From Lachnospiraceae bacterium (GTDB lineage: Bacteria > Bacillota > Clostridia > Lachnospirales > Lachnospiraceae), in assembly GCA_017455525.1 (NCBI GenBank), contig JAFTAP010000074.1, forward strand, positions 1 to 44,008: a stretch of DNA of 44,008 nucleotides. Direction: 5' to 3'. The translations under genes and the position numbers were made by a program. Positions 1 to 44,008 of the stretch are shown piece after piece. Each line of letters begins with the position of its first letter. Position 1 is the stretch's first letter. Below the pieces are notes generated by a model. It did not search any database and had not been told where the DNA came from. It saw nothing but the letters and a program-made list of their open reading frames with translations.

Positions 1-13
1 TCAAGACGCATCC

Positions 14-178
14 GTAAAACATCCACTGGATGTTTTACCATGTTCGGGCGGGGCGCACGACATCCAGTGGATGTCGGTTTTGCGCTGACCGAAGCGGAGC
101 GAAGACCACAAGTTCCAAATCCTATTTGTGCAAGCACAATCAGATTTGTACCTTTTGACCCTAGCATCATATCATAAT
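14..178. repeat. Composite intergenic repeat, copy 1 (two palindromes plus conserved blocks)
   Basis: Two palindromes share the core ACATCCA-S-TGGATGT: 14-38 (12-nt arms around C26) and 58-76 (9-nt arms around G67). They are followed by a block at 87-106 (GACCGAAGCGGAGCGAAGAC), a nested hairpin (CAAATC 116-121 with GATTTG 143-148; inner TTGTG/CACAA), and a block at 152-171 reading CTTTTGACCCTAGCATCAT. The same order of palindrome, AGCG-rich block, hairpin and CTTTTGACCC block recurs at 13998-14108, so I call it a dispersed repeat. The remaining bases to 221 show no clear promoter or ribosome site for the kinase gene that follows. Confidence 0.65.
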
Positions 179-221
179 CGATAACACAGGGTAATGCGAT
201 GATGAAACGGTAACAATAAGA

Positions 222-2111
222 ATGACAGACATATCTTTTGAAGAAATATATAAAGAAAGCAAGCTGCCTGATACGCTGCAGGAAGCATGGGAAATGCTGT
301 CATGCCTTGCTTATACTGAAGATAAACGAATATTCCTGATAAAGAATAAGTCAGACGGAAAGCGATATATCTTAAAATGGAGAAAATCCGGAACGGAAGC
401 ATCAGGACGTCTGAGGAATGAATATGAGCTGCTTAAAAAAATAAACGAATCCTTTATACCTAATCCGGTCAGTTTATCCGAAGATAAAACAGGAATTTAT
501 CTGATAAAAGAATTTATTCCGGGAAAGACCTTGAAACAGATAATAGACGGACACGGCAATATGCGATTACGGGAAGCGTCAGAGGCGATATTAAGAGTTT
601 GTATGATGGTGCGTCGCCTGCATGAATATGATCCACCACTGGTACACAGGGATATTAAACCGGAGAATATAATCTCAAAGGAAACAGGAGAGTTCGTATT
701 CGTTGATCTGGATACCATGCGTGAATATCATAAGAATGAGACTTCTGATACGGTATATCTCGGAACAGCAGAAACAGCGGCACCTGAGCAGTTCGGATTC
801 ATGCAGAGCAGCATTCGCACAGACATATACAGTCTTGGTAAATTATATCTATATCTGCTGACAGGTAAATACACGGTTTATTGTCCGGAGTGGGAGGAAT
901 TACCGAAGGCATATCAGAATATCATAAATAAGTGTCTTGCCTTTGATCCTCAGCACAGATATGCCTCTGTTTCGTCTCTTATGGCGGATATTTCTTGTGC
1001 CGGAAAATTCGGAATCCGCAGAGTCACAAGGAATATCATAGCCTTGGCAGCTATTATATTTATAGCTATGATCTCATTTGTAACTATGAAAGGAATAAAG
1101 GACAAAAGATACCGGACTCTATCGGTTCAGTTTGCTAATCCCCTGATAGAACAGGCAGCACGTAACGCTCTTGGAAAAGAAGCAGATGAAATCATAACGC
1201 CAGAAGAGTTATCCCGAATCACTTCTTTGATTCTGTGTGGCGACAAAACCTTCGGCTCCTGGCAGGAGCATGAAGACTACCACAGTAATTATTTTGCTGA
1301 GTTTGGTGACACTGTATTAAAGATTGAGCCTGCAGATCTTAGTGACCTGAAGCTTTTTCCGCAGCTTCATACCCTTGCGCTTGATAATCAGGGAGTAGAA
1401 GACCTTTCATTCATCAAGGAGCTTCCTCTGACAAGACTCAGTCTTCGCAGGGACCAGCTTGAAAATCTTGATGGAATCGGAGAAATGACAACTCTTCAAT
1501 CCATAAATCTTTTTCAAAACCCTTTAACGGACATATCCGATCTTCGTGCCCTGCAAAACCTTACAGAGCTTAATGTAGAGGATACGCCGCTTTCGAATAT
1601 AGAACCCGTGAGGTCACTTAATCTGAACAGTCTGAATATAGGGAATTCTGCCGTGGAAGACATATCCTTTATATCTAAGATGAATGACCTGAGTTCATTA
1701 ACGGTAAGTCAGATAGATGAAGATGATCTTTTGGTCATTAATTCTCTGGGCCATCTGGAGCATATATTAATACTGGAGGGGATGATACCGTCCCTTTATG
1801 ATTTGTCAGGATTAAAACGGCTCGAAAGTCTTGATTTATATAAAATTAACGGGCTTGATTCTCTGGATGGCATAGAGAGCTTCCCTCGGCTTAATTATCT
1901 GGGCATAGCATACTGCAACGTGTCAGATCTTTCAAAGCTGGTAGAATGTGCATTGCTTGAATCAGCTGATATTCGGGGCATACCGGCTAAGGATTTAAGT
2001 CCGCTGAAGGATTGCGGGAGACTTAGTATGCTATACATCAGTCCCGACATGGAGGCGCTTGTTTCGGGGTTAAACCTTGACGACAGGGTACAAGTGTTGG
2101 TTTTTGATTAA
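222..2111 (+). CDS. Membrane Ser/Thr protein kinase with extracellular leucine-rich repeats
   Basis: Eukaryotic-like kinase domain at about residues 1-265. Visible motifs are the ATP lysine in RYILKW, the catalytic loop HRDIKPEN and the APEQ segment; the usual DFG reads DLD, and no glycine-rich loop is evident ahead of the lysine. One hydrophobic segment (about residues 270-290) crosses the membrane. Residues from about 370 to the end are internalin-like leucine-rich repeats (for example TDISDLRALQNLTELNV), predicted outside the cell. The layout suggests a receptor kinase that reads a surface ligand and phosphorylates cytoplasmic targets; substrate and ligand are unknown. Family membership is confident; catalytic activity is inferred from HRD, Lys and the metal-binding Asp of DLD. 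The stop codon overlaps that of the convergent HTH gene. No strong ribosome site precedes the start. Confidence 0.85.
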   Translation: MTDISFEEIYKESKLPDTLQEAWEMLSCLAYTEDKRIFLIKNKSDGKRYILKWRKSGTEASGRLRNEYELLKKINESFIPNPVSLSEDKTGIYLIKEFIPGKTLKQIIDGHGNMRLREASEAILRVCMMVRRLHEYDPPLVHRDIKPENIISKETGEFVFVDLDTMREYHKNETSDTVYLGTAETAAPEQFGFMQSSIRTDIYSLGKLYLYLLTGKYTVYCPEWEELPKAYQNIINKCLAFDPQHRYASVSSLMADISCAGKFGIRRVTRNIIALAAIIFIAMISFVTMKGIKDKRYRTLSVQFANPLIEQAARNALGKEADEIITPEELSRITSLILCGDKTFGSWQEHEDYHSNYFAEFGDTVLKIEPADLSDLKLFPQLHTLALDNQGVEDLSFIKELPLTRLSLRRDQLENLDGIGEMTTLQSINLFQNPLTDISDLRALQNLTELNVEDTPLSNIEPVRSLNLNSLNIGNSAVEDISFISKMNDLSSLTVSQIDEDDLLVINSLGHLEHILILEGMIPSLYDLSGLKRLESLDLYKINGLDSLDGIESFPRLNYLGIAYCNVSDLSKLVECALLESADIRGIPAKDLSPLKDCGRLSMLYISPDMEALVSGLNLDDRVQVLVFD

Positions 2112-2548
2112 AGCATAGCGTCCTCGCCAATTTCAGAGAGGTATTCATCTGAATCAGGCAGGCTCATTTCTTTTTGAAGACAGTATAGAATGGCGGCATC
2201 CCTTCGGATTTTCGGATATAATACGCCACATTTTGCAAGTGTAAGAAACGTCTGAGTCTCTTCCACAGAAAGGTGAAGTGAAAAGGCTAAACGGAGAGCC
2301 ATATCTCTTCCGGGTAGCCTTTCTCCACTTAGGAACTGATAAAAATATGTCTTGCTGATAAAGGAATCCCGTATCAGTAAAGAAGCGGAAACGCCCCTTT
2401 TTTCCATCAAATCCTTTAAGTATTCTTGAAAGGTACGGTTATCTGCGGGACCGATATATTTCTCCTTGAAGCATTCCGGGGAAGCCTTCAGAACCCGCAG
2501 AAGCCCGGAGGTCGTCATGTCGTTTTTATTTTCTGAAGCTTCATTCAT
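2108..2548 (-). CDS. Small HTH (XRE-like) regulator
   Basis: 146-residue soluble protein with a predicted helix-turn-helix at about residues 55-95 (SLLIRDSFISKTYFYQFLSG), followed by helices resembling the tail of XRE/Cro-type regulators. It is convergent with the LRR kinase and the two stop codons overlap by four bases (2108-2111), so transcripts of the pair would be antisense at their ends. The pairing suggests a shared signalling role, but this is inference. The promoter (2555-2583) lies so close to the ATG that the message may be leaderless, and a perfect 7-nt-arm palindrome touches its -35 box, which would suit autoregulation. Confidence 0.65.
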   Translation of the reverse strand: MNEASENKNDMTTSGLLRVLKASPECFKEKYIGPADNRTFQEYLKDLMEKRGVSASLLIRDSFISKTYFYQFLSGERLPGRDMALRLAFSLHLSVEETQTFLTLAKCGVLYPKIRRDAAILYCLQKEMSLPDSDEYLSEIGEDAML

Positions 2549-2554
2549 GTTCTC

Positions 2555-2583
2555 ATATTAAATCAAGAAAGATTTGCTGTAAA
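2555..2583 (-). promoter_or_regulatory. Promoter of the small HTH regulator
   Basis: On the minus strand, -35 TTTACA (2583-2578) is separated by exactly 17 nt from -10 TAATAT (2560-2555). The ATG begins at 2548, only six bases beyond the -10 box, so transcription should start at or next to the start codon. No Shine-Dalgarno site is present. Confidence 0.55.
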
Positions 2584-2584
2584 G

Positions 2585-2599
2585 TCCGCAAATTGCGGA
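2585..2599. promoter_or_regulatory. Candidate operator palindrome in the regulator/GH5 intergenic region
   Basis: TCCGCAA-A-TTGCGGA is a perfect inverted repeat with 7-nt arms. It sits immediately upstream of the minus-strand -35 box and between two divergent genes. A looser inverted arrangement (AATCC 2603-2607 and GGATT 2617-2621) follows at once. Its position fits binding by the adjacent HTH protein; no experiment is implied. Confidence 0.45.
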
Positions 2600-2786
2600 A
2601 CAAATCCGTAATGCGTGGATTTATAATTGTTATAGTGAGATGCTTTTCAATTGCATATAATTTCTTCAATTGGAAATGAATTTCGTTTGCGGATGTGCAG
2701 CGTTGCAACTAGCTTTACATGCGTGCTTAACGGATTCGGACCGGGGCGGGAAATGTGTTTATTACAGTCGGAGGAGGAAGCGAACC
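2600..2786 (+). promoter_or_regulatory. Leader of the GH5-like lipoprotein gene
   Basis: A -10-like TATAAT is at 2656-2661 with no convincing -35 at 17 nt. The next 125 nt hold two TTCAATTG words (2646-2653 and 2665-2672) and end in a strong ribosome site, GGAGGAGGAAG (2770-2780), ahead of the ATG at 2787. No other gene is seen here. Confidence 0.35.
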
Positions 2787-4586
2787 ATGAATAGAAAAAT
2801 ACTGACAGGGATTTTAATTATAATAACAGTGTCAGTAGGCACAGGATGCGGCAATAAGGTTTTGACCGAGCCTATAGAAGCGGAAAGAGAGCAACAGGAA
2901 ACAATATCGGAGGCATCGACAGAGAGTCAGCCGGAGGAAGCCGCAAAGGAAACAGAAGAGATTCCTTTGATGGTCGAAAGGCTCAGCGAAGCTGCAATTA
3001 CAAATACAATTTCCTATGAAATAAAGAAAAAAGCTGAATCAATGCCGACAGCAACATATAAGACCCTGCCTGACTGGAATGGGACAACCATTGTTAACAA
3101 GATGGAATATGGCTGGAGAGCGGAGAATATTTCAGGAGATTACACCAAGGAAGTAATAGATGAGATTGCTGCTGAGGGTTTTAATTTTGTGCGTGTCCCC
3201 TTGGATACGCGGATATTTTATACGGACAGTACCGGTGAGCCGGGACCGTATTTTGAGGGAAACAGCGATATGGTAAATACAAAGGAGCTTAGGAACACAG
3301 ACGATATGATCTCATGGTGCATCGACAGAGGCATACACGTTTGCTTCGATGTACACAGCACGCCGGGCGGTTATATGATAGGCGGGGATGAGGAAGCTAG
3401 CAGAGAACTTCTTTTCACTGAGGGCAGCGATGAGGAGCAGTATTTCTTCGATTTCTGGGAGTTTTTCTCGAAGCGGTATGCGGATATCTCGCCAAATGCC
3501 CTTTCATTTAATCTTTACAACGAACCGCCCCAGTTTGTGACAGATGAGCAATACAGCTCCTTCATAAAGAAAACATTGTCGGTGACGACGCCGCAAAATC
3601 CTGATCGGATTATCTTTGTGGATATGTTAGGCTATGCCAGAGAGCCGGTATATGGGCTTGTGGGTGAGCCTGTGGCACAATGCTTCCATTGCTATGACCC
3701 GTATGATTTCACGCATTCGGGATTTGACAACATGGATTATGAGAGCGGAGAGGCAAACAGACGGAGCAATCACAGGGAAATAGTGACTTACCCTCTTCCT
3801 GCCATATATGCGGGATTGAACAAGGGGTACGTCGTAACAGGAGATTTCAAAGCGGGTACGAAGCTCACGATGGAGTTTTCCGGTGGCTCAATAGGGGCAG
3901 AATGCATCTTATCTGATGACAAAGGAAACGAGCTATGGTCAGAAACATTTGACAGGGCTTTGGTAGAGGAAAGAGGGCATGAGGTCATAGATGATAATTA
4001 TTTCTCCGGATATGAGGACGGAACCGAGGATATGATTGTAATAGAGTACGAGCTGACGGAAGATGTATCTGAGATAAGCTTCAAACTAAACAGTGATGAA
4101 GCGTGGCTTGATATGCAAAACCTGATAATAGAAACGGAAAACTACAAGGCGAAGCTTATAGCCCAATGGATTGACGGTATCATGGAGGATCTTCCGGGAA
4201 CGAGAGCCATGATAGACGAGCATGGGATAGTAAGGATCACTGAGCCCAATGCTTCAAAATATGATCAGGGAAGGGGAATATTTGAAGAGCAGTTTCAAAA
4301 ATATGTTGATTTTGCAAAAGAGGCGGATACTTCCGTCATGCTTCAGGAGTTTGGGGATACGGTATACACAGACATAAGCTGTGCAGAACGGTTTTATGAT
4401 GATATTCTCTCCGTCTGTGACGAAATGGGAATAAACTGGGTTCATTGGACGTTCGACGGAGGAGATTTTTCATATGTTGCGGCAGATGAGAAATATAAGA
4501 GGCACGACGCCACATACGAGGATTTAGGGAATGGCAGGGCGGTCTGTGTTGAAATGAGGAATATTTTCAAGGCTCACTGTAAATAA
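2787..4586 (+). CDS. GH5-like glycoside hydrolase lipoprotein with inserted domain
   Basis: 599 residues from the ATG at 2787, chosen because it has a strong ribosome site and begins a lipoprotein signal peptide ending in the lipobox VGTGC-G; a longer frame from 2670 has neither. A Ser/Glu-rich linker follows, then a GH5-type TIM barrel: acid/base Glu246 in LYNEPP, a substrate-binding CFHCYDPYDF strand, and nucleophile Glu521 in LQEFGDT, with WVHWTFDGGDF near the end. The two glutamates are 275 residues apart because a beta-rich module (about residues 336-450) is inserted between strands 6 and 7 of the barrel. It probably cleaves a beta-linked plant polysaccharide at the outer membrane face; the substrate cannot be read from sequence. 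Confidence 0.8.
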   Translation: MNRKILTGILIIITVSVGTGCGNKVLTEPIEAEREQQETISEASTESQPEEAAKETEEIPLMVERLSEAAITNTISYEIKKKAESMPTATYKTLPDWNGTTIVNKMEYGWRAENISGDYTKEVIDEIAAEGFNFVRVPLDTRIFYTDSTGEPGPYFEGNSDMVNTKELRNTDDMISWCIDRGIHVCFDVHSTPGGYMIGGDEEASRELLFTEGSDEEQYFFDFWEFFSKRYADISPNALSFNLYNEPPQFVTDEQYSSFIKKTLSVTTPQNPDRIIFVDMLGYAREPVYGLVGEPVAQCFHCYDPYDFTHSGFDNMDYESGEANRRSNHREIVTYPLPAIYAGLNKGYVVTGDFKAGTKLTMEFSGGSIGAECILSDDKGNELWSETFDRALVEERGHEVIDDNYFSGYEDGTEDMIVIEYELTEDVSEISFKLNSDEAWLDMQNLIIETENYKAKLIAQWIDGIMEDLPGTRAMIDEHGIVRITEPNASKYDQGRGIFEEQFQKYVDFAKEADTSVMLQEFGDTVYTDISCAERFYDDILSVCDEMGINWVHWTFDGGDFSYVAADEKYKRHDATYEDLGNGRAVCVEMRNIFKAHCK

Positions 4587-4657
4587 TCGTGATAACGATA
4601 AAAAATAAAAGAGGAAATTGCAGCGTGAGTCGGTGAAGTGAGACAACGGAGACTATT

Positions 4658-6385
4658 ATGGTTAATTTTGACAATAAGCTAAGATGTGAGAACTGTTTTC
4701 AAGAGATAGAAGCATATCCTTGTCCTATTTGCGGATACATGAAAAATATGAATGGCACTGTGCCTCAGATTACCCCCACATCTTTGAATCAGGATTATCA
4801 AACGGGTTCCTATTCTTATCCATATCAGGGAAACCCGGCGCAGGGAAGCCCTATAAAAAATAAGAGTACCTTGACTAAGGTCCTTCTCATAGTGGTGCCG
4901 TTTATCTTAATACTTATTGCGGCATTTCTGGTATGGAAGGGCATCTCTATGACGAAAGCTTACAAGAGAGAGAATACTGTCGAAGAATATCATGATCCGG
5001 TATTGAACCCTATAAGCGAAGAGACGAACAATACATATGAATATACCTTTGAATACTGGAATGAAGGGTACTGGATCATTAATGAAGATGGCAGCCTTGT
5101 TGAAATAGTAAATGACGACGGCTCTCATCACATATCCGCTATGTATATGGATAAGGATAATGAAGGCGGTATCATTTATGATGCGCAGGATTATATTGAC
5201 AGGATAAATGCTGATAATAGCTTACTTCTTATATCGGATTCGGATACCGATCTTGAGCTCAGCGAGGTGCGGACCGAGGAGAATGAAAACGGGTACAGCT
5301 ATACGGTATATTCATATAAATTTAAGGAGGACGGACAGAATTGGAGATGCGATCTGAATCTTTATGACGGTAAAGGCAACTACGGCTGCTATGCGCTTTA
5401 TTCTCTGGTGCTTGATGATGCGGCAGAAGCTGATGATATGCAGGAAAAGGGAAAGACATGCGCAGAGAGCTTTGAAGTTACCGGGGCTTATGATCCCGGT
5501 GAATTTGATATATATCCTGTTGATGACATCGGCATCAAGTTTTCGTCTGATGTGCCGATAGAAGCAAATATGGATAAGGAAGGCATGATTTCCATAGTGT
5601 ATGACCGTGATGGGGAGGACTCTTATCTTTATCTTCTTCCCGGAGAGCTTTTTGGAGATGACTATATGACGATGTTCACGAATATAGTCATGTATGTGGA
5701 TCAGGACATGGAGCTTACCTCTGATATGGTTCCGCTGACGATAGGCAGGTATGATACATATCTTGTGAAGAATCAGTACATAATAGAAGACGGTGTGCAT
5801 GACGGGGCATATGACGGCATGTTCGTTGCACTTTCTGTTGATAAAGCAGAATCAAAGTACAAGACATATATCATTATCGGAGATCAGACGGAGACCGGAA
5901 TAATCAGTACTCTTATCACGAGCTTCCGCTTCAAAGGAGCTAAGGCGAATAATATGAGCGAGGTGGACGATACAAAGACGCTGCCGCTCTTTTATCAGGA
6001 GGTTGAGCAGCCGGATGAATTGGATCTTAGCGGTGATGGATTCTTGATATCCGAGAGTGACAAAAGGCTTCTGACTGAAGACGACGTGGATAAATTCGTT
6101 AATGCATGGGTTTCGGCATACTCCGACGGGGGGATCAGCGATGAAGCACATGATCGCATCTGTGCTCAGGGGCTTTCATATGCGAGAAATGAGATTTTCG
6201 CACGCCACGGTTATATATTTGGTTCGAAGGAACTGCAGGACATATTCGGAAGCATGGCTTGGTATGAGGGTACGGTAGAGCCGAAGGATTTTGACTATAA
6301 TGTACTGTCATCTGTAGAACAGCAGAATGTTGAACTTTTGAAGGATAAGATGAATGAATACGGAGGCTATCTGCCGGCAAGATAA
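4658..6385 (+). CDS. Zinc-ribbon membrane protein with C-terminal YARHG domain
   Basis: 575 residues. The N-terminus carries a zinc ribbon with Cys10, Cys13, Cys22 and Cys25. After a Pro/Gln/Tyr-rich linker comes one membrane segment (about residues 72-94). The bulk is an extracellular acidic region of unknown fold, and the last ~80 residues form a YARHG domain (LSYARNEIFARHGYIFG), a module of Gram-positive surface proteins of unsettled function. The topology is zinc ribbon inside, YARHG outside. It follows the GH5-like gene by 71 nt on the same strand and may be co-transcribed. A weak ribosome site (CGGAGAC) precedes the ATG. Domain calls are solid; no specific function is assigned. Confidence 0.75.
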   Translation: MVNFDNKLRCENCFQEIEAYPCPICGYMKNMNGTVPQITPTSLNQDYQTGSYSYPYQGNPAQGSPIKNKSTLTKVLLIVVPFILILIAAFLVWKGISMTKAYKRENTVEEYHDPVLNPISEETNNTYEYTFEYWNEGYWIINEDGSLVEIVNDDGSHHISAMYMDKDNEGGIIYDAQDYIDRINADNSLLLISDSDTDLELSEVRTEENENGYSYTVYSYKFKEDGQNWRCDLNLYDGKGNYGCYALYSLVLDDAAEADDMQEKGKTCAESFEVTGAYDPGEFDIYPVDDIGIKFSSDVPIEANMDKEGMISIVYDRDGEDSYLYLLPGELFGDDYMTMFTNIVMYVDQDMELTSDMVPLTIGRYDTYLVKNQYIIEDGVHDGAYDGMFVALSVDKAESKYKTYIIIGDQTETGIISTLITSFRFKGAKANNMSEVDDTKTLPLFYQEVEQPDELDLSGDGFLISESDKRLLTEDDVDKFVNAWVSAYSDGGISDEAHDRICAQGLSYARNEIFARHGYIFGSKELQDIFGSMAWYEGTVEPKDFDYNVLSSVEQQNVELLKDKMNEYGGYLPAR

Positions 6386-6497
6386 AAGCATTTTATAAAA
6401 TAAGAAACAGCGAGCGAGAAAAAAATTCAACATAGTCCTATCAGTCTCAGGGCACTTTTGGCGTAGAGAAATATTATTATGCACCTGCCTACGTATT

Positions 6498-6506
6498 TGG
6501 TATAAT
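6498..6506 (+). promoter_or_regulatory. Extended -10 element ahead of the glycan locus
   Basis: TGGTATAAT is an extended -10 (TGnTATAAT) about 40 nt upstream of the transporter ATG, with no good -35 at the usual distance. It lies in the 160-nt gap 6386-6545, which otherwise shows nothing I can name. Confidence 0.4.
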
Positions 6507-6545
6507 AAATATTGCTATATTGTAACAAGGGTTTCGGAGGGGTGC

Positions 6546-8087
6546 ATGGGAAATTTGTTTGACAAGGGATTTTTCAGGTCGAGGATTACTGAACAGGACG
6601 TGAAGCTTAAGGAGATGGCGTTAGGCTATCTCCTTGCTCCCTTCTGCGCAATGATCGCTAATTCTATATTCGGTTCTTATCTTAACCGCTATTATGTGGA
6701 TGTGCTTGGATGGACGAGGTTCGGGGTGTTTGCTACGCTGCTGCCGATGATCTCCGTGATCTTCGTTATAGCGGGAAATCTGCTTGTGGGACAGTGGATT
6801 GACAGGACGAGAACAAAGGCAGGGAAGGCAAGACCATATCTTATGATCTCCATTCCGCTTATAGCAGTGGCTATCCTCCTTATGTTCATGACACCTACTA
6901 ATGGCAGTAATGCTGTACAGATGATATGGATAGCGGTATCGTATAACCTTTATTATTCCGTAGCTTATCCTTGCTACTACACGGCACATAGCTCCATGGT
7001 GTCGCTCTCTACCCGTGACACCGATAAGAGAGGGCTGCTCGCTACCTTATCCAACGCATCCATGGTTGCAGCAGCAGGAATCGGGGCGAGCATAGTGGTT
7101 CCGATCTTATTGCAGCCCTTCATGTTCGTGACGGGGGCGGACGGGAGCATAGATATGGCATCAAGCTATGCCAACTGGCGGATGCTGTCGATAATACTGG
7201 CATTAGTTACGGCATTCGGGGTTATACTTGAGTTCTGCTTCACCAGGGAGAGAATAACAGAGGAGACGATGGGAGAGGCATCAGAGGATGCCGAGGTAAT
7301 TCCCATGAAACGGCATATAGAGGTCTGCACCAAGGAGAAATACTGGTGGATGGTGATACTTTTCGTTTTCTTCTTCCAGATGGGACAGCTTTGCAAGAAT
7401 AGTTCGATGAGCTTTTACGCAAGGTGGATGTTTGACAGCGTGATAAATTCGGCGAACCCTGAGGGAGCGTCGGGAACTTTGATGTCAACCCTGGGTCTTG
7501 TGGGAGGGCTTCCTTCGGCTTTAGGAATGTTTATCGCATGGCCGCTTGCAAGCAGATTAGGGAAGAAGCGTTCCATCGTTATAGGACTTATATTTGCGCT
7601 TATAGGCGGACTCGTTGCATTTATTAACGTGAATAATTTCTTAGTCGTAAGCATAGGCGTGGTCTTAAAGGGCATAGGAATAATACCGGCGCAGTACGTC
7701 ATGCTTGCGGTCATCTCCGATGTGCTCGACCATCTTGAAGCAAGTCATGGATTCAGGAGTGACGGCTTCACAATGTCGATATATGGCGCGATAATGGTTG
7801 GCTTGTCAGGGCTTTCGATAGGCATCATTAACGCCATGCTTACTTATTCGGGGTATACGAACACGGGAATACCGGCTGATCCCGTGGCGAAGATGCCAAT
7901 AGAGGATTTAGCTTCATGGACGGGGCAGGTCGTATACAGGCAGATGGGCGGCACGGAGCAGGTGCTTGCTTTCGTATATCTTGGCATGGATATGATAACC
8001 TTCCTTGTCTCGATAATCCTGCTCTGGAGAATGGATGTAGAGAAGTATGCGGCGGAGGATCAGGCGAAGCTTGGCGGTGCGAAGTAA
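6546..8087 (+). CDS. GPH-family (MFS) sugar:cation symporter
   Basis: 513-residue polytopic membrane protein with about twelve hydrophobic segments. The loop QWIDRTRTKAGKARPYL matches the conserved cytoplasmic loop of the glycoside-pentoside-hexuronide symporters, and KEKYWWM precedes the second half as in that family. It would import mono- or oligosaccharides with Na+ or H+. GGAGG at 6536-6540 sets the start. It is the first gene of the locus with GH43 and GH3 enzymes, which suggests uptake of xylo- or arabino-oligosaccharides that those cytoplasmic enzymes then split. Substrate is inferred from neighbours only. Confidence 0.85.
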   Translation: MGNLFDKGFFRSRITEQDVKLKEMALGYLLAPFCAMIANSIFGSYLNRYYVDVLGWTRFGVFATLLPMISVIFVIAGNLLVGQWIDRTRTKAGKARPYLMISIPLIAVAILLMFMTPTNGSNAVQMIWIAVSYNLYYSVAYPCYYTAHSSMVSLSTRDTDKRGLLATLSNASMVAAAGIGASIVVPILLQPFMFVTGADGSIDMASSYANWRMLSIILALVTAFGVILEFCFTRERITEETMGEASEDAEVIPMKRHIEVCTKEKYWWMVILFVFFFQMGQLCKNSSMSFYARWMFDSVINSANPEGASGTLMSTLGLVGGLPSALGMFIAWPLASRLGKKRSIVIGLIFALIGGLVAFINVNNFLVVSIGVVLKGIGIIPAQYVMLAVISDVLDHLEASHGFRSDGFTMSIYGAIMVGLSGLSIGIINAMLTYSGYTNTGIPADPVAKMPIEDLASWTGQVVYRQMGGTEQVLAFVYLGMDMITFLVSIILLWRMDVEKYAAEDQAKLGGAK

Positions 8088-8129
8088 ATCATATGGGTTT
8101 GTACATTTGGTTAGAATCAAGGAATCAGA

Positions 8130-9581
8130 ATGAAAACGCTTCAGGCTTATAATCCATATCTTCCGAGCTGGGAATACATACCCGATGCGGAGCCGCATAT
8201 AGTGGGCGACAGGGTATATATTTACGGCTCGCACGATTTATTTAATGGTCTCACCTTCTGTCTGGGAGACTATGTCTCATGGTCTGCTCCGACAGACGAC
8301 CTTGGTAACTGGAGATATGAGGGAGTTATCTACAGAAGGGAGCAGGATCCCGAAGCAAGGGGGCTTCGTGTGCTTAATGGTCTTGCAGCGCCTGATATGG
8401 CTGTGGGATCAGACGGCAAATATTATCTGTATTATTTCGTGGGCGGAACAGGTAAGATTTCCGTCGCAGTCTGTGACGAGCCTGCGGGGAAGTATGAATT
8501 TTACGGCTATGTGCATTATAAGGATGGCACGCCTATAGGGAAGAGGGGCGAACCATATCAGTTCGATCCCGGAGTTTTTGTTGATGATGACGGCAGGACA
8601 TATTTATATACAGGATTCGGATTCGCAAATAATCCGATCCTATTAAAGGGGAATAAGCCTACGGAGCAGGGAGCTATGTGCTTCGAGCTTGATCCGTCCG
8701 ATATGCTGACAGTATTAACAGGGCCTGATTATATAGGAGTGCTGACAGGAAAAGAAGCTAAGGGCACGGCTTATGAGGCACAGCCCTTCGGAGAAGCAAG
8801 CTCGCTTCGTAAATTCGACGGAAGATATTATTTCATATATAGCTCGCTGAATAGTCATAATCTCTGCTATGCCGTTAGCGATGATCCTAAAGGACCTTTT
8901 TCTTATGAGGGTGTGCTTGTAAGCAACGGCGATATAGGGCTTCCAGGAGCTTACGATACACGCCATGCTCATAATGACACGGGAAACACGCATGGAAGCC
9001 TTATTGATATAGGCGGGAATAAATACGTTTTTTATCACAGGCATACTAACAGGAAGCAGTCATCAAGACAGGCGTGCGCGGAGGAGATAATATTTAAGGA
9101 CGGGAAGTTCTGTCAGGCGGAGATGACAAGCTGCGGATTAAACGGAGAAGCGCTTATCGGGAAGGGAGCGTATCCTGCCTATATAGCATGCAATCTGTAT
9201 GGCAGATGCGGTACAAGATTTCTTTCGATGATAAAACGAAGGAATCCTTATCTGCCGTATATTACTCAGAGTGGTAAGGACAGAGAGGGCGGAAGCAGGC
9301 AGTATATTGCAAATTTCTGTGACGGAAGCATGGCTGTTTTTAAGTATTTTGATTTAAGTGAAACTAAAGAAATAAAGATAAAGCTGCGAGGGAGGGGCGA
9401 TGGTCGTATTTTTGTAAGCAACGGCATAGACGGCGATATGCTTGCCGATATTTCATTGCATAGTGACGGCGGCACGGGGATTTATTCATCAAAGCTTTCG
9501 GGCGGAGGAGAAAAAGACGCCTTATGCTTCAGATACAAAGGACAGGGACGGTTTGATTTTCTGGCATTTAAGCTTCTTTGA
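8130..9581 (+). CDS. GH43 family glycosidase (beta-xylosidase / arabinofuranosidase type)
   Basis: 483 residues, no signal peptide, so cytoplasmic. The five-bladed propeller signatures of GH43 are visible: the general base Asp19 in PDAEPHI, the pKa-tuning Asp89 in APDMAVGSDGKYYLYY, and the general acid Glu222 in GEASSLRKFDGRYYFIYSS. Residues from about 385 form a C-terminal beta-sandwich like the CBM6-type module appended to some GH43 enzymes. AAGGA at 8119-8123 precedes the ATG. It lies 42 nt after the transporter and likely trims imported xylo- or arabino-oligosaccharides; the exact linkage is not readable. Confidence 0.85.
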   Translation: MKTLQAYNPYLPSWEYIPDAEPHIVGDRVYIYGSHDLFNGLTFCLGDYVSWSAPTDDLGNWRYEGVIYRREQDPEARGLRVLNGLAAPDMAVGSDGKYYLYYFVGGTGKISVAVCDEPAGKYEFYGYVHYKDGTPIGKRGEPYQFDPGVFVDDDGRTYLYTGFGFANNPILLKGNKPTEQGAMCFELDPSDMLTVLTGPDYIGVLTGKEAKGTAYEAQPFGEASSLRKFDGRYYFIYSSLNSHNLCYAVSDDPKGPFSYEGVLVSNGDIGLPGAYDTRHAHNDTGNTHGSLIDIGGNKYVFYHRHTNRKQSSRQACAEEIIFKDGKFCQAEMTSCGLNGEALIGKGAYPAYIACNLYGRCGTRFLSMIKRRNPYLPYITQSGKDREGGSRQYIANFCDGSMAVFKYFDLSETKEIKIKLRGRGDGRIFVSNGIDGDMLADISLHSDGGTGIYSSKLSGGGEKDALCFRYKGQGRFDFLAFKLL

Positions 9582-9611
9582 TTAAGGGTTTACACGGAGA
9601 TATTCTAAAAA

Positions 9612-10088
9612 ATGAAGGAAGAGAAGAATATAACACAAAAAGGAACTGTTGATGAGTCCGCTGTTTATTTGCAGGGTGAGAGCCAGGGTGGGCTTGTGTC
9701 TGCGATAGTCGGGAGCAGGAGAGAAGCGGACACTAAAGGCCTTATTCTCTGGTATCCCGCATTCGTGATCCCTGATGACGCAAAGAAGAGAAAAGCAAGC
9801 GGCATTACTACGGTTTTCGGAGTGGAGTTATCACCGAAGTTTGATGAAGCTGCTGTTACGATTGATATAGAGAATATCCAGTGCAGTTATGAGAAACCGG
9901 TTCTTCTGATCCATGGTGACAAGGACGACCTTGTGCCGATAAGCTATTCCAGAAATGCTTTATTAAGCTACAAGGATGCAAGGCTAGAGGAAATAAAAGG
10001 AGCGGGACATGGCTTTGAAGGTGCTGACAGCAGAAAAGCCAGAATGTTGTCGGTGGAGTTTGTGAAGGATAGGGGTTATGAAGCATAG
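9612..10088 (+). pseudogene. Remnant alpha/beta-hydrolase (carbohydrate esterase-like), N-terminus missing
   Basis: 158 residues corresponding only to the second half of an alpha/beta-hydrolase. The nucleophile elbow GESQGG lies at about residue 27, whereas whole members carry about 100 residues before it; the acid loop (LIHGDKDDLVPISYS) and the final histidine (GAGHGF) are present. The first dozen residues are unlike the family and the 30 bases upstream code for nothing related. The central part between nucleophile and acid also looks shortened. Whole relatives in such loci deacylate sugars or feruloyl esters. The gene overlaps the GH3 start by 11 nt, so it may persist as translated spacer. 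I call it a decayed gene; a small functional variant is less likely. Confidence 0.6.
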
Positions 10089-12519
10089 GGAAATTATTGA
10101 GAGGATGACCTTGGAGGAGAAGGCGGCTTTTCTTCAAGGGAAGGGTGAGTGGATAACGAGGAATATAGACAGGCTTGGGATACCTTCTATATTCTTATCC
10201 GATGGTCCGAGTGGGCTTAGGAAGCAGGCGGGGGCGGGAGACCATCTGGGGATCAATCCTTCGGTTCCTGCTACATGCTTTCCGTCTGCAGCCACTATCG
10301 CTAATAGCTGGGATGAGGCTCTTGCTGAGAAGGCAGGCGAGGGACTAGGAGCGGAGGCTATGGCGGAGGGAGTGCAGGTTTTACTTGGACCGGGGCTTAA
10401 TATAAAGCGCAATCCTCTTTGCGGGCGAAACTTTGAATATTATTCAGAAGACCCCTACCTTGCGGGAAAGCTTGCGGCTGCCTGCATCAGAGGCATACAG
10501 AGCAGTGGAGCGGGAGCCTGCGCGAAGCATCTTGCGGTGAACAGTCAGGAGGAGCGCCGCATGGCCATGAATGCCGTTATTGATGAGAGGACGCTTCGGG
10601 AGATATACCTTACAGGCTTTGAGATAGCGATAAAAGAAGGGAAGCCTGTGAGCGTAATGAGCTCTTATAATGAGATAAACGGCGTATATGCCAATGAAAA
10701 CAAGCATCTCTTAAAGGACATACTGCGTGGCGAATGGGGCTTTGAGGGCTTTGTCGTGACGGACTGGGGAGCATCGAACGACCACGCTTTAGGCGTAAGA
10801 AACGGTTCTGCATTGGAGATGCCGGCACCGGGACTTGATTCTGCGAGGGAGCTTATCGTTGCCTGTAATTCGGGCAAGATAAGCGTTGAGGATATAGATG
10901 AGAGGGTTTCGGAGCTTCTCGACGCCGTGCTTGCGCTTGATGAGAATGCCAAGGCTTATAGGGATAAAAATGGAGAGCCTGACAGGGAGATGCTTCATAA
11001 TGAAAACCATGAGCTTGCAAGACTTGCGGCAGAAGAAAGTGCCGTACTGCTTAAAAACAGGGATAATCTGCTTCCGATAAATACTTCGCTCTCCGTTGCG
11101 ATAATCGGTGATTTCGCATATACGCCGAGGTATCAGGGAGCAGGATCTTCTATGGTTAATTCTACGAAGGTTGATTCCATAGAAAAGCTTGTCGAGCGGT
11201 ATGATATAAAGCTTGCGGGGACAGCAAGGGGGTATCGCCGTGACGGCAGAAAGGATGCCGCTATGGTGAAGGAGGCGGTTGACCTTGCGGCTAAGGCTGA
11301 TGTCGTGCTTTATTTCTTCGGGCTTAATGAAAAGAGCGAGTCCGAGGGACTTGACAGGAAGCATCTTCGCATACCGCAGAATCAGATAACGCTTCTGCAG
11401 GAGCTTGCGCAGGTGAACGGTAATCTGGTGGGCGTGCTTAGCGCAGGCTCCGTGATCGAGATGCCATGGCATCACCATCTGAAGGCGATACTACATGGGT
11501 ATCTTACGGGACAGGCAGGGGCAGAAGCTATATTAAATATACTCACGGGAAAGGTGAACCCTTCGGGGAAGCTTGCGGAGACTTATCTCAGGCGTTATGA
11601 GGATACGCCGTCCTACTGTTATTATCCTGCCAGGGAAAGAAATTCCGAATACAGGGAGGGTTTATTTGTCGGCTATCGTTATTTCGATACGGCTCAGGTT
11701 CCGGTCGCTTATCCCTTTGGCTTCGGGCTTTCCTATACTTCCTTTGAATATAAGGATGTCTCGCTTGAAGATGACGGCGTGGCATTTACTATAACAAATA
11801 CAGGAAATAAAGACGGAGCGGAGATAGCGGAGCTTTATGTATCGCTTCCTGATGCAAAAGTTTTCCGTCCGGCAAAGGAGCTTAAAGGCTTCGTGAAGGT
11901 ATATATCAAAGCCGGAGAGGAAAAGCGGGTAAAGATTTTATTCGACGACAAGACCTTCCGTTATTGGGACAGGAAGACCGGGAAATGGGAGATCGAGGGC
12001 GGTAATTACAAGATAATGATAGGGGCAAGCTCTGTGGATATCAGGCTTACTGCAGATAAATATCTCGAAGGCACTGTGCAGGAGTGTCCTTATGAAATGG
12101 ATAAGCTTCCATCATATTACAGCGGAAGGGTTGCAAGTGTCACTAATGCGGAGTATGAGGAGCTTCTGGGACAGAAGATACCTGACGGCTCATGGGGCGG
12201 TGAGCTTGATGTGAATGACGCTTTATGCCAGCTTTATTATTCAAGGAGCGCTCTGGGAAGGGCTGTGTACCGTCATCTGAACGGAAAGATAAGGAAGGCG
12301 GAGGAAGCAGGAGAGCTTCCCGACCTTAATACGCTTTTCCAGTATAATATGCCTTTCCGTGCCATTGCGAAGATGACAGGGGGCATGGTCAGCATGGAGA
12401 TGGCAAGAGGACTTACGGAGGTTATGAACGGACATTTCTTTAGAGGAATGGGAAAGGTCATCGGGGGATATTTTAAGAATAAGAGAGAGAATAAGAAGTA
12501 CGAAAAAATGTATTTATAG
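10078..12519 (+). CDS. GH3 family beta-glucosidase / beta-xylosidase
   Basis: 813 residues without signal peptide. The N-terminal (alpha/beta)8 domain contains KHLAVNSQE and the nucleophile Asp229 in GFVVTDWGAS; the alpha/beta-sandwich domain follows (LKNRDNLLPI, GAGSSMVN), then a fibronectin-III-like domain (ELYVSLPDAKVFRPAKELKGF). About 140 residues follow that domain, helix-rich and basic at the end, beyond the usual GH3 limit. The start overlaps the remnant esterase, implying translational coupling. It probably releases terminal beta-glucose or beta-xylose from oligosaccharides brought in by the upstream symporter. Family is certain; the sugar specificity is not. Confidence 0.9.
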   Translation: MKHREIIERMTLEEKAAFLQGKGEWITRNIDRLGIPSIFLSDGPSGLRKQAGAGDHLGINPSVPATCFPSAATIANSWDEALAEKAGEGLGAEAMAEGVQVLLGPGLNIKRNPLCGRNFEYYSEDPYLAGKLAAACIRGIQSSGAGACAKHLAVNSQEERRMAMNAVIDERTLREIYLTGFEIAIKEGKPVSVMSSYNEINGVYANENKHLLKDILRGEWGFEGFVVTDWGASNDHALGVRNGSALEMPAPGLDSARELIVACNSGKISVEDIDERVSELLDAVLALDENAKAYRDKNGEPDREMLHNENHELARLAAEESAVLLKNRDNLLPINTSLSVAIIGDFAYTPRYQGAGSSMVNSTKVDSIEKLVERYDIKLAGTARGYRRDGRKDAAMVKEAVDLAAKADVVLYFFGLNEKSESEGLDRKHLRIPQNQITLLQELAQVNGNLVGVLSAGSVIEMPWHHHLKAILHGYLTGQAGAEAILNILTGKVNPSGKLAETYLRRYEDTPSYCYYPARERNSEYREGLFVGYRYFDTAQVPVAYPFGFGLSYTSFEYKDVSLEDDGVAFTITNTGNKDGAEIAELYVSLPDAKVFRPAKELKGFVKVYIKAGEEKRVKILFDDKTFRYWDRKTGKWEIEGGNYKIMIGASSVDIRLTADKYLEGTVQECPYEMDKLPSYYSGRVASVTNAEYEELLGQKIPDGSWGGELDVNDALCQLYYSRSALGRAVYRHLNGKIRKAEEAGELPDLNTLFQYNMPFRAIAKMTGGMVSMEMARGLTEVMNGHFFRGMGKVIGGYFKNKRENKKYEKMYL

Positions 12520-12551
12520 AGGGATTTTTATAATTACGAAGGAGGTTATTT

Positions 12552-13442
12552 ATGAAGATTAAGAAAGCGATAATACCTGCGGCGGGGCTTGGGACAAGGT
12601 TTCTGCCGGCGACCAAGGCACAGCCTAAGGAGATGCTCCCTATCGTGGATAAGCCGACGATTCAATATATCATCGAGGAAGCCGCCCAGAGCGGGATTGA
12701 GGATATCGTCATAGTAAACGGCAGAAATAAAGGCTCGATAGAGGATCACTTTGACAGATCCGTAGAGCTTGAGCTTGAGTTAGGAAATAAAGGAAAGAGC
12801 GAAGCGCTTGACATGGTTAAGTCAATCTCGGAGATGGCTAATATTTATTTCATTAGGCAGAAGAAGCCTTTAGGATTGGGACATGCGGTGCTTTCCGCAC
12901 AGAAATTCATAGGGAATGAGCCGTTTGCGGTGCTTCTGGGAGATGATGTGGTTATTTCTAAAACTCCTGCCCTAAAGCAGATGATGGATATTTACAAGGA
13001 GTATAAAGCGCCTATCGTCGGAGTGCAGACAGTAGCTCATGAGGTGACATATCAGTATGGTATAGTTAATGGTAAGGCAGTGGACGACAGGGTTTATAAG
13101 GTTAAGGATCTTGTTGAGAAGCCGCCTGTTGACGAAGCGCCGTCTGATGTGGCGATACTTGGCAGATACATACTTACGCCGGAGGTATTCTCATATCTAG
13201 AGAATCAGGAAAAGGGCGCAGGCGGTGAGATACAGCTTACCGATGCATTGAAGCGCATGGCTAAAGACGGAGCCGTGTATGCCTATGACTTCAAAGGACA
13301 CAGGTATGATTGCGGTGACAAGGTTGGCTTCATACAGGCAAGCATAGAGTTCGGACTCAGGCGGCCTGATCTTAGGGAAGGACTTGAGGCGTATATCAGG
13401 AAGCTCGCCGGGGATATAGATAAAGCGATAGATTACGATTAA
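12552..13442 (+). CDS. galU: UTP--glucose-1-phosphate uridylyltransferase
   Basis: 296 residues, normal for GalU. It makes UDP-glucose from UTP and glucose-1-phosphate for cell-surface polymers and galactose metabolism. The nucleotide-binding signature [21 protein letters not shown] begins at residue 10, followed by [18 protein letters not shown] and VEKPP. A textbook ribosome site (GAAGGAGGT) precedes the ATG. It starts 32 nt after the GH3 gene, so it could be read through from the glycan locus. Confidence 0.95.
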
Positions 13443-13478
13443 TGATTGAATCCGCATAGGATAAAAGTTAAGGCATAG

Positions 13479-13508
13479 TTGAGAATTGCTTCTGTTTTTT
13501 GATACAAT
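13479..13508 (+). promoter_or_regulatory. Promoter of the LuxR-type membrane protein
   Basis: -35 TTGAGA (13479-13484), 18-nt spacer, -10 TACAAT (13503-13508). The predicted start of transcription falls on or beside the ATG at 13516, so the mRNA may be leaderless. This also argues against the longer TTG-started frame from 13486, which would begin inside the promoter. Confidence 0.55.
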
Positions 13509-13515
13509 AACAGGC

Positions 13516-14028
13516 ATGAAAAATATGGCTGTTGTTTTGAAAAATAAATGCATGTGGCTCATATTCCTGTGCTTTCTTATGACTTCATGCTGTTATCTGT
13601 CGTGGTATTATAATCTTGCAGGGTTCGGGCTGCTTTTCGGAAGGCTGGGGGATACCATCGGCGCATTGGGCTGTACGATTCTTTCTGACCTGCAGGTGGT
13701 TCTTGTGTTTACTGCAACGTTCCTCTTTGCTGCAGCCGTTTTGACTTTTTTCGTGCTTTATCATAGGATTTACGTTCCTGTCTCTGAGGCAGGAGCAAGG
13801 GACTCAGTTTCATTTGACGATCTGGCTGATAAGTATAATTTCTCTGCAAGAGAGCGGGAGGTTATGAGGCTTGTCATCGACGGACTAAACAATTCGGAGA
13901 TCACCGATGTTCTTTATATATCGGAAAGTACGGTTAAATTTCATGTTCGCAACCTCTTAAAGAAGACAGGCTGTAAGGATAGGATGGAGCTTGCTGCGGT
14001 GCTAAACAGCCAGTGGCTGTTTGCTTAG
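13516..14028 (+). CDS. Membrane-anchored LuxR-type HTH protein
   Basis: 170 residues from the ATG at 13516. Two hydrophobic segments (about 12-32 and 58-80) anchor a C-terminal LuxR/GerE helix-turn-helix (about 105-165: SAREREVMRLVIDGLNNSEI, then SESTVKFHVRNLLKKTG). Such proteins bind DNA while tethered to the membrane; the target is unknown. There is no receiver domain. The final residues (NSQWLFA) and the stop codon are encoded inside a palindrome of the intergenic repeat that follows, so the native end may have been replaced. Confidence 0.7.
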   Translation: MKNMAVVLKNKCMWLIFLCFLMTSCCYLSWYYNLAGFGLLFGRLGDTIGALGCTILSDLQVVLVFTATFLFAAAVLTFFVLYHRIYVPVSEAGARDSVSFDDLADKYNFSAREREVMRLVIDGLNNSEITDVLYISESTVKFHVRNLLKKTGCKDRMELAAVLNSQWLFA

Positions 14029-14108
14029 CACCGACCGTAGCGAAGCGAAGACGCCATGCGTAAGCATCATAAACAACGCAAAGGGGCTTTTGACCCCAGC
14101 ATCATAAT
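13998..14108. repeat. Composite intergenic repeat, copy 2
   Basis: An outer stem GGTGCTAA (13998-14005) with TTAGCACC (14025-14032) encloses the palindrome ACAGCCAGTGGCTGT (14006-14020). This equals the ACATCCAGTGGATGT palindrome of copy 1 with a compensating T-to-G and A-to-C change. Then come GACCGTAGCGAAGCGAAGAC (14033-14052), a small hairpin ATGC-GTAA-GCAT (14056-14067), and CTTTTGACCCCAGCATCATA (from 14087). The order matches 14-178. The rest of the gap to 14151 holds AAAGGAG (14131-14137). Confidence 0.65.
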
Positions 14109-14151
14109 ATTGGAGCGATAAAGGATTGCGAAAGGAGCATGATCAATAAAA

Positions 14152-15033
14152 ATGGATAAGGATAAAACTGGCGTACCGTCAAGGGGATACCTGCATGAGG
14201 ATTTCAGGCTGTTTCATAATACGGATACTTTGGGAACGGATGTCGGGATTCATTTTCACGACTTTTATAAGGTAACGTATGTTAAGTACGGGGCAGGACG
14301 TTATATGATCGACGGAAGGCTCTATGATGTGGAGTCGGGTGATATTATTCTGGTAGGAATAAACGTGCCGCATCAGCCGGTCTTTACTGCGGGTGAGTTA
14401 TATGACCGTTACACGCTTTATATTTCCTCTGCGATGCTTGAGGATTTTGACATTCCCGAATGTCATATCTACGACCTCTTTTCATCGGAGAGCGGAAATG
14501 TTGTTAGACCGGAGAAAGATGAAAGGGATAGATTCACTAATATGCTTAAAAGGATAGAGGTTGAGACAGTATCTTCTTCTTATGCTTCAAGGCTTGCGGC
14601 AAGACTTTGTGTCATGAGTTTTCTTATAGAAACAGGCAGATGCAGGGAGGATTCGGCGCTTATCGTACCGCTTCATCTGCCGGAAGATGATGTGATGCTG
14701 AATGTATTACGATATTTGAATGAAAAAATAAGTGAGAATATATCACCTACTGATATTGCTTCGCATTTTGAAATGAACGAACCAGAAATGCTTGAATCTT
14801 TTAAGAACGCTTTCGGCTGTCCTTTGCAGGAATACATAATAAACCGCAGGCTGACCCGTGCAAGAGAGATGATTCTAGGTGGCGAAGCGCCCGCTGATGC
14901 CTGCTATGCCTGCGGATATGCAAGCTATCCTGATTTTGCCAAAGCGTATCAGGATAAGTACGGAGCCGCTCCAAGACTTACGACAGAGGAAAATAAGGAA
15001 CACGACGTGCTTTCTGATTTTCTGATTGAATGA
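14152..15033 (+). CDS. AraC-family transcriptional regulator
   Basis: 293 residues. The N-terminal half is a cupin-type ligand-binding domain (HFHDFYKVTYV, DGRLYDVESGDIILV, NVPHQP); the C-terminal ~100 residues carry the paired AraC HTH (LRYLNEKISENISPTDIASH and, in the second helix pair, ACYACGYASYPDFAKAYQDKYG). It likely senses a sugar and regulates carbohydrate genes, and the GH3/GH43 locus 2 kb upstream is a plausible target, but this is inference. The AGGAG at 14133-14137 is 14 nt from the ATG, an unusually long spacing. Confidence 0.85.
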   Translation: MDKDKTGVPSRGYLHEDFRLFHNTDTLGTDVGIHFHDFYKVTYVKYGAGRYMIDGRLYDVESGDIILVGINVPHQPVFTAGELYDRYTLYISSAMLEDFDIPECHIYDLFSSESGNVVRPEKDERDRFTNMLKRIEVETVSSSYASRLAARLCVMSFLIETGRCREDSALIVPLHLPEDDVMLNVLRYLNEKISENISPTDIASHFEMNEPEMLESFKNAFGCPLQEYIINRRLTRAREMILGGEAPADACYACGYASYPDFAKAYQDKYGAAPRLTTEENKEHDVLSDFLIE

Positions 15034-15070
15034 CATTTATTCCGCTTCGAATATTTGTTCGAGAAAGTAT

Positions 15071-15098
15071 TTGCAATTTCTAAATCTTGTGATAAAAT
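15071..15098 (+). promoter_or_regulatory. Promoter of the topoisomerase genes
   Basis: -35 TTGCAA (15071-15076), 16-nt spacer, -10 TAAAAT (15093-15098), about 58 nt before the ParE-like start. It lies in the 122-nt gap 15034-15155. Confidence 0.5.
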
Positions 15099-15155
15099 AT
15101 GTGAGTTGCTGCTAAATATAGTAACTTATTATATGATATCACAAGGATATTTATT

Positions 15156-17081
15156 ATGGCTTCTGAAAAAGAAAACTATGGTGCGCAAAGCATAACTGTA
15201 TTAGAGGGGCTTGAGCCTGTAAGACTTCGTCCCGGCATGTATATCGGCTCTACGGGAGTGAAGGGATTAAACCATTGTCTGTATGAGATAATGGATAACT
15301 CGGTTGACGAGCATCTGGCTGGGTATTGCTCTACTATCAAGGTAACGCTCGAAGCGGATGGCTCTGCAACTGTCGAGGATGACGGAAGAGGTATCCCGGT
15401 CGGTATGCACGAGAAGGGAATATCGGCGGAGAGAGTCGTGCTTACGACACTTCATGCCGGAGGTAAGTTTGACGGCGCATCTTATAAGACATCCGGAGGA
15501 CTGCACGGTGTCGGCTCATCTGCGGTAAATGCTCTTTCAAGCTCGCTGGATATCACGATAAAGCGGGACGGCGTTATCTCACACGACCATTATGAGAGGG
15601 GCGTGCCTACGGTTGAGCTTATAGACGGACTTCTGCCTGTTATCGGACGCACTAATCGCACAGGCACAAGGATCAATTTCACGCCCGATCCGGAGATTTT
15701 CGATACGGTGAGGTTTAAGGCGGACGAGATAAAATCAAGGCTTCATGAGACGGCGTACCTTAATCCGGAACTAACTATAATATATAAGGATCTGCGAGGA
15801 AGCGAGCCTGATGAAGAGACTTATCATGAGCCGGAAGGGCTTGTAGGCTTCATCAAGGACATGAACCGCAACAATGAGACGATAAGCGACATTGTTTATT
15901 TCAAAGGGATGTCCGAGGGGATATCCGTGGAGGTCGCTTTTCAGTATGTGAATGAGTTCCATGAGGAAGTCCTGGGCTTCTGTAACTGCATCTATAATTC
16001 CGAGGGCGGGACGCATATCACTGGATTTAAGGCGCAGTTTACGCAGGTAATGAATTCTTACGCAAGGCAGCTTGGCGTACTGAAAGATAAAGACCCGAAC
16101 TTCAACGGGACGGACATCAGAAATGGAATGACAGCCGTGGTATCTATAAAGCATCCCGATCCGAGGTTTGAGGGACAGACCAAGACGAAGCTTGACAATC
16201 AGGACGCCTCAAAGGCTGTATCCAAGGTAACTAATGATGAAGTCCAGCTATACTTCGACCGTAATCTTGACACGTTGAAGGCTGTGCTTGCAAGTGCGGA
16301 GAAGGCTGCGAAGATCAGGAAGGCAGAGGAGAAGAGCAAGACAAATCTCCTTACAAAGCAGAAATATTCCTTTGATTCCAACGGCAAGCTTGCAAACTGT
16401 GAGTCAAGAGACGCTTCGCAGTGTGAAATCTTCATAGTCGAGGGAGACTCCGCAGGAGGAAGCGCGAAGACTGCAAGGAACCGCATGTATCAGGCGATAC
16501 TTCCGATCAGGGGTAAGATACTGAATGTCGAAAAAGCTTCCATAGATAAGGTGCTTGCGAATGCGGAAATCAAGACTATGATAAATTCCTTCGGCTGCGG
16601 TTTCTCCGAGGGCTACGGGAATGATTTCGATATAACCAAACTTCGCTATGACAAGATAATAATAATGGCGGATGCCGACGTGGACGGTGCGCATATAGCG
16701 ACGCTGCTGCTCACTCTTTTCTTCCGCTTCATGCCGGAGCTTATATCGGAAGGTCATGTATATATAGCAATGCCACCGCTGTATCGGGCACAGCCGAAGA
16801 AGGGCGAGCCAGAGTATCTCTATGACGACAGGGCTTTAGCGCAGTACAGGAAGACACATAAGGGCGATTTTATTCTACAGAGGTATAAGGGACTTGGCGA
16901 GATGGATGCGGAGCAGCTATGGGAGACTACGCTTGATCCCGAACGCCGCAGGATGAGGAGAGTCTCGATTGATGACGCAAGGATGGCATCATCAACCACG
17001 GAGCTGCTGATGGGCAATGATGTCGCTCCGAGACGTGATTTCATATATGAGCATGCGAAGGAAGCATTGCTGGATATATAG
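15156..17081 (+). CDS. parE: Type II topoisomerase subunit B (ParE-like; GyrB possible)
   Basis: 641 residues, close to ParE and gyrase B. It supplies the ATPase and TOPRIM parts of a type IIA topoisomerase that relaxes or decatenates DNA. Visible motifs: EIMDNSVDEH and DGRGIPVG of the GHKL ATPase, GGLHGVGSSAVNALS, the TOPRIM EGDSAGGSAK at about residue 428, DADVDGAHI at about 506, and QRYKGLGEMD. ParE and GyrB are hard to separate by eye; I favour ParE because the partner lacks a GyrA box. AAGGAT precedes the ATG. A 197-bp foldback element separates it from the A-type gene. Confidence 0.8.
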   Translation: MASEKENYGAQSITVLEGLEPVRLRPGMYIGSTGVKGLNHCLYEIMDNSVDEHLAGYCSTIKVTLEADGSATVEDDGRGIPVGMHEKGISAERVVLTTLHAGGKFDGASYKTSGGLHGVGSSAVNALSSSLDITIKRDGVISHDHYERGVPTVELIDGLLPVIGRTNRTGTRINFTPDPEIFDTVRFKADEIKSRLHETAYLNPELTIIYKDLRGSEPDEETYHEPEGLVGFIKDMNRNNETISDIVYFKGMSEGISVEVAFQYVNEFHEEVLGFCNCIYNSEGGTHITGFKAQFTQVMNSYARQLGVLKDKDPNFNGTDIRNGMTAVVSIKHPDPRFEGQTKTKLDNQDASKAVSKVTNDEVQLYFDRNLDTLKAVLASAEKAAKIRKAEEKSKTNLLTKQKYSFDSNGKLANCESRDASQCEIFIVEGDSAGGSAKTARNRMYQAILPIRGKILNVEKASIDKVLANAEIKTMINSFGCGFSEGYGNDFDITKLRYDKIIIMADADVDGAHIATLLLTLFFRFMPELISEGHVYIAMPPLYRAQPKKGEPEYLYDDRALAQYRKTHKGDFILQRYKGLGEMDAEQLWETTLDPERRRMRRVSIDDARMASSTTELLMGNDVAPRRDFIYEHAKEALLDI

Positions 17082-17098
17082 TTTTGTATAGGGTCGGC

Positions 17099-17295
17099 GT
17101 GCAGGATGTAATATATTTTTTCATGCACCCGGCATGCTCCATCTGAACTAACTGCTAACTACGACTAGGTATCCTTTCAGTCCATTTCGCCAAACAGGCT
17201 CATGGACTGGGATACCAAGTCTTCGTAAGCAGTGGATTTCATCTGGAGCATAAACGCCTCTAAATGTGCCTGAAAAAACATATTACATCCTACAC
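17099..17295. mobile_element. MITE-like foldback element
   Basis: Terminal inverted repeats of 25 nt (17099-17123 and 17271-17295) match at 23 positions and begin GTG(C/T)AGGATGTAATAT. The 197-bp interior has no gene and continues to fold back: ATGCTCCA 134-141 with TGGAGCAT 244-251, ACTGCT 151-156 with AGCAGT 228-233, GGTATCC 168-174 with GGATACC 210-216, and CAGTCCAT 178-185 with ATGGACTG 202-209 (positions add 17000). This is the form of a miniature inverted-repeat element; I see no clear target-site duplication. A long structured RNA is the alternative. Confidence 0.6.
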
Positions 17296-17323
17296 ACCTT
17301 ACACTATGGAAAGGATATAGTAT

Positions 17324-19588
17324 ATGAACACAGATAGTAAGAATATAATCGACAGCGAATACTCTGACATAATGCAGCAGTCATATATCGACTATGCTAT
17401 GTCGGTAATCATATCTAGGGCGATACCTGATATAAGGGACGGACTTAAGCCGGTGCAGAGACGCACCTTGTATGATATGGGAGAGCTGGGGCTTAAAGCA
17501 GACAGACCATACAGGAAATGCGCACGTATCGTGGGTGATACGATGGGTAAATATCACCCGCATGGCGATTCTTCTATATATGAATCTTTGGTCGTCATGG
17601 CGCAGGATTTCAAGAAGGGCAAGACCTTAGTTGACGGTCACGGAAACTTTGGCTCGATAGAGGGCGACGGGGCTGCGGCTATGAGGTACACGGAAGCGAG
17701 GCTTGAGCCCATCACGGAAGAGGCTTTCTTAAAGGATCTCGACAAGAATACCGTGGACTTCGTTCCGAACTTTGATGAGACGGAGAAGGAGCCTGAGGTT
17801 CTTCCTGTCAAGATACCGAATTTCCTTGTAAATGGCTCCGAGGGAATAGCCGTCGGCATGGCAACCAGCGCTCCCACGCATAACCTAAAGGAAGTAGTAG
17901 AAGCGGAGAAGGCATATATCAACGATCCCGATATCACAACCGAAGGACTGATGCACTATATGAAGGGACCCGATTTCCCTACAGGCGGTATAATCACTAA
18001 CGCATCTGATCTTCCTGTCATATACGAGACGGGAGCAGGCAAGATAAAGGTAAGGGGAAGGGTTGTCGAGGAAAAGGGCAAGAACGGACACAAGCTCCTC
18101 GTTATCACGGAAATCCCATACACTATGATAGGAGCGGGCATAGGCAAGTTTATGTCCGATGTCATAGACCTTGTGGAATCAAGAAAGACTACGGATATCG
18201 TTGATATTTCCAATCAGTCCTCGAAAGAGGGCATCCGCATAGTAATAGAGTGCAAGCGTGACGCAGACCTTGAGAACCTTAAGAATCTGCTCTATACCAA
18301 GACGAAGCTTGAGGATACCTTCGGCGTGAATATGCTCGCAGTACATGACGGAAGACCTGAAACCATGGGGCTTCGGGCAATATTTTCCGCGCATACGGCA
18401 TTCCTCTATGACCTTAATACCCGCAAATACACTAATCTGCTTGAAAAAGAGCAGGAGAAGTCCGAGATACAGGAAGGTCTTATAAAGGCAACAGACCTTA
18501 TTGACCTTATAATAGAGACGCTTCGGGGTTCTAAAGACAGAGCTATGGCCATGAAGTGCCTGACTACCGGAGACACCAAGGGCATACGCTTTAAGTCAAA
18601 GGTATCGGAGAAGGAGGCAGGGGGCTTTAATTTCACGGAGAAGCAGGCTGCCGCTATCCTTGATATGCGTCTTTCAAAGCTTATAGGGCTGGAGCGTGAA
18701 GCGTTATTAAAAGAGCATGACGAGACGCTTAAATCCATCGCAAGATATAAGAATCTGCTTGAAAAGCCCTCTGCGATGAAGAAGGAGATATGCAAGGATT
18801 TAGATGAGATCGCTTCAAAGTACGGCAGGGAGCGGCTTACTGAGATTACTGATGCCGTGACAGCCGTATTCACAGAGAAGCCCATAGAGGAGATGGATGT
18901 ATACTTTGTAATGGACCGCTTCGGCTATGCCCGCACTATTGATACAGCGACCTTTGAGAGAAATAAGGAAGCCATAGAGGGTGACGACGCCACGTTTAAG
19001 TCCGTATTCCTTACGAAGAACACAGGCAGGGTGGGCATATTCACTAATACGGGAATGCTGCATATAATAAGGGTGCTGGATCTTCCGCTCACAAAGCTTC
19101 GTGATAAGGGGATCCCGATAGATAACCTCAGCAAGTTCGATTCTACGAAAGAGAATTTCGTATATATCGATGACCTTGACAGTATCGTAAAATCAAGGCT
19201 TTTATTCGTTTCAAGGAAGGCTATGATGAAGCTTGTGGATGGTTCGGAATTTGATGTAGCGACAAAGAGGACGGTTGCGGCGACATCACTTACAGACGGT
19301 GACGAGCTGTTTATGATAAAGGCTTACGACGAGGAGAACGACAGGCAGATACTCCTGCAGACCGAGGGAGGCTTCTTCATAAGGTTTGCCATGACTGAAA
19401 TTCCCGAAAAGAAAAAAGGCGCAGTCGGAGTCAGAGGCATGAAGCTTGCAAATGACGACAGGATAGAAGAGATGTACTTCATGAACTTCGCTGACGAGAG
19501 AGTAATAGAGTACAAAGGAAAAGAGATGCCCCTTACGCATGTGAAGCTGTCCAAGAGAGACGGCAAGGGGACTAAAGTAAGGGTTTAA
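17324..19588 (+). CDS. parC: Type II topoisomerase subunit A (ParC-like)
   Basis: 754 residues. It is the breaking-rejoining subunit that pairs with the upstream B-type protein. The active-site tyrosine is Tyr122 (AMRYTEARL). The quinolone-contact positions read Ser83 and Glu87 in HPHGDSSIYESLV, the unmutated form. The C-terminal domain has beta-pinwheel repeats (GRVGIFTNTGMLH, KKKGAVGVRGMKL) but no QRRGG-type GyrA box, which argues for topoisomerase IV rather than gyrase. GGAAAGGAT precedes the ATG. Assignment to the A-type family is certain; ParC over GyrA is likely. Confidence 0.8.
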   Translation: MNTDSKNIIDSEYSDIMQQSYIDYAMSVIISRAIPDIRDGLKPVQRRTLYDMGELGLKADRPYRKCARIVGDTMGKYHPHGDSSIYESLVVMAQDFKKGKTLVDGHGNFGSIEGDGAAAMRYTEARLEPITEEAFLKDLDKNTVDFVPNFDETEKEPEVLPVKIPNFLVNGSEGIAVGMATSAPTHNLKEVVEAEKAYINDPDITTEGLMHYMKGPDFPTGGIITNASDLPVIYETGAGKIKVRGRVVEEKGKNGHKLLVITEIPYTMIGAGIGKFMSDVIDLVESRKTTDIVDISNQSSKEGIRIVIECKRDADLENLKNLLYTKTKLEDTFGVNMLAVHDGRPETMGLRAIFSAHTAFLYDLNTRKYTNLLEKEQEKSEIQEGLIKATDLIDLIIETLRGSKDRAMAMKCLTTGDTKGIRFKSKVSEKEAGGFNFTEKQAAAILDMRLSKLIGLEREALLKEHDETLKSIARYKNLLEKPSAMKKEICKDLDEIASKYGRERLTEITDAVTAVFTEKPIEEMDVYFVMDRFGYARTIDTATFERNKEAIEGDDATFKSVFLTKNTGRVGIFTNTGMLHIIRVLDLPLTKLRDKGIPIDNLSKFDSTKENFVYIDDLDSIVKSRLLFVSRKAMMKLVDGSEFDVATKRTVAATSLTDGDELFMIKAYDEENDRQILLQTEGGFFIRFAMTEIPEKKKGAVGVRGMKLANDDRIEEMYFMNFADERVIEYKGKEMPLTHVKLSKRDGKGTKVRV

Positions 19589-19613
19589 TCAAGTTTTATT
19601 GAGGCGTATAGGT

Positions 19614-22298
19614 ATGAAATATGATTGGCTTAATAGCGATGTCTATCTGATTGAAACAGAAGAAATAAGATCCAATCTAATGACCGGTACATTATCCGCC
19701 CGTACCGAGGCACAGGTAGCTGCGACATTTCAGAATATACTTTATCACTATATTAAAAGTCATATGGGAGTTAATACAGACTTTCACCCAGAAACACCTA
19801 TCAATGAATGCCTGTCACATGATTTTGGTGTTTTAAGAGGCAGAACCTCGGGCAGGGGCAGATTAGATGCTGTTGTCAACAACCTGGTCATAGAATACAA
19901 AAGACAAACAAAATTAAAAAATAAAAAAGATCAGGAAACAGCGACTCACCAAGTAGAAGATTATCTATATGCATTATATAAAAATAAGCATATTAAATAT
20001 GATGCCATACTTACTGATGGTGCCAGGATTTGTTATTTTTCATTCAAAGGTGATATTGTTGAGCATACAGCAATCAGAGTTATTACTTCAAAAGATATTG
20101 ACAGGATCATTAAAGCTATATTAATGAATGATAGAAAGAAATTTGTCCCGGAAAACATTGCGAAAGATTTTGGAGTAAGCACCCTGGCTCCTTCATTATC
20201 AAAAGATTTAGCCCGATTATTCTATGGTTTGTTAAAAAACAAGGCAACAGCAAAGACCAAAATGCTTTTCACGGAATGGCAAAGTCTTATGCATCTATCT
20301 TATGATGATAATGGTAAAGGTAATGATATTGCTAAGAGAAGAAAAGACCTCTCTCTTATCCTAGAGGACGATATAAATATTCCTAACAAAGAATATATCG
20401 GGCTTTTTGCATTACAGACAACTTATGCGATAATAGTAAAGCTTATTGCTTGTAAAGTAATGGATAAATTAGAATACAGTGAATCCACTAGAACATATTC
20501 TGATCTGACTTCTATAACATCGCAGGAGCTCCAAGCCTTTCTTGGAGGTTTGGAGGATGGATATGTTTATAGAAGTAATGGTATTTTTAATCTTTTAGAG
20601 GGCGATTTCTTTTCATGGTATTCTACTACGGAACAATGGAACGCTGATTTATGGAAAACGATCCTCGATATAATTAAGCGCATTGATGAGTATACCGCAT
20701 TTAGTCTTGAAATATCGTATGAGCCATTAGATATTTTCAAAGATTTGTATATGAGCATTATTCCCAAATCAGTAAGACATTCAATGGGGGAATACTTTAC
20801 TCCGGCATGGCTTTCTGATTATGTGGTTGAAGAAAGCTTAAATCTTATAGAGAATAAGGAATGGAAGGCGATTGATCCATGTTGTGGCTCCGGAACCTTT
20901 GTGATTACTCTTATAAAGCATATTGTCGGCAATGTGAATCTACAAGAGCTGTCAAGTAAAGAAAAAGAAGATATCAGAAACAGTATTATTTCCAGGGTAT
21001 ATGGAGTTGATATAAATCCTCTTTCTGTCTTGTCAGCCAGAGTAGGGTATTATTTTGCCCTTCGTCCTTTTGGAGATATAAGCGATGTGGAAATACCAAT
21101 TTATCTTGGAGACTCTGCCATCGTACCTATCAGAGAAAATGTCGGGGGAATAGAGTGTTATAGATATTCTGTTACCAATAGTGAATTGGATTTTGATGCT
21201 GTTCTTCCTGTTCGTTTTGTAAATCAGCCTGACTTCGGAAAAGTCATGAGTACATTACAAGCATCTGTAAAAACAGAGAACAGTAGAATTTTGCTTGAGG
21301 TAATTAAGAACAGATTATCCAAAGAGGAACTCAAATCTGCGCCATTAATAAAGAAAATAGAAGATTTTTCTGACAGACTGATTGAATTACATAGAAATAA
21401 TTGGGACGGTATCTGGGTACGCATGGCAACCAATTTCATGATGATTGCGAGGCTAAATGATTTTGATTTAATTACGGGCAATCCCCCTTGGGTTAAATGG
21501 GAGCATTTGCCCTCTGTATATGCTAACAGAATCAAAAAATTGTGTAATATACGTCATATATTCCAAATGCGCGGCCGATTTGGCGGAACGCAGTTGAATA
21601 TATGTGCTCTGATTTCTAATATGACTGCATCAAATTGGCTGAAAAAAGACGGAGTGCTGGCTTTTCTTATGCCTGATAGTATAATGTCGCAGAATTCATA
21701 TGAAGAATTCAGAAATTTTTATCTTGATTATGACAATCGTGATAGGCTGTATTTACAAAAAATTGATAAATGGGAAGCACCATTAAGACCTTTTAGATGT
21801 GATGATTATTCAGTTTCTCAAGACTTCAATACATACTATTACACCAGAACGCCCATTGATTACAGTAAAGGAATTGATGTTACTACCATTTCGCGAAAGA
21901 GTACAGTTTCTGATCAAAATATTAACGAGATATCGACTTTTAAAGAAGTAAAAGATAACCTTATCTTCGGTAAAATAAGGGCTGCGCAAATTTCATCAGC
22001 CTCGACTGCCTTCTCTTATTTATCTGATGAATATAATTTCAGTGAGATTATAGGAAAATCTGAATATGAATATCGCACAGGAGTTGAATTCACACCGCAA
22101 GAATTATATATGCTTGAGGGACTTGGAGCATCAGAAAAAGCTGATCATTATAAATTTTCCAACAAAAAATTTCAGCGTTCCAAGTATTTGGTTAATGATA
22201 TGCCTAAACAGGGATGGGATCTTCCAACACAATATATATATCCAATAATGACGGGACCATCATTGAGTCCATTTAAGAATAAATGTGACAATCAGTGA
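19614..22298 (+). pseudogene. Type IIG-like restriction-modification enzyme, truncated before the recognition domain
   Basis: 894 residues from the ATG at 19614. The N-terminus has a PD-(D/E)xK-like nuclease (GRLDAVV then VIEYKRQ). The middle is an N6-adenine methyltransferase: GEYFTP before it, motif I DPCCGSGTF at about residue 419, motif IV GNPPW at about 622. In such single-chain enzymes a target-recognition domain of 150-300 residues follows; here the frame ends at TQYIYPIMTGPSLSPFK plus six residues, and the 100 bases beyond code for nothing related. The gene is visibly more AT-rich than its neighbours, which suggests transfer. It is wedged between parC and rsmD. Loss of the recognition domain would probably inactivate it; a separate specificity subunit elsewhere is possible. 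Confidence 0.65.
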
Positions 22299-22361
22299 TA
22301 GCGTAATTGCTCAGTATACCGGGGAAAGAATGAATTTTATTCAGAGTTTTTTTTCAGAGAT

Positions 22362-22390
22362 TTTTCACTAACTAATATTTATGTTATAAT
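22362..22390 (+). promoter_or_regulatory. Promoter of the rsmD operon
   Basis: -35-like TTTTCA (22362-22367), 17-nt spacer, and an extended -10 TGTTATAAT (22382-22390). The rsmD ATG is at 22399, eight bases beyond the -10 box, and no ribosome site intervenes, so a leaderless message is likely. Confidence 0.55.
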
Positions 22391-22398
22391 GTCAAACC

Positions 22399-22956
22399 AT
22401 GAGAGTCATCGCAGGCAAGGCCAGGAGAATACAGCTTAAGAGCATAGAGGGGAATCATGTAAGACCTACGCTTGACAGGTACAAGGAAACCCTTTTTAAT
22501 ACGATGCAGACATATATTCCCGACAGTTATTTCATAGATGTCTTTGCAGGCACGGGGGCTATCGGGATAGAGGCTTTAAGCCGGGGGGCGGAGAAGGTCG
22601 TATTTATTGAAAATAATAAAAAAGCCCTCGCCGTCATAAATGAAAACCTCGAAATGACAAGGCTTGCGGAGGATGCGGAGGTAATCGCTAGCGACGCCAT
22701 ATCGGCTCTTATGAGGCTTGAGCCTACGGGTCCCGCCGACGTTATCTTTATAGATCCGCCGTATAATAAGGGCTATGAGATACAGGCATTAAAGCTTTTA
22801 AGCACATCAGCCCTTGTCGGTGAGGATACCTTGGTCGTAGTCGAGGCTTCCAAGGAATTAGAGCTTGAAGATATAGAGAGCACGGGCTTTAATATAATGA
22901 AGACAAAGGACTATCTTAATAACAGGCATATATTCATGCAGAAAGCAGGCAACTGA
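22399..22956 (+). CDS. rsmD: 16S rRNA (guanine(966)-N2)-methyltransferase
   Basis: 185 residues, standard length. It methylates G966 of 16S rRNA with S-adenosylmethionine. [10 protein letters not shown] opens the family, followed by [13 protein letters not shown], the SAM site [18 protein letters not shown] and the catalytic DPPYNKGY. Its stop overlaps the coaD start by one base (TGATG), the common rsmD-coaD arrangement. Confidence 0.95.
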
Positions 22957-23444
22957 TGGCACATGCATTATATCCCGGATCTTTTGATCCTGTCACTTAC
23001 GGACATATAGATGTGATACAGAGGGCATCGGCTTTATTTGACAGTCTCACCGTTGCCGTGCTTAATAACGGTGCAAAGTCGCCGTTGTTTTCTGTTGACG
23101 AACGTGTTAATATGTTAAATAGCGTCTGTAAGGATATCCCGAATGTGAAGATTGATTCATTTTCGGGACTTACTGCTGATTATGTGACAAAGAACGGCAT
23201 AGACGTAATAATCAGGGGCTTGCGGGCGGTGACGGATTTCGAGTACGAGCTGCAGATGGCGCAGACTAACAGGAAGCTCGCTCCCAAGGCGGATACGGTT
23301 TTCCTTACGACAAGCCTCGAATATGCCTATCTTTCATCGACTACCGTGAAGGAGGTCGCATATTTCGGAGGGGACATCAGTAAATTCGTACCGAAGAACA
23401 TTGAGGAACTTATTTTTAAGAAGTATAAGAAAATAAACGAGTAG
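22956..23444 (+). CDS. coaD: Phosphopantetheine adenylyltransferase
   Basis: 162 residues. It makes dephospho-CoA from 4'-phosphopantetheine and ATP, the fourth step from pantothenate. The nucleotidyltransferase signature [16 protein letters not shown] is at the N-terminus, with [20 protein letters not shown] and the [11 protein letters not shown] segment. Translationally coupled to rsmD by a one-base overlap. Confidence 0.97.
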
Positions 23445-23452
23445 GACAGGAT

Positions 23453-24172
23453 ATGGCGAGCAAGATTGAACAGACGATAGAGGACATTTACGAGTATCTG
23501 GACAGCTGCAAGTTTGCGGCTTTCAGTAATAAGGAAAGCATCATTGTAAATAAGGACGACATCTTTGACCTCCTTGAGGAATTAAAGACGAATATCCCTG
23601 ATGAGATAAAGCACAGCCGTCAGATAGTTGCTAACCGCGACGCTATCATTGATAACGCCAAGTCAACTGCGGAAGCCCTTCTTGCCAAGGCGGAGGAGAA
23701 GCAGGGCGAGCTTCTGGAGAAGAATGAGATAATGCAGCAGGCTTATCTGCAAGCACAGGAGGTTGTGAATCAGGCTAACGGCAATGCCTTAGATCTTCTT
23801 AATCAGGCGACGAATGAGGCGAATAGTATTCAGATGTCCGCAATGAAGTATACGGATGATTCTCTTGCGGGCATATCGGACATCCTAACGAAGGCTGTAA
23901 GCGAAGCGCAGGCAAGATATAATGATCTTATTACCTCGCTTTCTAATGTGCTTCAGGTCGTGAATAATGACAGGGCGCAGCTTCAGATGGCTAATTCTCC
24001 TGACCAGGCTATAATCCCCGGCGCTTCACAGGGACAGGTTCAGGTGCCTAACCGCGGACCGCAGGCTCAAGGGCAGGCTAAGGCAAATGACTCCGCTCCG
24101 AAGACTCCCGTGATAGACAGATCTAATTCCATCAGGGAAGAAATAAACGACGACGACATTGACGACATCTAA
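23453..24172 (+). CDS. Coiled-coil protein of the coaD operon
   Basis: 239 residues with no signal peptide or membrane segment. Residues about 40-185 are a long Ala/Glu/Gln-rich coiled coil (AEALLAKAEEKQGELLEKNE); the C-terminal 60 residues are low-complexity Gln/Pro/Asn and end in an acidic Asp tract. It resembles proteins annotated loosely as ATPases next to coaD in Clostridia, but I see no nucleotide-binding motif. Eight bases separate it from coaD and eight from pepD, so it is part of the operon. Function unknown. Confidence 0.65.
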   Translation: MASKIEQTIEDIYEYLDSCKFAAFSNKESIIVNKDDIFDLLEELKTNIPDEIKHSRQIVANRDAIIDNAKSTAEALLAKAEEKQGELLEKNEIMQQAYLQAQEVVNQANGNALDLLNQATNEANSIQMSAMKYTDDSLAGISDILTKAVSEAQARYNDLITSLSNVLQVVNNDRAQLQMANSPDQAIIPGASQGQVQVPNRGPQAQGQAKANDSAPKTPVIDRSNSIREEINDDDIDDI

Positions 24173-24180
24173 GGTGAAAT

Positions 24181-25635
24181 ATGTCTGTGCTTAACGGTAT
24201 CGAACCCAAAAACGTATTCCGGTTTTTCGAGGAAATATGCGCCATACCGCATGGATCAGGCAATACCAGACAGATTTCAGACTATCTAAAGAAATTTGCA
24301 ACTGACCGCAGCTTAAAGGTAAATCAGGAGCCCTGCGGTAATATCGTAATATACAAGGACGCTTCTAAGGGATATGAAAATTCTCCGTCCGTCTGTCTGC
24401 AGGGGCACATGGACATGGTCTGCGAGAAGGCTTCCGATTCAAGACATAATTTCAAGAAAGATCCATTGCCGATAGCCGTGATGGATGACGAGATATTTTC
24501 AAGAGGGACTACGCTCGGAGCTGACGACGGGATTGCTGTCGCTATGGCTCTTGCGATCCTTGACAGCGACGAATATGAGCATCCGGCGTTAGAGGCTGTT
24601 TTCACGGTTGACGAAGAAACAGGCATGGACGGAGCTAAGGCGCTCAATTATTCAAGCATCAAATCAAGAAGAGTGATAAATCTTGACTCCGAGGACGAGG
24701 GCGTATTCTATGTAAGCTGCGCAGGTGGCTTAAGAGGGAATATAAACCTGCCCGTTGATATGAAGGAGCATACGGGAATCGAGTATGACGTGGTCATATC
24801 GGGGCTTCACGGCGGGCATTCGGGAGAGATGATAGACAGATACTATGCGAACGCCATTGTCCTTATGGGAAGGCTCTTAAGATTCCTGTCACAGAGGATG
24901 AAGTTTCGCATCATAGAGCTGTCCGGCGGTTTGATGGATAATGCGATACCAAGAGAGGCGGGCTGTCATATCCATGTATCGAATGAGAACTCGACTACCT
25001 TCGAGCAGACTATAGCGGAGTTTGAGAATATAATAAAGAATGAATACAGGGCGAACGAGAAGAACCTGATGATATACTGCGAGAACGTCGGAGAGACGGA
25101 GAAGCGGGTATTAAGGAATGAATCCGCGAAGCGTGTCATGTACCTGCTTACCGCTGTCCCTGACGGCGTGATAAAGATGTGCAGGGAGCAGGGACAGGAG
25201 AATCTCGTGGAGACGAGCCTTAATTTCGGCATCATGAGGCTTACCGATGAGAGGTTCACGCTTGAAGCTGGGCTCAGGAGCTCTGTTTCTTCCGAGAAGT
25301 ACGCACTCTCGACCAAGCTTAAGGTAATAGCCGAGGCAGTAGGCGCGGTATATACTGAAAAGAGCGACTATCCCGCTTGGGAATACAATGAGGATTCCAA
25401 GCTCCTTCCTATGCTTATAAGATTATACGAAAGCTCCTATGGCGAGTCTCCTGTCGTGAAGGGCATACATGCGGGGCTTGAATGCGGGGTTATCTACAAT
25501 GCCCTAAAGCCTGTAGACATCATATCCTTCGGTCCTACGATAAGGCACGCTCATACGCCTAAGGAGACGCTTTCCATATCCTCGACGGAGAGGACCTTCA
25601 AGCTCCTCACTGACCTTCTGCGAGAGCTGAAATGA
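24181..25635 (+). CDS. pepD: Aminoacyl-histidine dipeptidase (PepD, M20 family)
   Basis: 484 residues, full length. A cytoplasmic zinc peptidase that splits Xaa-His and other dipeptides. Metal and catalytic signatures are intact: QGHMDMVCEK, TLGADDGIAVAMALA, DEETGMDGAK, LDSEDEG, and HAGLECG near the end. Its stop overlaps the next start (ATGA), so the downstream membrane protein is translationally coupled. Confidence 0.93.
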   Translation: MSVLNGIEPKNVFRFFEEICAIPHGSGNTRQISDYLKKFATDRSLKVNQEPCGNIVIYKDASKGYENSPSVCLQGHMDMVCEKASDSRHNFKKDPLPIAVMDDEIFSRGTTLGADDGIAVAMALAILDSDEYEHPALEAVFTVDEETGMDGAKALNYSSIKSRRVINLDSEDEGVFYVSCAGGLRGNINLPVDMKEHTGIEYDVVISGLHGGHSGEMIDRYYANAIVLMGRLLRFLSQRMKFRIIELSGGLMDNAIPREAGCHIHVSNENSTTFEQTIAEFENIIKNEYRANEKNLMIYCENVGETEKRVLRNESAKRVMYLLTAVPDGVIKMCREQGQENLVETSLNFGIMRLTDERFTLEAGLRSSVSSEKYALSTKLKVIAEAVGAVYTEKSDYPAWEYNEDSKLLPMLIRLYESSYGESPVVKGIHAGLECGVIYNALKPVDIISFGPTIRHAHTPKETLSISSTERTFKLLTDLLRELK

Positions 25636-26189
25636 AAAAAGGCAGCTTCGGCTATATCGCTTCGATGAAGATAAAGAGCGGTATCGCAGCCCTGTGTCTT
25701 GCCGCCTTTTCTGTTATCATTTATTTCACGGGGCTTCATTTCTTTCCGGATAATAAAACCGCCGTCGGCATCCTTACCGTTGTCATCTGCATACCTGCGG
25801 CTATGGCGCTTGTGCGCTTCATAATGTTCATGCGGTTTAAGTCGGGGAGCAGGGAAGTTTTCGAACTAATAGAGGGTAATAGAGGCGAGGTTCCTGTATT
25901 CTATGATTCAATAATCACTACATCTGATAAAAGCTACGGCGTGAATGCTTTTATTTCATCTGATAACAGCCTTCTCGGATATACGGAGTATGACAAGGTT
26001 GATATACAGAAATTAGAGAAACACCTTAAGGATATCTTCACAGCGAATAAGTACAAGGACTTAAATATCAAGGTCTTTACTGACAGGAATAAGTTCATGG
26101 AAAGGCTTCAGACGCTTGCTTCAAGGCATGATGAATCGGATACAAGAGATGCGTCAATCCTTCATCTGATAGGAAGGATATCGCTTTAA
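25632..26189 (+). CDS. Two-helix membrane protein coupled to pepD
   Basis: 185 residues. Two hydrophobic segments (about 15-38 and 45-66) precede a cytoplasmic domain of about 115 residues (NRGEVPVFYDSIITTSDKSY onward) that I do not recognise. The ATG overlaps the pepD stop by four bases, so it is made with PepD. Last gene of the rsmD operon. Confidence 0.55.
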   Translation: MKKGSFGYIASMKIKSGIAALCLAAFSVIIYFTGLHFFPDNKTAVGILTVVICIPAAMALVRFIMFMRFKSGSREVFELIEGNRGEVPVFYDSIITTSDKSYGVNAFISSDNSLLGYTEYDKVDIQKLEKHLKDIFTANKYKDLNIKVFTDRNKFMERLQTLASRHDESDTRDASILHLIGRISL

Positions 26190-26240
26190 CGTTTATGATG
26201 CTGTCAGAGACAATCTAAAGGTCATCTAACCCATTATATA

Positions 26241-26283
26241 AGTTCACATAAAAGCGTGACAAAAAAATGTCACTGACAAATTC
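26241..26283. repeat. Direct repeat A of the accessory island
   Basis: A 43-nt sequence containing GCGTGACAAAAAAATGTCA that recurs at 27403-27444 with five substitutions and one single-base gap. Weaker similarity runs about 13 nt further left. In copy B the sequence forms the tail of an ORF and a terminator; in copy A the terminator arm is degraded. The bases 26190-26240 show nothing else. Confidence 0.6.
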
Positions 26284-26289
26284 GTGCTA

Positions 26290-26949
26290 TCAAACCTCAT
26301 TTTGATACTTGACACTTTTGAGACTATATGCTATTGTGCTATCAAAGTTAATGAGTGCGGTCGCCTCGGAGAAATGTCCTCCTATGGAAAGACACACATC
26401 ATTGACTTTTTCTTTATTTATGGCAAGAATCATATTATTTTCAATACACCTTTCAAGGTACTCTTTCAGCTTGTTCCTTCCATATGTACTTGAAATCATA
26501 TTCACATTATCTGTAGAACCTATTTGATCAACTTCCACGAACGCAAAGAGATATCTGTTTTCATTATCTTTAAGGTCTGTCATTATAGCAACAGAATCCG
26601 GCTGTGATCCTTTTAGAATCATCACTGGTTTTTTGATAGCCCACACAATATCGTTTAGCTGTTGCTCCGTCAATCCATGACCACTCTTTTTCGTCTGCCT
26701 TCCATTAGCATCCCTGACCTCTGGTCTCATGCACTTGTCTATAACCGTTTTTGTGATGACCAGATTAAGCCCCTTTTTCTTTATACAGCAATCAATAGCG
26801 TTTGGTGTAACCCCTATCAAGAGAGGCTTACTTGCCACTTGGCTATCCCCGGATAGAAGCTTAGAAAGCGATTTGCGAAATTCCTTCTCTTCCCTCTGAT
26901 TTTCTTTTATCTTTTTTACTTCATCTTCTGTAAAATCACCAAGATTCAA
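26290..26949 (-). CDS. Probable MuF-C type (BECR-fold) nuclease-like protein
   Basis: 219 residues from a TTG at 26949, chosen because GGAGGT (minus strand, 26962-26957) lies seven bases ahead; the longer reading would start inside that ribosome site. The protein begins with a charged helix and continues with a domain whose order of features (VTPNAI, VITKTVIDK, LTEQQLNDIVWAI, KKPVMIL, VAIMTDL, FVEVD, NMISSTYG, AINKEK) resembles the phage MuF C-terminal domain, a predicted RNase module found in phage and mobile-element proteins. It stands alone on the minus strand in a decayed island. Alternative: an uncharacterised phage protein. No immunity gene is evident beside it. Confidence 0.55.
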   Translation of the reverse strand: MNLGDFTEDEVKKIKENQREEKEFRKSLSKLLSGDSQVASKPLLIGVTPNAIDCCIKKKGLNLVITKTVIDKCMRPEVRDANGRQTKKSGHGLTEQQLNDIVWAIKKPVMILKGSQPDSVAIMTDLKDNENRYLFAFVEVDQIGSTDNVNMISSTYGRNKLKEYLERCIENNMILAINKEKVNDVCLSIGGHFSEATALINFDSTIAYSLKSVKYQNEV

Positions 26950-26980
26950 GCACCACACCTCCAAATTTTATAATGCGGAA

Positions 26981-27009
26981 AGTATAACACATAAGAACTT
27001 CATTGTCTT
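26981..27009 (-). promoter_or_regulatory. Promoter of the MuF-C-like gene
   Basis: Minus strand: -35 AAGACA (27009-27004), 17-nt spacer, extended -10 TGTTATACT ending at 26981. A normal 5' leader with GGAGGT follows, unlike the leaderless promoters elsewhere in the window. Confidence 0.45.
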
Positions 27010-27402
27010 TGACAAAATCAATATTTCCTCGATACCAGCGGCGAGCCTGCAAAAGCAGATGTAACATACATGAATATATACAGCCGGGCTAACCGTTCTA
27101 TACATATAGTGGATGATTATATAAATATCAAGACGCTTTATCTCCTGCAGGACATAAAGCCTGACGTAACCGTGACATTATTCAGTGACAACCTGTATAA
27201 CAAACTGCACAAAAACGATTACGAGGACTTCCAAACGGAGTTTCCGAATATTAAGGTAACATTCTTAAAGACAGAGAATTTGTCGCATGACCGTTTTATT
27301 GTGCTTGATTATGATACAGAAAATGAGCGTATCTATCACTGCGGAGCATCTTCAAAGGATGCAGGGAAGAAGATAACGACATTTGAAATAAACCATCAGT
27401 AT

Positions 27403-27444
27403 AGCTCGCATAACAGCGTGACAAAAAATGTCATTGACAATTTC
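27403..27444. repeat. Direct repeat B of the accessory island
   Basis: Copy B of the 43-nt repeat at 26241-26283. It begins at about the point where the PLD-like reading frame stops resembling its family, which makes it a likely recombination boundary. Confidence 0.6.
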
Positions 27445-27463
27445 TGTCACGCTATTTTTTTCT
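27415..27463 (+). terminator. Rho-independent terminator at the end of the accessory island
   Basis: AGCGTGACA (27415-27423) pairs with TGTCACGCT (27445-27453), followed by ATTTTTTTCT. The loop holds a second small palindrome TGTCA-T-TGACA. It overlaps the last codons of the PLD fragment. Confidence 0.75.
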
Positions 27464-27521
27464 ATAGATAATTAATATATGATTAATGTTAGCAACGACG
27501 CTTTCAACAGGGGGTAGTGTC

Positions 27522-28271
27522 ATGATTTTTACAGTTATCTTTGCGGTTGTATTCTTCTTAGGGATCTGTTTTATACCTGTTTCTATTCATATCAAGAAAA
27601 AGAATAACCGCTGTAGTGCTACGACAAGAGGAATACTTGAGGACATTCAGCATACAGAAAATTCTCATGGCGGCGGCGGACTGAAATACATTTATTCCTA
27701 TAGTGTAAACGGTGTTGAGTACCGGCGTGCAGCCGGACCCAGCACTGAGGCGCATAATACAGGAGACAGCTGCACCCTCTGGTATAACCCAAATAATCCG
27801 AAAGAAGTAGTGGCATATCATTATAAATCAGATAAGGGGCTGAATATCCTTATGGTCATAGGGATCGTGATGGTTTTTTTGTGTGTTGCCCTGCTTGTTG
27901 TCGGTCACTTTATAACAACCCAAGTTGCGGATACATCTGATGTTGCTAATGATACTGCTTCTTTTACCGATGCTGAAATGGAGGATTATATTGCAGGTAC
28001 ATGGGAAGCGGACGGATATAGCGCCATTGATAATGGAGAGACGAAAAACAGTAATGAACTGATCACCGTTATATTTGAGGATACGGGAAATGTAAATTAT
28101 TCCGCTGAGTCAGGTGATACGAAGACAGGCACCTGGGAGTACGGGGATGAAGTGATCATTATCACCTTTTCTGACGGATTCGAGCTGCACGGCACGATAG
28201 AAGATAAAAAAATGAGTTTATCAGGAAGCTCTGATCACTACATGATGGCAATGAGCCTGAAAAAGCAATAG
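27522..28271 (+). CDS. DUF3592-like membrane protein
   Basis: 249 residues from the ATG at 27522, preceded by AGGGGGT; an in-frame ATG at 27486 has no ribosome site. It has an N-terminal membrane helix (1-24), a DUF3592-like beta domain (GGGLKYIYSYSVNGVEYR, CTLWYNPNNPKEVVA), a second helix (about 107-131), and a C-terminal lipocalin-like module (GTWEADGYS, GTWEYGDEVIIITF, MSLSGSSDHYMMAMSL). The role of this architecture is unknown. The next gene begins five bases after its stop. Confidence 0.65.
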   Translation: MIFTVIFAVVFFLGICFIPVSIHIKKKNNRCSATTRGILEDIQHTENSHGGGGLKYIYSYSVNGVEYRRAAGPSTEAHNTGDSCTLWYNPNNPKEVVAYHYKSDKGLNILMVIGIVMVFLCVALLVVGHFITTQVADTSDVANDTASFTDAEMEDYIAGTWEADGYSAIDNGETKNSNELITVIFEDTGNVNYSAESGDTKTGTWEYGDEVIIITFSDGFELHGTIEDKKMSLSGSSDHYMMAMSLKKQ

Positions 28272-28276
28272 GAATT

Positions 28277-28618
28277 ATGAAATTTATTAAAAAACACAGA
28301 AAACTGATAATATTTTTTACGGCGCTGCTTGTTTTGTTCCTGCTGCACTCGGCGCTGCTGCCAATGACGGTAAGAGCAGATTTCGGAAACTTTGCCGGAG
28401 ACACGGATTATGGCGGCGGAGACGTCGGAGGCAGTGACAGCTCGGGAGGCGACCTCGAAGGATCTTTTGGTATTGTAGCCATCCTGCTTGGCGTGGTCAT
28501 ATTCATTATCCTTCTGATTGCCGCTTTTATTTCCGTGATCATAGATGAAATAAAAGAAAAGCATGGCAAAGGAAAAAAGAAAAACAAACGAAAAGATGAT
28601 GCCGGCAATTCTGAATAA
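28277..28618 (+). CDS. Small secreted/membrane protein with a Gly/Asp-rich segment
   Basis: 113 residues: a signal-like hydrophobic N-terminus (about 10-30), a Gly/Asp/Ser-rich stretch (DYGGGDVGGSDSSGGD), a membrane helix (about 65-90) and a basic tail. The layout resembles the first half of some clostridial TIM44-like membrane proteins, whose C-terminal domain is absent here, but I cannot name it. AGGAA precedes the ATG. Co-transcribed with the DUF3592-like gene and followed by a terminator. Confidence 0.5.
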   Translation: MKFIKKHRKLIIFFTALLVLFLLHSALLPMTVRADFGNFAGDTDYGGGDVGGSDSSGGDLEGSFGIVAILLGVVIFIILLIAAFISVIIDEIKEKHGKGKKKNKRKDDAGNSE

Positions 28619-28624
28619 TAAATG

Positions 28625-28659
28625 AAAAAGCCTCTGTAAGATTGAACAGGGGCTTTTTT
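28625..28659 (+). terminator. Rho-independent terminator
   Basis: AAAAAGCCTCTG (28625-28636) pairs with CAGGGGCTTTTT (28647-28658), one G-U pair, with the T run forming the tail. It closes the two-gene unit 27522-28618. The bases 28660-28739 hold AT-rich sequence (TATATT near 28690) that may be the promoter of the next operon. Confidence 0.8.
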
Positions 28660-28739
28660 CGTAGTCTGTCGCTTTAGTGTTTTTTATGGTATATTTTATT
28701 AGTTGTGAATAGATTAAGAAATATAGGAAGACTTTCGCT

Positions 28740-29717
28740 TTGAAGGAATATACTGTATCGGATAGGGAAGCGGGGCTTACGCTTATCAAGTATTCCGCAA
28801 GGGTGCTTAAGGAGGCTCCTAACAGCCTGCTTCATAAATTCTTAAGGAATAAAAACATAGAGCTTAACGGCAGGAAGGCTGACAGCGGCAGCGTGATACA
28901 GGCAGGGGATAAGGTTTTATTCTTTCTGTCTGATGAGACCTTTGAGAAATTTCATGGATTATCGGAAGAAGAGGGCTACAGGTCAGATGGTTTCGGGAAA
29001 TGCGCTGATGACAAAGGCAATCAGGCGATAAGGCTTGAAAGCGACAGGATCTTATACGAGGACGAGGATTATTTATTCTACGATAAGCCTGCAGGAATAA
29101 GGTCTCAAAGCGACGGCTCCGGGAGGCTTTCATTTAATGACCTGCTTCTTGCATACCTTGAATATGACAGTGAAGATATAATAAAGCCCTCTATCTGCAA
29201 CCGACTCGATACGAATACTTCGGGGATAGTTCTATGCGGGAAGTCCGCTAAAGGCCTGCAGTCACTTAATCAGGCGATAAAAAGCCGTAAGGTGAGGAAA
29301 TATTACAGAGGGATAGCCGCAGGATATATAAAAGAAGATAAGCATCTTGTCTCTTTTATGGATAATTCTGACAGCGAAAATAAGGTAGTTATTTCTGATA
29401 CGCATAAGCATGGATATAAGGAAGTCATTACTGACGTGAGAGTCATAGAGAGGGGAAGGCTTGCGACCTATGCGGAGTTTGACCTGATCACAGGCAGGAA
29501 GCATCAGATAAGGGCACAGATGGCGCATATCGGGCATCCGCTCATCGGGGATATGAAGTATGGGAAGAAGCTTCCGGGACTTAATTTTGCCAGGAGGCAG
29601 ATGCTTCACGCCTACAGGGTGGAGCTTCCTGATGATATACTTATGGGGATGACGGTTTTCGCTCCTATACCGAAGGATATGGAAGAATGCATGATAAAAA
29701 CCGGGATTTCAGTATGA
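28740..29717 (+). CDS. RluA-family 23S rRNA pseudouridine synthase (RluC/RluD-like)
   Basis: 325 residues. The start is TTG, with AGGAAG about ten bases upstream, and begins at the S4 RNA-binding domain (LHKFLRNKNIELNGRKADSG). The catalytic motif RLDTNTSGIVLCGKS carries the essential Asp, followed by KYYRGI and the LITGRKHQIRAQMAHIGHPLIGD segment. It isomerises uridines in rRNA; which positions cannot be read. recU follows after four bases. Confidence 0.9.
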   Translation: MKEYTVSDREAGLTLIKYSARVLKEAPNSLLHKFLRNKNIELNGRKADSGSVIQAGDKVLFFLSDETFEKFHGLSEEEGYRSDGFGKCADDKGNQAIRLESDRILYEDEDYLFYDKPAGIRSQSDGSGRLSFNDLLLAYLEYDSEDIIKPSICNRLDTNTSGIVLCGKSAKGLQSLNQAIKSRKVRKYYRGIAAGYIKEDKHLVSFMDNSDSENKVVISDTHKHGYKEVITDVRVIERGRLATYAEFDLITGRKHQIRAQMAHIGHPLIGDMKYGKKLPGLNFARRQMLHAYRVELPDDILMGMTVFAPIPKDMEECMIKTGISV

Positions 29718-29721
29718 TATA

Positions 29722-30261
29722 ATGGCTACATGGAATTCAAGGGGGCTTCGGGGCTCCGCCTTAGAGGAAATAGTGAACAGGACTAATGAGAAATACGAGC
29801 AGTCGCATCTTGCGCTCGTACAGAAGATCCCTACGCCCATAACTCCCGTAAAATTAGATAAGAATTCGCATCAGATAACGCTTGCCTACTTCGAGCAGCA
29901 GTCAACCGTTGACTATATAGGCGTAGCGCAGGGCATACCTATATGCTTCGATGCGAAGGAATGCCGTTCGGACACGTTCCCTTTGAGCAATATCCATGAG
30001 CATCAGGTTTATTTCATGGAGGAATTCGAGCGAAACGATGGCGTCGCTTTTGTCCTTATACATTACACGGAGCGGGAGCTTATGTATTATCTTACATTCA
30101 GGCAGCTTATGATATTCTGGAGACGGATGCAGGATGGCGGGCGAAAGAGCTTCCGCATAGACGAGCTTGACTTAAGCTATGAGATACAGCCGAAGCCCGG
30201 CATACTTATTCCATATCTTGACTACGTTCAGCTCGACCTAGACAGACGAGGGGAATATTGA
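29722..30261 (+). CDS. recU: Holliday junction resolvase RecU
   Basis: 179 residues. The Firmicute resolvase that cuts four-way junctions in recombination and chromosome segregation. The core reads QQSTVDYIGVAQGIPICFDAKE, with the metal-binding Asp and the Glu/Lys pair, then FPLSNIHEHQVYFM and FWRRMQDGGRKSFR, all as in the family. There is no ribosome site; translation is probably coupled to the synthase ending four bases upstream. Confidence 0.93.
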   Translation: MATWNSRGLRGSALEEIVNRTNEKYEQSHLALVQKIPTPITPVKLDKNSHQITLAYFEQQSTVDYIGVAQGIPICFDAKECRSDTFPLSNIHEHQVYFMEEFERNDGVAFVLIHYTERELMYYLTFRQLMIFWRRMQDGGRKSFRIDELDLSYEIQPKPGILIPYLDYVQLDLDRRGEY

Positions 30262-30309
30262 TTATACTATAATATTGAAGATAAACCTGACTTGATGACA
30301 GAGGAATAA

Positions 30310-31968
30310 ATGGAAAACAGATTATTGCATACGCCGGAGGGCGTGAGAGATTTATATGGGAGCGACTATGAGAGGAAGCTTAGGCTTCAGCTTGAATTTC
30401 TCCAGATATTAAGGAACTACGGGTATAGAGAGATTGATACTCCGAGCTTTGAATACTTCGATGTGTATTCGGGGGAGATAGGAACTACGCCCTCAGAGGA
30501 GCTTTATAAATTCTTCGATAAGGAGAATAATACGCTGGTGCTCCGTCCTGATTTCACTCCGGGAGTGGCAAGGGCGGCTGCGAAGTATTTCATAGATGAC
30601 AATGTCCATGTGAAGCTTTCTTATTCGGGGAATGTATTCGCTAATTCAAGGTCGTTATCGGGTAAGCTTAAGGAGAATACTGAGCTTGGGGCGGAGTACA
30701 TGGGTGACGGCTCCGTAGAGGCTGACGGGGAGATGATCGCTATGGCGGTAGAGCTACTGCGGTCTGCGGGGCTTAAGGATTTCCAGATCTGCATCGGAAA
30801 CGCCGGATATTTTAAGGGGCTTTGCGAGGAAGCGGAGATTGACGGCGAGCTTGAGATGAGCCTTAGAGATGAGATAGGTAATAAAAATCAGTTCGCTGCA
30901 TACAATCTCTTAAAAGACATCGAGATGCTCGAATCACAGGTAGATAAGCTCCTAAGATGCGTGGAGCTTTTCGGCGACGTGTCGGTGCTTGATAAGGCGC
31001 TCACAGGTATTTCAAATGAAAGGTCAAAGTCTGCGATAGAGCGACTCAAAGCTGTCTACGAGCTGTGCGAGGGCAGGGGCATACAGAAATACATAACCTT
31101 CGACCTATCTATGCTTTCAAAATATAATTATTACACGGGCATCATATTCAGGGCATATACTTCATCTCTCGGTGACGCTATATTAAAGGGTGGAAGATAT
31201 GATAATCTGCTCACTAAATTCGGACATGACGCTCCGGCGTTAGGCTTCACGCTCTCGCTTGACGACCTTGTGATCGCATTAAATAACGAGGAGAGCGGCA
31301 GGACAAAGGACGACGGCTATCTCACCTTCGCTCTGACCAAGGGCAGGCTTGCGGATAAGACCATAGAAATGCTTGAAAAGACGGGGATCTGCCTGTCGGA
31401 GATTAGCGACAAGGATACAAGGAAGCTTGTATTTACTGATGAGATAAATAAAGTCAGGGTTTTTCTTGCGAAAGGTCCTGATGTACCGACATACGTGGAG
31501 TACGGAGCGGCTGATATAGGCGTAGTAGGAGAGGACACTATACTTGAAGAGGGACGCAAGATCTTCGAGGTTCTTGACCTTGATATCGGAAAATGCCGTA
31601 TGTGTATAGCGGGACCGGAGAGCGCAGGGGAGCTTTTGCAGCATCATGAGATGATAAGGGTTGCGACCAAATATCCGAAGATCACTAAGGACTATTTTCA
31701 GAATGTCAAGCATCAGACCGTGGATATCATAAAGCTAAACGGCTCGATAGAACTTGCGCCTATAGTCGGGCTTTCCGATGTGATCTGTGACATAGTAGAG
31801 ACAGGAAGCACGCTGAAAGAAAACGGTCTTGTTGTTCTTGAAGAAGTCGTTCCTCTTTCTGCAAGGGTAGTGGTAAATACGGTGTCAATGCGTATCCATG
31901 CTTACAGGATAAATAAGCTGATAAAAGACCTGACCGAAGTAATAAACGCTGTCGAACCTGTGGTGTAA
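30310..31968 (+). CDS. hisZG: HisZ-HisG fusion: ATP phosphoribosyltransferase with regulatory domain
   Basis: 552 residues in one uninterrupted frame. Residues about 1-330 are HisZ, the histidyl-tRNA-synthetase-like regulatory subunit (HTPEGVRDLYG, LVLRPDFTPGVARAAAKYF, LGAEYMGD, YYTGIIFRAY, GGRYDNLL). Residues about 336-552 are short-form HisG (FALTKGRLADKTIEML, YGAADIGVVGEDT, DIVETGSTLKENGL). HisG makes phosphoribosyl-ATP, the first step of histidine synthesis; HisZ confers feedback control. In most bacteria with this form the two are separate chains. AGAGGAA precedes the ATG and a TATAAT lies at 30268-30273. Family assignment is certain. Confidence 0.93.
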   Translation: MENRLLHTPEGVRDLYGSDYERKLRLQLEFLQILRNYGYREIDTPSFEYFDVYSGEIGTTPSEELYKFFDKENNTLVLRPDFTPGVARAAAKYFIDDNVHVKLSYSGNVFANSRSLSGKLKENTELGAEYMGDGSVEADGEMIAMAVELLRSAGLKDFQICIGNAGYFKGLCEEAEIDGELEMSLRDEIGNKNQFAAYNLLKDIEMLESQVDKLLRCVELFGDVSVLDKALTGISNERSKSAIERLKAVYELCEGRGIQKYITFDLSMLSKYNYYTGIIFRAYTSSLGDAILKGGRYDNLLTKFGHDAPALGFTLSLDDLVIALNNEESGRTKDDGYLTFALTKGRLADKTIEMLEKTGICLSEISDKDTRKLVFTDEINKVRVFLAKGPDVPTYVEYGAADIGVVGEDTILEEGRKIFEVLDLDIGKCRMCIAGPESAGELLQHHEMIRVATKYPKITKDYFQNVKHQTVDIIKLNGSIELAPIVGLSDVICDIVETGSTLKENGLVVLEEVVPLSARVVVNTVSMRIHAYRINKLIKDLTEVINAVEPVV

Positions 31969-32016
31969 ATCGTCTTTCATATTTGGAGTTCATTTCTCAG
32001 GAGGCAGTGCCGGGGT

Positions 32017-32046
32017 CTGTCAACAGAATGGTTTTTGTGGTAAAAT
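32017..32046 (+). promoter_or_regulatory. Promoter of the hisD operon
   Basis: -35-like CTGTCA (32017-32022), 18-nt spacer, -10 TAAAAT (32041-32046). The hisD ATG lies nine bases past the -10 box without a ribosome site. Confidence 0.45.
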
Positions 32047-32055
32047 CAAAAAGTT

Positions 32056-33348
32056 ATGATTAAGATAGTAAGCTTGAATAAAGAAACTAAAAAGGATCTG
32101 CTGGAAAAGCTCTTAAAGCGCAGCACGAATGATTACGGCGACATCGAAAAAAGGGTTGCTGAAATCATAGACAAAGTGCGGATAAACGGCGATAAGGCTA
32201 TATTTGATTACGCCCTTAAATTTGACAAATGCAGGCTTGACGCTTCTGATTTCATGGTCACGGAGCAGGAAATAGAAGAGGGCGCAAGGGAGATTGATCC
32301 TAAGCTTTATGAGGTCATGGAGAAGGCTTATCAGAATATACGCTTTTACCATGAGAAGCAGGTGCGGCAGAGTTTCTTTACTACGAAGGAAGACGGCTCT
32401 ATATTAGGACAGAGGATAACGCCGATAGAGAGAGTCGGGGTTTACGTTCCCGGCGGAAAGGCTGCGTATCCTTCAACGGTTCTTATGAATATAGCCCCGG
32501 CGCAGTGTGCGGGGGTGCCGGAGATAATAATGTGTACGCCTGCGGGCTCTGACGGCAAGGTTACTCCCGTGGTGCTTGCCGCAGCGAGGATAACCGGAGT
32601 TAAGAAGATATATAAGACAGGCGGGGCACAGGCGATAGCGGGCATGGCTTACGGCACGGAGATGATACCCAAGGTCGATAAGATAGTAGGTCCCGGCAAT
32701 ATCTATGTGGCGCTTGCTAAAAGGGCTGTATATGGTCATGTGTCGATTGATTCCGTGGCGGGACCGTCAGAGGTAATGGTGCTTGCGGACGAGAGCGCCA
32801 ATCCGCACTATGTGGCGGCTGATTTACTAAGTCAGGCGGAGCACGATGAGATGGCGTCGGCTATTCTCGTAACTACCTCTATGGAGCTTGCGAATAAAGT
32901 ATCGGAGGAGATAGAGGGTTTCCTGCCTAAGCTTTCAAGGCGGGATATAATAGAGAAGTCGCTTGATAACTACGGATATGCTTTGGTTGCTGATGATATG
33001 GATGATGCGATAGATGCGGTAAATGAGATCGCATCCGAGCATTTGGAGATAGTCACTAAGGATCCGTGGGGGACTATGACGAAGGTTAAGAATGCGGGAG
33101 CCATATTCCTTGGAGAGTATTCGTCGGAGCCTTTAGGGGATTACTTCGCGGGACCCGATCATGTGCTTCCTACCAACGGCACTGCGAAGTTCTTCTCGCC
33201 TTTATCTGTCGATGATTTCATAAAGAAGTCTTCGGTTATATGCTATACAGAGGATGCTTTAAGAGCCGTACATGAAGATGTGGAAGTATTTGCGAAGTCA
33301 GAGGGACTTACGGCACATGCGAATTCTATTGCTGTAAGATTTGAGTGA
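32056..33348 (+). CDS. hisD: Histidinol dehydrogenase
   Basis: 430 residues, normal length. It oxidises histidinol to histidine in two NAD-linked steps. Signatures: GQRITPIERVGVYVPGG, VDKIVGPGNIYVALAKR, DLLSQAEHDE, ASEHLEIV and AGPDHVLPTNGTAKFFS, which include the zinc and catalytic His/Glu residues. First gene of the hisD-hisB-hisIE unit, which appears to have its own promoter and is separated from hisZG by 87 nt. Confidence 0.97.
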   Translation: MIKIVSLNKETKKDLLEKLLKRSTNDYGDIEKRVAEIIDKVRINGDKAIFDYALKFDKCRLDASDFMVTEQEIEEGAREIDPKLYEVMEKAYQNIRFYHEKQVRQSFFTTKEDGSILGQRITPIERVGVYVPGGKAAYPSTVLMNIAPAQCAGVPEIIMCTPAGSDGKVTPVVLAAARITGVKKIYKTGGAQAIAGMAYGTEMIPKVDKIVGPGNIYVALAKRAVYGHVSIDSVAGPSEVMVLADESANPHYVAADLLSQAEHDEMASAILVTTSMELANKVSEEIEGFLPKLSRRDIIEKSLDNYGYALVADDMDDAIDAVNEIASEHLEIVTKDPWGTMTKVKNAGAIFLGEYSSEPLGDYFAGPDHVLPTNGTAKFFSPLSVDDFIKKSSVICYTEDALRAVHEDVEVFAKSEGLTAHANSIAVRFE

Positions 33349-33357
33349 GGTTTTATT

Positions 33358-33948
33358 ATGAATAAGAGACTGGCAAAGATAAGCAGAAAGACAAAAGAGA
33401 CAGACATTACCTGTGAGCTGATACTTGATGGTTCGGGAAAGTCCGATATAAACACGGGCGTGGGCTTCTTTGACCATATGCTGGAGGGCTTCGCAAAGCA
33501 CGGATTATTCGACCTGTACCTGACATGCAAGGGCGACCTTGATGTTGATACGCATCATACGATAGAGGATACGGGCATAGTGCTTGGAAAGGCCATAGCC
33601 GAGGCATTAGGCGATAAGAAGGGCGTAAGACGCTACGGTCATTTCATGCTTCCTATGGATGAAGCATTGATTGCCTGTGCCATAGACCTATGCGGGAGAC
33701 CTTATTTTAATTTTAACTTAAGCTTTCCGGAGGAGAGATGCGGTGATATGGAGATGGCTATGGTAAGGGAATTCTTCTATGCTCTTTCTTATTCCGGGGA
33801 GATGAACCTGCATTTGAAGCAGCTTGACGGGCTTAATTCACATCATATAGCAGAGGCTGCTTTCAAGGCATTTGCGAAGTCGCTTGATATGGCGACGGGC
33901 TTTGACGACAGGATAGAAGACGTGCTTTCTACGAAGGGGGCTTTATAA
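33358..33948 (+). CDS. hisB: Imidazoleglycerol-phosphate dehydratase
   Basis: 196 residues, the monofunctional form without the phosphatase domain. It dehydrates imidazoleglycerol-phosphate. Metal-binding histidines lie in [20 protein letters not shown] and [15 protein letters not shown]. The next gene begins on the last base of its stop codon (ATAATG), so they are coupled. Confidence 0.97.
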
Positions 33949-35264
33949 TGGAATATAGGCAGATAATACCATGTATTTATTTGAATAACGGGCTTGCGGT
34001 AAAGAGCCTTAGAGACAGGTCGAAGGTAACGGAAGATCCTGTATCACTTGCGTCTTATTTTGAAAATCACGGAGCGGACTCCATTATAATCTTTGATTTC
34101 TCGGTGAACGATGCGGGGCATGAGAAGAACCTTGAGATAATGAAAGCGATAAGCCATACCGTAGATATACCTCTTATCGGAGCTGGCAACGTAAGGAGAG
34201 CGGAGGATATAAAGAAGCTGCTCTATGCGGGCTGTGAGATAGCCGCACTTAATTTCTCGAAGAAGGAGAATATAGAGCTTGCCAAAGAGGTCTCAAAGCG
34301 TTTCGGTAGGGAGAAGATAGCGGCTTCCGTTGCCGATACATCGGAGCTTGACGCAGGAGAGAGCGAGATCAAGAATTATATCGGACTCGTGCTTCTTATC
34401 AATGAGGAGCAGCTTGCCGAGACCGATAAATGGTTCAAGGCGCATTGCTCTGACAATTCAAATCCCATGAGCGTCGATCTTATTCCATTGCTTGAAAAGG
34501 AATCCTTACATGAGGCGGCTGCGGTATTAAGGTCTTATGATATTGCGGGCATTGCGGGCGGAGTGCTTGATTCATCAGCCGAGGATTTCATGGACTTCAA
34601 GAGACAGTGCAAGGGTCTGGGAATTCCCGTTAATACCTTCGACAGCAAGATTGCATGGGAGGATCTCACGAAGAATAAGGAAGGCATGGTTCCTGTAATA
34701 GCGCAGGATTATAAGACAGGAGAGGTGCTGATGCTTGCCTATATGAATGAGCAGGCATTTAATAAGACACTTGACACAGGAAAGATGACCTATTGGTCAA
34801 GAAGCCGCAACGAGCTTTGGACTAAAGGAGACACGTCGGGCAATTTCCAGTTCGTAAAGAGCCTTACAGCTGACTGTGACAAGGACACTATACTTGCAAA
34901 GGTTCTGCAGATAGGCGCTGCCTGCCACACGGGGGCAAGGTCATGCTTCTTTAATGAGATGATAAAGAGAGAGTACAACGACTCTAATCCGCTTAAGGTT
35001 TTCGAGCATGAGTATTCTGTCATCGTTGACAGGCGGGAGCATCCGAAGGAAGGCTCGTATACGAATTATCTGTTTGATAAGGGAATAGATAAGATACTTA
35101 AGAAGATAGGAGAAGAGTGTACGGAGATTATCGTCGCCGCCAAGAACCCTGATCCCGAAGAATTAAAATATGAATTAGCAGACTGGCTCTATCATGCCAT
35201 GGTTCTGATGGTAGAAAAGGGAGTGACATGGGAAGATGTGACGAAGGAGATAGTTAACAGATAA
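33948..35264 (+). CDS. hisIE: HisF-like (degenerate) - HisI - HisE fusion
   Basis: 438 residues, twice a normal HisIE. Residues about 1-225 are a HisF-type half-barrel ([48 protein letters not shown]), but HisF Asp11 is Tyr, the second catalytic Asp is not in place and the DRDGT loop is missing; only the Lys19 equivalent remains. Residues about 228-345 are HisI, phosphoribosyl-AMP cyclohydrolase ([37 protein letters not shown]). The remainder is HisE pyrophosphohydrolase ([28 protein letters not shown]). HisI and HisE look intact and catalyse steps 2 and 3. The N-terminal domain is probably non-catalytic, perhaps structural or substrate-channelling. I believe relatives share this architecture, but cannot check. 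Confidence 0.88.
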
Positions 35265-35265
35265 A

Positions 35266-37221
35266 GTGCTTGCTTTAAGTGACGAGATACTTCTTTCCGT
35301 CGAGCATCCTGAGAGATATATCGGCGGAGAGATTAATTCTATAAAAAAGAATAAGGACGATATTGCTATCCGATTTGCGATGTGCTTTCCCGATGTATAT
35401 GAGATAGGCATGTCGCATCTTGGTATTCAGATACTCTATGAGATGTTCAATGAAAGACCCGACACATGGTGCGAGCGGGTTTATTCTCCGTGGCTTGATC
35501 TTGATAAGATAATGAGGGAAAAAGACATTCCTTTATTTGCCCTTGAATCACAGGAGCCTGTGCGGGATTTTGATTTCCTTGGGATTACTTTGCAGTATGA
35601 GATGTGCTATACGAATGTGCTGCAGGTATTGGAGCTTTCAGGGATACCGCTTCTTGCCTCTGAACGCACGGCAAGCTGTGATAATGCTGATATTTCGGCA
35701 GATGAAGCTATAGAACATGATAATCAAAATGCTTCTGTACGCCTTGAATCCTGCAGATTAGGTGAGGGATATCCTATAGTTATAGGCGGCGGTCCCTGTG
35801 CATATAATCCCGAACCTATAGCTCCTTTTTTTGATATGTTCTATATCGGAGAGGGCGAGACGGAATATGATAGTCTGCTGGATCTCTATGCTGATATGAA
35901 GAAGCAGGGTGCCACAAGGCTTGAATTTCTTGAACAGGCAGCGCATATCAGAGGAATGTACGTGCCTTCATTCTATGAGCCTGTATATAATACGGACGGC
36001 ACTTTCAAGGAAAGCAGAATGATCAATGAAAACGCTCCTGCCAAGGTTACTAAGGCTATATGCCTCGACATGGATAATGCACCTTATCCTGTTAAAAGGG
36101 TGATACCCTTTATAAAGGTGACGCAGGATCGCTCTGTGCTTGAGATACAAAGAGGGTGCATAAGAGGCTGCCGCTTCTGTCAGGCGGGAATGATATACAG
36201 ACCTGTGAGGGAGAAAAGCCTTGATACGCTTAAAAGACATGCAGAAGCTATGATTGAAGCAACAGGAGATGACGAGATTTCCTTAAGCTCGCTTTCTACA
36301 TCTGATTACACGAAGATTGCGGAGCTTGTGAAATGGCTTGTCGAGACTTATAAAGAGAAGTTCATCAACATATCACTGCCTTCGCTTCGTATAGACCATG
36401 TATTCCTCGATATGATGGAGAAGATACAGGACTCGAAAAAGGGGTCGCTTACCTTCGCACCGGAAGCCGGAAGCCAGCGCATGCGGGATGTGATAAATAA
36501 GGGCATAACGGAAGATGACATCATGCAGGGCTCGGCCATATGCTTCAAGGCAGGCTACAGCAAGGTAAAGCTTTATTTCATGCTGGGGCTTCCTGGCGAG
36601 ACGGATGAGGATGCGCTTGCCATTGCTTCGCTTGCTAATGATGTAGCGATGAATTATTTTGATACCGTGCCGAAGGAAGAGCGAAAAGGGATGAGAGTAC
36701 AGGTTACAAGCTCTGCTTCTTTCTTCGTTCCGAAGCCCTTTACTCCTTTCCAGTGGAGCGCAATGGACGAGCCTTCTGATTTTGTACGAAAGGCACACCT
36801 TGTAAATGAAGCTATGGAGCGGGCTATAAATCACAAAAGCCTTAAATTCCAGTATCATGAATCCGGCATATCACAGCTTGAGGGAGTATTCGCAAGAGGC
36901 GACAGGAGAGTTGCCGATGTAATACTTGCGGCATATAAGAAAGGGTGTATATATGACGCATGGACGGAGAGCTTTGATCATGATAAATGGAAGGAAGCCT
37001 TTACGGAAACGGGTATAGATGTGTCTTTCTATACTGCGAGGGAGCGGTCTCTTGATGAGGCTTTTCCATGGGATTTCATAGATATAGGCGTGACGAAGGA
37101 CTTCTTAAAGAGAGAATACCTTGCTGCAAGAGAGGGCAAGGTAACGCCTAACTGCCGTGAGGAATGCAGCGGCTGCGGTGCGGCGAAATTCGGCGGCGGG
37201 GTGTGCTTTGAAAAGAGATAA
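35266..37221 (+). CDS. TIGR03960-family B12-binding-like radical SAM protein
   Basis: 651 residues starting with GTG one base after the previous stop; the N-terminal LALSDEILLSVEHPERYIG is typical of the family. A B12-binding-like region (CFPDVYEIGMSHLGIQIL, IVIGGGPCAYNPEP, YIGEGE) precedes the radical SAM core, whose cluster cysteines are in RGCIRGCRFCQAG (about 298, 302, 305). The C-terminus has four more cysteines (CREECSGCGAAKFGGGVC). Its function is unsettled; it normally lies directly before the DUF2344 gene, which here is 6 kb away at 43223. Confidence 0.9.
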   Translation: MLALSDEILLSVEHPERYIGGEINSIKKNKDDIAIRFAMCFPDVYEIGMSHLGIQILYEMFNERPDTWCERVYSPWLDLDKIMREKDIPLFALESQEPVRDFDFLGITLQYEMCYTNVLQVLELSGIPLLASERTASCDNADISADEAIEHDNQNASVRLESCRLGEGYPIVIGGGPCAYNPEPIAPFFDMFYIGEGETEYDSLLDLYADMKKQGATRLEFLEQAAHIRGMYVPSFYEPVYNTDGTFKESRMINENAPAKVTKAICLDMDNAPYPVKRVIPFIKVTQDRSVLEIQRGCIRGCRFCQAGMIYRPVREKSLDTLKRHAEAMIEATGDDEISLSSLSTSDYTKIAELVKWLVETYKEKFINISLPSLRIDHVFLDMMEKIQDSKKGSLTFAPEAGSQRMRDVINKGITEDDIMQGSAICFKAGYSKVKLYFMLGLPGETDEDALAIASLANDVAMNYFDTVPKEERKGMRVQVTSSASFFVPKPFTPFQWSAMDEPSDFVRKAHLVNEAMERAINHKSLKFQYHESGISQLEGVFARGDRRVADVILAAYKKGCIYDAWTESFDHDKWKEAFTETGIDVSFYTARERSLDEAFPWDFIDIGVTKDFLKREYLAAREGKVTPNCREECSGCGAAKFGGGVCFEKR

Positions 37222-37247
37222 AGGTAATTCCTATAATCCTGATTTTT

Positions 37248-37256
37248 TGTTATACT
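37248..37256 (+). promoter_or_regulatory. Extended -10 ahead of the hairpin-repeat leader
   Basis: TGTTATACT (TGn plus TATACT) about 27 nt after the radical SAM gene. A variant of the intergenic block CTTTTGA.CCC follows at 37304-37325. No convincing -35. Confidence 0.35.
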
Positions 37257-37331
37257 GTATTTTGTCGTATCAGTGAATCATTTGGTGTTTGGGACAATAG
37301 GTGCTTTTGAGCCCGACACTATCATATTCAG

Positions 37332-37520
37332 AAGGAGCCTGGTACTGTCCGCGAATGCGAAGCATGAGTGGGTAACAGTACTGGCATCCGGACGGACTAA
37401 GCCAGATATAAACTGGCGTTTATAAAGGAGCATGATACCGTTAGCGCCCGTACTTTGGGCGGTTACGGTATCAGCCCCGAACGGTGTAAGTCAGATAATA
37501 AACTGGCGTTTATAAAGGAG
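37332..37520 (+). ncRNA. Tandem pair of hairpin leader modules
   Basis: Two units of 93 and 90 nt each run from AAGGAG through a long hairpin to a near-identical tail ending ACTGGCGTTTATAAAGGAG (tails 37398-37430 and 37487-37520). Unit 1 stem: GGTACTGT 37341-37348 with ACAGTACT 37375-37382, inner ATGC-GAA-GCAT. Unit 2 stem: GATACCGT 37434-37441 with ACGGTATC 37465-37472, inner CGCCC/GGGCG. The two stems differ at two pairs in a compensatory way. The second tail provides the ribosome site of the reductase. Likely a structured 5' leader, class unknown. Confidence 0.6.
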
Positions 37521-37527
37521 AAAAAGT

Positions 37528-38646
37528 ATGGCTGTTGATGTAATTAAGATGCCTAAGCTGGGCTTTGGATTAATGAGGCTTCCCGAAAAGGACGGAAAGA
37601 TAGACCATGAGGAGACCTGCCGAATGGTCGATGCTTATATGGATGCGGGACTCAATTATTTTGATACCGCTTATGTCTATCATGGCGGGCTTTCCGAGGT
37701 GGAAGCAAGGGAAGCGCTTGTGAAGCGGTATTCACGAGATAAATTCATGCTTGCGACTAAGCTTCCCGCATGGGAGCTTAAAAATAAAGATGACAGGGAT
37801 CGCATATTTAACGAACAGCTTGAAAGAGCCGGAGTGGATTACTTTGATTATTACCTTCTTCATTCGATAGAGGACGGTAATATCGAGAAGTATGAAAAAC
37901 TTGACTGCTTTGACTGGGGCTTTAAGAAAAAGGCCGAGGGGAAAATAAAGCATTTCGGTTTTTCATTCCACGGAAGTCTGGATCTACTTGAAAAAGTCCT
38001 TGATGAGCATCCTGATATGGAGTTCATACAGATACAGTTGAATTATCTGGATTGGGACAATCCTGTGGTGCGTTCCGGAAAGGTATATGAGCTTGTGCAT
38101 AGCCGCAATATGCCCATGATAATCATGGAGCCTGTGAAGGGCGGCACGCTTGCAAGCTTAAAGCCTGAGCTTGAGGCTAAATATAAGGCGTTAAGACCGG
38201 AGGCTTCTATCGCTTCATGGGCTTTTAGATATGTAGCCTCGCTTCCCGGTGTCATGACGATACTTTCAGGCATGACACACGAGGATCAGATGCATGATAA
38301 CATCGAAACCTTTAAGAATTTTGAGCCTCTGTCGGATGCAGAGAAGGCTGTAGTAGAAGAAGTTACAAGGATTATGCTCGATATCCCGCAGATCGGATGC
38401 ACCGCATGTAAGTATTGCTGCGATGGATGTCCTATGAAGATAAGTATTCCTGATGTATTCAGGACTATTAACACTATGAATCTGTATAACGAGGAATTCC
38501 GCCCTAAGGCTTATTATAACGGTCTGGTGGAAGCAGGAATGGGCAGGGCATCCGACTGTATAGCCTGCGGACAGTGCGAGAGCGTATGTCCTCAGCATCT
38601 TCCGATTATAAAGCTTATGAAGGAGGCCGCTGCAAGGCTTGACTGA
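37528..38646 (+). CDS. Aldo/keto reductase with C-terminal 4Fe-4S ferredoxin domain
   Basis: 372 residues. The N-terminal aldo/keto reductase barrel has FGLMRLP, the catalytic-region NYFDTAYVYHGG, FMLATKLPAW and YYLLHSIEDG. The last 80 residues carry two cysteine groups (CTACKYCCDGCPM and CIACGQCESVCPQ) for iron-sulfur clusters. Such fused enzymes are common in anaerobes; the substrate is unknown. AAAGGAG lies seven bases before the ATG, at the end of the hairpin leader. Confidence 0.88.
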   Translation: MAVDVIKMPKLGFGLMRLPEKDGKIDHEETCRMVDAYMDAGLNYFDTAYVYHGGLSEVEAREALVKRYSRDKFMLATKLPAWELKNKDDRDRIFNEQLERAGVDYFDYYLLHSIEDGNIEKYEKLDCFDWGFKKKAEGKIKHFGFSFHGSLDLLEKVLDEHPDMEFIQIQLNYLDWDNPVVRSGKVYELVHSRNMPMIIMEPVKGGTLASLKPELEAKYKALRPEASIASWAFRYVASLPGVMTILSGMTHEDQMHDNIETFKNFEPLSDAEKAVVEEVTRIMLDIPQIGCTACKYCCDGCPMKISIPDVFRTINTMNLYNEEFRPKAYYNGLVEAGMGRASDCIACGQCESVCPQHLPIIKLMKEAAARLD

Positions 38647-38689
38647 TTTTAAGGTTAATTTTTCTGTAATGTAGTGAAAGGAGAGGTAT

Positions 38690-39826
38690 ATGATAAATCT
38701 TACACTTGACGGGGCAGAGGAAGCGGCAGAGAAGGAAAATGCCGCTGTTATTCCGGCAAAGGATGATATAGGGACACAGATAGAGGAAATAGCAAGAACG
38801 GTTGAAATGCTGACTCCCGAGGAGCAGAAGCAGGTTGACGAGTTCGCCGCTAAGATAGACCTGCATGATTCCGCTGTTGTTTCCAGATATGGCGAATCCG
38901 CAAGGACAAAGGCTACAGGCTTTGCGGATGAGGCTTTGAAAAGTGTGACTGGCAGGGATACAGGGGAGATAGGAAAGCTTCTTTCCCAGCTTACCGTGCA
39001 GGTGAAGAAATGCGATCCCGGAGAGCCGGGAGGCTTCAAGCTCATGAAGAGCGCGAGGCGCAAAATCGAAGAGATAAAAGTGCAGTACGGGAAAGTAAGT
39101 AACGCGGTTGATTCCATAGCGAAGGAACTGGAAGGACAAAGGATGAAGCTTCTTGTCGATATCGAAGGCCTTGACAAGATGTATGACGAGAATCTTGAGT
39201 ATTATAAAGAGCTTTCTATGTATATTATTGCAGGAAAGCAGAAGCTTGAGGAAGCAAAAAACGGCGAGCTTGTCGAATTGAAGAAGAGAGCAGAGGAGAC
39301 AGGCACACAGGAGGATGCCTGGGCTTATCAGGATTTCAAGGAGAAGATAGCGCAGTTTGAGAAGCAGATCTATGACATGGAGCTTACAAGGACTACATGC
39401 ATGCAGATGGCTCCTCAGATCCGTATGGTTCAAAAAAACGATCAGGATATGGCGCGAAGCCTGTATACTTCATCAACTGATACCATATCACTCTGGAAGA
39501 GGAGGATAGCATTAGCCCTTGCAATGGAGAACAGCAGACAGGCTACAGAAATGCAGAAATCCGTATCGGATCTTACAAATCAGATGCTTCAGGAGCAATC
39601 TGAAGCATTGAGGATGAATGCTGTCGCAGCCGCAAAGGAATCGGAGAGAGGAATCGTCGATATAGAAACTCTTAAGAAAGCTAATGCGGATATAATATCA
39701 ATGATAAACGATGTCACACGTATACAGGAGGAAGGAAGAGAGAAGCGAAAGAGTGCGGAGATCGAGCTTCAGCACATAGAAGATGAGTTAAGAGACGCTC
39801 TTGTCGGGGCAGGCAAGGGAGTCTGA
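38690..39826 (+). CDS. telA: TelA / toxic anion resistance family protein
   Basis: 378 residues, soluble and almost wholly helical, as in the TelA/YaaN family linked to tellurite and other stress resistance. Family-like stretches include LTVQVKKCDPGEPGG, LVDIEGLDKMYDENLEYY, YIIAGKQKLEEA and a long C-terminal coiled coil. AAAGGAGAGG precedes the ATG. Its stop overlaps the next start by one base (TGATG), so it is coupled to the XpaC-like gene. The biochemical role of TelA is not settled; tellurite resistance itself is only a family label. Confidence 0.85.
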   Translation: MINLTLDGAEEAAEKENAAVIPAKDDIGTQIEEIARTVEMLTPEEQKQVDEFAAKIDLHDSAVVSRYGESARTKATGFADEALKSVTGRDTGEIGKLLSQLTVQVKKCDPGEPGGFKLMKSARRKIEEIKVQYGKVSNAVDSIAKELEGQRMKLLVDIEGLDKMYDENLEYYKELSMYIIAGKQKLEEAKNGELVELKKRAEETGTQEDAWAYQDFKEKIAQFEKQIYDMELTRTTCMQMAPQIRMVQKNDQDMARSLYTSSTDTISLWKRRIALALAMENSRQATEMQKSVSDLTNQMLQEQSEALRMNAVAAAKESERGIVDIETLKKANADIISMINDVTRIQEEGREKRKSAEIELQHIEDELRDALVGAGKGV

Positions 39827-40569
39827 TGAAGAATACCGGCGACAAGGCAATCCGCACGGCAGTTATGGCAGGTCTTACTGCCGCAAGTGCAGGAGTACTA
39901 GCTGCTATAGGTCAACCGCTGATAATCATGCTTGGGGTGAGGGCTGCTTCTCTGATCACAATTGCAGTCCCTGCAGTGGGCGGTATCCTGACTGTCTGTT
40001 CGGGTGCCGATCTTATAAGTGCAGTCATGAAGGAGAGAAGGCTAGCTATCAGTGAGAATAGCACACAGAGGCTGGATATCGCAGCTGACGGATCGTATAA
40101 AGAAGATATGACGAGTCCCGATGCTACGAGGGAGAGACTTAACAGGATAAGCAGTGCATCACCGAGGCTTTCGGGGCTTATGGGTAATTGCATTACTCAG
40201 CTTGACAGGATGGATGAGCTTCAGAGACGTCAGGGGGAGCTTCTTACTCTTAATCAGGCGGCATATCTTAAAGATACTGTCGGGACGCTTGACCAGGTAG
40301 AAAAGGAAATATGTCTTAATCTCAGAGGCGTAGTGAATCAGTGCATAGTCGCGGGAGAAGGCGCCGATGTAAGCCGGCTTGACATGGATAAGGTCGAATC
40401 TATTCTTTCACAGAATCAAAAGCTTCTTGAGCAGTCAAAGGAGCTGCTTGTCGTTTCGGCGGATTGGATTGATAAGTATAATTCTCAAGAAGGCGGAGCA
40501 GACAGGTCTCTGCTTGATAACTGGATAAAAGTGATACAGGATACGATCAAAGGGATAGATAGGAACTGA
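39826..40569 (+). CDS. XpaC-like membrane protein
   Basis: 247 residues. Two hydrophobic stretches near the N-terminus (about 12-60, including AVMAGLTAASAGVLAAIGQP and ITIAVPAVGGILTVCSG) precede a helical cytoplasmic domain. In bacilli TelA genes pair with XpaC, a small membrane protein with a helical tail, and this one has the same place and layout, but I do not recognise a diagnostic motif. Coupled to telA by a one-base overlap and followed after 12 nt by the VWA lipoprotein gene. Confidence 0.5.
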   Translation: MKNTGDKAIRTAVMAGLTAASAGVLAAIGQPLIIMLGVRAASLITIAVPAVGGILTVCSGADLISAVMKERRLAISENSTQRLDIAADGSYKEDMTSPDATRERLNRISSASPRLSGLMGNCITQLDRMDELQRRQGELLTLNQAAYLKDTVGTLDQVEKEICLNLRGVVNQCIVAGEGADVSRLDMDKVESILSQNQKLLEQSKELLVVSADWIDKYNSQEGGADRSLLDNWIKVIQDTIKGIDRN

Positions 40570-40581
40570 GGAGGTAGGATT

Positions 40582-42252
40582 ATGGTTAAGAGCGTTAGGA
40601 TCATCGCATTGATAGCTGCATGTGCTGTACTTGCTACAGGATGCGGCGATACATTAGGCTCCGGAAATGATGTGTATTCAAGAGAAGAGAGTCTTAAGGA
40701 GCTTGATGCATACTGGAAGGAGATAAGACCTGCCGAAATAAAAGCGCCTCTTGACATATATGAAGATTCAGAGGAGTCTGTGACTCTTGCTGATATAAGT
40801 ACTTTTCCTATTGTCGCAGAGGGCAATGGTCAGATAAAAATAGAAATTGCCGCAGCTACCGAGATGAGCTCAAAAGCTCCGGATGATTGGATGACTGTCG
40901 CAGCCGAGAGATTTAATTCCAGAGGTGAGCAGATCTCGGGAAAGTCAGTTTCTGTTTCCGTAAGGAAGATAACATCCGGCGAAGCTGTGACATATATAGA
41001 AGACGGTGGATACAGACCGGATGTCTTCGCTCCTTCAAATGCAGCCTGGGGAGAGATGCTTAAAGCCAAGGGGTTCAATGTGGTGACGCTAGCCGACAGG
41101 GTGGCAGGCAATACGGCAGGAGTACTGATGGAGAAGTCAACCTATGATGATTTTAAAGGGAAATACGGGGAAGTCACGGTTGATAAGGTTTTGGAGGCTT
41201 CACTTGCGGGCGACCTAACCTTTGCTTATACAAATCCCTATACTTCATCCACCGGGCTTAATATATTAGCAGCTATGCTTAAGGCATTTGATCCCTCGGA
41301 TCCTTTGTCAGATGAGGCTGCGGGGAAACTGCTGGATTATCAGAAGCAGTCGCCTCCGGTGGCTTATACAACCGCTGTGCTCCGCGAGCAGGCTGCCAAA
41401 GGGATAATCAAAGCCATGGTTATGGAAGAACAGGCCTATATGAATACGCCGGAGCTTAAGAATTACGTTTATACTCCTGCGGGCATAAGGCACGATCATC
41501 CCATGTATACTTTTGACTACGTGGATAAGGACAGGCAGGAAGCAGCGAAGCTTTTTACGGATTTTTTGCAGTCTAAAGAAATGCAGAAGGTAGCATCTGA
41601 TAAGGGCTTTAATCTGCATGACGAATATAAAGCTCAGGATCCCGGTCTGGACGGGGCGGGATGGGTTTCCGCCCAGAAGATATGGAAAGCTTCAAAGGAT
41701 GGGGGAAGACCGATAATAGCAGTTTTTGTTTCCGATGTGTCAGGATCGATGGACGGGCTTCCGATAAATTCTCTGAAGGAATCGCTTACGGCTTCCTCTA
41801 AGTATATAGGAAGTGATCATTACATTGGTCTGGTATCATATAATGATCAGGTATATATTAATCTTCCTATTGAGCAGTTCGATGCAACCCAGAGAGCATA
41901 TTTTTCAGGGGCGGTAAAGCAGCTTACTGCATCGGGAGGAACTGCAACGTATGATGCCGTGCTGGTAGCCCTTAAGATGATAGAGGATAAGATGGAGGAG
42001 ATACCGGATGCGAAACCTATGCTTTTTGTCCTGTCTGACGGAGATGCGAACAGGGGTGTCAATCTAGGACGTACAACGAAGATAGTCGGCGGGCTTGAGG
42101 TTCCGGTATACACAATAGGATATAATCTGAACGGAGGTTCCGCTGAGGATCAGCTTAAGTCCTTGTCTTCGGTCAACGAGGCAGCCCTTATAAACGCCGG
42201 ATCGGATGATATAGTTAATCAGCTTAGGAATCTGTTCAACGTTCAGCTTTAA
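40582..42252 (+). CDS. Lipoprotein with solute-binding-like and VWA domains
   Basis: 556 residues. The signal peptide ends in a lipobox (LATGC-G), anchoring it outside the cell. Residues about 90-360 resemble a type 2 periplasmic binding protein (IKIEIAAATEMS, PDVFAPSNAAWGEML, LTFAYTNPYTSSTGLNIL, AAKLFTDFLQSKEMQKVA). Residues from about 375 are a von Willebrand A domain with a complete metal site: Asp385, Ser387, Ser389 in SDVSGSMDG, Thr in SGGTATYDAV and Asp in LSDGDANRG. It may bind a ligand or a partner protein in a metal-dependent way. AGGAGGT precedes the ATG. Third gene of the telA unit. Confidence 0.82.
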   Translation: MVKSVRIIALIAACAVLATGCGDTLGSGNDVYSREESLKELDAYWKEIRPAEIKAPLDIYEDSEESVTLADISTFPIVAEGNGQIKIEIAAATEMSSKAPDDWMTVAAERFNSRGEQISGKSVSVSVRKITSGEAVTYIEDGGYRPDVFAPSNAAWGEMLKAKGFNVVTLADRVAGNTAGVLMEKSTYDDFKGKYGEVTVDKVLEASLAGDLTFAYTNPYTSSTGLNILAAMLKAFDPSDPLSDEAAGKLLDYQKQSPPVAYTTAVLREQAAKGIIKAMVMEEQAYMNTPELKNYVYTPAGIRHDHPMYTFDYVDKDRQEAAKLFTDFLQSKEMQKVASDKGFNLHDEYKAQDPGLDGAGWVSAQKIWKASKDGGRPIIAVFVSDVSGSMDGLPINSLKESLTASSKYIGSDHYIGLVSYNDQVYINLPIEQFDATQRAYFSGAVKQLTASGGTATYDAVLVALKMIEDKMEEIPDAKPMLFVLSDGDANRGVNLGRTTKIVGGLEVPVYTIGYNLNGGSAEDQLKSLSSVNEAALINAGSDDIVNQLRNLFNVQL

Positions 42253-42261
42253 GGATTAATT

Positions 42262-43110
42262 ATGGTAAGGATTTACGCAGACAGTACAAATGATCTGAGC
42301 CCTGAATATATTAGGGAGAATGATATAAGGATAATCCCGCTTTATATTACGATGGGAGATCGGACAGGTAAGGACGGCGTAGATATTAGCTATGACGAGA
42401 TCTTCGATTGGGCTGACGCTAATAAAGCCGTTCCGACCACGGCTGCATTCCCGCCAGCTGATGCTGTGACGGCTTTTAGTGAGGCGAAAGAAGCTGGAGA
42501 TGATATCGTATTCATCGGGATCTCGGAGGATTTTTCAAGTGCCTGCCAGGCTGCAAGGCTTGCGGCGCAGGAGACAGACTATGAGGATCATACAGAAATA
42601 ATTGATTCAAGGAATCTCTCTACTGGCATTGGGCTTATCATAAAGGAAGCCGTGAAGCTTCGTGATAAGGGAGCGGATATAAGAGAGATCAAGGCTGAGC
42701 TTAATACGATAATTCCGAAAGTAAGGGCGAGCTTTGTCATAGATACGCTCGTATATCTTCACAGAGGCGGGAGATGCTCATCCGTCGCCAAAGTCTTTGC
42801 GGGCACGCTTAATATCAAGCCGAAGATAGTCGTAGAAGACGGTAAGATGCACGTTGATAAGAAATACCGCGGAAACCTTCATTCTGTCATAATGAAATAT
42901 GTAAAGGACATGGAAGCTGACCTTAGAACTGCCAAAAAGGATACTGTGTTCATCACCCATTCAGGCGTTGAAAGGGCAATAGCCGATGATGTAAGAGCCT
43001 ATCTTGAATCACTGGGTCACTTTGATAATATAGTAGAAACCAGAGCGGGGGGTATAGTATCCTGCCACTGCGGACCCGGCACTTTGGGTGTGCTTTTTAT
43101 CAGTGAATGA
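42262..43110 (+). CDS. DegV-family fatty-acid-binding protein
   Basis: 282 residues. Signatures of DegV: ADSTNDLSPEYIRENDIRII, PTTAAFPPADAVTAF, FIGISEDFSSACQAARLA, IDSRNLSTGIGL and the final GPGTLGVLF. Members bind a fatty acid and can present it to a fatty-acid kinase. No kinase gene is nearby. It begins nine bases after the VWA lipoprotein and may be part of that operon. Confidence 0.9.
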   Translation: MVRIYADSTNDLSPEYIRENDIRIIPLYITMGDRTGKDGVDISYDEIFDWADANKAVPTTAAFPPADAVTAFSEAKEAGDDIVFIGISEDFSSACQAARLAAQETDYEDHTEIIDSRNLSTGIGLIIKEAVKLRDKGADIREIKAELNTIIPKVRASFVIDTLVYLHRGGRCSSVAKVFAGTLNIKPKIVVEDGKMHVDKKYRGNLHSVIMKYVKDMEADLRTAKKDTVFITHSGVERAIADDVRAYLESLGHFDNIVETRAGGIVSCHCGPGTLGVLFISE

Positions 43111-43120
43111 TGTGTAAAAA

Positions 43121-43211
43121 GTTATAAAGAGTTATAAAAAAGTTCACTGAAGTACACAAGGTTTTAAAAAGTACACATGAATACACATGAGTTCACAAGA
43201 ATACACATGAA
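43121..43211. repeat. 10-nt periodic repeat array before the DUF2344 gene
   Basis: Four abutting 10-mers cover 43172-43211: TACACATGAA, TACACATGAG, TTCACAAGAA, TACACATGAA. Looser units in near-10-nt steps extend upstream (TACACAAGGT 43153-43162, TTCACTGAAG 43143-43152, GTTATAAAGA 43121-43130). The array fills most of the 112-nt gap between degV and the DUF2344 gene. Confidence 0.65.
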
Positions 43212-43222
43212 CAGCTTAGCAT

Positions 43223-44008
43223 ATGAAGCTTAGGGTAAAATTCACAAAGCACGGGGCGGTGCGGTATATCGGGCATCTGGATATGCAGAGGTATTTCCAG
43301 AGGGTGAACAGGAGAGCAGAGATTCCTGTCGTCTATTCCGGCGGATTCTCGCCGCATCAGAAGATGGCTTTTGCCATGCCTTTGTCGGTCGGGTGCGAGT
43401 CAGACGGGGAATATTTTGATGTAGAGGTAACGGACGCTTCTTCATCGGATGATATCGTGAACCGTATGAATAAGGAGATGGCGGAGGGGATTGAAGTCAT
43501 TGATTGTGTGCTGCTTCCTGAAAAATGCGAAAATGCAATGGCATCTGTCCGTGGAGCTGATTACTCCGTCACCTTCAAAGAGGGATATGAGCCTGCTTTT
43601 GATATGAAGTCTGCTGTGTCTTTTTTCATGGATAGCGATTCTTATATTATAAAAAAGGCTGTTAAGAATAATAAGAAGAAAAAAAACCATGTGAAGCAGG
43701 CTTCATATAATACGAAAACCATGTCGGGAAATGGAATTACCGCATATGATGAAAACTCTGAGTATAAAGAGATCGACCTCAGACCGTTAGTTCATGATAT
43801 TTCTTATGATGGATCTGTTTTACGAATGAAGGTATCAGCCGGTTCCAAGGATAATGTTAAACCGGAGCTTTTGATCGGGGCATTGTATGAAAAGGCAGGC
43901 ATGACGCTTCCGCCGCAATCTCTTAAGATCACCAGAGAAGAGCTTTACACCCATGATACAGACGGGATATCTCTTCTTACCTTACTGTCTGTAGGAGAAA
44001 GATTTTAA
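43223..44008 (+). CDS. DUF2344 / TIGR03936-family protein
   Basis: 261 residues; the frame closes at the last base of the window. The N-terminus is typical of DUF2344: VKFTKHGAVRYIGHLDMQRYFQRVNRRA and VYSGGFSPHQKMAFAMPLSVG, with a conserved beta-rich body. It normally forms a pair with TIGR03960 ahead of the rng-rplU-rpmA genes, and those may follow beyond the window. A Lys/Asn-rich, low-complexity insert (about residues 145-165) is visible. No ribosome site precedes the ATG. Function is not settled; tRNA or rRNA modification has been suggested from context. Confidence 0.88.
   Translation: MKLRVKFTKHGAVRYIGHLDMQRYFQRVNRRAEIPVVYSGGFSPHQKMAFAMPLSVGCESDGEYFDVEVTDASSSDDIVNRMNKEMAEGIEVIDCVLLPEKCENAMASVRGADYSVTFKEGYEPAFDMKSAVSFFMDSDSYIIKKAVKNNKKKKNHVKQASYNTKTMSGNGITAYDENSEYKEIDLRPLVHDISYDGSVLRMKVSAGSKDNVKPELLIGALYEKAGMTLPPQSLKITREELYTHDTDGISLLTLLSVGERF

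What the first reader, a model, noticed from the sequence alone, without database searches (positions are those of the whole stretch)
37332..37520. Tandem hairpin leader modules with compensatory base changes
Seen directly: two consecutive ~90-nt units share a near-identical 33/34-nt tail, while their hairpin stems differ. GGTACTGT/ACAGTACT became GATACCGT/ACGGTATC, so at two positions both partners changed together and pairing is kept. Conserved structure with changed sequence is the mark of a functional RNA. The unit ends in the ribosome site of the reductase gene, and because unit 1 also ends in AAAGGAG the duplication looks like copying of a whole 5' leader. No riboswitch class I know fits.
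Basis: partly seen in the sequence, partly recalled or inferred. Interest (0 to 1): 0.7.

Follow-up and report, generated by a model that had tools for sequence, protein, structure and literature searches.

The report
Mobile repeat landing on ribosome-binding sites
The two hairpin units are copies of a short, structured DNA repeat scattered dozens of times through this gut bacterium's genome, usually sitting exactly at a gene's ribosome-binding site and carrying a replacement for that site at its own end, so that the gene it lands in front of can still be translated.

Summary
The two units are real, but they are not a riboswitch-like leader duplicated in place. They are two copies, from two subfamilies, of a dispersed repeat of about 90 nt: 38 places at E<=0.01 in the window's genome, and matches in 21 of 48 congeners searched, three of them with 34-44. 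It also occurs in other genera of the family (8 of 396 genomes, own included). Anatomy: GGAG / C-hairpin 1 / linker with GUCAGA / hairpin 2 / GAGGAG. Of 119 copies assessed, 96 have an ORF start 3-16 nt after the terminal GGAG, 69 of these at 6-10 nt. Flanks read across the copy give A-GGAG-G, a Shine-Dalgarno (SD) sequence. Relatives carry the same genes without the element. Identical copies lie at unrelated loci. Both hairpins covary. Best reading: a non-autonomous mobile element that inserts in sense orientation after the GGAG of SDs and supplies a new SD. The mobilising enzyme is unknown: Y1 and IS110 transposases were looked at and not supported. No Rfam family matches it, and none of my ten paper searches showed a description.

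The parts
37334..37337 (+). GGAG to the left of unit 1; inferred to be the GGAG of the gene's original Shine-Dalgarno sequence
   Evidence: Sequence; left tag GGAG in 82 of 95 copies tabulated, preceded by A in 63 of 95
37334..37430 (+). Unit 1, CCTGGTAC subfamily (97 nt with both GGAGs)
   Evidence: R1 match 83.7 bits; closest copy L009 on C20
37339..37384 (+). Hairpin 1 of unit 1
   Evidence: Fold; covarying helix on A1
37401..37406 (+). GCCAGA of unit 1 (GUCAGA in most copies)
   Evidence: Alignments
37407..37424 (+). Hairpin 2 of unit 1 (UAUAAAC..GUUUAUA)
   Evidence: Read from the sequence; hairpin 2 supported across copies
37427..37430 (+). GGAG shared by the two units: right end of unit 1, inferred target for unit 2
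   Evidence: Sequence; same junction in tandem arrays of other genomes
37427..37520 (+). Unit 2, CATGATAC subfamily (94 nt with both GGAGs)
   Evidence: R1 match 114.3 bits; head 100% identical to L010 on C86
37430..37475 (+). Hairpin 1 of unit 2
   Evidence: Inverted repeat and fold
37490..37495 (+). GUCAGA of unit 2
   Evidence: Alignments
37498..37513 (+). Hairpin 2 of unit 2 (AUAAAC..GUUUAU)
   Evidence: Read from the sequence; family-level support
37515..37520 (+). AAGGAG, terminal Shine-Dalgarno of the element, now that of the reductase gene
   Evidence: 7 nt before the ATG at 37528
37528..38646 (+). Downstream host gene: aldo/keto reductase with 4Fe-4S domain (not part of the element)
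   Evidence: Pfam Aldo_ket_red 145 bits and Fer4_9 37 bits

Best explanation
A non-autonomous mobile repeat of about 90 nt. It inserts in sense orientation directly 3' of GGAG, mostly the GGAG of a gene's Shine-Dalgarno sequence, and carries GAGGAG at its own 3' end. After insertion the upstream GGAG belongs to the old site and the element's terminal GGAG serves as the new ribosome-binding site at normal spacing, so the host gene stays translatable and the insertion is tolerated even before genes such as tsf, nusA and gltX. Because the element ends in GGAG, it is itself a target, which gives tandem arrays such as the one in the window. Shown: dispersed copies with constant bounds, position at SDs in sense orientation, element-free relatives, identical copies in unrelated flanks, covarying hairpins. 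Inferred: movement by an enzyme acting in trans that recognises the hairpins (not identified); that SD enrichment comes from choice of GGAG plus selection against other sites; that translation is kept (only predicted).
For: 38 places in the own genome; 21 of 48 congeners searched. ORF start 3-16 nt after the terminal GGAG in 96 of 119 copies, against 19 of 118 on the antisense side. Flanks give A (63/95)-GGAG-G (52/95). tsf: no element in the 14 congeners printed. nusA: 6 of 7 relatives printed lack it, G231 reading GGGAGGAAGCAGTGAAATG at the site; gltX 5 of 7 and the second site of L030 6 of 6 lack it. Three pairs of identical copies in unrelated flanks. One close match (85%) between downstream genes of own and G212 copies. 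Host genes are unrelated: EF-Ts, NusA, Glu/Gln-type tRNA synthetase, carbamoyl-phosphate synthase, HPr, pantothenate kinase. Covariation. Predicted SD openness with the element 0.555, without 0.535 (P=0.51, 101 copies).
Against: No mobiliser found, and no longer form with a gene between the ends was seen in the fetched own-genome loci. 17 of 119 copies are neither at a start codon nor inner array units, so SD targeting is not strict. 7 of 113 excised sites lie in a stop-free frame of 500 nt or more. Empty sites come from species with diverged spacers; only the right flank aligns well, so the bounds are not proven to the base. G212 and G242 have degenerate or right-module-only forms at gltX and nusA, so some sites are shared or revisited, and own L032 and G212 L170 have copies before the same gene. 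Consistent sense orientation would also fit a regulatory leader.
Confidence: 0.84

Rival explanations
1. A cis-regulatory RNA leader (riboswitch, thermometer or protein-binding leader) that controls a regulon of some 40 genes per genome.
For: Sense orientation, position at the SD and covarying hairpins. The interior keeps the SD more open than a shuffled interior does (0.555 against 0.472, P=0.003).
Against: Host genes show no common theme and are rarely shared between species. 14 congeners lack it at tsf and 12 relatives of the reductase gene lack it. Letter-identical copies at unrelated loci. SD openness is the same with and without it. No Rfam match.
Confidence: 0.1
2. A member of the REP/RAYT system, moved as single-stranded DNA by a Y1 (HUH) transposase.
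For: A four-base tag at the 5' foot of a hairpin, many copies, strand-specific structure without terminal inverted repeats.
Against: No Y1_Tnp match in the own genome; none in 6 of 7 genomes with 7 or more copies, against 23 of 41 others with one (Fisher P=0.10, not significant; several are incomplete MAGs). Larger than REPs and located before genes.
Confidence: 0.08
3. A miniature derivative of an IS110/IS1111-type element.
For: All three highest-copy genomes have an IS110 match over the cut-off (13 of 48 genomes do), and in G212 it stands directly behind a copy.
Against: The G212 IS has its own inverted-repeat ends, unlike the repeat, and lies inside the copy's right end. Its 87% identical relative in G225 lies at the end of another gene, with no repeat beside it. 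The own genome's IS110 gene shows no DNA match to it; the ends of that one were not mapped.
Confidence: 0.03
4. A plain in-place duplication of the reductase gene's leader, with compensatory changes after the duplication.
For: Tandem units with a shared tail spelling that no other listed own-genome copy has.
Against: The rest of each unit is 98-100% identical to copies of different subfamilies on other contigs.
Confidence: 0.02

Closest known systems
REP elements and their Y1 transposases (RAYT/TnpA-REP)
   Same: Short dispersed palindromic units with a constant tetranucleotide at the 5' foot of a hairpin (PMC6006769 passages; PMC3733652 abstract).
   Different: REPs are 20-65 nt, tagged GTAG, GT[AG]G or CGTC, and lie predominantly downstream of genes. 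This unit is about 90 nt with two hairpins, tagged GGAG, ends in an SD and lies before genes; Y1 genes are absent from most high-copy genomes.
MITEs and small interspersed repeats such as BOX, RUP and SPRITE
   Same: Non-coding, structured, dispersed, variable internal modules (PMC3049150 passages).
   Different: MITEs have terminal inverted repeats and target-site duplications; here no terminal inverted repeat was found and the shared GGAG is constant.
Mobile/repeat sequence candidates (MRSC) of bacterial RNA surveys
   Same: Covarying structured motifs in dozens of copies, read as selfish elements (PMC11109978 passages).
   Different: Those are suspected above all when orientation to genes is inconsistent; this one is nearly always in sense orientation at the SD.
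IStrons, group B (IS607-type)
   Same: Insertion next to GG-containing sites and a device that makes the insertion harmless (PMC4227781 passages and start of abstract).
   Different: IStrons are group I introns that splice out of the RNA and encode transposase; this is about 90 nt, non-coding, and appears to work by supplying a new SD.
Rfam freshwater-2 RNA (RF02980)
   Same: The only match at E<=10 in the region, resting on the AAAGGAGAAAA..AUG tail.
   Different: 18 bits against a gathering score of 49.9, E=1.8; most of the second stem is not matched.

Membership tests
REP element / RAYT system | 5' GTAG, GT[AG]G or CGTC tag at the foot of a hairpin | tested here: not met
   The tag is GGAG in 82 of 95 copies tabulated; REP tags from PMC6006769 and PMC3733652
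REP element / RAYT system | Size of 20-65 nt | tested here: not met
   Units of 94-97 nt in the window; shortest full forms 73 nt in G052
REP element / RAYT system | Y1 transposase in the genome | tested here: not met
   0 matches in G000; 6 of 7 high-copy genomes without one; genomes partly incomplete
MITE | Terminal inverted repeats | tested here: not met
   Only inverted repeats in 37322-37530: one internal to unit 2 and one between the two tails
MITE | Target-site duplication | tested here: inconclusive
   GGAG on both sides, but constant; it may be element or target sequence
Cis-regulatory RNA / riboswitch | Conserved, covarying RNA structure | tested here: met
   does not tell RNA from single-stranded DNA
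Cis-regulatory RNA / riboswitch | Conserved association with particular genes or a pathway | tested here: not met
   Downstream genes diverse and rarely shared; relatives lack it
Cis-regulatory RNA / riboswitch | Ligand, temperature or protein response | not testable with these tools
   Needs probing and reporters
Known Rfam family | Score at or above gathering | tested here: not met
   0 matches in the window and in 20 loci with copies
IS110/IS1111 derivative | Ends shared with an IS110-type element | tested here: not met
   G212 and G225 IS ends differ from the repeat; the own genome's IS110 ends were not mapped
IS607-type derivative | IS607 transposase with matching ends | not tested

The most novel reading that the evidence does not exclude
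A new class of mobile element whose target is the Shine-Dalgarno site itself, chosen through single-stranded DNA or RNA by an unidentified enzyme or RNA guide, which spreads almost neutrally by replacing each ribosome-binding site with its own: a portable, self-inserting 5' leader.
Probability: 0.25. Interest if true: 0.9.

Novelty: new variant of a known kind. Interest (0 to 1): 0.62.

Why it matters
It shows how a selfish repeat could enter compact bacterial operons, even before genes for EF-Ts, NusA or a tRNA synthetase, without apparent loss of the host gene: it lands on the ribosome-binding site and brings a spare. If confirmed, the dozens of occupied and empty sites form a natural experiment on how 5' leaders tune translation, and they point to an unidentified site-specific mobilising enzyme. 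It also warns that a covarying structure before a gene, even one that ends in the SD, need not be a riboswitch.

Tried and rejected
In-place duplication as the full account: rejected, though the shared tail spelling points to local exchange. Known RNA family: no match at gathering, one weak match at E 1.8. H-type pseudoknot in the right module: considered by eye; its second half is missing in many G225 copies, so only hairpin 2 is kept. RNAalifold found no pairs on A2 and A6, where hairpin 2 varies in length, so pairing was tested within copies and with a named structure; one measure, further pair types, was weaker (43 of 500 shuffles as high). A5 holds two misplaced rows (L219, L228) and was not used for counts. 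Y1 transposase: not supported. IS110-type partner: promising because of the G212:C78 neighbour and because all three highest-copy genomes have a match over the cut-off; rejected on its ends in G212 and G225, not mapped in the own genome. Phage or plasmid carriage: no match of the window copies, no exact match of two right-end patterns in viral contigs. Papers: ten searches; no listing or passage seen describes an SD-targeting repeat. Most subscription papers are not held.

Rows dropped before counts: one G212 copy too near a contig end; 21 of 116 distinct elements not parsed for hairpin 2 and 32 of 116 for hairpin 1; 120 copies were listed, of which 95 met the conditions, 101 those and 113 those. 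Not all matches were fetched: 39 copies of G212 and 26 of G225 were used, while tallied 44 in each. One search printed 15 of the 30 tsf loci returned. The background used ORFs of 50 aa or more and includes the elements' own GGAGs; one search used 40 aa (25 aa where the contig ends).

Full report
Observation. The window carries two units joined head to tail between a radical-SAM gene (ending 37221) and an aldo/keto reductase gene with a 4Fe-4S domain (ATG at 37528). The 23-nt identical tail at 90-nt spacing, the hairpins and the quoted paired differences are there. Both units fold better than 200 shuffles (z -3.50 and -4.56). The bounds are GGAG 37334-37337, 37427-37430 and 37517-37520.

A dispersed repeat. 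A blastn search of the own genome (G000, 2.72 Mb in 110 contigs, 93% complete) gave 44 places at E<=10, the best other copies at 96% identity over a unit. A profile over the fetched loci found 33 copies, printed with flanks. A covariance model of 23 full copies (A1, R1) gave 38 places at E<=0.01. In the genus, 21 of 48 genomes match at E<=0.001: 34 in G000, 44 in G212, 44 in G225, 11 in G231, 10 in G203, 8 in G206, 7 in G235, fewer in the rest. In the family R1 matched 6 of 200 genomes and a sequence-only model of 38 diverse copies (R2) 8 of 396, in 8 genera, own included. In a class-wide sample 2 of 391 matched, the own genome and one of the same family. Relatives of the reductase gene come largely from gut MAGs, named Lachnospiraceae or Clostridia among the closer ones.

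Anatomy. From alignments and printed copies: GGAG; C; hairpin 1 in several subfamilies; a linker like GCATCCGACCGG; GUCAGA; hairpin 2 (UAUAAAAC..GUUUUAUA or UAAUAA..UUAUUA); GAGGAG. Hairpin 1 can be shortened, exchanged or carry extra palindromic modules. Tandem arrays share one GGAG between units in several genomes. In the window, unit 1 without its last 40 nt is 98.2% identical to a copy on C20 and unit 2 is 100% identical to one on C86, so two subfamilies are joined; the tail spelling TTTATAAAGGAG is shared by the two units and, among the 120 copies listed, only by one G225 copy, which suggests local exchange.

Structure. On A1 (22 distinct rows) 96.3% of cells pair, against 90.7% in shuffles; 7 of 21 pairs have two-sided changes (2 of 500 shuffles as high); the covariation score is 0.256 against 0.162 (0 of 500); slid structures score 0.080 or less; further pair types are less clear (43 of 500). 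The structure was derived from this alignment, which favours it against the slid versions. Pairing within copies exceeds pairing between copies for hairpin 2 (5.37 against at most 4.37, or 4.72 within genome groups) and hairpin 1 (7.35 against at most 6.96, or 7.18), 500 shuffles each. This does not tell RNA from single-stranded DNA.

Position. Of 119 copies assessed, 96 have an ORF start 3-16 nt after the terminal GGAG (own 27/33, G212 29/38, G225 21/26, others 19/22), 69 of them at 6-10 nt, the usual SD spacing. Six of the 23 misses are inner units of arrays. On the antisense side the figure is 19 of 118; for any GGAG in the own-genome loci 283 of 1325. Across the copy the flanks give A (63/95), GGAG, G (52/95). 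Seventeen copies are neither at a start nor inner units, and 7 of 113 excised sites lie in a stop-free frame of at least 500 nt, so GGAG, rather than the SD as such, may be what is recognised, with selection doing the rest. Host genes include EF-Ts, NusA, a Glu/Gln-type tRNA synthetase, carbamoyl-phosphate synthase, HPr and pantothenate kinase.

Empty sites and mobility. The spacer before tsf holds a copy in the own genome; 14 congeners printed have a spacer without one (tsf matched in 39 of 48 genomes). At nusA, 6 of 7 relatives printed lack it: G231 reads GGGAGGAAGCAGTGAAATG where the own genome has GGAG-element-GAGGAG-GAAGCAAGGAAATG; G242 has a right-module-only form. At gltX 5 of 7 lack it, G212 and G242 having degenerate or right-module forms; at the second site of L030, 6 of 6 lack it. 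Twelve relatives of the reductase gene lack it in the 180 nt upstream. Downstream genes of own copies show one close match among those of G212 (85%), a 32% match in G225, and a 96% match in G242 at a degenerate copy. Three pairs of letter-identical copies lie in unrelated flanks.

Effect on the host gene. Predicted openness of the SD is 0.555 with the element and 0.535 in the excised site (P=0.51, 101 copies), and 0.472 with one shuffle of the interior (P=0.003). The simplest reading is that the element keeps its terminal SD open and replaces the old one; this was not measured.

Mobiliser. Y1_Tnp is absent from the own genome and from 6 of 7 genomes with at least 7 matches, while 23 of 41 others have it (P=0.10). 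IS110-type genes over the cut-off occur in 13 of 48 genomes, including the three highest-copy ones, but the G212 one has its own ends and lies inside a copy, and its relative in G225 lies elsewhere. IS607-type recombinases, whose IStron relatives insert next to GG-containing sites (PMC4227781 passages), are an untested lead.

Comparison. REPs (PMC3733652 abstract, outline and passages; PMC6006769 passages), pneumococcal repeats (PMC3049150 passages) and mobile/repeat candidates of RNA surveys (PMC11109978 passages; PMC8632094 passages) are the nearest kinds. PMC2864571 was seen in passages. Term searches in a prokaryotic MITE review (PMC10969869) and in a RAYT paper (PMC2817692) gave no passage on ribosomes or SDs (the terms differed: the RAYT paper was asked for 'ribosome' and GGAG only). 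All other papers were seen in search listings. I found no report of a repeat that targets and restores SD sites in the ten searches named under Tried and rejected.

Verdict. It is a family of structured, apparently mobile repeats with an unusual habit: landing on ribosome-binding sites and replacing them.

Noticed in passing
L030:1286-1341 (also inside L032): Extra palindromic module of about 50 nt inside hairpin 1 that matches many other places in G206, G079, G216, G205, G231, G242 and G212 at about 81-95%: probably a second dispersed repeat family nested in this one.
   Followed up: partly
L029:1039-1194 and L034:1176-1312: Two copies share another extra module of two hairpins between hairpin 1 and the right module.
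   Followed up: no
L259 (G212:C78), about 2237-3899: An IS1111-like IS110 element (377-aa ORF, ends ATGAAGTGACC/GGTCACTTCAT) lies inside the right end of a repeat copy; an 87% identical element in G225:C28 lies at the end of another gene.
   Followed up: yes
L219, L226, L228: Right-module-only or other-hairpin forms of the element before nusA and gltX in G242 and G212, not found as full matches by R1: total copy numbers are probably underestimated.
   Followed up: partly
L103-L117, L120: Relatives of the window's reductase at about 40-47% identity in Methanobrevibacter records, mostly from gut samples, possibly a gene exchanged between gut bacteria and archaea.
   Followed up: no
L035:1253-1290 (-): A lone left hairpin of the CCTGGTACC type in the own genome without a right module beside it.
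   Followed up: no
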